Program-made: the position numbers and the translations under genes | Shown: positions 1-64,000 of the stretch, one piece after another | Position numbering within the stretch: position 1 is the stretch's first letter | How the letters are laid out: each line of letters begins with the position of its first letter | Source: Hirudo medicinalis | Lineage: Eukaryota > Annelida > Clitellata > Hirudinida > Hirudinidae | Direction: 5' to 3' | NCBI GenBank assembly: GCA_011800805.1 | Contig: MPNW01000031.1 | Coordinates: forward strand, 69,925-133,924 | Length of the DNA stretch: 64,000 bases | Notes under the pieces: model-generated | Seen by the model: only the letters and a program-made list of their open reading frames with translations | Told to the model about the DNA's origin: nothing | Database searches by the model: none

Positions 1-203
1 CTTTTGAATTTTAAGAAGTTCGCTTCAATCAAATTTCATACTTATTATTTGAATTCTTACATGCAATTGCTTCGAGGCTATAAATCTACTTAGGAATTAA
101 CTGGTACTATTTTGCCAGCGGAAGGTTCTAAGTCGTTCAATATACATACTGGAATTTTAGTAAAATCGGTTTATCGGTGAGGTAGGAGCGTGAAACTAAC
201 TAA

Positions 204-3172
204 ATGGCTGAAAGCGGCGGTTTTGTTGTTGCATTTTCTCTCGCCTTGACTTTGTTTTGGCAACGTGCAATAAGTGACGGTGAGCTGACAACTACAACTG
301 GTAAATATAGTTTACATTGAGGTTTTCTTTTTGACAACTTTAAAATCTTTCTTCAGATGACGGCGACATCCGATTTAATATAGAAAACGATGTATACGTT
401 CTGAATAAAAACAATTTTGATGAATTCGTAAAGTCAAAGGACACTGCGCTTGTGGAATTTTATGCACCATGGTAAAGATTGTCAGGTATTCTCTTTAAAA
501 AAAAAAAGAATAAATCATTTTAAAATTGTTGAAAGGTGTGGCCACTGCAAAAATTTAGCCCCACATTATGAAAAAGCTGCCAAGAGTCTGCGCTGGCTAG
601 ATCCACCAGTTTATCTGGCAAAAGTAGATTCCACTGTTGAAACAGAACTTTCTGAAAGGTTTAAAAGTTGCCAAAATATTTTTACAATACTTGCAAAGTT
701 TGTTTTACCCTGAAGGTTTGAGGTGAAAGGCTATCCCACAATGTTTATATTCAAAAGAGGTGTTCAAATTGATTACGATGGACCACGAGATGTAGATGGT
801 AGGGTAGCAGTTAATATTTTGGATAGAATTAACCCAAATTTTGATTTTTAACCCAAGCCTCATTATTTAATAAAAGAAATTGTGTAAGAAATAGCTTTCT
901 GTAGATTAAAGATATTTTGTTGCAACTTTTAAATTTGTAATAAATAGGAAAGTTATTTCTATATTCTTGTTTTGTATGGTACTTATGGCAAATAATTGAA
1001 ATTGTAGGCATACAAAAATTAGCTTATTGTAATTTCTTACTCAATGCTGCTAGGCATTGTGAACCACATGAAAGGATACAGTGATCCATTTTATCAGTTC
1101 CCAAAGAATGAGACAATTACTTTGACCAGAGATAACTTCACAGAGGTGACAAGGAAAGAGGAATTCATGGTGGTCATGTTTTATGCTCCATGGTCAGATT
1201 TTGCAATGACTACACAATTTTGTCTATAGGATAATATTCTCTTATTTTGTAGTTTATTAAAGATATAAATTTTCATAAGTTTATTAAACATTATATATTT
1301 ATTTTAACAACATGAGTCAAGGTTTAATATAAAGTTACAATGATAATTGCTTAATCTTAACTCATTATTATTTACAGGTGTGCCCACTGCAAGAAAATGC
1401 TACCAGAATATGAGAAGGCTGCCAAAGAATTGGTGAAACAAGATTACTCAGTTCCATTTGCTATTGTGAATGTCGTAGATGAAGAGGAACTAGCTAAACT
1501 TTATGAGATATCTAGCTATCCTACTCTGAAGTTTTTTAGGAAGGGAAGAGATTATCCTTTTAAGAGTGATGCCAAAGATAAGTGGTGTAAGTTGATTGAC
1601 TTTTTCATGTTAAAGTGGTGGTAAGTGCTCATACTTTTAGTCAGTTAGTTGGTGTTGCTTATTTTTAGCAATTGTTGAATATATTGGGAAGCATATGGGA
1701 GATGGTTCTTTGGCTATTTCTGACTTAAAAGATCTGAGTAATAAAATTGCATCAAAAGAAGATTCTTGTGTCTTTGTGGCCTTTTTCAATAGCTCTGATG
1801 ATAAAGCTTATAAGATCTATCTTGAACTCAGTGAGTATTTACTTCTATTTTGACATTTAATGTCAGCTCAATATAATGTTGTTTGAAATATTATTTTAGT
1901 CAATGAGAGGAGGGATGATTATTCTTTCTATCATTCATTTGAACCTTCCCACCGAGCAGCATTCAATGTGAACTACTCCACATTTTTCATCTTCTACACT
2001 GAAATTTTCCATTCGAAGCATGAACCCAAATATAGGTTGTTGAACCTTTCAGTAAGTATAACTATTTTGATTGTGGTGACATATGATGTTGGCCAGATGT
2101 TTTAACATTTGCATATTAATAAAAGGAGGACAGTACTCCCAGTGAAATAGGCAATTTCATTGACAAACATCAAATTCCTCTTGTTGGTGAGTACAAAGAC
2201 CAAACTAAAGACAAACAATACAAAAACAAAAGGCCACTTATTCTTTTTTTCTATACAGTGGATTGGTCTTTTGAACACAGGGATGGTTAGATTTATTTAT
2301 TTTTTAAAGATCTGATTTAGTGCTTTACAAAAATGCTTGAATGAGCCCATTTGTAACAGCTACTCAGCTCTGGAGGAGGAGATTTACAGAAATTGCTGTA
2401 AATCATCCTGAACTAACCTTTGTGATTGCTGATGATGATGCCAACAAAGAAACTTTTAATGAATTTGGATTTGATGACTCAGGAGAAGAAGTCAATGTGG
2501 GCATAATTTCAAAGGACGGTCGAAAGTTTCCAATGAAACCAATGGAAGAATTTGATGCCAGAGAAGTACTCACTTTCATCACAAAATTCAACCAAGGTTT
2601 GTTTTTGATAGGGATGCTCACCTTTCATTTCCTTCAAATGATATCAATGTCCCATGCATTAGTCAGGTGTTTTCTTCTTCTTACTTGTATCATTAGTAAT
2701 CTCGTACATTACAATAAGCTTCCAATATACTTTCAAATTAATCTGTTTACATTATTAAGGTTTGTTGAAGCCTCGAATGAAGTCTCAGCAAATACCTAGC
2801 AAGCAGGCAGGACCAGTTGTTGTAGTAGTTGGCAAGAGTTTCGAAAAGGTTGTGCTTGATCCCCATAAAGATGTTCTTATTGAATTATATGCTCCTTGGT
2901 GTGGGCACTGCAAACAACTTGAGCCAATATATAAAGAACTGGCCAAAAGGCTAAAGTCTGAGAAAAATGTCATTATAGCCAAAATGGATGCCACAGCTAA
3001 TGATTCTCCAGCAAATTATCTGGCTTCAGGATATCCAACAATTTATTTTGCTCCATCCAATAGAAAAGATGATCCCATGCTCTTTGAGGGCAATCTTACA
3101 TTAGAGGAACTAATGGCCTTTGTCAAGAAGCATGGAATGGCATTCCAAAAAGATAAGAAGGAGGAATTGTGA
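204..3172 (+). CDS. PDIA4: Protein disulfide isomerase A4 (ERp72)-like
   Basis: Thiol-disulfide oxidoreductase and chaperone of the ER lumen. Exons read: 204-279, 357-471, 536-658, 716-798, 1054-1192, 1378-1586, 1669-1830, 1900-2051, 2126-2186, 2259-2285, 2360-2596, 2760-3172. All phases agree, giving 598 residues (human PDIA4 is about 645). The start has a hydrophobic signal peptide ([12 protein letters not shown]). Three thioredoxin domains follow the a0-a-b-b'-a' plan: CGHC at the start of exon 3, CAHC at the start of exon 6, and CGHC in the last exon. The b and b' regions lack CXXC. The C-terminus is KEEL, an ER retrieval signal. Introns 2 and 5 both split the Trp codon of the WCxxC motif, as expected from ancient domain duplication. 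The long acidic N-terminal stretch of vertebrate PDIA4 is short here. The least certain splice is the 27-nt exon 2259-2285, but its sequence (VDWSFEHRD) matches the family. Confidence 0.93.
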
Positions 3173-3372
3173 TGTTATTCGTTTGTTACTTCTTGTTAAG
3201 TGTTTTTGCAGTAAGGTTACATATTGATGGCAGATTGTTCAAGTAAACGATTTTGTCGATGCTACTTTGTTTTGTTTTTTTTAGTTGATTTTTACGCGCG
3301 CACTTAAAAAATACGTAATAAGTTTTTGGTACGTTTGAGTTTAGTCGGACGATCATTCTAATGGTACTTTGG

Positions 3373-3380
3373 TGACGTCA
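3373..3380 (+). promoter_or_regulatory. Perfect CRE-like palindrome TGACGTCA
   Basis: A full 8-bp cAMP-response-element palindrome lies about 70 bp upstream of the RSPH1-like start codon and 200 bp downstream of the PDIA4 stop. The position suits a proximal promoter element for the ciliary gene. Function is inferred from sequence alone. Confidence 0.4.
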
Positions 3381-3449
3381 TTTCACATGAATAGTGTTAA
3401 TATCCTTCCAAATACTTAAGTTTCGCTAAAATAAACATCAAAGACGAGG

Positions 3450-5367
3450 ATGCCGGAAGTATTCGTAAGTTCGGCTGAGCTGGGGTTTGCGAGTATGTTT
3501 CTTAAGTCGAAGATAATATTGCAGTCGTACAAATACGAAGGGGAGTATGATGTTGACGGTCTGAGGCATGGAAAGGGCAAGGCGAGGTATTGCAATGGGG
3601 ACACTTACGAGGGAGATTACCGCGAAGGAAAGAGGCATGGATTCGGAAAATACTGGTGAGCTTTGCGAAAATTAATAATGGCATTCAGTAAATCGACGTT
3701 ACTTTTCGACTAGCTTCTACCAGGGAGGTACATATATCGGCGAATGGTCAGCTGGAAAGAAGCATGGTAAGGGAAAGTTCTGCTATCGCGACGGTAGCAG
3801 CTACGAAGGTTAAGTTGCCAACAATCTTTTGGAATTATTCATGCTTCTTTTTTTTAAAGTATATTTGTGAGTCTACGATATATTAATTGGCAGGTGAATT
3901 TTTTGAGGACGTTAGGCAAGGTTGGGGAAAATATTGTTACACTAACGGCGATGTTTATGAGGCAATTGGCATCAGCAAAAGCGCCAAGGCCACGGCTTAT
4001 ATATATACAAGGAACCCCGTCTAAAATATGAGGGAATTTGGAAAGACGGTTTCAGAACACCTGAAGGAGTAATTACATATTTGGGAAGCAGAGAAGAAAT
4101 TGCTTCTGAAAAGGTAAAAATAAATATCCCCATGATGTATGTCCTCTTCTAATTTAAAATTGTTTGTAATTTGACAGAAGGAGACGACGGAAGGTTAGAT
4201 GAATTATAGATTTAGCTATCATAATTTACATAAATGTTTAAAATTGATTTAGAAAAAATAGCTATTTCAAAATCAACTGTTATATTTAAATCTGATTTTG
4301 AAGAAGAGAAAACAGTCTCAACAAAAGAAGAAAGAGAAGAAAGTAAGAAGGAGACGACAGAAGAGCTACCGAATCGCGAATCATCACCTCCAACATCTAA
4401 ACCTTCAGAATCAGCAGGTGAAGTAACAACTGAGCCACCAGTCGAGCAACCTAAACCAGTACCAGAACCAACGCCTGCGACAGACGATGAACCGCCATGC
4501 GTTTCTGAATCTGAGCCTGTTGTTCAGCCCCCAGCTCTTGAGCCAACTGAAGTGATAGTTGAGCCAACAGCTGAGCCAACTGAAGAGCCAACAGCCGAGC
4601 CAACAGCCGAGCCAACAGCCGAGCCAACAGCCGAGCCAACAGCCGAGCCAACAGCCGAGCCAACAGCAGAGCCAACAGCAGAGCCAACAGCAGAGCCAAC
4701 AGCAGAGCCAACAGCAGAGCCAACAGCCGAGCCAACAGCCGAGCCAACAGCCGAGCCAACAGCCGAGCCAACAGCCGAGCCAATAGCTGTTGAGCCAGAA
4801 CCTGATCCTGATGCTCAGCCAACAACTCAGCAACTATTAGAGCCAGAATTTGAAGCAGAAGCTGATCTGACAGCTGAACCGACGGCCGAGCCAATAGCCG
4901 ATGAGTCAGAACCTGAGCCTGCTGCTCAACCAACGACCGAGCCGGAATTTGAGGCAGCAGCTGAGGAAACAGCTGAGGAGACAGCTGAACCTGCAACTGA
5001 ACCCGAGGCAGCTGAACCGGCAGTTGAACCCGAGGCAGGTGAACCCGAAGCTGTTGAACCTGAGGCTACTGAACCGGCGGCTGAACCCGAGGCAGCTGAA
5101 CCGACAGCTGAACCCGAGGCAGAGACTATGGCTGAGCAAATAATTGAGCCATCACCTGAACCAGAAAATGATGTAACTGGAGCAGTGGCTGAACCAGTCG
5201 CCGAACCGGAAACCGAATCCGTTCAACCAGCGGAAGAGCCTCAAGCCGGCGGAGAAGCAAGTGGCGGCGAGGGAAATGCTACAGTTGAAGAATCTAAATC
5301 ACCAGGATATTCGGAAGTTCCAGGAGGTCCAACGAATGATCAAGAAGACGTTCCGGCTCAAGATTGA
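3450..5367 (+). CDS. RSPH1: RSPH1-like MORN-repeat protein with acidic repeat tail (apparent frameshift)
   Basis: RSPH1 is a radial spoke head component of motile cilia. Exons: 3450-3655, 3714-3808, 3894-4113, 4178-4193 (weakest) and 4304-5367. The first three encode consecutive MORN repeats ([31 protein letters not shown]) with the spacing of human RSPH1. In exon 3 the frame breaks near 3960: GDVYE continues in another frame as [15 protein letters not shown], which is the next MORN unit. One missing base (probably a G in GAGGGC) restores a model of about 533 residues whose phases all agree. The last exon is Glu/Pro/Thr/Ala-rich and includes 16 perfect EPTA repeats. Human RSPH1 also has an acidic C-terminal region, but not this repeat. 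A related MORN protein is possible. Confidence 0.78.
4561..4785 (+). repeat. 12-bp coding minisatellite (EPTA)n
   Basis: A tandem array of the unit GAGCCAACAGCN lies inside the RSPH1-like tail. I count 16 perfect copies after two diverged ones. The last codon falls in blocks: six GCC copies, five GCA copies, then five GCC copies. This points to expansion by block duplication. Because the period is a multiple of three, other frames on both strands are open as well; those are artefacts of the repeat. Confidence 0.95.
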
Positions 5368-5380
5368 TCCATGCGGGATA

Positions 5381-5386
5381 AATAAA
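5381..5386 (+). terminator. AATAAA polyadenylation signal of the RSPH1-like gene
   Basis: The canonical hexamer begins 14 nt after the stop codon at 5365-5367, which would give a very short 3' UTR. Confidence 0.5.
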
Positions 5387-5387
5387 A

Positions 5388-8300
5388 TCTGCGAAATTTT
5401 TCAAGACCGCGAGATGAATCGGAAAGGTTACGATTATGATGGAAAAAAAATCTGCTTACGGTCCTCATTATTGTCCACCTGTAGCAAGATCCTTTCGTCT
5501 TCACAAAAATATCAATATCAGTAATTAATTACTTTTAGTATTTATAATAGCTTTTTATTTACAATAACTTCTTGAAAACTAATTTAGGTTCCCCTTGCAA
5601 CCACGGTTGTCGATTCTCTTGAGTTCAATAATTTTCAAATCATTTCGCGTTGAAATGGGAAATTTGTATGGACACAAATGTTGAAGGGAAGCATTTGTCC
5701 GCTGGTGTGCTCCAGAGGCTGAGAAGCGGTGCGCCGGACGACAAGGGGTCATGCACTGGCAATAACTCATGTCGAGCAAGTAAACTAGATAGCACACTCT
5801 TGCACTCTTCTTGCTCCATGCATCCGCTTCATGCGCATAATCACGCTCTCCATACCTAACGCAAGGTCTCCCGAATCGATGTCAATTGTAATGAAAAATG
5901 TGCAACAGTAGCGGATTTTATGCTTTTGTAAGTTGTGAGATGAAAGTCCATTCGGTTTGTTTAAGCAACGGTTCATCGCCTGAATAGATAGTGAAATATC
6001 GAAACAAGAAATTTCTCGAATAACTACAAAAGCACAACCGTCGTAAATCTTACCGCTTCTACAAAGGCATGGACACTGAGGCGATGCACTGCTAAAGTTA
6101 CTGGATATTTTCGTTGCCCTAGTTGTGTTTGAAGTGTATTCCTCTTCTGAGCGAATGATTACTTCGTGTTCATAACAATTCTCTGTAGGGTGGTTTATAA
6201 CATTCATTGAGACATCGATTAATGAATGAAAGTTTGATAAGCCAAGCATTGCAAATGATTTTGACAAAAGTTACGAAATAAATTTCAAGCTTGTTTTGAA
6301 AGTAGTTTGGAAAAACCATTCAATAACGTTAGAATGGATCTATGAATTGCTGTGAGAGTCTCCACCGCAGCAGACGCAGGACTGTGAACTTGGCCCTAAA
6401 CTCTCGCACAAAGAGCGAGCGTGTGGACGATATGGAAATAAAGAAGGAAGATAAGCGTATTGGAAATCGTCATTTATAACAGGCATTGCTTGTCCTATGT
6501 GTTTACTCCTTCGAATGTTATTTTTCTTTATGGAACGTACCGACCGAATTTTAAAAATAAACATTTATTTGGATGTTTTGAAGAACAACGGAAGTTCAGC
6601 TGGATTTTGTGATATTGTGATGTCCTCACTTCCAGCAAACATTTTCAATTTTCCATAAGGAAAGTTGTAAGATACTTAGGTAAAGGAAACACACTGATGA
6701 AATATGCTTCAATTTTTTCTCAGAGTTGTGATATTGAGCAAGAGATAAAATCTTTCGGATTATATTTTGTGTGATCAAATATCCAGGAAATACTACGAAT
6801 TCACATTGGTCTGCACAAACAAAGGAAGTAGTGAATTTGTGAATGAATGTAAAACCGCCCATGGCCAGCACCCCATCTGCTCAGGTAAGGTTTAATAATA
6901 TACAATTTAAAAATAATACAGGTTGTTTTCAAGTTGGTTTGCACTTACTAAATTTATTTATATAGTTCAAAATTTATTTTTATAAAGTCGGTAACTTTGT
7001 GATGGTTTTATGCAACACAGATGTAATTAACTTTTAAAATAGTGACTCCGAAATACCTCTGAATGGTCCGGCAGAAGACAAATTATTGGAACATTTCACG
7101 CCACGTCCACATCACGCTTCATTCGAAATTAGTCTATAAACATGAAACAGTGAACCTCGTGCAAGCAGTTAAGAATAGTTTCCGAGGCATTTTCTTGGAC
7201 TTTAACAGTTTTTCCAAAAGATAAAAAAAGTAACGGCAAAACCGGAGAGATGATCGAATTTCGATTTTCTTCTTGCACATATTTTTAAGGCAAGTAATCA
7301 TTTTATATCACCAGACAATTTTTCAACTCATAGAAAAACCCATTTTGCGAATCGATAAAGTATCATTGAAAATTTTGTTTGTGTGTAGTTTAGTGATTGC
7401 ATTAAAAATGTGCTAGCTTAAAATGTTACAACGAGGACTTTTTCTCAGAAAATTTTCTTCGCCTTCTATTTCGTCCGCATTTTGGATCGGTGACTCCGTG
7501 CGCCTTACCGGTTGGGTTAAATTCAATTACATGTGGTCCGACTTGATTATGGCTGGGCAGCACAGTCCAAAGATCATGCATCTACTCATCGATGCATCTT
7601 TTCTTCCTGTTGGGGACGAGTTCAGTAATGGCTGAATATGAATAGGACGGTGAGGGCGATGTTGGAAATGTTGATGACCATGCAGTAGTATTTTTAACAG
7701 GTCCTCCTGTTGGATATCCTAAGTTGATGAGATGGAGAAGCGAAATGATCTCATTTCTTGGAATGCTGAAATGACTGAATGGAGAATAGTCATTAATGAA
7801 TGAATGAGAAAATAGGTAAAATTTTGTATAAATGAATAATTAATTAAGCAAGTAAAACTTTTAGATCAAACATTTATAATATTGCTTTATTGATCATCGG
7901 TCGGTTTATTTCAAAGGCATTTTCACACGCATGCTTGTGAGTCATTTATCGATTCATCCAACTTCCATATCCTCTTTATACTAACTCATCCTCAGATACG
8001 AATTGAAGCAGACAATTATACACATCTTGCATAAGTGATGTCTCTCTTATGGCGATGATGACCGTGATGATGCTGATAACGATGCTGGCGATGCTTTTTG
8101 CTTAGAAGTGCCAGTGTTACTCTACCCTTCTAAGTGCTGAATCATTGACAACACTAATACAATATAAGTCTCACATCTCAATTCTGTTCATGTATTATTT
8201 TGTTCATTCGTTCACGAAAAGACGAGATGCCATATTACTAATGTTTTCTTTTGTGTTGGTTTTTCAATCATGAAGTGTCCCAGTTAAATGGGAAAAGTCA

Positions 8301-8700
8301 GCGGAGTGTGAAATCTATTCAGTGGACTGTGACGTTTTCATTTTCTTTCTCATCATTTGAGTGTTATTGCATCTTCGTTCGCCGATTTCTTTTCTTATGT
8401 CACTCCTGCATGTTTTTAACGTTTCATGATTTCACAATTACCCCACTTTTAATTTAGGATATGCTTTTGTGTTAATAGGAAGTTTGTGAATCAACAGTTT
8501 CAAATGCAGTCTATTTTTGAAAAATAAGTCTTATTAACCACCAAATAAAAGGTCATCAGCCAATTTTAGAGAACTTTTGGAAAAACTAAGGGGATGTTTG
8601 ACGTCCTTCCGGAAAATAGCTGAAATGATGTTTATAATTAGTCCATAATACAAATAAAAATATATTCCTGCCAACAATTTTTGATAACAAAACTGGTTAC
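5388..8700. other. No convincing gene; several short ORFs
   Basis: Nothing here is a recognisable domain. The longest ORF is 160 codons on the minus strand (5785-6267), Cys/Ser-rich, without a family match I know. A 70-codon plus ORF at 7423-7635 begins like a mitochondrial presequence (MLQRGLFLRKFSS) and contains GDSVRLTGWV, which could be a first exon, but I could not connect it to a second one. The rest is AT-rich noncoding sequence. Confidence 0.4.
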
Positions 8701-8707
8701 GTTGTAG

Positions 8708-10513
8708 AAGCGCAGCGCATCGGCAGCATTCGAAGCCGATTCCTGTTTTGTAAAAAAAAAAACGACTCCAAAAGTACTGCAATCGAACAACAGGGAATTA
8801 CACAGCAGTGTGTCCGTGAACATCATCCACAACATCGAAGCTGGATTCAACCAGGCGCAGGTTTGTAGAAGAACCGAGGCCACGATGTGGACCGAAGTGA
8901 ATAAATGGCAAGATGGAAAGCCTTGATAAACAAACTAACTGAATCATTAAAATGAATTATTAATGTAATTTTGAATTTTTCAGGGAGAAATAAAGCTCAC
9001 TTTCAGCTCGACCGTCAATGCCAAAAAAATCGGAGAAATTGATACCGAATATTATAACAGCGATAACATCTTTAGCAACTTAAGCACTATAAACAAGACA
9101 TTGCATGAAGTTTTTGAAAAATCTGCCCCAAATTCAAATCAAAAGGAAGAAGTCGAAGCTTCACGCAACGAGGGAAACGGGTACATTCCTTTCTCCTGTT
9201 CTAAAGAAAAACGTTGCCGAAATCAAGCAGAAGTACACCATTCTAGCCATCAGCAACTTTCATCATATCAACTCCAATCTTACACACCGACCTTCTCTTC
9301 AAGTAACTTCTCGGACATTTCTCTTGAAACAGAAATCCAACCTGACTACTGTAATATAATCGGCAGACCCAAAATGGGGGAAACTGGCCCAGCAGCTGAA
9401 ACCCTGAAATTGATGGCGGCACAGCACAGGCACCAGGAAAAAACTTTTCAGCAAAGATTCTCATTATGCGAGAATGACACAAGGACAAAATGGATGCAGC
9501 TTCAAACAAAACCATTGTCTCATATTTCTCCTACAAGTTGTAGAAGTTATTTTTTTAAACCGAAGGTGATGGACAACGTCCATCATTTCGCCAAAGGATT
9601 TTACATAGGCCAGGAAATACAGCAACAATTTCATAGTCAACAGCAAAGACAAAGTCACCACCCCCTTCGCAATTCATATCATCAGTATCAACAGTACCAA
9701 AATAATCCGCATCATTTTGTGCAACATCAACAAATCACAAACATTAAGCGGAGGTTAAGCGGGACATGTCTTTGTTCTGCAGAAAGTATAACCCCTTCAT
9801 ACCAGCAGAACACCTCTTATTTTCATATCTCTCAACATAAAACTCAAGACTTTCACCATACTCCCCATAACAATTACATCTCACATTCTTTTCTTTGCGA
9901 TCAGAATGATCTCTACAGTCAAGCCTCCAATCAAACTATTTTCACATATCCCTATCATTCTACCCAGCTTTCTTCAATTGATGTTCCTGCAGAAATTTCT
10001 TCCAGCGTCCAGCTCTCTTCTGCGCATCATCAATCTCTTCAGCCTGATTTTCAACTACCCAACCTCGAACATGTTTCTGTGAAACTAAATGTTAAAAATG
10101 AAAAACCAGACCTATTTGAATTTCCTGTAAAATCGCTTCAATCGAGCTCCTGTTCATTCCTACCGATCTCGGTCTCATCACCTGCTATTCCATCGACGTC
10201 CTCTCAATCGTCACCTGTTTTTTCGAAAAACCAAATTTGGGGAAATTTTCAAAATTCTCAGCTACCCAAGCCATCAGCACAGATTCATCCCTTTATGGTA
10301 CCAGAAACCAATAAAAAGAAGGAAGAAAGTACTATCCTAATTAAGAGCCAATCTGAGACTGCTATTCCTAGCCTATTGGATGAGCAGTACGATGAGGGTT
10401 TGGATTCTTGTAACCAATCATCATATAACCTGTGCGACTCGATTCTTGAAGAATCAGCTTTTTATGGCAGCAACGCATGCGTAAACTTTTTCGATGATAT
10501 TTTGACGAAATAA
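8708..10513 (+). CDS. Unrecognised Gln/His/Ser-rich protein, 3' exons
   Basis: An open frame follows the acceptor at 8981-8983 and runs 8984-10513 (509 residues). The preceding in-phase open segment 8708-8860 ends in CAG|GTTTGT and is a plausible upstream exon. The protein has no domain I can name. Its middle is rich in His, Gln, Ser and Tyr (low complexity, likely disordered). The C-terminus has alternating acidic and hydrophobic residues (DEGLDSC, CDSILEES, FFDDILTK), as in transactivation or short-linear-motif regions. A transcriptional cofactor is a guess only. No initiator Met was located, so the 5' end is incomplete. An A11 run inside the upstream exon encodes lysines. Confidence 0.55.
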
Positions 10514-11400
10514 TGGTAATTTTATAATCTTTAATTCATCAAATAATTTGTTAATTAATTGCATGAACTGGAATATTTTTGCTTTTCATACAAATGAAAA
10601 AGATAAATGCAAATAAGCTTAATATCAATTCAGAAAAAGTTATTTGAATATTCCAAATTGGACAGTTCGTTCTGGTAATGAAAGGAGTTAATATCAGCTA
10701 ATGGTCCCATTTGCTTGCTAGGTTCAATAAGATTTACTCGCTGGCACCTTCTCACTGATCTAAGATGTAATATTGGTTCTAATTGGTTCTAATATTGAGT
10801 ACTTGGCGAGATGCGATGTTCGCTAGCAACGAATGTTTATTATCTCGTTCCTCAAGATGTATCTACTCAAATGTCTAATTTTCAATTTTGTGGCGTCACT
10901 CAAGATGCTGATTATTCGTATGTTTTCTACTTGCTGGCATTTCGTTTGACCATATCATCTATACGGTATTCTATAAAATTATTTTCATTACTTTCACAAT
11001 CTTCATTTTATGAGCACTTTCAAGAAAATTCAAACTTCCCGTTCTCGGTATTCTCAAAATAATTTTTAGTTCATATATCGTAGAGGCATCTAGAGAATGT
11101 TTTAGTTAACATCCACAAAAACTTCAAATGAAACAATAATCAAATGTTTATTTCAATCATTTCGTGTGATATTAAACAAGTTCATAGTGTTATAATGAAT
11201 ACAGAATTATCTTGTATAAGAAGCAGAGACTTCATTAAGGGACATTTACATTTGCCTCATTTAAATTTTCCCCCACGACTTGATGTCACTGATCTGAAGG
11301 TCCGTAAAGCACGAAAGAGGTTCTCTGTTCTTGCTTTCTATTTTTACTGTTACGAAATATTATTATATTACCTCGCAAAATCAATGTGATTATTTTATGC
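10514..11400. other. AT-rich spacer without a supported gene
   Basis: Three ORFs of about 80 codons occur (for example 10811-11062), none with recognisable features. No RNA gene was seen. Confidence 0.4.
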
Positions 11401-11402
11401 GC

Positions 11403-11465
11403 ATTAACGATAACGATTCAGAGTTTGATTAGAGTGTCCAAACAGAACTTCAAGACCACTAATAT
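11403..11465. repeat. Dispersed repeat, inverted copy of 42920-42990
   Basis: The reverse complement matches 42920-42990 in two blocks: the segment reading AGTGGTCTTGAAGTTCT, and the segment around ACTCTGAATCGTTATCG, with a short divergent spacer between. The element class is unknown. It sits just next to the LINE fragment bordering the gap. Confidence 0.6.
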
Positions 11466-11575
11466 TTCTTGAAATGGCGACCAGAGGAATGAGGCAAAGC
11501 GACGCGCCGATGTTGACGACTGCCAGATCTTCTACCACGATAGTGATGAAAAATCTTTGCGGAGGACTCCATCTC

Positions 11576-11576
<1 letters not shown>

Positions 11577-11611
<35 letters not shown>

Positions 11612-11808
11612 GTTCATTTTTATGGCGCCATATGCAGAGCGTCAGAGGCGCCTCGGTTCTCCGTCCAACGCTATTTCGAAGAGGTGAGTCTTCAACTGGT
11701 GCTTGAAGAGTTCGAGCGACGGTTGAGACCTGATGATGGGGGGAAGGTCGTTCCAGACGGCAGGCGAGGCGTAGGTGAAGCTCGATTGACTATGGATGAT
11801 CTGTGAAC
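11577..11808 (-). mobile_element. CR1/L2-like LINE 3' end, cut by the assembly gap
   Basis: Read on the minus strand, this encodes the typical C-terminal end of a non-LTR reverse transcriptase (AVWNDLPP, then LFKHQLKTHLF, then EPRRL and a stop). It is followed by a short 3' UTR and an (ATT)n tail at 11577-11612. A one-base deletion upstream of AVWNDL breaks the frame. The copy is truncated by the run of N. Confidence 0.8.
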
Positions 11809-12722
11809 NNNNNNNNNNNNNNNNNNNNNNNNNNNNNNNNNNNNNNNNNNNNNNNNNNNNNNNNNNNNNNNNNNNNNNNNNNNNNNNNNNNNNNNNNNNN
11901 NNNNNNNNNNNNNNNNNNNNNNNNNNNNNNNNNNNNNNNNNNNNNNNNNNNNNNNNNNNNNNNNNNNNNNNNNNNNNNNNNNNNNNNNNNNNNNNNNNNN
12001 NNNNNNNNNNNNNNNNNNNNNNNNNNNNNNNNNNNNNNNNNNNNNNNNNNNNNNNNNNNNNNNNNNNNNNNNNNNNNNNNNNNNNNNNNNNNNNNNNNNN
12101 NNNNNNNNNNNNNNNNNNNNNNNNNNNNNNNNNNNNNNNNNNNNNNNNNNNNNNNNNNNNNNNNNNNNNNNNNNNNNNNNNNNNNNNNNNNNNNNNNNNN
12201 NNNNNNNNNNNNNNNNNNNNNNNNNNNNNNNNNNNNNNNNNNNNNNNNNNNNNNNNNNNNNNNNNNNNNNNNNNNNNNNNNNNNNNNNNNNNNNNNNNNN
12301 NNNNNNNNNNNNNNNNNNNNNNNNNNNNNNNNNNNNNNNNNNNNNNNNNNNNNNNNNNNNNNNNNNNNNNNNNNNNNNNNNNNNNNNNNNNNNNNNNNNN
12401 NNNNNNNNNNNNNNNNNNNNNNNNNNNNNNNNNNNNNNNNNNNNNNNNNNNNNNNNNNNNNNNNNNNNNNNNNNNNNNNNNNNNNNNNNNNNNNNNNNNN
12501 NNNNNNNNNNNNNNNNNNNNNNNNNNNNNNNNNNNNNNNNNNNNNNNNNNNNNNNNNNNNNNNNNNNNNNNNNNNNNNNNNNNNNNNNNNNNNNNNNNNN
12601 NNNNNNNNNNNNNNNNNNNNNNNNNNNNNNNNNNNNNNNNNNNNNNNNNNNNNNNNNNNNNNNNNNNNNNNNNNNNNNNNNNNNNNNNNNNNNNNNNNNN
12701 NNNNNNNNNNNNNNNNNNNNNN
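11809..12722. other. Assembly gap (914 N)
   Basis: Unresolved bases. Copies of the same LINE family flank both sides, so the gap probably reflects a repeat that could not be resolved. Any open frame crossing it is meaningless. Confidence 0.99.
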
Positions 12723-12749
12723 TAATAGAATATTTTGGCCTCAGAATTT

Positions 12750-13090
12750 ATCGCTAATAATAATAATAGTTCATTTTTATGGCGCCGTATGCAGAGCGTC
12801 AGAGGCGCCTCGGTTCTCCGTCCAACGCTATTTTGAAGAGGTGAGTCTTCAACCGGCGCTTGAAGAGTTCAAGTGTAGGTTGAGACCTGATGATGGGGGG
12901 GAAGGTCGTTCCAGACGGCAGGCGAGGCATAGGTGAAGCTTCGATTGACTATGGATGATCTGTGAACTGGTTGGTGAAGGTGAATTGCGGAGGATGAACG
13001 AAGGTGGTTGGGAATATGGCGGCGGTGAATGAGTTGGTTGAGATAGGGAGGGTTGGATGTGGCTAGAATCTCTTCGGAGTGATTGCGATA
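12750..13090 (-). mobile_element. CR1/L2-like LINE 3' end, second copy
   Basis: Same family as 11577-11808, extending further into the reverse transcriptase C-terminus on the minus strand (PPYLNQLIH, RSFTYASPAVWNDLPP). One extra base in a G run (seven versus six) shifts the frame before the last segment. It ends in a short AAT tail. Degenerate and not autonomous. Confidence 0.8.
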
Positions 13091-13277
13091 AAACTAATAA
13101 TTTTATAAGACTAGTACTCGACCGATGTTGTTTGTTACCTAAATGGAAACGACACCCTGCAATTTATTAGACTTAAAAAGGTATAATGTGATTTAAGTAG
13201 GGATTCCGCTAAGGAAACGTTCACACGAAGCATGCAGAATTTTGTATTTCAATAAGCATGGAAAATTGTTTCAAGAG

Positions 13278-16200
13278 TCACGACGCATATCCTTGGGTCT
13301 GGGAAGCGAGAAATCGGTTGATAGCTTCAGCTTTCTGTGGCAAATTCCCCTCTTGCATTTGATCACTGGTCTGATCATCCTCGTACGTAAAGGTGTTTGA
13401 TCTCTTTAGAGGCTTTGGCGAGAATTGTTCGCCCTTCTGACTTTCGTTTGTTATGTCGCTATTTGTTTGTCCAACATTAACGTCTTTGCTGTTTTGGCAT
13501 TCTTTAGCACTCTCGACCTGTGGACGTTTATTTTCTTTGGAAATGATCTTCTTTGAGAGCCCTTCACGTTTCGGGGTTTCATTCTTGTCAGTTTGGAATG
13601 AATGACTTTTGCTTATTTCAAATGTTGAATTCTGTAAAAATGAAATAATATATATGTACCATAAAAACTGTGAATAGGGACACTTTAACTTTGAAGCAAA
13701 AGAATGACCCTTGGGCAGTTTTGCCATATAATCAAGATGTCTATATTAAACCAAAGGAAATAGTAAACACATACAAATTGATAAATAGAAAACAAGTTTA
13801 ACATATTTGTAGACAAGCTTTAAGAAGAAATTATAAAAAGTTATGTGAAGAAATATAAGAGGCAGCTATTATAATTTATTAAAAAATAGTTTTGACAGTA
13901 GTTTGTTTGGTCCTTTCTGTGTTCCTCAACCTTGCCCTCCAGATCTTGTCCTGAATAACTCAAATGACATGTCTTCTAAGGAAGGCATTGAATTGGCATA
14001 GAATAATAGCTCAGATGTCTTATTTCAGACTTCTTGGTGGGAAATGAATGCAGTTGTAAGGTCAGGCTTGACAATGCTTGCAAGTTCAGCTTCATTGAAA
14101 CAGGCATCATTGTCACATGCAATTTCACTTCCTTCATCCAGTGCAACTGAAAAGTCTGGAGGAAGAACAGATATACCTGTACCCCAACTGCCTTTTGCAA
14201 ACATTAGAGCTCTTTCATTAATGGACCTGTCACTGGTAGATTCTTGGAGCGACCTCAATAAAATCATTCAAATACATTGCCATTAACTTTGCTACACTGA
14301 CATTGCCTCTCTTTTTTGCTTTTACTTCTTCATCCATTTTCCCATTTCTTTTTAATATCTTCTTTTTGCAATTATGTTCTTATCTGATGTCGGCTAGCTT
14401 TGAAGTCTTTGGAAAGTTTTGAGATAGAATTATTTCTTTCATAACTAGAAAGTAGCTCAATTTTCTTTTCCAATGGCAATCAGTCTGTTCTGAGAATCCA
14501 TAGCTAATAACCTGCTGACAATTGATCAAAAGTTACTTAAGCATGTGCGAAACAGGAAATGAAATAAGCAAATAGGAAATTTGAAATAAGCACAAATCTG
14601 AGGAATTTTTACACGCAATCTTTTTGTTAAAAAAATGCATTTTTTTATTTAAAAAAGTTCCTATTGGAAAGTTTCAGAGCCATTTCAAGCGAGCTTTTAT
14701 TAAAGTTTCACGGGTTCATAATTTAGCACTGCAATTGTATTACAGAAAAATCATTCTTGAAAAAAATGTCCATAGACACAGTTTTCCCTATGTCAAGGTG
14801 TCCCTTGTTTTTAATGTATATACAATATACATATGCTTAGCATAACGTAATTTTAGAAAATGAGTTGCAGGTAGCCATGAAGAGTGGACCCTAATGTAAA
14901 TACAAAAAAGTAAATCTTTGAACCTGCTTTGTTGGCGATCTTTGATTCATTCTTCCAGGCATTTCTACCTTTTTCTGTTCCACTTGCGCTTTGGCTGTGG
15001 CTGGCCTCTGGGTTTTAAGTGAGTTGGTGGCATGTGCTGGGGATGTTTTGGTAGGAATTTTAGCTGAAGCTGGTAATTCAGAAATTTATGTCTTGATTTA
15101 TTTTGTCATAAATTTGTCATAATTTAGCAGAAATGACAAAAACATAACATGCTACTTTATCAGATGCCAGAAATTCTTAAATTAGGTAAAACTTACAAGG
15201 TCGTTCATAGGTGGGTGGTGGAGACAGCGATTCCTCGGGCGTAGTGCTAGAGTGACCGGAAGTAGGGCTGGCAAGGGAAAACATCCGATTGTTTTCTCTC
15301 CTCACTTCATCCACATCCAGCTGAGAAGACTTATCATAAATCTTAAAGTCCCTTTCTGGTGGCCACCTGTGTCTTATGCATGATCTCCTAAACTGGACAA
15401 CGTCAAAGGACGTCTGGAGCGTCAAGGTCAGATTAAGCCCATGTGGCCAGATTGAATCGTGCTTCAAAATGAGATCATTCTCGATTACTCTAAGAATTTC
15501 TTCACTATCTGCAGCAAAATGGTAAAAGCCTGATAATAAAAGTATTCATTGTAATTAATTGGGGTGCAAGTTAGCTCAGAGGGTAGCGTTCCTGCGAACG
15601 ACGGTGAAAACAACAGTCGTTATGTGTCGTGTTCGAAACCCAGCTTGCACCACCACAAAGCGCCCCCGGGAGCCGGCGCTATATAAATGGTCTAAGTGCC
15701 ACTGATGCTCATGCTTATGGTGCTATATAAATAAACTTACTTACTTACTTAATTAATCATAATAGTAATTCATATAAATTGCTAACTATTTAAAATAATG
15801 CTGCTTCAAGTATGAGTCACAGATTAAACTCAAAAAGGTTATTTATCAATTACAAAGGATCATAATTTCTCAGACAAAATGTAGTTCAATCAACTCTGAC
15901 ACAAATTTTCTTCACAATGCTTAGAAACAATTAAACTAATTTCAGCAAATTGCATTAATGAATATTTTCAACAGTGAGCTTCAAATAATGAACTCACCAG
16001 ATAAAGCTACCGGAACGAAGTAGAAATCCCAGTCTGTCATGAGTGAAACCATGATCAGTGCTGCAATAGGGGAAGTCAGAGACCCCTCGAAAGAAGATTT
16101 GATAAATTCTGAGCATTTTTGAAAGATGTTATTGGCGCTTTGGACAAGTTGAAAACAGGATCTTTCTTTATGCTTGAACACGTAGACTCCGGGTCCTTCA

Positions 16201-16607
16201 ATCAATTTTTCCAGTGGAGTGACTTCTGATTTGGAATTGCTCTCACCGTGTCTTGCCATCCAATCTTTTGCCTTTAAAACAAGGACTTCTAAAAGTAGAG
16301 AAGCCCTTAACTTTCCTGCTGATAATCCAGACTTCTGTTCACCCCACCAACCGCTCTTAATCTTTACGTCGAACGGGTCGACTCTTTTCCCCTGCAAGAT
16401 TTGCCTGTACCCCGAGCATATTTCGTCGAATCTTGACCAATCTTGCCCTCCTGGGTCAAATTCATCATCCCTAAAATTAAGAGTTTGTACGCAAGCGCAG
16501 AGACTCGCAACTTCTTTGCTACAGGCGCTGGTCTCATCGCGGTTGCCGTCTATGATATACTTTCGGAATTTAAAGTAATCCATGTTTTTGAGGTTAATCT
16601 TGGCCAT
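13278..16607 (-). CDS. Unrecognised 480-residue protein, 4 exons
   Basis: Exons on the minus strand: 16607-15998, 15529-15197, 15069-14924, 13631-13278. All junctions are GT-AG and in phase, giving 480 residues. The chosen ATG (MAKINLKN) has a strong context with A at -3 and G at +4; the open frame upstream has no ATG. The N-terminal two thirds look globular, with conserved-looking Trp/Cys positions (FDPGGQDWSRF, KSGWWGEQKSGLS, MTDWDFYFVPVAL). From about residue 280 the chain becomes Ser/Pro/Lys-rich and probably disordered (SPPPTYERP, then Lys/Gln/Asn-rich to the end). I do not recognise a family. Exon phasing and compositional change along the chain argue for a real gene. Confidence 0.7.
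13976..14267 (-). other. Intronic open segment of uncertain meaning
   Basis: This lies in the last intron (14923-13632) of the 480-residue gene. Two overlapping minus ORFs and one plus ORF occur here. The 80-codon frame looks moderately protein-like (SVLPPDFSVALDEGSEIAC). The flanking exons join in phase without it, so it is either a cassette exon or noise. Confidence 0.2.
15557..15755 (+). mobile_element. tRNA-derived SINE with (CTTA)n tail
   Basis: The head has an A box (TTAGCTCAGAGGG) and, about 45 bp later, a B box (GTTCGAAACCC), so it resembles a tRNA with RNA polymerase III promoter elements. A GC-rich body follows (CCCCCGGGAGCCGGCGC), then a CTTACTTACTTA tail. It sits in the first intron of the 480-residue gene. 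The tRNA-like part does not fold as a proper tRNA gene. Confidence 0.8.
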
Positions 16608-16699
16608 GTTTGATGTCGCAAATGTTCTGTAACACGTGAACAAAAGGTCCCGCTTTGGCAATTAATCTAATCTCTAAAGGTTGTAGAGACTAACCAGGT

Positions 16700-17600
16700 C
16701 ATTTAAGCAGTTGCAATAACCAACTTTTTGATAATTTCAAAATAAGATAAAATATACTAGCTCATCCAGAAACAACAATCATAGTAACTGTCGCAACAAC
16801 ATAATGCTCCCGGCTTGAGATGCAAGTCACTCGAAGATGTGCACAAACCTATGTGATCCTGCGTATGCAGATACAAGTAGCGGATCAGCCACAAAAAGCG
16901 ATCAATAGAGGTTTGATGCCGACAGCTGGCTATGTTGCCCCTCCTGAACACAAAAACAAACTGTTAAAACATTGTCTAGGGAAATACGTATGCTTAGTGT
17001 AAGGCGTATGAAACAATATATCTACTGAATTGGAGAGATGGAGTAGCCTTGGTGAGGAGATGTAAACACAGCTGCGGGAGCTGTAGGAGTAGGCGGGGTA
17101 ATTTTTTACTACAAATGCAATCAGAATGAAGCAATAAATAGCTATTCAATGGACAGCGAAATCGCCGCTATCCATTCCTTAAAAATCGGTTTCTCTAAAC
17201 CAGACAAATATGTATAACTAACGTTTACAAATATCTCAAGATCAATTTTAGAGCATCATCATGCTCTGGCATTAAAATGTTTATCAAGGAAAAACTCAGC
17301 AACGTGGGTGCCGAGAATTACAGGCTTTGCATACCACAAGCCGCCAATCAAAAAGTACCAGCAAAATGCCGAACAACTTAAAGATCGGAACAGCATTCAA
17401 CACGAGATCCTAATATTAAATTAACTAATAAGAAGATTCCTAGCATTGCCGGTGTCACATGAAGGATTATCTCGCTAATAGAGTAACCCCGGGACGATAT
17501 ATTTCAGACCCGGGGATTTTATATGAAGAATTAACCAAATAAATTAATTCATACTGGGGGATATTATCAGGGTTAGGGTAACGGGGGAGGATATTCACTA
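16700..17600. other. Spacer, no gene seen
   Basis: Noncoding sequence between the 480-residue gene and a hAT-like terminus. A short TTAGGG-like stretch occurs near 17568-17580. The longest ORFs are about 65 codons and have no recognisable content. Confidence 0.4.
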
Positions 17601-17603
17601 GAG

Positions 17604-17695
17604 CAGTGGTTTTCAGCCTATACCCTGTCCCCCTCTCGCTGGCCCTGGGATCGCCACAACATGGCAAATGTCATCGAGGGGTCGCGGCATAAAGT
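17604..17695. mobile_element. hAT-like transposon terminus
   Basis: The sequence begins CAGTGGTTTTCAGCC and about 75 bp later contains GGGGTCGCGG. These two features are common near hAT termini (CAGTGGTTCTCAA ends). I found no matching opposite terminus or duplicated 8-bp target, so it is a one-ended fragment or old MITE. Confidence 0.45.
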
Positions 17696-17699
17696 GATC

Positions 17700-19422
17700 G
17701 TTTATTGCTAAAATTTATTTGTCTCAGGTAAAACGAAGTTTCAAAGGCTTCACAAAGTTTGATGTTGTTCCAATCTTATCTGCAATAATCGTTCTACCTC
17801 TACAAAACTTGCATTTAGCAGACGCATCTTTTTCTTTACACAAATAATCGTCAAATCCAAACGAAATAACTTTTGGTAAATTGGCCCCGGTATTAATACT
17901 AGGATAAGTCTTGAGTCAACATAAGTCAAAAAGATGACTGAGCTTGGTTATGGCTGACGTCTGATCGATACAAAAGTCTTAGGTTATGGTTAGACTATTA
18001 TCATCCAACATTAGATTTTTGGATCTGTAGTTTCTAGTTTTGCCTATGTGCGCCGATTATTTGATACCGACAGGAGGAATTAGGATTACTTAGCAATGAG
18101 AGTTGACGCGTGTCGAGGGAGTATCCTCGTTTAGTGTAAAGCTAAATGCTATTATTGGAACTTCACTTTAAAGACTCTGAAATAATACTAAAGAATATTG
18201 CATGTAATAAATTAATTAAATGCATCTTTGTAGTTATATTATCATATTATCCCGCTGCTGTAGATGTTACAGATGATGTTAACTGACGATACCAGAGGCT
18301 TCTTTGGCATCGAAAATATTCGTCACTTCATCAAATAACACTTTATGAAGTAAATTAAAATACAATATTCTAAAGCAAATTTAAAAAAGTCGATTAAAAC
18401 AAATCTCAGTGCTTGAAAACAATCCAACTTGTTCCAAAAACGACTTGGGGAATTCCAACAAACAGTTAGGAGAAATAAGGAATTTGGCATGTCAATTCAT
18501 AAATCAAATATTTAAATTTTAAACATCCATTAATGTCCCAATCAATAAAAAATATATAATGAATTGATCTTGTCCAAAAAAGCAATGATCTAGTCAAATG
18601 AGTTGGGATCTAAGAAATATGGTGAAAACAAGAGACGCTTTTAAACTAATAAACAATGTTCCATCATTATACCAACAGAGTGGAATGTTTGCAGGGACTG
18701 AAGAATCACAACTAATGATGTTAGGTTAATTTGATGCAACACTAAATTTTTAATTATAATTGAAGAAAATAGAACTCAAATTATAAATTTATCTCAACCA
18801 TTTATCCAATTGTCTAGCCCAGGCTTTGGCAAATCTAAGTTATAAATCTAAAAACTACTGGGTTGTTATCTCACAAAGTTGATGAGGTAAGAACCAAACG
18901 TCTGTAATTAAATCTGTCTAAGTACCAATAAAATTGGCAGAGAAAACGAAAACACAAAAAGAAGATGCCTTTAAGTGATCATCTGGATTTTCAAGAAAAA
19001 GATAAGAAAATTGAATTATTGCTAGAAAATGGAGTCATGGAATTATTGTGAAAATTAAGTCTTCTCCTCCATCTATTTAACAAATTTTAAACAGGAAATA
19101 GATTAGTGGCAGATGACATCATGAAAAAAAAACTACAAATAGAAATTCAAGTTAAAACATGATTTTTAGCCATGCCATAAGTTTCAACTTATCACCCTTT
19201 CAAATTGCATATAGAAATTCTTTTAGATAGACATAACATTTGAATTTCATCTTTCTTTTCCATTATTTTGTTACTATATACAAATGTCCCCTGCACAATT
19301 AAAAAAGCAAAAGAATTCAATTTACACAAGACAATGTCGGGCAAATCATAAACGTCATTTCTAAAAGCAGAAACTACATCTATAAGGTCCAAAATTAAGA
19401 CAGTAACAGACCAAAACTTTTG
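17700..19422. other. AT-rich spacer downstream of PTPN9
   Basis: No coding or RNA feature recognised. It probably includes the PTPN9 3' UTR at its right edge. Confidence 0.4.
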
Positions 19423-22400
19423 TTAAGAATTGTTGACAATTGGGTTTATAAGGCCCCTAGAGGTTATGAAGTGTGACATGGCAAAATGACAAAAGACATA
19501 TTGGTCAGGAATCTGGATGCTTCCTGGCCTCTGTGACCTTATCTTTTCTACCATTAATGGGATGTCAACAAACCCATCGCCTTGAACTAACCGATCAATG
19601 CCCACATCCATGGCCACGAAGGTACCTAATATTAAGAAATTAAAATTTGCAGCAATAATTAATGACCAAATCAAATTTTATCATTGATTTAAGTTGATTT
19701 AATGTACGATTCGTAATTGTACTTTGTTTAGATGGTGCCATAATATCACAAGCCCTTTTTGTTAGCCAATTATATAGAACTCCAGAGTTTTTATGGCAGT
19801 GCAGAAGAGTGTAAGAATGCTGGGTTACAAACACAACACATTATGACTGTTGCAATTACTGCTGCAGGAACTCAACCCGCTGAGCTAACTTGCACGCCAA
19901 AATAAATTTGAAAAGCGCTTACCCGATCGACCAATACCAGCACTGCAGTGGACGACAAGAGGAGGAGAAGTGGGCACAGTTGGCATTCTGGCCTTAAATT
20001 GCTTGAAGAGTTCTTCCTGTCTTTGTTTGACCAACAAGAGGCAGTTCAAAAAGTTTTCTGATGAATTAGGTGCACCATAATCAGGCCATCCAATGAATTG
20101 CATGTGAGCTACTTCTCTCATCTCCATTGACTGGTAATAAAGCAAAAGAAATAAGTAATTAATAATTGAACCAGTATTTTAAGTCAATAGATTTAAAAAA
20201 AAAATCAAATGTAATTTCCAACTCTGGTATTCTGGATTAGCAAAGAAGTGATGATGAATAGACCGTCAATGTTATTTGTGTTGGTGCCATTGTTAATTAT
20301 AGCTATGTCACCATAAATTTCAATGGTTTCTGAGTCAAGAGGCCAGTATTGGTGACATTTGATCCGACCTGATTCTTTTGTTCTGTGACAATTAATAAAT
20401 TAGATAAACTCTTAAATCCTAACCACAACCCCAACCCTGCTTAGGCAGTTATTAAAACTGCACATTACAAACATCATTAATTATGAATAATTTGTTACTT
20501 TGTCAGCATTACAATAACAAGCACATGATAATCCCAGATCATTCTCCAGAAGTCTGATACTGTTTGGGGAAGAGGTCCTAAAATACAAATTAATAATCCA
20601 TTCAAGCGCAGTTTTCCTGGTGATTTTTTAAGGAATCGACCTTGTGTGCAGATGTAGGCACAGCTGAGATTGTAACCATCAACAAAATTGGCATGAATAT
20701 AATCTGTCAAAATTTCTTGATCCTTCATCCCCAACAGATGAACACGAGTGTCGTCAAGACAATGAACATCTGCATATCTGTTCTTCTTCACATTCTCCTT
20801 GAGTCTGGAGTGATCCACAATTTTATTCATAAAATTTCAAAGGCCGTGGTATTATATATCATATCTGCCACTTTATAAACTTTAAAACCATCCTTACATT
20901 GTATTATTCTTTTATTTAACAAAACTATTGTAACTGTTGCATCCTTACTACTATGTTCGTTTATTGTCTATAGCTAAACTAGGGAAGAATGAGTGACCAC
21001 CAACTTGGTAGAGAAATGATCAACCTTATGTAATAACTTCACCACTGGGGAATTGACAATAATAAAAGATTCTGAATATAATAATTACCTAAACTTAATC
21101 ATATAATAATTATCTTAATTATTACCACTACAACATCTCCCCCTATATATGAATTTGTAGTTGAACTTATCAATATTGTCAGTTCAATGTGTTGTAATGA
21201 TTCTTCAATCTTGCCTATGACTAAGGGCCAGTAAGTCATGCTCTTTTCATTGGCTTTTGAATGTAACCCTTTCTTTTGCTTCCGGAGAATTATAGGAACT
21301 GCTGCTAATAATTCCTTAATTAAAACTCCATTGCTGGCTTCCTGCCAATACCACATTCCTTTGCCAAACACTGTGGTCTCAAGTTCAGTTCTCTGAGACT
21401 TGTTTGCTTCAGCTAAGAGAAAAAGGAAATTGAACGAAAAAGTGCGAGCGTTCAAGAAAAATAGGAATTATAGCAGTTCGGTGCAAAGATGAACGGAAAG
21501 ATACGTAGTTTAATTTGCAAGAACTGCATAGCCATGCCAAAAGAGTACAACTTGAAAAGACGTTACGAAATGAACCATCGATCTTATGATAAATATGAAA
21601 GCCAAATGCACATTTCAAGACTCAAGGAATTGAAGGTTAACTTGACACAACAATGGACCTGTTTTACGAGAATTCAGAAAAGAAACGTCGCTTCCGTTAC
21701 TGCAAGCCACGAACTCGGCCGAACGATCGCCATGAGTGGGAAATCTTACGTGAAGGCAATTATAATTGTATTTCATGTTTTTCTGTTTTTACTAGTAAAA
21801 TATAAAAACATTATTTATTTGAATTCATAATGAATATATAATAATTCATTTGATATATTAACAGTTATTTAGATACATTACTCTCACAAGAATATATAAG
21901 CTTACTTGGCAGTGTTGTAGGTACCATTTGGTGGGGAATTCTTGAGCTGTGTGTACTCCTTGACTAGACTTGTCTGCAGGATCCTCTCCATAAACACCAA
22001 AAAGTCCCGGGCACTTAACTTGTGATGCTGATCAGACATCAAATGAATAGATCGCCTCTCTCTAGTCTTGGCCAACATTTCAAGTCCGGGCCACCGATGT
22101 GGAGGCATGCACTGATGGGCAGAGCTCGACGAGTCAAAAGAGTTTACGGAGCACTTGCGAAAATCTTCATGTCTCGTGCTAGTCGAGTTGCTATCAAAGA
22201 AGGCATCGATATCCAGAGAGTTGAGACGTGATGGAATCTCCATTCTTTGAATACATTCCTTCAGCCAATTGCGATGATCATAGTTGAGGTGACCATCCAG
22301 CTGTACAGGAATCGAAAATATAGGGAGATGAAGTACCAGTTGATTGGCACTCAGCATGTGGACCTATTTTCAAGGTTAAAAACACTTTAATCAGTATGGC

Positions 22401-23973
22401 TCAAGCTATAAATTATTTATTATACCTAGGGTATTCTTCAAATTCATTGATTTCATCAGTCACTATTAATCACCATATCAAAATACTCAACTCTCTCTTG
22501 TAGTTTTTTCTTTAGTAAAATTTGCAGACACTTGAAAGGATATTTAAACCATATGGGAGGGTTTACAATCAGAACCTTCCTAAGCCTTGCAGGATAACTA
22601 TCCTATGAACAAGTTTTGTCAAAATGCTTATGCTGTCACTCAGTTTTAATGGATCAAAATCTCAAACCATAACAAGCAATTGAATCCCAATTATTTGTAT
22701 TAATTTAAAATATTTCTCCACAAATATAAATATAAACAATTGACAAAATGCATAACTTTTAAAAGGCTGAGAATCTTCTTGCTGAGTTCGAAATCAAAAT
22801 GTTGGAAGTTGCAGTCTGTCATGTCATAGATGAAAATCAGGCCATATCTTTGTGTTTCTATACTAATGATCAAATTTAAAATGTACATATCATAATTCAC
22901 ATTATTGTTGCCATGTTTGGCTGATCATTTCCAAATATTTGTACTAATTTTTTTTAAATACTTCTTTTATTATATTAATCTAACATATCATTGTTAGTGC
23001 TGATAAAAACCAATGGATAAACATCTTCACTTGTCCAAGGCAGCATCCAATTGATAGAGAAGTGACCTGAGGAGGTCAAGTCTTGAAGTGAGGCTCGGAC
23101 TGTGAAGGCGCACTGTGAATAAAGCTATAGCTGCTCCCTCAGTGTCCCTGGCAGGCTGCATGATGACAATAATCACGAAGATGGTGATGATGTTGGTGAT
23201 TAATAAAAACAGCGATTTAAAAAAAAAATCAAAGTATTTCAAAAAGTAATTCCTCCATGGCCAGTCATAGCATTCTTTAATTTAAAAAAATATGTGAAAG
23301 ACAAACACAAGAACTAGTTCAACCAACTAAAATGGTGAATTTGCCTGACAGAAGCTCAGCCTTGACCTTTTCTCGGAAGGGGTCAATTTTCAGTAGTCCC
23401 TCTTTGATTCGTATTTGCTACAATGCAATTAATAAAAACCAATGTATAAACATCTTTACTTTAATTAATTACTTTCATATATAATAATCTCAGCTAAGCT
23501 TATTAAGAAATTGTTGCACACTTTAAGTTGAACTTTAATGAAATGTTAAAAATGCAAACTATTGTTATTCTTCTATTACAAATATGTTTCAATTCTAACC
23601 TCATGAGAAATGTACAGATCAAGAGCTCTCTGAATGTCAAACTTCCGAGCAAGCAGAAACTTCAGAGCAGTGCTATAGTCAAGAGCCTCAGAATTTGGAA
23701 ATAATATAGAAACTTCATATTTGAATCTTTCCACCAACTATATAAAAACATAAAAGCCACATATTATGTATAATTATAATAAACAAATAGACATTTAATT
23801 TATATATGTCAATGCATTTTAGCAATTAAATCATGGATTATTAACCATGCAAAATAACTGAATTTATAAAAAGTTATATTCGGCTTTTAAACTTTCGTTA
23901 TAAAAAAAAAAGTCATAACTAATCAAATAGAAATACATACTTCATGTTCCTTATCACTCAAATAATCTGCCAT
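19423..23973 (-). CDS. PTPN9: Tyrosine-protein phosphatase non-receptor type 9 (MEG2)-like, CRAL-TRIO plus PTP
   Basis: Vesicle-associated tyrosine phosphatase: the CRAL-TRIO (Sec14) domain binds phosphoinositides and the PTP domain is catalytic. Exons, minus: 23973-23941, 23737-23600, 23417-23328, 23155-23031, 22862-22757, 22602-22474, 22363-21906, 20804-20641, 20577-20499, 20382-20223, 20130-19923, 19625-19423. Every phase agrees, giving 630 residues (human 593). The CRAL-TRIO part shows ALKFLLARKFD and GLIFIYDMTD. The PTP part has KNRYADV, the WPDYGAP loop, the P-loop HCSAGIGRSG with catalytic Cys and Arg, and the Q-loop region QIPDQY. All catalytic elements are present. Compared with human there is a longer Ser-rich linker (exon 22363-21906). 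The 62-nt intron at 20640-20578 splits a Gly codon after YICTQ. Confidence 0.94.
21099..21455 (-). other. Intronic ORF of unknown origin
   Basis: A 118-codon minus ORF in the same PTPN9 intron, ending in an Ile/Val run from AT-rich sequence. It may be part of an old transposon. PTPN9 exons join in phase without it. Confidence 0.2.
21489..21830 (+). mobile_element. hAT-family transposase fragment (zinc-finger and N-terminal part)
   Basis: This plus-strand ORF lies antisense in the PTPN9 intron between 21905 and 20805. It resembles the N-terminal part of hAT-derived proteins of the GTF2IRD2/ZBED5/FAM200 type: C-x2-C followed by KEYNLKRRYEMNH, an LKELKVNL segment, a Q-rich stretch and AMSGKSY (compare the usual K-E-Y-N-x-R-R-H-Y and A-K-x-G-K-P-F). 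The catalytic part is missing; after AMSGKSYVK the frame turns into hydrophobic noise. It is a dead insertion. Confidence 0.65.
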
Positions 23974-26255
23974 TCTTATATTTTCCAGAATAACGAAATA
24001 ATCATATCCACCAAAACAATGTCCTGATAACCAGAATTAAAAAGCAACACACTCCACTCACTCACTCGTACCTTCGTATAAAAATAAAACAAGTAAACAA
24101 GTGCTGAAACAAGACCGATAATAATCGCTGTAATAAATTAAATGAGATTTAAAATAAGGGTTATAAATATCTTACGATTAAATGATTAACGTAAATTTTT
24201 TAAATTACAGAGATTACCTTTTACATTTTTTTGCATTTCAACCAGGGATGTCATTTCGGTAGTTTTGAGGAGTGGGTGGAAGCAAAACTTCAATCAACTT
24301 CAAGTGTTGAAAGGGTCCCTGTTCCCTCATCAAAGGAATCTGCTGTCAGCCGGAAAGTAGAATTTGTCAAAATGTATATCCAGGTATTGGTGATTTTTTG
24401 CTTGTAAGCATTTGAAGCACAATGTGATGTCACATTTCTTCAATTCCCAAGTTACAAACAAATTTCTGACCCCTTGGGCGCATGTCGTCATTTATGGATG
24501 ACACCATATCAGTAGCATAGACAGGGCCTTAATATTGGTCAAAGTAGGGAGGTAAATTATACTTATATAATTTAGACACGTCCAATGCATTTTAACATAA
24601 TTTGGTTTAAAAATCATACAATTTGTACAGTTATCTAACAAATTACAGTTTAGTTTTTTTATCCAAATATCGTTTATATCATTATTATATCATTCACAAG
24701 ATCGTATTTAGTTATTATTCGAAACATTTTTTTTTAAATGTAAAGGCACCTCCAGCAAAGACAGCGCATTAATACATGAAACTTGTAAAGTTGTTGAAAG
24801 AAACTGGAGGAATCTCAGATAATGTAGGTGATGAATTGATTCCTGGAGTTAATTTTGATGTCACTCAAGGAGTTTGCTCATCTGAATGACAATGCTTTCT
24901 TCACCGTCAGGAGTAAACGGTGAAAGATTGTAACTGCAACTGGTGCCTTTGTTGCATTTTAGAATTGCTCATAAACATATATCTTTTATGTTAATATGTT
25001 TTAGTTTTATTTGTCAATACTTGAGTATTTTAGTAATCAAATATTTGACATTTGTACATAAATTCTAATTTCACCTTTAATTATTCACGTTATTACTACC
25101 ATGACGATGGCATTAGAGGCCGAAAGTGATCAGTCGGTTAATAAAAACTACAAATATTTTTGTTCACGTTCAATGGATGCTAACAATAGAACTTGATATC
25201 GCTTAAATACAAAAAGATTTGAGAATTGAAACTAATAATTTACATAGCCAAGAGGTTTTAGTATTTGATGAAGAAGATTGTTAATTTTTGCCTTATCATT
25301 TAGGAGTGGATATAACACATTCTTTAAGATGGACATCTTGCCCCTCTCTCCCCTACTTTAAACAGTGCAAGCGGATAGTTGAAAATGCAATCGCCTCTAT
25401 GGTGAGATTATTGTAACAAAACATTTTTAAATGAAAATATTGGGCCGTTATATTGTACATTTAATGTAAATTGTGGTAAATTATTAATTATCACTATTTA
25501 ATTTTCGTGAATTTTTATGTGGTTTACTCATGCTCAATCTCTTCAAATGGATTATCGATTAAAATGCATCTTTAGTTGATCATTAAATACTATTAAATAA
25601 CTTGCTGCTACATTTTTGATTTAGTGATGTGTTTAATATTATAAAATAATATTAATTTAATAATAGGATTTTTTTATTTGCAATTGCGATGTTTTTGGTA
25701 ATAGTGATTTGGAATCCATGCTGTTCCTGAAAGCGGCAAGAGATCAATCCTAAGCATTCAGGTCTCTCCAAATGCTTTTGAAAATCATTTCGACCATTAG
25801 CATTTTCATTTTCCGATCTCGTTTTTAGACCTTTAAGATGCGATAAAATGGAGTTTCTTATTCTATTTCACTCGTGTTTCATAAGTGTTTTGGTCTAATG
25901 GATATGCAAAATGAATGCAAAAGATAATTTTTATGCTTGATTGTACACTGATCGACTTGTAGTTCAAGGATCTAAACTTCTAAAAGGCGAATAACCACAA
26001 TATAACACGACTGCGACAGATCTACAACACCAATTATCTTGACGATTTGGGGAAGCATGCTAGTCCATGTTCTAATAGAATCTGATTTCTATTTCAAGCA
26101 CTGGGATTTCAGCGATTTATTGATTACTACTGTTTGGAGGTTCATGGTTAAAGAGCTGTATAATTTAAAAAGCTCTCAAAAAGAGAATGACTTTCACGAA
26201 TTATCGAAGTTTGTTTAAGACATTCTTATGTCATCAGATATAACTGTAACTGGAT
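23974..26255. other. Intergenic stretch without a supported gene
   Basis: The left end is the PTPN9 5' flank. A short protein-like stretch occurs near 24780-24888 (MKLVKLLKETGG, then FDVTQGVCSSE and a stop), which I cannot place. The remainder is AT-rich with no recognisable repeats. Confidence 0.35.
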
Positions 26256-27672
26256 CTATCCGTTTAATTCGATATAAACAGTTCCTTCATCTGCGGATTC
26301 ACCTACGGCAGCCTGCGTATTTAGAAATGCCACCTGAGCCAGGAGATTTTCTCTGTCGTTTGATCCTTCATTGTCCTCATCTCCGGTCCTTCCAGCCTCA
26401 ATCGTCACACGCTCCATTTTTTGACGCCTAAGCGATAGCGACTGATCACGACATCCGCCGCTGCAGCAGCGGTAACAGCGGTCATAATTGGCCTCGGATC
26501 TCATGTCGGTAATGACGTTATTCATGGTGACCGTAGCATTATCAATCCTTTCTTGACCTGTATTTGAAGACGCCGTGAAGAAGAATCCTTTGAAGATCTG
26601 TCTGAAAGTTCTGCTCATACCGCAGTAGATGAAAAAGTTGAGTGGATAGCTTAAGAGGATGCAGAGATTGATGACAGTTTGAGACAGTTCACGTGTTTCT
26701 TTGGAGAGGATGGCGAGGTAGAACGAATTGTCTAGGATCATAACGATAAGCAGAAGGGCCAAGGGAAACTCCACTACCAGGAAAACTCCTACCACAGCCA
26801 CCAGCATTAACGTCGTCAAGTTGTTCTCGGCTAGGCGTCTACATTCAGTACTGCGGTTTTGCTTGAGCAGTTGCCTCCTGCGCTTCTGAGCGGCCCTCAT
26901 GGCCTGGATAAGAAGGGCGTTGAAAATGATCAGGGTTAGACAGGGGATCATATGGATTAAAACGACTCGGTTCCACCAATAAATATTGAAGTATGAGTTC
27001 AAATTCCTGATAAAAGGATAGTTGAAACCTTTGAAGCAGGCGGTTACATTTTTAATGTTGTCCATTCGACTGAGCACCACAGTTCGTTGAAAAGCTACCT
27101 CGGCATAGCGACAAATCTGAGATAACAGGGCAGCGAAGTAGACCCCAAATACGGCTTTTACAGCATTAGCCACGGTGCACCAATGTTTGGCAAGTGTCGG
27201 CCTACAAATGTAGAAGTAGCGCTGAACCGCCAGAGCTACGGTTAACCATATGGATGCTGTGTGGAATACGGTCGGTGTAAAGTCCGTGAAGTAGACGTAA
27301 GGACGGCACCCATTCTTTGTAATGCCCAAGCGTATAAAAATAAATGTAGTTCGGTAATGGGATGAGTCCGGTAAGCATGTCGGAAAAGGCTATGCCAACC
27401 AGCAGGGTGTTTGTGGGACTGCGCATGGACTTCTTGAGCAAGATGAGACAAATAATCGAATTGGTTAATACCGTGAAAAGAATTACCGGGGGAGAGATGA
27501 AGCCACATATTGGCACGATGTACTCGTTGCTAGGAACCAATACCAGCGGTCGATGAGAATAGTGCTCTTTGTCATAGTCCTCCTCTTCGAATTCTGAATC
27601 AGTCGTAGTAGGAAGCCAAGACTGCGGTTGCAGGCCATTGTCAAGCAAGACATTAACTCCAAAATTTGTCAT
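26256..27672 (-). CDS. Class A neuropeptide GPCR, sex-peptide/FMRFamide receptor type (one-base frameshift)
   Basis: Seven-transmembrane receptor on a single exon. The first frame starts at ATG 27672 with an acidic extracellular N-terminus, TM1 and TM2 (MRSPTNTLLVGIAFSDMLTGL, here shown in part: SPTNTLLVGIAFSD) and NYIYFYTLGHYKEW. The second frame carries CRPYVYFTDF, TM3 with FHTASIWLTVALAVQRYFY (a QRY motif in place of DRY, as in sex-peptide and related receptors), TM4-TM7, and PLNFFIYC in TM7. Removing one G from GGG at 27309-27311 joins them into 471 codons with no other break. The long cytoplasmic tail has Cys pairs (CYRCCSGG) that could be palmitoylated. The ligand cannot be read from sequence; a myoinhibitory/FMRFamide-like peptide is the inference. 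Confidence 0.82.
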
Positions 27673-28330
27673 TGTTCCGGATAGGCGATGAATGAAACCC
27701 AGATTATGAGATGACGATGTTATCGTGGAAATGGCTGCGGAAGAATAATTCTATTCCCATTAATAATTGTCGCGGTTGAAACGGGGTAATTAATACCTAG
27801 GAAGAAATATGCCTTTAATGATTATGACGATGAAGAAGGTGATGTTATAGGGATGAAGGTGATGATAGTGGCAAGTAGTTTTGAATTAAAGAACTGAATT
27901 ATTGCTACTTCAGGAGAGAATTACATGCTAACCTCGAGGACATCTAAACAGGCGTAATTACAGCCAAGCGTGAGAGAAACGGAACATGCCATTCCTGAAA
28001 TTATTAAGGATGAAATTTTTATGATGACGGCGATGATCTCTAATAATGAATGCTTGATAAAATAAACATGTCGGCATTTGAACCAATATAATAAGACTTA
28101 AAACTGCAATAATGACTAAATATAAATATGACATTTTGAAAAATATAAACATGAATAAAATCCAGGAGGATAGCAAGATACATAAAGGCAGGCACTCGCA
28201 TAATCGGCTTAACGAGGTGACCTTCATCGATATGTTATGAGGTCCCCATAAATGACATGAGCACCACCTCTAATTGTAACAATTAATAAGAACCCAGTCA
28301 AATATAGAACAATCTTGGCGAACAGCCTTA
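27673..28330. other. GPCR 5' flank, no gene seen
   Basis: Contains short GATGAC-rich runs (27700-27860) and AT-rich sequence. It probably holds the GPCR promoter and 5' UTR. Confidence 0.35.
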
Positions 28331-28339
28331 ACTTACTCG

Positions 28340-28530
28340 GTACCTTGGCGTGCGGTTTGGCCGAATGGGATGCGTTCCTGCATGGGGTGGTATTGGCAAC
28401 ATTCGCAACCCGATCTGTACTGCCAGGGAGCACCCTTGGATATTTACCACATAAATGGTGGATCGATTAAGAAGTGCCTTTCTCGGATACATAAGGCTAA
28501 TCAAAAGATCGGCAATTGCGATTAAATGGA
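28340..28530 (+). mobile_element. tRNA-derived SINE (family 2), degenerate
   Basis: The head reads GGTTTGGCCGAATGGGATGCGTTCC with a weak B box (ATTCGCAACCC) downstream (both quoted segments kept short; the first spans 28356-28380). The body TGTACTGCCAGGGAGCA and a tail with ATAAATGGTGGATCGATTAAGAAG-like sequence match 45284-45480. Same family, about 17 kb apart, both on the plus strand. Confidence 0.65.
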
Positions 28531-28589
28531 GAAGTCACGGGCAAAGTCCAACTCACGGGGATCAAATTTCTTAAGTTTTTTAAGGTTTT

Positions 28590-31500
28590 CGAGGGGATGG
28601 GATTAAGGTTAGGGCGTGGAGTAGGGTGTTTGCTAGGGTTGGGGCGAGGAGTAGAGCTAGGCTATAATTTCAGTTGAACCATATTAGGCATCGGATTGGG
28701 GTTTGAACCCCTGCTGCATTCGTAAAAGGAGATAGATAGTCTTAAGATGCGATATTGTAGCATTAGTTCAACTTTTATATACTGTATTGCAGATTTTTGA
28801 ATAAATAAAATTACAATTTAAATTAAAATATTATTGCATAGTGACGATAAATGTAAAAATTTAACAATTTCATACTACTCAAATTTTTCCAACAATTGCT
28901 AAAATTGTATCTTGTAATAGTGTTTTGATTGCAACTGACACTGCAACTTTATTCAGGATACAAAATGTCGTCAAATGCTTTTGTCATATGCCCAGAACAG
29001 TGTTGAGCTGTCATATTTACATCTCTTGATTCTTTATCGTTTTCAATATTTCAATCTTTATAAAGTCGATGAAGGTATGGAAATGAGATAATGCTGATGT
29101 GCTAATTTAAAAGACTTAATTATCGTCAGAAGACCAGAGACACTTAATTTTCATTTCCCGAACGGATGACTTGAGTATCGAAGGAGAAGAAATTAAGGAA
29201 ACCAATAAAGCCTAGGACATCGTCATCTGCCAATTACTCGTAACGCTGAAGATGTGAAATCATTCGAATATTCTTTGATAGTTTTTTTTGTTCAGTAAGT
29301 AACAATAATTAGGTTCTATTCTGCAGACTCTATAAAAATCCAAGCTGTCATGCCATGCACAAATGAAGACAATTATCCAAGGGATTTTGCTACATTTTGA
29401 GAGAAATGATAGAAAACACGCAATAATGATTTCTTTTTCCTTTCTTTGGTCGTTATGTTGCATGGCAACCTGCCGATAGAATGAACGCCGAGTGACTTTT
29501 GGAAGGCCAATCATTTGAATGAAAGGACGTAATTCCTCTGCGTTCATATACATGTAATGTAGATATACAGGTTATTGTTAAAATTCTGTGTGAGCTGTGA
29601 CATATTTTTGGCAGCATTTTTTCTAAATATTTGGTACAAATGCAATTTTAAAGGTAAGTTCGCATGTCTAAAGATGATTACATTTATACAAACGTAGCAT
29701 GCTTGAAATTGGAATTTTGTATATTTGAAGTGTTATAATTGAGAAAAAAATTAAAAATAACACCACGGATCTTCGTGCATTTAGTATTAATTTTCCAATA
29801 AGCTTCGAAAAAAACAAAGGGACACGAATGCCAAACAAAGAAGAAAAGGAATGTTTACTCAGCCAACAGCTATTGCTTGCTACTGGGAAGCGTAGAATGT
29901 TTATGCTTAATTTTGTTTTAATTCCATGCAAATTTTCTACAACGCTTACAAATTATTTCACATAAAATTTCTTTATAACTATTTTTAATGTTTATGTCTT
30001 TTTACTTTTCAACGTGTTTTATTTGTATCTAAAAGTTATTTTGCTTCTTGTCAGCTAATTTCTTGGGACGGCTCGTTCGATCATTATTTGCGCTCGACAC
30101 GCTGCTGTTTTTAGAATGCCCCAAAAGTTAATTCCCATGACAAAAAGAGTTATTGAATCTTGTAAAAAGTTTATACATAAATAAAAATAATAAATGATGC
30201 CAACAAATCTATGAAGTCCCCATTCACCTAGTTAGAGCACCTCCGAACTAAGCCATAATCCTCCCATGAAAACCTGATGAATGTTCAGCCACAATCACGA
30301 AGAGTGCTAACGGATGGCCAATTAATCCCAAAATCCGACTAACATTTCGTCTGTTTTGAGGTTGATGAACTAGGCAATCCTTAGAGAGTATTCACTGAAT
30401 GTTTTTTAAGAAAATGAAATGAAATATTCAAAAATTTTTAACAAAATCAAATTTGAAAATACTCTTTGCCAACCTTGTAAGAATGTAGTAATATTTCGTG
30501 AAAGCTTAATCACCAAATCACCACGACAGAGAAGAAACTGTCACCTGTATATAAGTTATTAAGCTAATATATTTGTTATATTAAGCTAAAAGAAGATAAA
30601 ACATAAAACGAGTGCGAAAATACAACATGAAAGTGGCCTCACTTGGTCATTTATCATCATGGTATCGTGATTATTCGCTTGATCATGTTGGGCTTTGACA
30701 ATTTCTCATTGTTGGCAAGCAGATGGTTCCTGCTTCGATAGCACTGAATTCGAGAAAAGCGTTGAATAAATGTTGTGGTGCGAATTTTAATGACACAATA
30801 CATCATTTTATGGTTCCTATTCGTTGTTTTATTAGCTTAAACGATATTTTAATTCAAAATTCGTGATGAAATTGTCAAAATACGCTTCATATTTTAAATC
30901 AATTTTTTTTCGATTGTTGAACCTTTTATCGGTATTGCTTTAAATAATTCCAATAAACATAATCCATTTATTAAAATAATTTCATTTGTCATTAATTATT
31001 TTGCAGTGAATCATTCATAATTTCTCAGTCCTCTGACAAAACACGCGAGAAAAGTGGATCTTTATGCACGATCCAGACAGGGTACAAAGAAAAAAGGAGG
31101 AAAAAAAAGTTGAAAAGCAGGTTTTTCCCGCGAAAGTTCCGAAAATAAACAAGTTCTCTTAATAATTTTTAAAATAACAAAGTTGAAATTTTGACAATAA
31201 ATTCACATTTGAAATGTTTTTCTTCCAATAAAAAGGCATTACGGATAGCATTATCTAATATATGTATATATATATACATTATGGTACTAAGATTTAGTTC
31301 AGAAACCAGCGACAAATTTATTTCAGATACGTAAATAACTACTAAAATTATAGATATAGATTATTAGATAGTTAGATATATGCAATGTCACTGCGGGGTG
31401 TTAACCAAACGTCCGGGTGCAATTCCTCAAAAAACAGGATAATTTTTTTTTTTGCTTTTCCAAAAATCCAAGTGAACTAACTTGGGGGTGCAACTATTGG

Positions 31501-34500
31501 AGTGCAAGTGTCCTCAAAACGAATGAATCCCTGATTCATAAATTCTTTAACGCTAATATAAAAAATTGATCAGCAAAATATACTTAGCAAGTGCACCGAT
31601 GCTCTCAACTTAAGCATGAACTTGAGTCACGGTTGAATCCAAAGTTTTCTCAAAGCCTGTCTAACAATCGATCAAATCACAAGCGGCAATCTAACCTAAG
31701 CAGGCATATTCAATCTTCTTGTCAACTTTATTTAATTCTAATTTAATTTCGAATCATGGTCATTGATTTTACGCGGTAGGTATTTTTTTAAAATTCAAAT
31801 CAAGAAAATTCAAGATAATAATAATTCAATACTTTATGAATGATTAATGAAATTTATGAATAATTATTGTAAAAAATATTTAGGCAGATCCATAAAGGAA
31901 TGAAATTTTGACCATAACTAACCATTTACATGTCTTCCGTAACACTTTGTCCAAGCGTTTGAAGGTGGAATTCTTGCAGAGCAGAGCGAAGTACCCGAGG
32001 TGGCTGAAAATCTATATATGATCACTTAATTACTTAAACCACGTAATCTATCTTGCAATGGAATATTGAAAGCAGGTGATGATAATAGCCAAATCAAACA
32101 ATTCGCCAACGATTTAAATAAAATATTCTTATAATATGGATGTGTGCAGTTTTAATGCAATTTGCTTGATATTCCTTCTTTGTTGTTGTATTATTTTGTT
32201 TGTGCTTATACGATTATTCAAACTATTTGATGCTAAAAAGTAAACAAAATAAAAATAAAATTCAATTCAAAGTTATTACTTTGTATTATTCCTAATATAT
32301 TAATGTACAAATAATTGCATTGATTTGTTCCCCCTTTTGATTCGACGCAATCAAGACAAACGAAAAAATTGCTTTTCTTACCCGAGTTTTGGAAATTAAT
32401 TTCTGATATTCTACAAATTTAAAAAAAAATTAAAATCCACTTATAATCGATTGAGTTCTATTTAACACGCAATGTCGTTCTGTTTCATGGCAATAGCTAT
32501 ACCTGCTATAACTATAATTCTGATTATTTTTAAAATTAAAAAAATACTTTTCAACCACACTCAAGCTAAGTTTTCAACTTAAACATTTCGTTGTAAGAAG
32601 ACTCTAAAGTCATTTTGGTAAGTCGTACTTGTTCGTCTCAAAATAAATATTATTAACAACTTCTAGTCAGTCGATTGATTAATTATTTAATTAATTGAGG
32701 ACTCAAAACCCAAGACATCGAGCGATCGTTGCACACGATCTAGGGCCTCTCTTCTTTTTAAGAAGGCAATGCCGTGCAATATCAGGGCCTTAGCTCGGAT
32801 GGCTTCTCGCTACTGGCTACTCGTAAAAAATGTAAAGAGCTTGTACCAATCATCATTGTTGTGATGTGGACGTTAATTAAAATTAACTGCAATGCCTGCA
32901 ATGCTGATGTTTGACGATGGAGGCATTACTTTAAGACTGACATATTTTTATTATAGATTAATTATTGAAAAAAATCACAAATTTATTTTAATTGAGTTTG
33001 AGAGGAAGAACCACGAGCAATCTTAAGCGATGATTTATGATATTGTTACATTAGTTTGGCTTTCACTTTCATCATTACCATCGCTTTCAAAATCGTCAGT
33101 TATTTTCGTCGTCACTAATGTAACCGTCAACACCGGCCATTCATCCAGTCTTTAAGGAAGTGCTTCGATAATTTAGGACAGAGAACAAATTGAAAAATTT
33201 AAGATTACATTTCTCGCGAATAAAAATGTTGCAACTTATTCTTTGCTAACGGCTTAAAATCGTCTTCAATTGTCTGCAAAAACATCTGCAAATGTGCAGC
33301 TCCGAAGACAGAATCAGTAATTCCACTTAATGATGGTGTTTTAATTTCCACTCGTTGTTTTGTCTCAGAAGTTCAGGAGATAATGATTTTTTCAGATTTT
33401 AATTTAGAAGCAACAAAAATAAGGGCAAAATAGCTTTAAAATGTTTTATCGTCATCATTAGTATTGTCTCTATTTTGCAATCTTAAAAATGTGATAATAG
33501 CAAAATTAGATACAGCAATATTGAATGTAGGCTATTAAGTTGTAATATTTATTATTGATTTATCTTATGTTTTCTGTTATTATAAATATTTGTAGTAATT
33601 TCAAAAATTTGATTTGATTTTAAAGGTCTTTAAAATATATCTATTTCTATCACAATCTATTTATTATTTTATCCTCATAGTAGAAGTACTGAAAGCCCAA
33701 ATTCGAAAATGAATAAAAAGGAGGTGTACTTGAATTTATGTACTTTAGTATAAGTACAAATGTCAATTAACTCGTCTTTCAACTTGATATTAATGCAACT
33801 AATAATTATTAGTTTATTATTCGGATTATAATCCGTCAATCCGATCCGACTGCAGTTGCTTCTATTCAAGAAATATAAAACATAGTCACTTCTCACTTTA
33901 ATATTATAATTAAAGTTTCTAGTTTGATTTTCATTCCAATGATTCTATGATTCGGAAGATTGCTATTTGGTTATTTTGGCGATGAAAACTAAGAATCCAT
34001 CTGTTTGCCATGGTTCAATTTTAACCAGAAAAGTTTCCCCAGAAACGATTTAGGGGTGTTCGATGACCCAGAATGTTATTTAAATATAAATTTGGAGCGT
34101 AGAAGTGTTCAGCGGTGTCTGAAGATATGAAATTATATTACCACGTCATTTATTAACGTTGTTGTGGATTTATCTGATACTACAAAATGCTAAGCTAAAT
34201 TGAGATTTCATTCGAAAATCGCAGAATCCTCGACTATAACTGAAGCTTATTTTATCGTGACGTCACACACATGTTAGATTATCAGAAATTTCAGTGTTTT
34301 AAAAATTTTTTTAGTGTCATCAAATGTGTATCGATTGATACAAATTTTAAAGTATTAATAACTGCATATAATTATATACATATTAATGTAATAAATATTA
34401 TTAATATTCTATAATATATTAGTAATAATAATTTTAATTATAATAAATATTATTACTAATAATATTATTATATAATATATTAATTATTATTAATTATTAC

Positions 34501-37500
34501 TTATTATTACTAATATATTATTATTAATATGTTAATATATAATTAATATAAATTAATATATATTAATATTATTATTAGTCACACAAAATCACTAGTCTTA
34601 TTAAAACAAAATTCGCAAATGATTTGAGCTAAAGAGAACTTCCAATTTAACGAAATGTTGAGAAATATTTTAAATGTTCTTATTCTCATCAAATTGAATT
34701 TCTTAAATACACATTTTGAGATTTAAAAAGATGGCTCAAGACAACAATTGTTACCACCGCAAACATTATCGTCATTAAACTAGCACATATTATACCTTAC
34801 CAAAAAGAACGGTCCTATTTTCAATTCTGCAGTTATTGGGTTTTTGCCAATTTCCGAAGCATATTTAATGTAAATACTTTTCCCACTTGTTAATCATATT
34901 TATAAATCATGACGAGATAGAAAAATGTATCTATTCTGCGAATCAAAGCGGTCGATTAAAATTGTTTTCGGCGAAATACAAATCCAAGTAGTCCAAGGAA
35001 ACAGCAAAAACAACGATTTTAAAATAAATCATTATATTCAAATATCATGACAGTGCCATGGATCCGCACCTCTGCTTTTTAAGAGAAGTAATATAACCTT
35101 GTTATTTGATTCTTTAAAAATGCCAGTATCTCCTAATTAACCGAGGGGGCACAGACTCGTATGGATGAATATCCATCAGAAAACTCAACAAAAAATGCAT
35201 TCATTCATTCATTCATTTATTCAATCGTTCTTTCATCCACTCGTTCGCTCATAAAAGCTGTCCATTAGCGAAGCAGGTTTTTAATCATTTTACGCGAAGC
35301 ACCGTTCCTGTGAAAACGTTCCCAGCAATTTGTGCCGACTTAATTTAATTTTTTGTTTATTTTTCGAGGCCATGTGCTTTTTGTTAATCAGTTGTGAAAA
35401 CCCTTTTCCGAAAACTGCAAATCTTGGGTAATTAGAAACTTATCTTGAATCAAAGATAAGAATCAAGTTTGTTTATAACAAGCATTAACCACCGCCCATG
35501 AACCTTCAATATGTCGACATTATTCTCGCCAAGAAGTGCCGACATCAAAGTAAAAAGATGCATTATAATGCCATGCTAAAATGGCCGCCGCTTTAGACGT
35601 AAATTGAGATATTCTCGAGCGTGCTGGGATGAATTTGTTTTCACGAGTGTTGTAAATGACGTCTGGGCAGGAAGCAGTTGATAAAATCAAGAGTTGATGA
35701 AAAATCCAACGATAAATTCAATGTGCCGACTTTTTTTGCAAAAAGTTTTTTTTATTCAACTGTCAATTCTTTTTTATTGGATGGACGAATACCTTAATGA
35801 GCATCCATCTTATTGCTCTGACGAAAGTTATGATCTTCATCTTTTAATGGCTTCTTCCAATAATGTTTACATTATACCTTTTGGTATATATGTTTTGTAC
35901 ATATGTTGATACATATGTTGTCTCGTTGCTCCACCTATCAATTTATGACTTATTGAAAATTAAACTTTTTCGCTTATCATTTCCATGTCAGCTATTGCTT
36001 GTCCAATTTGTTGCAATTTTCTTGCTAACCCTGATCAACATACAAATTCGATGTTCTATGATGTCATTTCCACGGCTATCACTCATCAGGCGGCCAGCAT
36101 CTATTTCCAGCTTGTTGTGAGTTTATTATATTCCATGATTTTTTAATCCGCCCTTATTCCACTTTTTGGTAGAGACAAGCTCCAATTCAATCTTTCACAA
36201 TTTGTTATCTCTCCTCAATGCTTCTTCATTAAGAGCATCTAATCAAAGAGATTTATAGGCAGCCTAGTAGAGACCGCCTGGCTACTAGCTAGCTTTCATG
36301 AGCATTAAGCCACGATTTCTAGTTTTTATAGATCCAACAGCAGAGGATATTGGTGTGCTACGGAAAGTCTCGGCTGGTCCAGGCTAATCCGACGCATTGA
36401 CTCGGTATTGCATCACAACCGGAACGGCTTTGAAATCTTGTTATTCAACGGATGCTAATACACACACGCACGCTCAAATATATGTGTGTAAAAATTACCA
36501 TGAATGTGTCTAGTAAAACATAAACAATTCCAATAGAGCATTATATTAACTATACATAATGTCCGATAAATAATAGCAATATAAAGATAATCGTGTTCAC
36601 AAGAGTTTCAAATAGCTTTGACACCAAAAAATTCTTTTGATGACCTCTGCATCACAACAGGTGCCTATCTGAAGAAATCTTCCAATTTAAGAGTTATCTG
36701 CCATTTGGCGGATTTTTAAGTTATCTCATGTTGAAATTCTATATAATAGCATTTTATAATGGAAAAATTTGTTCTTGAAATTATCTCGCGTAAAAATAAA
36801 CAAAGGTTTCATCATAGGCGAAACAGAACGCTTATAAGACTTTCAATAGTTGGATATTTTTGATTTATGTTTGGGATTTTGCGTTCGATTTTGTACATCC
36901 AAAGAACTTCTGATGAGAATTAAGAAAATAGATTTCAAAATCATCCATCAAAACCTTTAAATTACTTCATGTCTTTCCAAAAATTTTAAGAGAAAAAAAA
37001 GTTCAATAATTCTCAATTTTACAACTGCAATGAAATTTTGAGATGTACAACTCTAAAATTCTGGAAAGTTCTAGTGATCATTTGATGTTTTTTAAGTCAT
37101 CCCCTTGTAAGATCGAGAAATAAATTCAGTATTTCCAACAACAATAATGGATGTTTTATTTCTCTCGCAACAAAATGGAATGACTTCCTGATCATTTCGT
37201 CAGTTTTCCTAGACGCTAGGTGATGACCTCGAAAAGAATGACGAGGAAAATGGCCTGCAATGCAATATCACCATAAATGCTGGTAATAAACTCCATTTTG
37301 AACAAGTGCATAAACTTTATGTCACAAGCATTTCCTCGGTCGACCTAAGTTACGTTGGGGAGAAGGAAATGATTTCATGTTTATACGATATGGTCTCATT
37401 TAATTTTTTAACATTTTCAAATTTATTAAAAGTGTTGATTGTTTAAATTTAATAAATACTCATACTTCGATTGCAATATCGATTAAAATAAGAAAGTTAC
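28590..37500. other. Gene-poor AT-rich region
   Basis: About 9 kb with no ORF above 100 codons and no recognisable domain on either strand. Contents seen: degenerate TTAGGG-like sequence at 28600-28660, a TA-rich dyad at 31255-31280, an extremely AT-rich block at 34360-34580, and a (TTCA)n run at 35195-35222. I saw no tRNA, rRNA or snoRNA signature. Confidence 0.5.
34360..34580. repeat. Extremely AT-rich, self-complementary TAATATTA block
   Basis: Almost only A and T for about 220 bp. Overlapping TAATAT/ATATTA words make many potential hairpins. It is likely a decayed simple repeat or retroelement tail. Confidence 0.7.
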
Positions 37501-37511
37501 AATTAACAAAC

Positions 37512-37543
37512 AAGTTAGGGTTAGGATTAGGGTTAGGGTTAGA
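37512..37543 (+). repeat. Interstitial telomere-like (TTAGGG)n
   Basis: Contains GTTAGGGTTAGGATTAGGG followed by two further units, so about four to five TTAGGG units with one variant. Weaker forms occur near 17568 and 28605. Confidence 0.75.
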
Positions 37544-37849
37544 TAGGAGCTTCACATGTGGCATCCGGCTTATTCCATCTTCAGCAGATGATTCTTTCAG
37601 GAAGCTTGAAATGATGGAATTACCTTAAATAACTACATTCATCACTGAATCTCCATGGTAGCATTGTGAATAGTTTTAGACAGTTGAACAGACTATTGCA
37701 CTCTCAATACTTTAGAAAGTTTTATCTCTATACATGTGTTTTATTCCCAGACCCCGTCCAAAAATCTCTCTCCGGTCGATCTCTAACCATCAACGCCATC
37801 AGCCAGCAAATTCTACATACCGATTCCCAGGTTTTGACAAAAGAATTGC

Positions 37850-37980
37850 GTACGTGTCAAGTAATGTCTGCAGTGGTTCGACGATGGGGCTTCCGCAGCG
37901 TGATTCGAATCCGTTGCTGCCAACATGAGAGGCGAAGTCTTAGCTATTAGACCACGCGACTGCACCGACATAGAGTAGTA
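37850..37980 (-). mobile_element. tRNA-like SINE head (family 3)
   Basis: On the minus strand this shows GTCGCGTGGTCTAATAGC (A-box-like) and about 35 bp later GGATTCGAATC (a perfect B-box core). It therefore resembles a Ser/Leu-type tRNA, but stem pairing is poor. A TAGTAGTAGTAG run lies at its edge. Confidence 0.5.
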
Positions 37981-38094
37981 GTAGTATTTTATTAATATCT
38001 TCAACATAACTTGATGAATGGGATAAAAAGCTCGCCCTTTGGCCCGTATGAGGACCGTATGAGCACCGACATAGAGTAGTGTTCGTTAAATAAT

Positions 38095-38170
38095 TAGGTT
38101 GGATCGGTGCTTCCACAACCGGGTTCGAATTGTTGCCAAGCTGCCAGCAGATTTTCGATACAAATCACCC
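38095..38170 (-). mobile_element. Second, degenerate copy of SINE family 3
   Basis: In the plus-strand text both copies share GCTTCC, then TTCGAAT and GTTGC.GCCA in the same order and orientation. This copy is shorter and more diverged. Confidence 0.45.
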
Positions 38171-38199
38171 ATTTCACAATATTTTTTTGTACATTTAAA

Positions 38200-39720
38200 A
38201 AAATATTTGCTGCAAAATTTAAAAAAATATAAATTTTAAAAAGTAACGTCAACTCATTCATTTGATTTGAAATATCTTACGGCTCACTGGCCACTACCTG
38301 GTGTCGATTAACCGAAAATTTGTCCGGTCACCACGAAGCATGAAACCTTGGTGAAGGGATGAAGGATTAATTTTTAGTTGATCGATTGGACGTTTAGCTC
38401 ATCGCTCATCTTTCAACCCATTTCCCGCTCCACTTTGATCGGCGACTCATAGTAATTAAACTCGCCACACAGATCATGTTGAACGCAATCAAAAATCCAA
38501 ATTATATTATATTTTGCAAGCTTAGCTCCAATGCTAAGCCACCGACAAAGTGGTGTGTCTTTAAAATTTAAACCCGGGGGGGGGGGGAATCTAGAATACT
38601 TTGGCGAGGAGGGGCACTCTGGAACCTAGATCCCTTAGGGTCAATCCCTAAATCGCTTGCTGATGCAAATATAAGACGGCGGATATTTTATAACCATTTT
38701 GTTTACTGTTTTTTTGAATCTTTAAAAATGTAATTATAAAATGGTTTCAGGTATTTTATATTCAAATTTATTCAAAGTTTTATAAAAATGCAAGACGACC
38801 TAATCTACCAAAATTATCAACTGTTGTCTCTACTGCGACATTGATCGGCTTATCTTTAAGAGCGCTATGATTTTTTGTTGTTGATAACTTTTGACTGAAT
38901 TATTTTTTCAAACCCAAATTTTAATATCTTATTTGATAGAGAAAGTTTATCAAATTTGGAAATTTTTGAGTGATCTGATGATACATTCCAGAAATATGCG
39001 TTAAAATCGCAAATATGCGTTTTTCGCATTCGTCATGTTTTTAAGTTTCCTATAATGTAAGACAATAATAAGGATTAAAAATCATGTTATTAATTCATAT
39101 AAATGTCATTATGATGTCCTCTGTCCCTTCTTTTCTATTACATCAATACATCTTGACTTCGTTGATGCCACCAATTGTTCCAGGTATTTTTTTCGCAAGA
39201 TTTTCCAGGCCTCAATTATCGCCTCTTTCGACTACTTAACAGTTAAATATTGTTTTCCATTGTAGTATACCTGTCTTATCAGAGTCCCCAAAACTATCTA
39301 TCTGTATGTCTATCTAAAAGATACAGAAGATGTACAGAATCTACAAAATTTGATATGCTCGCCCAGCATCTTTAACGTCATGCATTTTACCCCATCTATT
39401 TAATGATAACGCATTTTGAGAAGTTACAAGACTACAACAATGGATCAACAAGGACAATTTTAGTAGCTTTACCACAGCTGCTAATATATTCGTCCAAAGT
39501 AGTAAATTATTGAAATAAAATAAATTTTTTTTAATTAAAATACTTTTTTATCTTAGATTTTAAAAATCACGGGGGACCATGACCCTAAATCCGCCACTTT
39601 TTACACCCCACCGTGCAAACATGCCGCTGGTTCATCTGCCCAAACGACGATATAGAAAACATTCAAGGCTGGCTGAACCAGAAATAACTGTAAATTCTGA
39701 GAAACTTTACAAATATGTTA
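38200..39720. other. Noncoding stretch 3' of METTL14 copy A
   Basis: No coding feature. A run of 12 G occurs at 38576-38587. The rest is AT-rich. Confidence 0.4.
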
Positions 39721-39724
39721 AAAC

Positions 39725-39730
39725 TTTATT
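39725..39730 (-). terminator. AATAAA polyadenylation signal of METTL14 copy A
   Basis: The reverse complement of TTTATT gives the canonical signal about 75 nt after the copy A stop. Confidence 0.5.
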
Positions 39731-39805
39731 AATCACTGAATACTGACAATGCCTCAACATCACCCTCAAAAACAAAGTAATTCGTCAGATATTTCCCTGA
39801 TCTCA

Positions 39806-41555
39806 TTACTCCTCATTATCTGCAGCATTTTCTTCTGAGTTAAGCTCCATTTGCACCTTATTCACCCTATTAATATCGTCCAGAGAGTCTTTTGGTGGTT
39901 GCCAGCAGCTCTGCAGTTGTTGCTGTTGGGTCAAGCTATTCATAAGTTGCTGCTGTACGTTCATAGGCTGTTTGATCATGCTAGAAAAATGTTGTTGCTT
40001 AGCTAAATTATTGTTCTGCTGGGAGAAAAAATATGCAACGCATGGAGGTTGTTGAAACAAGTGTTGAACAGGCTGCTGTAGTAGTCCCTGAGTGGGGAAG
40101 TTGCTCATGTTTGAAATAATGCATGTATTCAGGGGAAGAACACCGTTAGCTTTGTTCTGGGAATCTGTGTTAACCCCCTGACCTCCAGACGGAAGTTGCT
40201 TGCTTTCCTTTGGAGGTGGTGACTTTGGCCTCATATTTTCTATCTCAGCTGTTGTTCCAGTCAAGTGACCAGTTGAAGAATGGTTGAAATAACCTGAATA
40301 ATCATCAGCATTAAAATTACTTATGGTGAGGTTCGGTCCAACGGTCAACCAGCCAGGTCGGACAGAATGGTTTCTTCCAAAGAGATGGAGTCTCCTTCGA
40401 CCCAGGCAAAAGTTCTCGATAATGTTAAAGAGCTCATTTGGTTTTCTATCAGGCTGGTCAGGATCCTGATCAGCAAGTATCACATCCACATCTACATTTG
40501 CATGGATGAAATCTCCATCTATGCTCCTCTTGACAGTACCTTTGATACCCATCAGACAGTGCTCCTTTAGACAAAATTTATATAAACTAAAATTCAGCAA
40601 TTGCAGATCAATAATTTACTTTAGCAGAAATAAATGTCTTGAAGACTATTTTCCAAAGATTACCTTTGACCTGTGGAATATGGCATCAGGTTCTAGTGTT
40701 TGCAGATTCTCCCGATATATTTTATTCGTTTTGATCCAGCAAATATCTTCACATCTGCGGAAGCCCCATTTTTTAAGGCACTAAAACCATCAGCACTATT
40801 AAACACAAATAATTTAAGCAGCAGATGAACAAATTAAACATTATCAAATAATAAATAGGATGATCAAGAAGCAAACATACTTCTCTTCCCTTGCTAAGTC
40901 CCTCAATTGATCCACACCAGAGCCATACAAATGATCTTGGTGCAGCTAGCTGTTCAACTGGAATTCGTTCAATCTGACCAAGTGAAAATTTCACAAATTC
41001 CAAAATTTGCACAAAATGCATGTTGAAAGCATGATTAAATTAATATTGAGTGGCAACAACATTAACTCAACATTTTCCAAAGTAGAGATGATCAATTATC
41101 TAACACTATTCCTGAATTAATTAAAATGTAACTCAAGATCAAACCTCGTCCCAGTTACAGTATTCATCACAGTAAGTGCCTGAATCCTTTTTAAGTTCAA
41201 GCAGAGGTGGTTCTATAAGGATGGCATCAAAATGTGACTTTAAGTCGACTGCACTAAGCAGGAAAGGATTACACCTCAGACTCATGGCTGGATGATTTGT
41301 AGCTTCCACATGCTGCCTTTTTTTCATCATAAAACTCTCCATTTTTGGGTAATGTCTATATCTTTCATGATATGCATCATTCAAAACAAAATTCTGTGGA
41401 TGTTCTCCAGTTTTTATAAAGTTAAAAGAGTAATCAAATCTTGGATTGCTTGGAGATGACATCAAATCACTGCCTTTCTTAAAACAATCTGAAAAATTGC
41501 CTTGGCTCCTATTGCCAGTTGGCCGATGCTCATCAAATGTTTGATGGGAAGGCAT
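39806..41555 (-). CDS. Diverged METTL14 paralogue (copy A)
   Basis: MT-A70 family protein. Exons, minus: 41559-41145, 40973-40881, 40780-40664, 40564-39806. The last three have exactly the same intron positions and phases as copy B. From the ATG at 41555 the protein is 459 residues; a short upstream exon is possible because an acceptor precedes this ATG. It keeps the METTL14 core: IEPPL (the non-catalytic counterpart of DPPW), [71 protein letters not shown] and RPKSPPPK. The N-terminal helical region is absent and residues before the core are poorly conserved. The tail is Gln/Asn/Met-rich and lacks RGG repeats. Whether it pairs with METTL3 is unknown. Confidence 0.85.
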
Positions 41556-42591
41556 AAATCTGAAAATCCAATAAAATAATTTAAACAAGCACTTCTAGAC
41601 ATACGGAGAGCATACTTAACCTATAAAAAGATCTTAATAAACATACATGATAAACAATAACTTATGCTACTTATGCTACTTATGCTATGGTATTCAAAAT
41701 TTTCAATATGGAATATTTCTAAAACTTCTAAAAATTTTAATAGATTAAGTGTAAGTCTCTGAGACTCATTTCTTCCGCCATTTTTCCTTTTTTTCGAGTA
41801 TTAATGTTGTTTAAGAAAATCCCGAGTCTAAACCAAAAGGGAGAAATATCGACTTTTAGTTTTCGAACTACGCTCATAACATAATTAACATGCCCATTTG
41901 CGAACCTGCAATTTACTTTATGGACTCCTAGATAGCATCGAAAACTGACAAAATATTATTTACTCGACCACTCATCCAATAATCTGTTACTATAGACCAG
42001 GGACAAAATCAAGTTGTAAAGATAGCGAAGAATGGTGTAAATAAACTAACTTAATCTTCCTTACAAATATTCGATTATTTATTCAAATTGCTGTGCTTAA
42101 AACTGAGACGCATAAATTAATTTTATGCAAAATTTAATTCCGCTCTGAACCATTTAATACATAACATCAAATTGGTCGAAAAACAAAAGGATTAATGGCA
42201 AGTAACCTGGGCCCAGGTTTTGAAGATAGTTATTATTCGTGAGGGGAGGAGTTTTGTAAACAAATTTTAAAAATGGGGTTGTGTAATGAAATAAAAGTGT
42301 CTGTGTAGGTTTATTTCCGGAGAAGAGGAGATCTTGGTCGAATATTACGGTGAAACCAAAAATAATAAAATTATTGATTATTAACGTCCGTTGCATATAG
42401 GATTTCTTTCAGATAATGTGATTTGGCATTTCAGGAGTTGGGGGGGGGGGAATTTTTTTTTAATAAATACCAATTTCAAATCAAATAATTTTTCAGTTCA
42501 CTAAAAGGATTTTAACTAACGACACTATACAAACATATTAAAAATTAATAACACAAGCTAAAATAAAAAGAATTGTTCAAAAATAAAATTT

Positions 42592-42858
42592 TCAAAAAAT
42601 TCTTACTCGCCAAGGTTTATTCAAAGCATATAAATCTACAACTCTATCTATAAAATCATCCGTTGGAACTTCAGGTCCTTCAATGCTTAAGATCATACAA
42701 TGAGTTAAAATTTCTGGTGTCATTCTATTAGGTTGGCAACTAAGTTCCCGCCGTTTTGCGGAATGTAACGGAATATTTCTTGCCTTGTTGAGGATCCTGT
42801 TCATTGTACTAAATGATCTCTCTATTGAGGAAGTTGTTACTGGAATAACAAGTTGCAA
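42592..42858 (-). mobile_element. hAT transposase C-terminal dimerisation fragment
   Basis: A minus ORF of 88 codons with the hAT dimerisation signature: PVTTSSIERSFSTMNRI, then ILTHCMILSIEGPEVP and DDFIDRVVDLY. It belongs with ZMYM6/TTF-type or similar hAT proteins. The rest of the transposase is missing. It contains a small in-frame insertion (see 42728-42773). It lies in the spacer between the METTL14 copies. Confidence 0.8.
42728..42773. mobile_element. 46-bp mariner end flanked by TA duplication, nested in hAT ORF
   Basis: It begins TTAGGTTGGCAACTAAGTTC, a typical mariner terminal inverted repeat. TA occurs directly on both sides (42726-42727 and 42774-42775). Removing the 46 bp plus one TA (48 nt) leaves the hAT frame reading KARN-RMTPE, as in related transposases. 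The opposite inverted repeat is not present. Confidence 0.7.
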
Positions 42859-42919
42859 CTACCAACACTGATCCAGTCGGTGTCATTCCGCCCTCCTCTT
42901 CAGAGAAAGCCACACTTTA

Positions 42920-42990
42920 CTTTAAGTGGTCTTGAAGTTCTCTATGAGCGTATGCCACTCTAACCGAACTCTGAATCGTTATCGTTATTG
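42920..42990. repeat. Dispersed repeat, inverted copy of 11403-11465
   Basis: See the entry at 11403. Shared segments are AGTGGTCTTGAAGTTCT and AACTCTGAATCGTTATCG. Confidence 0.6.
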
Positions 42991-42999
42991 TCATCGAAG

Positions 43000-43965
43000 G
43001 GGATGTTAAGTATAAATGTCCAATAAAAGGCCAGACTTAAGCAAGACAAATCTTTGACCATAAGAGTATAAATGTCCTTGCTGCTTCTAGTTTAGTTTAA
43101 GTTACTATGCCATGATGAGGAGAAGTACACATTCGTTCGTTTGAATTCAATTACTAACCTGATTATTTATGGATTACCTGCTAATTAATAAAGTATTGTT
43201 GAAAATGTTGAGTTTTTTTATTACATCATTGTTTCACGACATACTTTTTAAAACTTGTGCTGGGTCAAATATCTCTCGGTTTCGGCCGAAACCTAAAATT
43301 TACATTCGGTCAGTCTCTATCACATATGGAAATTCAACTGTGTTTTACAATTCATACCAACGTGTTCGAGAAGTGCGGATTCAGCCTCCACAAAATGCTC
43401 ATTTTGAAATTCTGTCAGGTTATTTGAGCACATTGCGAACCTGTCTCCCAAGTGTTTTTTTCACTCGTAATGGTACGAGCGATACACCTGGGTTCTGAAG
43501 AATGTCACGCAACTGTGTATGCTTTTCTTTTTTACCTGACTTCCTATCTTGCAACCCGTCCACACCATTTCTTAGAATCCATTACTTTACCTTAGGGTCT
43601 CCCCAAACTAGTAATTAACAATTATCTTCAACTTCCATCAAATTTTGTAATATCCCTTAATAGCTGCTTCTATAAGCAATATGAACAAACTCTAACTAAT
43701 TTACAAAATAAAACAAGCTTTACTGTGCCTGAAGTAAAAATAAATGTGGTATCTCACGCAATGATATTTACCAAAACCTTTAGAGTTACACTGCTTTTGT
43801 GGCACAAAAAATACAATTTCAGCCAAAAACATTAATGAGGGAAGTTCCCAATTATCATAAATCAAGAATTATTTTTTATAAGTATGGAAAAAGCCATGTC
43901 AGAAAATGTTAAAAATCGATTCAAATTGTTTTAAATCATTGTCAACAAATCACAAAAACCTCAAA
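43000..43965. other. Spacer between METTL14 copies, no gene recognised
   Basis: A 109-codon plus ORF at 43169-43498 has no features I recognise. The right part is probably the 3' UTR of copy B. Confidence 0.35.
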
Positions 43966-46900
43966 TCATCGAGGCAGAGGCATCCAAGGCCTTGCTTGGG
44001 TGCCAATAGCTGCCTGAGTCTGTTGTCTTGGTTGCCAGGACAACCTCATAAGGTGATGTGGAGAGGGCATGGCATTTCTTGGGGGAGCAATTACACTTCG
44101 AGGGGGAGGAGCCAATCTAGATGTCAACTGCTGCTGCTGAGCAGCAGCAACCAACCCATTTCTAAGCATAGCTGTGGCTCCAGCAACAATGTCTCTTGTG
44201 AGAATGGGCATTCCAGCAACCTGAACAACACTTCCTGGTAACATGCCCATTGTAGGAGGAGGCAGACCTGTCACTGGGGCGATCCCTGGTGCCACTGTAC
44301 CAATACTGGCAGCCACTAAGGCATTGGATGACAGTTGTTGTTGCTGGGTTGCATTTTTGGGAGGGGGTGACTTGGGCCTCAATCGTTCAATTTCATCTGT
44401 ACAACCAGTCAAATGTCCCTCAACCTTCTGAGTGAAATAACTTGAGTAGACTTCAGGGTCAAAGTTGCTGCTGGTGAGATGAGGTCCCACTGTCAACCAG
44501 CCAGGTCTAACTGAGGTGTCTTTCCCAAAGAGGTGCAGTCTTCTCCTACCAAGGCAAAAATGTTCTATGATGTGAAAAATTTCCATTGGTTTCTCATCCA
44601 GGATGTCTTGCGGCTCCTCCTCAATCACGAGATCAATGTCCACATTGGCATGGATGAAATCACCATCTGTACTCCTACGAACTGTTCCCTTGATGCCCAT
44701 CAGGCAATGCTCCTAGAGAAAATATCATTATTTTTGATTTGTCTTCAATAACACCTCAGCAAACTCAAGGCAGAAATCATTATTCACCTTAGTCCTTTGG
44801 AATATAGCCTTCGTCTCCAGATTTTTCTTATGCCCAGGATTTTTAATGTTTGTCTTGATCCAGCAGATATCCTCACATCGTCTGTATCCCCATTTCTTAA
44901 GGCACTTAAATACCCAAGCAGGACAATATCATGAGCATCAATAAACCCCTCACCATTAATTGTCAAAATAAACAAAATAAATTATAATTGTCAAGTTATA
45001 ATGTAAAAGGCAATAATCACTAATAAAATGAAATAAACACAATTTTCTTTAATATCATGGTTAGTAATTTTTATTTCCACAATGAGGCACTTAAAGGAAC
45101 CTTTCGTGCTGCATCGAGGCCATCGCTCGAACCACACCAGATCCAAATGAAGGAGCGTGAAGCTGCAATTTGGTCGATGGCAAGCCTCTCAATCTGAAGA
45201 GATCGTTTTGATTTACTTCATATTTTATAAGGTTCTCCAAGGCAAGTCTTGCTAATAGCTTCGATGTTTTTGTCTAATTAATTGGCAGCCAGGTTAGCTC
45301 AATGGGTTGCATTCCTGCATGTGGCAGAATAATGTGTCATGTTCCTAACCCTGCTTGCACTGCCAGGGAGCAACATAGGGTAGGGCACTGCATAAATGAT
45401 AGAGCAATTAAACAGTGCCTTCACATCCCTTCAGATATATAAGGCACTCAAAGGATTGGCTAAATACATTACAATACAGTTAAGTTATCCAAACAAGCAT
45501 TTTAAGTTAACCAAACAAGTAAATTTAAAAAAAATCTTGAACCAAATGAAAGAATTAAAAAAATCTCAATTAAGGTCTGGAGTCGAGGTCAGACCAAGAC
45601 CTATTTACTAAAAATAATTAAATCATTCCCAGTTCCATCCAAAATTCCAGTTCAGTCTCAATTTCATGTATAAGGCAAATTATTTAAAGAAAATGTTAAG
45701 ATATTTTATTACTGTTATATATTTATTATATTTAAAAAAACATAAAGATATTTTATTATATTATTTATTTGTTGCATATTTTGTTTGTTGCGAAGGCACG
45801 AGGCTAGAGCCAACGCTACACATCGATGTGTCAAACATACTCAAGGACACATGAATTTGATTAATCAAGTAAATCTTTGTTACTTTTGACTCTGTTGAAA
45901 CCTTCAAGATTTTAGAGTCGATGTCCATGGATCCACAGTTATCCTATCACATGTGGAAAAGTTCCTTTCGTATGAAATGGAACTGGAAGGATTACTTATA
46001 GAGAAACTTTGATAGTTTTTGAAATGTTGGGAATCTATATATGATACTCCAGTAATGTAAAATGTCTTTCCTGTTTTCAATTTTTACAGGATGCATTTCT
46101 GAAAAGAAACACAACTCATCCTTATCATTTGCTTCCTCTTCTTCATTTATTACCAGCAAATCATCTATTGGAAATAAACAATTTGCTGACACTCTAATCA
46201 ATCATTTCAGATTGTTCTTGATTTACATCTTCAAAGAAAATTATTTTAATAATAAAAATTACTATCTGATTGATTGGTTTAAAGTTTCCCTAAGTTCCCG
46301 GCCCCTATGAAATTTCTCGTGCCCAATCCCATAGGCATCCCTATCATTTCCTCCCAGTCCTGATCTCAAAGTTCATCCTAGTTCCCAAGGGAGTCCCGCA
46401 GGAAAAATATTCCCAGCCCGACCTCTAGTCTGGAGTAATGTAACCATGTAAAAAAACTTCTCAATTAATTTGTTTAAATTATCTCATTACTTATTATGTT
46501 TAATTGCTCCAGACAGTACTGGTATACTCCTGCTAATTATAAATAATAATAAAGTCAATTTTTACAATAAGGAAAATGATACAAAATAAAAAAATCACAG
46601 ATATTGATATCAGACCTCATCCCAGTTCCAATATTTGTCATAGGTGACTCCCAATGTCCTCTGGTACTCCTCCAAAGGCGGCTCCAGGAGGATGACGTCA
46701 AATTTGCAATCAAGATCACGAAGGTCAAAGATGTTGAGATTACACTTCAGGTACCTCAAAATCGTGCAGAATTGAATTTGATTAGATCAAAATGAATTCA
46801 AAATACAATTTTATTCAAATACCACATGGTGCAAATTTGTGAAAGCAGCAATTGTGCTGAAGTTAATTGCTAAATGGTTGTTCAAACAGTTAAAAGTACT

Positions 46901-48304
46901 CAGTTAAATTTTTATGCATATCATAAAAACTGCATACATTGGAGGAGTATTAGTTTGCTGAATGAGTTGGTCCTTTTTCAGGATGAGTTCTCTCAACTTT
47001 GGATATTCCTCAAATCGATTGGTGAGCCCAACATCTCTGATGAAATTCTGTGGTCTTTCTCCTGTGTCCACAAAGTGTTGGCAGTAATCATTGTGAGGGT
47101 TGGCACTTTGTGTTCCCTTGTGAGTAATTGAATTGTTTGTTGCAATATTCATCTTCTAAGTGATTGTTATTACTCACTAAATCACACTTTCTTCTCCATT
47201 ACAAAATAACATCTTATCCTAGACAAATATGGAAATTGTCTGTGGCACAAAAGTCAATATTGAACTTTGGATAAATGAATAACCCATAAATTATGTAAAT
47301 TAACTATTAATGAATTTTTTTTATTCTTATTACCACTAAATGCTGTGAAGAAACAAAAATTTAATCAATGGAGAGCATTGCTGCTTAAAAGTTAACTGGA
47401 ACATACACTCTAATAAAACTCACAGTCATTATCATTAACAAAGCAACAATTTATAAACTCAAACCTTCAGGAAAGCACTTGAATCTGTGTAAATCTTCTC
47501 TTTATCTGTTTCTTCATTCTGCAGTCATTACCAAGAATATAGTGATCTGTTTCTGATGGGAAATATTATTGATTCAGTGTACATACCACATCAATTGACT
47601 CTTCATCATTATGTAGATTTTTTATCGGAATGTCCACACCTAATGATTTCTTTGGTTTGTTGCTAAATATTCTGTTTCTGATGATATAAAGTAGACATGT
47701 TTATGTATCAATATTGACAATTACATTTACCTGTCTATTCTTACTTAGTAATAAGCCAGGAGCATCATATATAGCTGAACAAACTAATCTTAACACCTGA
47801 ATGCAATAACATATTAAGCATCACAGATGCTTGCAATAAAACTTAATAATATCGATTCTTTCTTGGGTTTAGACAATGAACTTATATCAAGAACAATGGT
47901 TTTTTAATGCAAACCTGTTTAAATATTAAAATAGAATTAAAAACTCTAATTTGTAAATTTGATGAATAAAACCAATTAATTTACTAAATGTCAATCGCTT
48001 GGCAATCCTAATTATCTCATCCCATCCTAAGCAAACGTCAAAATGGTAAAACCGCTTTCATGCTCACATATCTCTTAATCGTTGCTTCCTTTCTTCTAAC
48101 TCTTGTTTACTTCTACATAAAGCATCCAACTTTCTTGCATCCCTTAGTTTGAACTGAAAAACAATAGTCATTTTAAAACCGAGGTGACCAAACAAATAAT
48201 TTAATTGGAAGAAATCTAGAAATGCCAACAAATTGTGCCAGCAGGATTCTTCTTTTCCTGGACGACTCCCTCCTTCTCTTCAAGTTTTCAATAATCGAAG
48301 ACAT
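43966..48304 (-). CDS. METTL14: METTL14, m6A methyltransferase non-catalytic subunit (copy B)
   Basis: RNA-binding scaffold partner of METTL3 in the nuclear N6-adenosine methyltransferase complex. Exons, minus: 48304-48230, 48153-48068, 47671-47587, 47518-47465, 47116-46938, 46754-46616, 45193-45101, 44904-44788, 44712-43966. Phases agree, giving 524 residues (human 456). The start [19 protein letters not shown] and LLAQ match the basic N-terminal helix. The core shows [45 protein letters not shown] (EPPL replaces DPPW), [56 protein letters not shown] and RPKSPPPK. The tail is Ala/Pro/Gln/Met-rich and lacks the RGG repeats of vertebrate METTL14. An open segment at 47745-47788 can be read as an extra exon but does not join in phase. 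The intron 46615-45194 carries a SINE. Confidence 0.92.
45284..45480 (+). mobile_element. tRNA-derived SINE (family 2) in a METTL14 intron
   Basis: A-box-like GGTTAGCTCAATGGGTTGC at the start, then a weakened B box (TGTTCCTAACCC) and the body TGCACTGCCAGGGAGCAAC shared with 28340-28530. It is antisense to METTL14. Confidence 0.75.
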
Positions 48305-48657
48305 TCGTAAGGAGCAAAAACATGAAAATGATGACTGAACATAAACTCCCGGTTTTCCATTCGTAATGTAGCGTGATTTGTTTTTTTTATATTTGAGCAA
48401 ATAAAACTCTGCATATATATAATATATTGAAACAAATTAATTGTTCGTCATTTTCAAATTTTATTGAATAAACTGTCGTGTGTTTACTTCAGTGATCTCC
48501 ATGCTTCAGTTTTTAAGTGTGTCTTCGTCGGCGTTGCGGTTCGAAAATTCTTCTCTGTGCGTGTTATTTTTATAGAAACGTTTATTCAAAAAGCGCATTT
48601 TGAGGAATCTAATATTGAGTTAAATCTATTCGTTTATTAAATATCTAATTGGTCAAA
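48305..48657. promoter_or_regulatory. Putative bidirectional promoter of METTL14 (copy B) and mL52
   Basis: Only 353 bp separate the two divergent start codons, so the 5' UTRs and core promoters of both genes must fit here. No TATA box is obvious at a standard distance; the sequence TCGTCGGCGTTGCGG at 48525-48540 is the most GC-rich part. Confidence 0.5.
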
Positions 48658-49476
48658 ATGCTTTCAAATGTCATTGCAAGAAGATGCTTTTCGACCTCTA
48701 GCCGTAGCTTTGCAGGAGTGAAGTGGCGATTAAAGTTAGTATTTAATTTGTTAATTTAATACTATTAGCTTTATTATTTTGTTATTGAACGTCTTTTTAT
48801 ATATTTAAATCATTTATATATAGAAATGGACTTGGTAAATGTGGGAATGAATATGGTCCACTGACAGACATGCCTGATTGGTCATATGGAGGTATTTGAT
48901 TCGTTTAAGATAATTTACCAATTTGTTTAATGGCACTTATAAAATTGTTTGTTTATGTATTGTGCTTCAGACTCTTTCATTAAAGGAGTTATGGTAGAGT
49001 TACAAATTCCTTGATATTTTATTCAGTTTCACAATGAATGAGCTTGTGCTCATTATTACGTTATGAACCAATCTCAACATTTACAGATGGCAAGCAGGCT
49101 CCTCTAACAGGCAACAGACTCAGAAGATTTGAAAGAAACAAGTCAATAGTTGTTAGTAAGATTATTCTTTCTATTTATTTTTTATTTTATTTAATATCAA
49201 CCTCAGTTGAAGGGTCATTTGATCTAAGTGAACTTAAGAAAACAGAAATTCACAAATTTGAGCGAAAGCATCAATAGCATTAGGTGATTTAATAATTTTG
49301 TGTGATTTAAGTTACATCCATGTTTATGTATCTCACAGGAAACAGCCAAATTATATATGGATGATTTAAAACAAGCTAAAGAGAATTGTGCTAACAAAAT
49401 ACCATTGGATCTCCCACTTGCTAGGCCAAAGATTTACCCTATAACAACATCCCAAGAAGAGAGAAAAGATGTTTAA
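48658..49476 (+). CDS. MRPL52: Mitochondrial large ribosomal subunit protein mL52
   Basis: Component of the mitochondrial 39S subunit. Exons 48658-48734, 48824-48891, 49087-49151 and 49339-49476 give 115 residues (human 123). The N-terminus (MLSNVIARRCFSTSSRSFA) is a typical mitochondrial presequence. The signature YGPLTDMPDWSYGDGKQAPL matches the mL52 family (human YGPLTELPDWSYADGRPAP). The third donor is uncertain: the strongest donor (49156) changes phase and leads into an open segment at 49207-49277 that ends at TAG, giving a shorter alternative C-terminus. The gene converges on the tubulin gene, with 150 bp between stop codons. Confidence 0.8.
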
Positions 49477-49626
49477 TGATCTTAGAATGTTCAAGTAACA
49501 TAATTCACAAATTTGATGATGTTGTTATTTAGCTTGAACAAATTAAATGATAATCAGGCTCATCAAAATACATTTAAAAAAAAATGGATTTGTTCTTTGA
49601 TTGAGAACCTTGCTTATAATAGTCAG

Positions 49627-50883
49627 CTACATGTGCTTCTGGAGTGATTGAAAATAATGGAAGCAATCTTGGAAATCTTCAATACTACCCCCAAACCTCT
49701 CGTACCAATGCACATAAGCTTTCACCTGAAATTTATCATTTGCAGATTGCAATGTTTTGTTGAGATAGTTCCTCATGAAGTCATTGTTTCTGTATGCTAG
49801 AGTCAGTGAAATAGATTGAGGTTTTTCTTTTGAGATATTGACTGGTGATTCCCAGAACTGCTGGGGTGCTGAGATGCCAATTCTGCAGAATTCTCTGATT
49901 CTTGCATTGATAGAACATATAACCTCGCTGGATAATGGAAGATTATTACTGCCTCTTGCTACCAAGAAATAACCCTTCTGATGTTTTTGGTTAAACCTTT
50001 TTTCTGATTTTCCCTGTATTGCTCCTAATGTATGGAATGGTTCAGCAGAATTGAGTAACTTGTCAACAGCTTTGTTCCAAGACCTGAAAGGTTCAGCAAC
50101 TGAACACGACAAAAGGAACTTGTGCTCGTTTAGACTCATTGCTTCATTTAGGGCTTCCAGCATACAAATGTCATTATTGGTCTGTCCCTTTGTTGGCAGA
50201 GACAGACCTGTCAGATTTTCTGCAATTAAAGCATTGAGATCTGAAAAATTTGGACCTTTACCAGCTGAAAGTTTACCAGCGCTGATTTGTGCCATCAATT
50301 TGTCATTATATTGCATCAAAATGGCGTCGCATTGCTCGTTGAGCTTGTGGAGTGTCAGCAGGGTGTTGTAATGCTGCAAGGGAGTATCGCCCATTTCGAA
50401 AGGCGCTACGGAACACGTTATCAAAGGCCTTGATGGTATCTCATCTTTGATCATCTCTGAAAGACGTGAAGTGACGCCAGAACCGGTGCCTCCAGACAAG
50501 CTGTGAATCATCAACGTCACTTTATGCCTATCGCCTCTTTCACATTCTTTCCTCAATTCTTCTAACGCACGTTCGAAGATGTCGTCCTTGTGAGAGAGTC
50601 GGAATTTGTAGTATCCCATTGCCCAGTTGTTTCCGCGACCACATCTCTCTATGATGACACATCCGGGTCTGAGGATGTGCGATCCACAACGTTTTTGCTC
50701 TACGATTTTCTTTAAGACCCTTGCCTCGGTGTCTATGTTAATTGATCGATAATAAAACAGATTGTTTCGAGGATTTTCAAGCACGAAGCAATTTTTTTCC
50801 AAATCACTGTTTTGAATAGCATTCCAGAAATGGTCCCCAATTTGATTCCCGCACTGCCCGATTTGTAAAACTATGCCAGACAT
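49627..50883 (-). CDS. Zeta-type tubulin (delta/zeta group), intronless
   Basis: Divergent tubulin of centrioles and basal bodies. A single exon of 418 residues; I start at MSGIVLQIGQCGNQIG (50883), because the in-frame upstream Met adds a segment no tubulin has. GTP-binding elements are visible: QCGNQIG near the N-terminus, GRGNNWAMGY, and the tubulin signature SLSGGTGSG. Zeta-like traits are CSVAPFEMGDTPLQHYNTLL, where delta tubulin usually has IIWPYGTGEV, and the HSLSGGTGSG context. The C-terminus (KAYVHWYERFG, then EDFQDCF) fits delta and zeta alike. Neighbouring genes have many introns, so the lack of introns suggests retroposition or intron loss. Zeta and delta tubulins share the ZED module kept in animals with particular basal-body appendages. 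Confidence 0.78.
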   Translation of the reverse strand: MSGIVLQIGQCGNQIGDHFWNAIQNSDLEKNCFVLENPRNNLFYYRSINIDTEARVLKKIVEQKRCGSHILRPGCVIIERCGRGNNWAMGYYKFRLSHKDDIFERALEELRKECERGDRHKVTLMIHSLSGGTGSGVTSRLSEMIKDEIPSRPLITCSVAPFEMGDTPLQHYNTLLTLHKLNEQCDAILMQYNDKLMAQISAGKLSAGKGPNFSDLNALIAENLTGLSLPTKGQTNNDICMLEALNEAMSLNEHKFLLSCSVAEPFRSWNKAVDKLLNSAEPFHTLGAIQGKSEKRFNQKHQKGYFLVARGSNNLPLSSEVICSINARIREFCRIGISAPQQFWESPVNISKEKPQSISLTLAYRNNDFMRNYLNKTLQSANDKFQVKAYVHWYERFGGSIEDFQDCFHYFQSLQKHM

Positions 50884-51070
50884 ATTAAAAATAAGCCGCG
50901 ATAGTAGATAGTCAAAAAGTGACACATTTATGCGACTATTAATGCGTTCAGGGTGTAGACTTGGACCAATTTGCTATCGTCAATATGAATTAACATGTGT
51001 CTTTGTCGAATTTGATTAAAATATAAAATCCAATTCTGTTTGCTTACATACAGATCGTGCGGAATTCGCC

Positions 51071-51164
51071 ATGTATTGCTTCACCATGTCGATCGATACA
51101 GCTGCCGAAAAGCCAGCAGAACAAATCGAAATCGTGCCCCTGCTTCTGCGTCGGGCTTGTCGTG
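51071..51164 (+). other. Possible small first exon
   Basis: An ATG-initiated open segment (MYCFTMSIDTAAEKPAEQIE, continuing to 51164) ends at CGTG|GTAATT, a good donor. It could be an alternative 5' exon of the downstream gene, but I found no in-phase acceptor that joins it to 51730. Confidence 0.25.
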
Positions 51165-51729
51165 GTAATTTGAGATTAATTTTCAAAACAAACATGTCGG
51201 TACTCTTAGAATATGTCAGCGCTGTTGATTCACTTTAAATGAATTCGTCGATTCATGATAATTTCTGTCGGTTCCCTTGATTTTGTGCCTCAAAAGTCAT
51301 AAGTGAGTCGGTTAAGCTGAACAATTTAAGTAAATTAATTATATTTGATCATTCCTTCCTTCAAAATAAGAAACTGTAAAATGAGCTTTGCCTACATTTT
51401 CCGCGGCAGTTCACTAGCCACCAGGCGCTTATAGCTCGGCGTTATGCGCGGCAAATGATAAGTAGAGCTACTGTCGACGATGTAGTGAGTTTGGCTGACT
51501 AGTTTCGAATTTTGGACTCTTTTCCATCGATATGCATTTAAGATTTCAGTTAAATTAATGGAAATAAATCTATTTAATGGACAAGAAATTTTGTTTGCCA
51601 CATCTGACAGAAACTATCATTTTGAATTGGGATTTACTTTTATGCATAACCTCTGTCGTCTGCCTAAAATTATCTTATGTGGTTTGGATAGGGATGTCTG
51701 TACCGAATGTAAGAACTTAGACTTTTATT

Positions 51730-54582
51730 ATGGGGAACAAAATAGATGCTATTTTGTCGAAGCCTCTTCATCGTCGGGAGTCAATGCCAAGAAATTATGG
51801 TCATGAATTCCAGCATCAATGGCAGCCGGAGCATTTGTCGCATCGCCCTCACATCTACCGGCAAACCATTGACGGTCGACACATTCAACAAATACATCAA
51901 GAAAAGCGGTCAAGCAATAAAGCGAAGTGTCATGACTCCGATAAGCAGAAGCAGCGATCATCTGTAGTGGGATCCTTCAAAAAGCGGAAGGCAAAATTGA
52001 GTTCCTGCCCTGACCTCCTGAAGGAAACGGAGTCTTATTGCACTGGATATACGCTTAATCTGACTGATGGGTTGAGAGGTAGATATTTACTAGATATTCA
52101 CTTTTGTGCTAATAATATTAACTTTCGTTATAGTAATCTAACGATTTATAAAATAAACTTGTTACTTTAGATTTTTCGTTATATTACTAACCTTAAAAAA
52201 ACTTGTTACTTTATAATCTTTTGATTTTCTTTAAAAAGGGTCATTTTTCACATACTCAAAAAAGAATAAAACCTTTGGTTATAATAATTTGGTATTTACA
52301 AAAATTTCCATAAATTTTAATGATGTAAACGCAAATAAATGTCAAAGATATTGATAAGTGTTATTCAGTTAAGAGTTTAAAACATTTGAGGGCATTACAG
52401 TCTGTTTATAAGCATATCAATTTCCTACAGAGTGCAAAAGTGCCTCTCCAGAGAAGATAGTTAACATCAAAATCTACAGGTCATATACTGATCTTCCTTC
52501 CCAGGGTGATGTGGACCAGCCTCTGAAGATTAAAGTTTATAGAAAAAGCCAGGAAAGTTTGACCAATATTGGAAGAGTTCATTCAATGCCAAGGGGCATG
52601 GACAAGACTGGGTCATGTGAATTCTCCACTAGCATAGAATCAAAACTCTCTTTTGGAACTCAAGAATACAACAGACCCATATCACGTAGGAGTTCATCCA
52701 GATGCAGTAACGCCAGCAGTTCTGTCATTAATTGTAGAAGTAAGTCTAGAAAAACTAGGTAGTATACACTATTTCAATTTGAGTTGATTGTATTTTATTG
52801 TGTGTTTACTTTTCAATTTTTAACATCGTGCTCAGCTTCAATCAATCTTGATGACTTCCCAAATATGGAGTTGGTGACCAAAAAGCTCTCAATATTTGAA
52901 CAGTTTTTCAACAACTTGGTTGTAAAGTACTTCAAAAACTTGACAATTCTTGACCAATTGGCTTCAATATGTGTTGCCATCATGCCTGACAGGTGGTGCA
53001 TCATCATTTAATTTATTGGACAGTTAACTCCATTTTAAAAGCAAACTTTTTCACTGGAGTTATAATCAATTAATTTGTTAATCATATATTATTTTAAATT
53101 TCATTTTCTGCAATGGGATTTGGAGTATTGCGTTATTACATTTTTTACCTATTGCATTATTATAAATCTTAAAACTAAAATCATTAAAATCTCATCCTCT
53201 GTAATAAATATCTTTAAAGGGCTAACCAGTCTGTCTCTCTACTTCAATATCTTCAGTCTATAGATATACCTCCAGATCTTGGACAATATCAATTTGCTCA
53301 ATGCCCAGACCATGGTAAACCAAATAAAGAGAAGGTAGCTACATTTTGTCCTTCTCTGCCTGATGTTCTTCTCAATGAAATCATCAATGCTAAACTCAGC
53401 ATGCCTCTGGAAAACCAAGTTTCTGTATGCCAAGATGTGGCTGTTAAGATAATTACTCACATGGCCAAGGAAGCATCACATGAATTAAGTAGGTTGTATG
53501 AATATCAGCTTTCGCTCGTGCAGGAAACAATTGCTTTTCGTCTCCTGGCTAAGTTTGCCGCTACCAATGTCTTTGAGGCCGTGAAGAACAGAGGAAAGCT
53601 CCTTGATTGCAACACAATTGTTTCAGCTGCTATGAATGTGCATGGACGAAGACTGGGAAACACTGACCATGGTGGAGCTACATCTTCATGTCCAAAGTGG
53701 ATTTCAGTAATTTGTTTCAATAAAGAATTGAAGTGGAATATCTATGATATCTTTCGAAAGACTGCTCTCAGGAAGGATGTATTCATCTCAGATTCCCCAA
53801 AATATAATTCTCCCTCCCCATCTCTATCACCTGCATCTATCAAGAGGTCAGGTATAGGCCTCTCACCCCATCCCTGCTATTTTTCTGCAGATAGAAAATC
53901 CTTTGAAAATTCAGAAAATAGTCCCTGGAAATTTTATTCCAACTCTGAGTCAGATCCAATGACATATGGCTATAGAGCTCAGATCATCCAATGGGACTTT
54001 GTGAGGTGCTGTTACAGGCTTTCACCAAATGATGAATCTAGTTTTGTTGAGGAATTACCATGGCGATATGATGACCTTCACAGACTGTACTGCCCCTACC
54101 TTCGTCTTGTCTGTGATTTGCATCTGCTAGATTATTATGATTGGGCAAGTTTTGGAGATATAGGAGCCAATAGAGTAGATGAGTTGAACACAACAGGTTG
54201 GAACTGCTATGAGTCAAGAAGGCTGACAGTCCAAGGCTTTGAGAAATTTATTCGTCAGGTGAAGTCCGGGCCTCACGTCAGGGATGAATTGAAATTAATC
54301 TACAGATCAGTGGCAGGGTTTGATCATCTTCCTGACACGGAACCAAGGAAAACTGACTTATTGTTCCTCAGAAATTCTCTCCTTAGAAATGAAGGAGATT
54401 TGTTGGACTCCAGTCAATGCACCACAGGGTCCTTTTCCATTTCTGAATCAAATAACAGATTTGTCATCCCCCATGAGGATGGTCCCAGGGATGCAGAGTC
54501 ACTGCGAAGAGTGCTGGCCCAGGTCACTATGGAATGTGATCAGCTCTGTTATAACCTTCAGGACATAGAGCCTGGTGGATGA
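51730..54582 (+). CDS. Unrecognised 725-residue protein, possible N-myristoylation
   Basis: Exons 51730-52078, 52431-52739, 52836-52992 and 53220-54582. All phases agree and the product is 725 residues. It starts MGNKIDAIL, which fits an N-myristoylation signal (Gly2, small or polar residues after), followed by a basic, Arg/His/Gln-rich stretch that could support membrane binding. Residues about 100-220 are Ser/Arg-rich and probably disordered. The large last exon looks helical and globular (ASHELSRLYEYQLSLVQETI, then FRLLAKFAATNVF), then a Ser/Pro-rich loop, then a Trp/Tyr-rich part (IIQWDFVRCCYRLSP, LPWRYDDLHRLYCPYLRL, LLDYYDWASF) and an acidic end. I know no family with this arrangement. 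The gene is head-to-head with the tubulin gene. Confidence 0.75.
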
Positions 54583-57244
54583 GGATGATTATTTTGAAAA
54601 GGTTATGGTGCAAGCTATGATTTTGTTTTTTTTTTTAAACAAAAATTGCTTTATAAAGTGAGTGTTATCAAACATTCTTCGACATTGTGTTATTTTAACT
54701 TTCATTCTTTGTCCGCAACATTATCGTGCATTCGCCGAAGTTTTTCGATGCTCTGATAGCGGTGATGAATAATTTGTTTATTAGGATTAAGCATTAAGAG
54801 TACTCATGGAATGTTTTATGTTGTAAATTAAAATTGTTTCAGATACTTTGGCAAGGGCTTTAATAAATGATTGAATGCATTTTTCACCATTGCCAATACC
54901 GGTGTTGCAGTTCCTTAGTTTTTTCAAGTAATCAGATATCATTGTGAAGTTTGTAATTGTCAAAATAATTATTGCGATGGTTATTTACATTTGATAAAAT
55001 TGACATATTTTCAAATGCCACGCAGGCTTTACCATTTCCGCTGGCTGTGACAAATGCTATTTATTGTTTAATACAATATACTATCATTTTATTTAAAATT
55101 TACGGTCTTATGATTGACTTTGTTTGATGAGGTAATGCACATCTTTTTTGGTAATCTTGAAACAATTGCGAGTTGGCTCGGTATTTAAGCATGTGGCAGT
55201 ATAGTCAACGGTCTTTGTAATCCACCTAACCACCCCAGGTGGAGCATCGCATAAATTCCCAAGGACATTGAGCAAGAACTTGGAATAAAGCTCTGACTTG
55301 AGGATGAGAAGATATGACAGGAAATTAACAACCAGATTATCTTACCAGGACTGCAGGAAATATTTTTCAAGTAGAGCTGTAGACTGGGATATTTGCCCGA
55401 AATGGTTGTGCAGGCACCCAATGTTTTAAGTTTTAAGATTTTGTTGGATGAGTTTTATTGTGAGAAAGTTCAGCTTAATTTCTGGGGAGTATGTTCAGAT
55501 GCATGTTGATTTTGTTTGCTGCTTGGTGTTAAAATTCTTTGTGTTCACATGAGTTTTTCATTCTTTTTTTTCTTGGTGTTTTGACATGTAAATATTGCAT
55601 TCGTTTCTGGCGAAGTGGTTTTATAAAATTATTTCCTGGGATTTGTATAATAATGTAATATGTTTATTTAGAAAGTGCTATAACTAAGCATCGTGGGCTC
55701 TCAACAAAAGCACCTCTGACACTGAGCTTGTGTATCAGGGATGTGATTTCAATTTTTAACAGGGGGCCAACCCTTGCTCAGCCTGAAGAGATGACTTTTT
55801 GTTTTTGCTTCTCCCCAAGACTTGGGAGGGGGGCTTGCCCACACAAATGAAGTACCTGGGAGTTTTGCATTTGAACTATGACTATAATTACCTATTTTTG
55901 CATTGTTTTGCTTTCTTTGCTGACAGCTATTGGTTTTTGTTAGACTGCAATGTATGCTTCTTTGATTTTATTAACATTTTATAACATTTTGTAATAATAG
56001 TTTGTAAGCTCTCTGATTTAGAGCCACACTGATATATTTAATTGACATTTATTATTCTTAACATTGTTGGGGGTACCCGTCACTCAATTGGAATACAAAT
56101 TTGATTGGAGACTATTTGGTTATTGGCTTGATAATGAGGGAACATAAGTAACATTTGAACAAAATGTCGTAGCTCTTTAAACACGAAACAGGTAGGTTCA
56201 TGCAGTTGTGTTACCTAGGATGCAGAAAGAGTAATGAATGATGCATTTGCGGTCCCATTCACGTATAGGCGTGTTTGTTTTATTATTTTTGCTTCCTTTC
56301 CGTAAATGCTGGGTTTTCTCAGGCAACTTTGGAGCTCTTCAAACGTCGCCGGAATTTCGAGAACCATTGCATCTTTGAACTTAATATTGTAATCAATAAT
56401 GTTAACTGAAAAGTAGAATATTATCTTACTGTGACTACTTTTGCAACACATTCCTTAAAAGACGGCAAGTATGTTTTGTTCGTTTGACAGGTTAGAGCCA
56501 ATAGAGTTGCAATATTAGGTCATTAATTTTTAAGTTGTATATGATATCATATCATTATCAAATTTACGAAATTGTGGTAAATTAACGAAAAAAACCTGTT
56601 GAGAGTTATGTTGCTGGGATAGGTCGGTCGATCCTCAAAGTTCGTTTCTTTAATTTTTTCCATTAAAAAAGTTTTAGTCTAATAAATTATGACGAATAAA
56701 TTTAATATAATTAAAATATAAGTAAAGTTTAATGTTAATGAAAATTTTCAGATTTATCAAAAATTACGCGCAAAAGTATTAATGACAAATGAAAGTCGTG
56801 TTTTGCTTTATTTATCGCGTATTATTGGATAGTTGGGTTTGTTATTGGTTGCGGGTTTGATAAGGATTACCAGGTCGGTATTGTTACTTGCCACAATAAT
56901 TAAATTTTTACTAGCTCAGATTTTAATGTTTTGTAATAAAACCCATCTCGTTAGGATGTTGGAAAGGTCGCTCATCATTATTGACAACGTGTTGGAGTAA
57001 TAGCAAATTATAATTTGTTCTCAATTTTTGATTACGCAAAGATATTTATGGGTATACTTGCTACAAAACTTTGTCACTGTACTGCTCAAATTTTGACTTT
57101 GAATTCGTTTTCAACTTTAAAGTCTGAGCAAAAATTTGTTAAATTTTGTGAAATTTTTGTGAATTTTGTTAAATCGAACTCATATTTTGCAAAATTTAGA
57201 CTTCATCTATTTTATTAAGATAGATTTACTAGTGCTTTTACAGA
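54583..57244. other. 3' UTR and intergenic spacer
   Basis: AATAAA occurs at 54862-54867, about 280 nt after the stop of the 725-residue gene. The rest up to the PATL1 start has no ORF above 80 codons and no repeat I recognise. Confidence 0.5.
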
Positions 57245-60200
57245 ATGGATGAAGGATCTCTTCAAAACGATATTATCAAGGCCCAAGAGGATGAGACAGG
57301 CTTTGATCTGCTGAATGAAGAAACATTTGGTGATGTAGGGACTTGTAAGTTTGCTACTTTTAGATCTTTTATATTTTAGAAGTTGCTGTGTTAATCTTCA
57401 AGAAATTGTTGGCCTATTGCTCCATACTGCTTAAAGGAGTGAATTTTGATAAGTATCTAATGTTTAGACCAAAGAAAGTTTAATTCCTTGTTGAAGTTGC
57501 AAGTAAAATTAGGCTATTAAAAATTTGTTTACATCTGCTCTGTTTTACATAGACAATGATGACTGGGAAAATGAGCATGAATTGTTTGCTGAGGCAGACA
57601 TAAAATATAAGGCTGGACTGCACAGCAGTGACCACTCACCTGATTTGTTTGAAGAAGACAACTTCTATGAGGTGAAATATTATTTGCTACTTGTTGATAT
57701 TCTAGAAAACTAATTGTTTGAGAACATTATTTAAAATCTGCTTTCTTCAAATAATAATAATTTAAAAATTAATAATTTCAAATTAAATATAAAATAAGGC
57801 TGACTAAAAATTTTAACATTTAAGTACATGCCCCTTAATCCTAATGAAATGCTGCTAGTGGTTATGAAACTAGGTTGTGAACACTGATCGACCAGGCTTG
57901 AATTTTGGCTGGGCTAGGGAGGGAAATACATGTTTAGAGGCAGAACCTTCCCAATGATTAACATTCTAATATTTTTCTTTTGTTCAACTCTTAAAACTAT
58001 TTACAATATGAACATGCACATTCAGTAATGAATGAAATTATTTAGATATAATTCCACCATTACAAGCCTCATTTCTTCCTCTTGTGAAAGGGAGACAGGG
58101 ATGTCATTTTTGGGAGATGGGTGCATCTGTTGCCCACATTGTTGTATTTCAAATTGGCTTTTGATGTAACACATGTCAATTAAGCAACCTATGTGCTTTT
58201 TTATTTCAAGCTTCAGCTGGCCTCTCCGATTTAAGTAATTACACTCTCCTCATGGACATCCAAATCACACTGCTCTTTCAGCCTCCTGGATGAGTATTCT
58301 AATTCTGTCTTTTATAAAGTTTTTGGGTCTTCCAACCACATACTTCTGAAGAGGCAGAGAAGGAAATAGAATCATATATAAAGAAACATAGGTATTTCAT
58401 ATGATCCTCTCTCCTTCTGGAAGTTGTGCTGGAAAGAGCTTCTGGCTCTGGAAAATAATTTTATTCAATTTATAAGGTTCCATGTGCATAGCATCAGAGG
58501 CCTTTTATAGGGATAATTGGGCTCTTATGAGGGAGTAATTCATTCCAGACATCAGGGGAGGCTTATAAGAAGCCAAGGGATGACCTATGGACTGGTTAGT
58601 GTAAGATGAATGTGGTGACAGAGGAAGGGTGGATTAGATGCTGAGAGTGCCATATGTGAATATTGATATGAAGATGATGCACTAGTGGATGGGAATCTAT
58701 TTAAATCCAACTTCTAGCTGAAGTGAAAGAACCACACTGACACCTCAATTGCAGTTTCAAACTCAGTAGAGCCAAAAATAAAACTCAGCAATGGTTGCGG
58801 TTTGTGAATGAAAATCTCCACAAATGAGCATTACACATCATGTATGCAAAAAATTAAAATATTCATATTTCATAAAATAAGTTGTGGGATTTGTAGTTTT
58901 TGTTTACTACAATTTTTATGAGAATTACATCATTAGATGCAGAGAATGTTGATATAGAAATATCTAGCTTTGCTAATCATCCGTCGTCGTATTTTCCTCT
59001 GCTGGAAATTTCAGCCATGCCCGCAGTCAGCCGAGTTTTTAAGCCAAAGTCTTTTTGGAAGGAAAATGGAGCAAATATTATTTCTGAATTTACATGATAA
59101 CGAAAGTTTTCTGAAAACAATTTTACATGTTCTTAATCAAATTTTACAGTTGCTTTTTGGACATTGTTATTCTGAATGAATATTGTAGTTTAGTATTGTT
59201 TCAATTTTATTACCTCACCATGGATTGAGGTTTGGAAAGTTTACAACCGCACAGGGCGCTAGTTGCAATCTGATTTGCCAAGGCTCTTGCATAACAGTGG
59301 GTTCACAAGAACCGACGTTCATCCTAATTTGCATCTGTGGATATTCAATAATTTCAACTAAAAAATATAAAAAATTGTAATGAAGGGAAATGCTTGATTT
59401 TAGGTATCATTTCAAAATGATGTGGAAAACCAACTGACAAGACTTGTATTGGATGATGATGATAACATTAGCATGTCTAGGACTTTCAATGATAATGTGA
59501 GCAGCTTAAGGCAGATATATTTTGATTTTATAAACACAGTTATTTTGTAAAGTTTTAAGCGTATCTTTAAATGTATGAATTTTCATATTGCAGTTTGCAA
59601 GACCTTATGACATGTGGGCTGATTCACTGCATCTGGATTTCACAAGATGTTCTAAGAACACAATATCCAATGGTGGCAAAGTTTGTGATAAATTTGTTTA
59701 TTTCTCTGACCTGTTAATATTTGATAAGGCAAGGGGCTAGCCTATGCCTTATTTATCTTAAATAATATTGTCATGCTGTTATCCTGTTCATTGGATCCTG
59801 GCTGCAATGTCATTACAAATTTAGGGTTCATCAGGCTTTATTAATTCAAACAATGGTCTTCCTACTGTCCAAATTCAAGAAGAATATCAAAAAAATGGAC
59901 AAATTATGAACTCCAAGAGAGCTATGACAGTTGAGGAGCTTGAAAGGATGCTTCTCATGGATAGGGTTTCACCACCTAATCAGGTTTTATCAATTTAGCA
60001 AAGGATAGGATCTGCTTTATGTAATAAATTGAATTTGTTGATTATTTTTCTTTAGACTTTACCAGTTCAGTTACCATTTATCAGTGCTTCCCAACCCAAG
60101 CTGATGTCTATGTTGGGGGCTCGCCCATCTGGTCATCCGGCCGTAACTCATAACCAGCAGCCCGTACAAAAATTGTTTTGCCCGCAAGGTAAACAAAGAT

Positions 60201-63200
60201 TCTTAATAAACGAAGATAATTCCTCTCTTTGGTATTAGTTTACTTGATGAAGTTGTCCTTCAATTGCAGACTTCAGTTCTAGGATACCATTGGTTCCTTC
60301 AAGTCAATCACAACAATCATTTATGATGCCTCACCACCAGCAGCATTTATGTTTTCAGGGTTTTGGTTCGCGCCCCCTCCAGCATCCATTTCTCCCTCAA
60401 CAGGGCATTATGTTGCCTTCTCAGCCATCCTTGTTTCATTCGCCCCAATTTCGTCCATCTCCCCCTGCACCTTCACAACAGGGCCATCAATCCCACCACC
60501 AACATTTTCAGTCTCAATCTCTGATGTTTCCTCAACAGCCAGCAATGATGCATCATCATCATCATCATCATCATCATCTGGTGAGGCAACAGCTTGCACT
60601 ACAGCAGCACGGGTTGTTGTCCAATCAGCAGTATCGCCCACAGGATCACAACAATCAATTTCAACAAAATATTCGTCAGCATTGCCTACCCTCCGTTACA
60701 CGACAGCAGTTTCCTTTGTACCTTCAGCAACAATTCCAACAGAGACAGATGGTGATGATGATGGCACAAAGGAGCAAGGGCTTTCCCACTCAATTTCCCT
60801 ACCCACCTCGACCTTATTGGGAACGGGCCGTCGGGCCGGGCTGGCAACCCGGCTCGACGCCTTTGTCAAAAGAAGACGTCGAGAAACTAGAAATGATGGA
60901 ATACGATGGATTGATGGAGCAGAGAGAAAAGGATTGGATCATCAAAATACAACTCATGCAACTACACACAGACAGTCCTTATGTGGATGATTATTACTTT
61001 ACTGTTAGTATAATGAAATAGTGTTGAAAATTTAATTGCTGATCATATTGCCAATTGTCATCTTAATTAATATCAAAGTTTTCTACTTTTAGTTTTAATT
61101 ATAAATCTTTTTAGTGTTGGTCAATGAAGAAGCTGATGAAAGAAAACTTGAAAAAGAAACAAGATCTCAAGAAGCCCCAAGAAACAGGAGGAGAACCTTT
61201 AGCTAACAACGGGTTGAGCTTCAGTGAGGATGAAGAAGATGACTGCGATGACGCACCTGCTCTTCTCGTGCCACAACTTGCAAAGTCAGATATCAAGCGA
61301 TACACTCCAGGTGAGGTGGACAAGCTTATTTCTGTTGAACTTGATACAGCATTTTAACTGACTTTTATTAATCTTTATTAATAATTGCGTGTTTACCGAT
61401 TTTTTAGTGCAATACGAGGGATCCTTGGGCAAGTTAACAGCTTCCAGCATTCACAATCCTCGTCAGATTATCGATGTTCATCTTTCTTCCAACTCTGAAG
61501 ATGCCAAAAGACATGACTCTAAGAAACTGAAAGAAACCTTTGCAAAAATTGAAAAGGTAATTAATGACTTTTGTATTACTGTACAAAGTCAAACCATGTG
61601 CAATATCAAGCCAAAACAATGATAGAGTTGTGGAACTTTGCAACCAACAACCTAATATTTTGCACTATGTTGTAAATATACCTATGAAATGGTTTGTTCT
61701 GAAAGAAGCAATTATTTATTATAAATAACTAAATTTGTGTTATATAACAGTCCTTTGATGTCTTGCTGGAAATTGATGATATTGAGAAGAAGGCTTTAGC
61801 ACAACCTGTAGAAAATAGGTTTGCTGCAATTATTTTTGATTAAATGTGACAATTTTGGAACTCGCTGCTTTGGATTTAAATCATCTTCGGAATTCCTCTC
61901 ATCACTTGGCGCTCTTGCAACTCCACCTCACTCCCATCTCTTCTTTCGTCGCCTTGATTGCCTTGGTCCATATTTTGCCATTAACCTAAAGCAACCAGTC
62001 AATAAGTCATCTCTTGCCAACCAAGGTTTCTCACATGCCTCCTTTGTTATCTGGAACCACCCCATCTCAGCCAACCACTGAGCTCTTCAAACATCAGATG
62101 AAGACCCATCTTTTCCAGACAAACTGAGAACCGAGGCACGCACGACGCTATGCACGTGGCACCGTATTAATCGGTCATTATTATTAATGTATTTGTGTAA
62201 TGTTTATTGCTTTCCTCATCAATGGAATGCATTGACAGATCAAAATATTACAATGACCGGAAAGACCTTATATCGCAGTTGTGTAAAAGCTTATTGGCCG
62301 ATGAAGCATCTTTCCTACACCAGGCTCTAACAATTAGAAAGGGAGCAGTTCTTGTTATTAGGCTTCTCCCTCTTGCTTCAGAGGTCAGTGAATGTTTTTG
62401 TCTGGCTTAATATTGCAAGCAGATTTATTATTTTTTATTATGTGTCCTGATTGCTGTTATTATGTTAGCAGGCTTTTCTTTGGTTAAATTATGCTTAGCT
62501 TTTGTTGTTGTTTTTTTTTTCAGATAGATGTGGCCAATGAAATTGTCTGCAGAATTCTAGAAAAGTTGGTTGCTATTTTGAAGAGGGAATGGAGTGATGA
62601 GGTTTGTAAATCATATTACTAACATGTGTATATGTTTATTTATTGTTTGTTGATTTGTTATTAATCCTTTTGTTGCTTTGTGTTACCATTGTAAAGGAGT
62701 CTTGATTTTATTTGATTATCAGGTGTCTCCAAATCTGTTCAAATCAATCTCCACGATTATTTTGAATTGCTCCTCTCCAAAGAGCCAATTTGTCAGTGCC
62801 ATCTGTCAAAATTCAAAGGATGAAGGCGAAACGTGTCATTTGAACCATATTGTCCATGCAGAGGTGAATCTCTTTGATAACCTTTTAATCAATGTGAGTG
62901 AATTATGGTATCTGTAACTTAATGAGATGAAATCCTCTTGTTTAGCTTGGACTTTCTCTTGTGTTACTCTTAATTGATGAACTGGAGTCACATTTCTTGA
63001 ATGAAGATAATGCAGAAGAATGGTGGGTTTATAATTGCCCATTTCAAGGCTTTGTAGCTTAGGGATGCTGATAACGAATGTGTTTTATAATTCTGTTCAT
63101 CTCATTTTTAACATTAATATAATCAGAAAAATTGTTATTGCATTTTCCTAGGTGTCATTTTGTCCAATCAGTAGCCCAGTGCCTAGCTTGTGCTAATATC

Positions 63201-63371
63201 AACACTCTCCCACGACCTTTCAGAATCAAACCGAGGAACAATCAGAAAATGACGCTCGGCCGTCATTTTTCAGATTCTTTGAATCGACTGGCTGATCAGT
63301 TTCCAAAATTGGATGATCATAGCTTTGTCAAAGCAAATGAAGTGATAACAGATTTGTTAAATGTTTTGTGA
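57245..63371 (+). CDS. PATL1: PAT1 homologue 1 (PATL1)-like mRNA decay factor
   Basis: P-body scaffold that links deadenylation to decapping and binds DDX6, LSM1-7 and DCP components. Exons: 57245-57344, 57553-57671, 59404-59496, 59594-59680, 59825-59983, 60056-60188, 60270-61003, 61115-61310, 61408-61556, 61751-61818, 62239-62383, 62524-62601, 62723-62893, 62946-63022, 63152-63371. All phases agree: 842 residues (human 770). The N-terminus is acidic (FDLLNEETFGD, LFEEDNFYE). The middle is Gln/His/Pro-rich with a nine-His run near 60551. The family core follows: EQREKDWIIKIQLMQLHTDS, PYVDDYYF, YEGSLGKLTASSIHNPRQ, then an alpha-helical C-terminal domain (RKGAVLVIRLLP, LSLVLLLIDELE). The 61819-62238 intron holds a LINE fragment ending close to the acceptor. 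Confidence 0.9.
58455..58690 (-). mobile_element. Strongly decayed CR1/L2-like LINE 3' end
   Basis: Lies in the second PATL1 intron. Alignment by eye to 12750-13090: GGTTCCATGTGCATAGCATC for the 3' end, ATTCATTCCAGACATCAGG, and TGACCTATGGACTGGTTAG. Reading frame lost. Confidence 0.6.
61860..62195 (+). mobile_element. CR1/L2-like LINE 3' end in a PATL1 intron
   Basis: The plus strand encodes the same reverse transcriptase C-terminal end as the copies near the gap (FSHASFVIWN, then LFKHQMKTHLFQTN and a stop), followed by GAACCGAGGC and a TTATTATTAA tail. The frame is broken between the two segments. The tail ends about 50 bp before the exon acceptor at 62238. Confidence 0.75.
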
Positions 63372-63701
63372 TTTTTTATTATGGATTTTGTTGATGTTGA
63401 ATAACAATGATGGCGATCCTACTTTATGCCTTGTCTTACAAATCATTATGTATGACAACCTATTCTCAGTATTTAGTGAAGTGACTGATGCATTTCATTG
63501 AGAGAATTATGAATGGTTGGCAGTTATAAAGATATTATTTAATGTTACTCCCACTTTATGAACTGCTCTGATATACATATTCATTTTTTTGTAACTCACT
63601 TGGATTATAATTTTTCACAGCTTTCAGTTGGGACTTTTGTAAATTATGTGAAAGATATTCATAATTTAATCCAATTATGGAACTTTACAAAATGGCCCTT
63701 T

Positions 63702-63707
63702 AATAAA
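63702..63707 (+). terminator. AATAAA polyadenylation signal of PATL1
   Basis: Canonical hexamer about 330 nt after the stop codon; the rest of the window to 64000 shows no further feature. Confidence 0.5.
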
Positions 63708-64000
63708 AATAGGGTGACATAATGTACGAATATCATTTGATTGTTGCAACTATCATTCTTCCTTCATTTTGAATTATCCAGTTTAATTCGTATTAGATTA
63801 TACTACTTATGCAGAAGAAGTTTAAAGCTTCATTCTTCCTTCTATTATTAATATTTTTGACCGATTTGTTCATCTCTGACCAGTTTGTCTCGGCACTTCA
63901 CGTAGCACATGTCTATTTACTGAGGAAAGCTGAATTTTTCTATCCAATTAATAATGTACTGAAAGGATAGAAAGAAGTTTAATGGGCTAATTTTTTTTGT

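Follow-up and report, generated by a model that had tools for sequence, protein, structure and literature searches.

Tandem METTL14 and METTL3 duplicates in the leech Hirudo medicinalis and a candidate second m6A writer pair

Introduction

According to PMC5023411 (in the part available), the core of the m6A writer is a single obligate heterodimer of METTL3 and METTL14; it works together with WTAP and VIRMA. What, then, might a second METTL14 do? This question is raised by a stretch of 64,000 nucleotides of the medicinal leech Hirudo medicinalis (contig MPNW01000031.1, positions 69,925 to 133,924, of the 133-Mb assembly GCA_011800805.1), hereafter the window. It carries two METTL14 genes, of which one, METTL14-B, is ordinary and the other, METTL14-A, is strongly diverged. 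The original prediction explained the pair by a local duplication and listed a second writer complex, a competitor subunit and a germline-specific form as possible roles of METTL14-A. Here, the gene models, the phylogeny and the conserved sites of both copies were analyzed together with the other components of the m6A system in the assembly.

Gene organization of the METTL14 pair

On the minus strand, METTL14-B and METTL14-A follow each other in head-to-tail order, with METTL14-B upstream (window positions 48304-43966) and METTL14-A downstream (41555-39806), which agrees with the tandem, same-strand pair originally predicted. The last exons match the MT-A70 family (PF05063) with E-values of 5e-22 for METTL14-A and 2e-21 for METTL14-B, so the pair is not due to chance.

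METTL14-A has an intact frame of 459 codons, encoding 459 amino acids, with GT-AG introns and zero internal stops. Its first coding exon (41145..41555, minus strand; 411 nt from the ATG used) covers the N-terminal extension up to the EPPL and NWDE motifs and matches METTL14 in the PDB with an E-value of 2.6e-15 (window 41139-41594). It is followed on the same strand by a 93-nt exon (40881..40973; GT-AG, phase 0), a 117-nt exon with the groove arginines (40664..40780 in the gene model) and the last exon with the stop codon (39806..40564; 759 nt including the stop), which holds the MT-A70 match and a tail without RG. An AATAAA poly(A)-type signal can be read in the sequence 76 nt past the stop (39725..39730, minus strand).

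METTL14-B starts at an ATG at position 48304 with the exon of the N-terminal helix (48230..48304, end uncertain). The model continues, also on the minus strand, with a core exon (47465..47518), a 179-nt exon with TPPM (46938..47116), a 139-nt exon with EPPL (46616..46754), a 93-nt exon (45101..45193), a 117-nt exon (44788..44904) and the last exon with the stop and the MT-A70 match (43966..44712; 747 nt including the stop). The linker from the first exon to residue ~95 is omitted from the model, as no clean splicing was obtained there.

The 93-nt and 117-nt exons have the same length and phase in the two copies, as first noted in the original prediction, and the last three exons all begin in phase 0 in both, the final exon being long. 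The first recognised coding exon of METTL14-A corresponds to two METTL14-B exons fused, with the intron between them absent. The two proteins are 49% identical over 395 aligned amino acids. An acceptor-like TTTTCAG stands 4 bases 5' of the METTL14-A ATG, so that an upstream exon probably exists, and this exon could be coding; a search for such an exon upstream of METTL14-A did not find one.

Two further features were observed in the window. Between the METTL14 genes lies a fragment of a hAT transposase dimerisation region (42592-42858, minus strand; Pfam E-value of 8e-5). An open frame of 448 codons at 49627-50973 (minus strand) encodes a tubulin GTPase domain that is far from standard tubulins; its best PDB match is beta tubulin, with 106 bits.

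A tandem METTL3 pair in the same assembly

Of the ten MT-A70 matches found across the whole assembly, the METTL14 pair accounts for four, a METTL3 pair on contig C595 for another four and a METTL4-like gene on contig C392 for the remaining two. The latter gene (C392:459982-460931), which contains VMDPPWQNKS, is the only further MT-A70 locus found.

METTL3 is thus also present as a tandem duplicate, made up of one ordinary copy (METTL3a) and one diverged copy (METTL3b). This second duplication makes a second writer complex, as envisaged in the original prediction, more likely. The METTL3a model comprises exons at C595 71485-71072, 70902-70642, ~70316-69492 and 69155-68865. Its third exon begins at 70313 in the model and an AG before an ATG at 70316 was read from the sequence, which leaves the counts unaffected; the first intron would need a GC donor. 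The METTL3a N-terminus begins MSDTWDEIQAIKNKQISLKERIAAKKRQ, a normal leader helix. METTL3b is modeled as three exons (C595 73728-73114, 73046-72258 and 71954-71637) separated by GT-AG introns and is 60% identical to METTL3a over 337 aligned amino acids. In the PDB, its middle exon matches METTL3 best (6ttp_A, E-value of 8e-89).

METTL3b keeps DPPW and the SAM residues, and both CCCH fingers are present (their Cys-Cys-Cys-His sets were identified by visual inspection of the alignments). Among 21 key METTL3 residues named in the available part of PMC5023411, 18 are kept in METTL3b and 19 in METTL3a; I378L and L409M occur in both copies, and R465S in METTL3b alone of the two. To extend this comparison, sites were called near-invariant when conserved in at least 96% of at least 20 of 27 rows, picked from the 120 matches listed for METTL3b. 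By this measure, METTL3b retains 128/144 methyltransferase sites and 24/39 sites in the zinc-finger region, versus 142/144 and 39/39 in METTL3a.

The METTL3b losses are more frequent in the METTL14-facing segment 427-484 (10/51, versus 6/93 elsewhere; P = 0.025; METTL3a, 0/51), a segment fixed after the losses were seen, from strands 4-5, helix 4 and loop 468-480 as described in part of PMC5023411, with the residue limits of the strands estimated and not given by that source. This interface test is modest, and many of the losses are conservative replacements, of I by V or of D by E. The interface-loop residues W475 and L476 are kept. The N-terminus of METTL3b has been replaced: its first 205 residues include 48 basic (K/R) and 35 acidic (D/E) ones, and the N-terminal frame matches no Pfam family at an E-value of 0.1.

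Phylogenetic placement of the duplicates

METTL14-A belongs inside METTL14 and not METTL3, in line with the original prediction. In a joint tree of 19 rows, with METTL3a and METTL3b on the METTL3 side, the branch uniting the METTL14 rows with METTL14-A has a support of 99/100, and the placement outside METTL14 that the original prediction named as its refutation did not appear. None of the best 120 of 1033 matches to METTL14-A is close (47 to 55% identity). In this set, the named matches are mostly METTL14 or non-catalytic N6-adenosine methyltransferase subunit, and the remaining ones have general MT-A70, ortholog-group or hypothetical names.

Two high-scoring matches were considered as close kin and rejected. 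P0001 (Plakobranchus ocellatus; 407 bits to METTL14-A) has one exon's worth of sequence present twice, and P0121 (Lamprigera yunnana; 638 bits to METTL3b) has the methyltransferase domain present twice. Since both are internally repeated, these scores are not evidence of a close relationship.

METTL14-B groups with spiralian animals. In the free trees, METTL14-A stands apart from METTL14-B on a very long branch, its end branch measuring 5.47 versus 0.54 for METTL14-B in the METTL14 tree and 1.23 versus 0.14 in the joint tree. A clade of METTL14-A and METTL14-B is not rejected (AU test, P = 0.54). The joint tree places METTL14-A beside Macrostomum (93/90), a grouping that is probably long-branch attraction. 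The tandem pair originally proposed is supported, but a recent or lineage-specific duplication is not borne out by trees that separate the copies without rejecting their union. METTL3b falls beside flatworms (97/93), with a P value of 0.09 for a METTL3a and METTL3b clade, in a tree whose METTL3 rows were drawn from METTL3b's own best matches. Neither duplication is placed by its tree, and the two need not be equal in age.

Conserved and altered sites in METTL14-A

Near-invariant METTL14 sites were defined as those conserved in at least 97.5% of at least 36 of 40 rows, picked from the 120 matches listed for METTL14-A. In the methyltransferase domain, METTL14-A keeps 84/97 of these sites and METTL14-B 96/97. 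In residues 100-170, the numbers are 21/47 and 47/47, respectively, and the loss in METTL14-A is concentrated in this stretch relative to the methyltransferase domain (Fisher P = 3e-7). In human METTL14, the extension 117-136, which lies within residues 100-170, is described as capping the METTL3 interface (PMC5023411, in the part available).

The core of the protein is better preserved. The EPPL, RNA-groove and RPGWLTVG motifs reported in the original prediction are all present in METTL14-A: EPPL stands in place of DPPW, E192-L195 and P362 are kept, and so are the groove arginines R245, R254, R255 and R298. R249 is changed to K, a change also seen in 16/40 relatives. METTL14-A keeps F281 and has V280I in common with METTL14-B. 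It also carries Y198L and W211C, at two residues that, in human METTL14, fill or block the pocket.

Both C-termini are Q-rich and ~135 residues long. Their similarity to each other is weak (27 of 1000 shuffled sequences score as high or higher). METTL14-B, not METTL14-A, has an LAPPP stretch in common with the relatives P0003 and P0005. RG repeats number zero in METTL14-A and in METTL14-B. Because 13/40 relatives also have none, the C-terminal RGG region is not defining for METTL14 in practice.

Docking helices and the WTAP/VIRMA scaffold

In the available part of the review PMC11877144, human WTAP is described as binding the METTL3 leader helix and the N- and C-termini of METTL14, and human cross-linking and modeling place the leader helix near WTAP and the METTL14 N-terminus near VIRMA (PMC9715571, also in part). 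The corresponding helices were searched for in both leech pairs with probes from relatives.

All six METTL3 leader-helix probes find METTL3a (32.7 to 39.7 bits). The same six probes did not find a leader helix for METTL3b in C595 71637-83999, which covers the gene and ~10 kb upstream (best score, 17.7 bits). Compared with P0175, 14/34 leader-helix residues match in METTL3a versus 5/34 in METTL3b. For METTL14, six of the seven N-terminal probes find the helix upstream in METTL14-B (19.6 to 27.3 bits); the seventh, P0002, begins elsewhere than the helix. On the coding strand upstream of METTL14-A (window 41140-43965), none of the seven probes found the N-terminal helix (residues ~1-25), the best score being 15.4 bits, and the helix loss proposed in the original prediction is thereby upheld for this stretch. 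A 20.0-bit helix match upstream of METTL14-A was discarded: it lies on the opposite strand and runs through a stop. The probes may have overlooked a 5' exon in METTL14-A or METTL3b if its helix is strongly diverged.

One WTAP locus was found in the assembly, and, within the sensitivity of the search used, VIRMA appears as two neighboring pieces of one locus. Absence of the leader helix does not necessarily abolish every contact with WTAP, since a cleaved human METTL3 without residues 1-238 is reported to promote METTL3-WTAP binding (PMC10435237, in the part available). Likewise, a changed METTL14 C-terminus does not set METTL14-A apart, as METTL14-B also lacks the RG repeats.

A candidate second writer pair

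METTL3b and METTL14-A may well constitute a second heterodimeric writer that is not tied to the WTAP/VIRMA scaffold. In this model, METTL3a and METTL14-B form the ordinary m6A writer. METTL3b would supply the active site of the second heterodimer through its DPPW and SAM residues, and METTL14-A the non-catalytic scaffold and RNA groove through EPPL and its four groove arginines. Given that neither diverged copy shows its N-terminal docking part, the second pair is probably free of the WTAP/VIRMA scaffold. It may reach RNA in another way, perhaps through the basic N-terminus of METTL3b. METTL3 and METTL14, the two halves of an obligate heterodimer, are both duplicated, their diverged copies show losses of one kind, and the scaffold was found in single copy; a second core enzyme acting outside the WTAP/VIRMA scaffold is the best explanation of this combination. 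The pairing of METTL3b with METTL14-A, their action without WTAP and their methylation target are what we infer from sequence.

Compared to the known METTL3-METTL14 core (PDB entries 5il0, 5k7m and 6ttp are among the matches), the proposed pair is alike in the EPPL motif and groove arginines of METTL14-A and in the DPPW motif, SAM residues, CCCH fingers and WL interface loop of METTL3b. It differs in that this genome has a second, diverged copy of both subunits, with Y198L, W211C, an altered interface extension and no RG tail in METTL14-A (nor in METTL14-B) and a replaced N-terminus and R465S in METTL3b. The scaffold (MACOM) resembles the known one in that WTAP and VIRMA are both present, at one locus found each; unlike in the known system, the docking helices were not found in METTL3b (leader) or METTL14-A (N-terminal) in the stretches searched.

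Both diverged copies appear to keep enough interface for either to pair with an ordinary partner. It is possible, albeit somewhat doubtful, that the two duplications were independent, with METTL14-A acting as an alternative or competing scaffold for METTL3a, METTL3b serving as an alternative enzyme for METTL14-B, both for example as tissue-specific forms, and no dedicated second pair. The two gene pairs are on separate contigs, and their order is reversed: the diverged copy is downstream in the METTL14 pair and upstream in the METTL3 pair. Such cross-pairing is made plausible by the interface residues noted above (F281 and the shared V280I; W475 and L476). Against this, duplication and divergence affect both partners of an obligate heterodimer, one locus each was found for WTAP and VIRMA, and the searches for a docking helix were negative for METTL14-A and METTL3b alike.

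An improbable reading takes METTL14-A as a non-methylating regulator, such as a chromatin or RNA-binding protein, that was retained because of its RNA groove rather than as part of a writer. It would fit with the METTL3-capping stretch as the most changed part of the protein (residues 100-170) and with the methylation-independent chromatin role claimed for METTL14 in the available part of PMC10501186. Against it, the interface residues 280-281 as well as R245, R254 and R255 are kept or conservatively changed.

Coding constraint

Synonymous differences are saturated in both pairs (pS of 0.81 for METTL14-A/B and METTL3a/b alike), with pN values of 0.28 and 0.24, respectively. The third codon position is the most changed, with differences of 0.34/0.25/0.58 over the three positions in METTL14-A/B and 0.30/0.21/0.58 in METTL3a/b. 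In a neutral simulation starting from METTL14-B, stop-free frames remained in 4/1000 runs at 0.1 substitutions per site and in 0/1000 at 0.2. The saturated synonymous sites and this simulation suggest that METTL14-A and METTL3b have probably been under selection for protein function over most of their history. That METTL14-A, METTL3b or both are decaying pseudogenes or assembly artefacts is highly unlikely: the assembly is to some extent redundant and gapped (C108 and C578 carry near-identical YTH pieces), but the frames are intact at synonymous saturation with a coding pattern of codon positions, both genes have GT-AG introns, an AATAAA follows METTL14-A, and identities of 49% (METTL14) and 60% (METTL3) are far beyond alleles or collapsed repeats.

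m6A readers and related systems

The assembly contains at least three YTHDF-type reader loci (C79, C43 and C108). The C43 YTH domain matches YTHDF1-3 structures first, and it agrees with that of C79 at 112/164 positions. The near-identical copy of the C108 domain on C578 is partial and looks like assembly redundancy. The planarian m6A system is described as having an expanded YTHDF family; this resembles the leech genome, which also has more than one YTHDF-type reader, and it differs in that METTL3/METTL14 duplication is not mentioned in the available part of that source (PMC12864844). Among the literature matches listed (full text, with most subscription journals outside the scope), there was no report of METTL3 and METTL14 both being duplicated in one animal.

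Two COX1 matches were also observed in the assembly. C456 carries a COX1 piece of mitochondrial type in which a segment around an N is repeated. Translated with the invertebrate mitochondrial code, it reaches at best 72% identity, and among the first 120 of 7035 matches the species names are limited to Octopus vulgaris (71%) and Trichoplax adhaerens (66%). The separate match on C459 has no internal TGA under the standard code and is bacterial-looking; C459 is likely a contaminant or symbiont contig.

Implications

Taken at its fullest, and tentatively, the second METTL3b/METTL14-A pair could be a scaffold-independent methyltransferase for m6A or another N6-adenine mark, which would have arisen by duplication of METTL3 and METTL14, removal of the helices that tie them to WTAP and VIRMA, and partner-specific interface changes that separate the two complexes. 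If true, this natural second pair, with catalysis and RNA groove and without docking helices, would allow the scaffold's contribution to site choice, localisation and activity to be tested directly. It would equally be a test case for the way in which one obligate heterodimer gives rise to two specific heterodimers.
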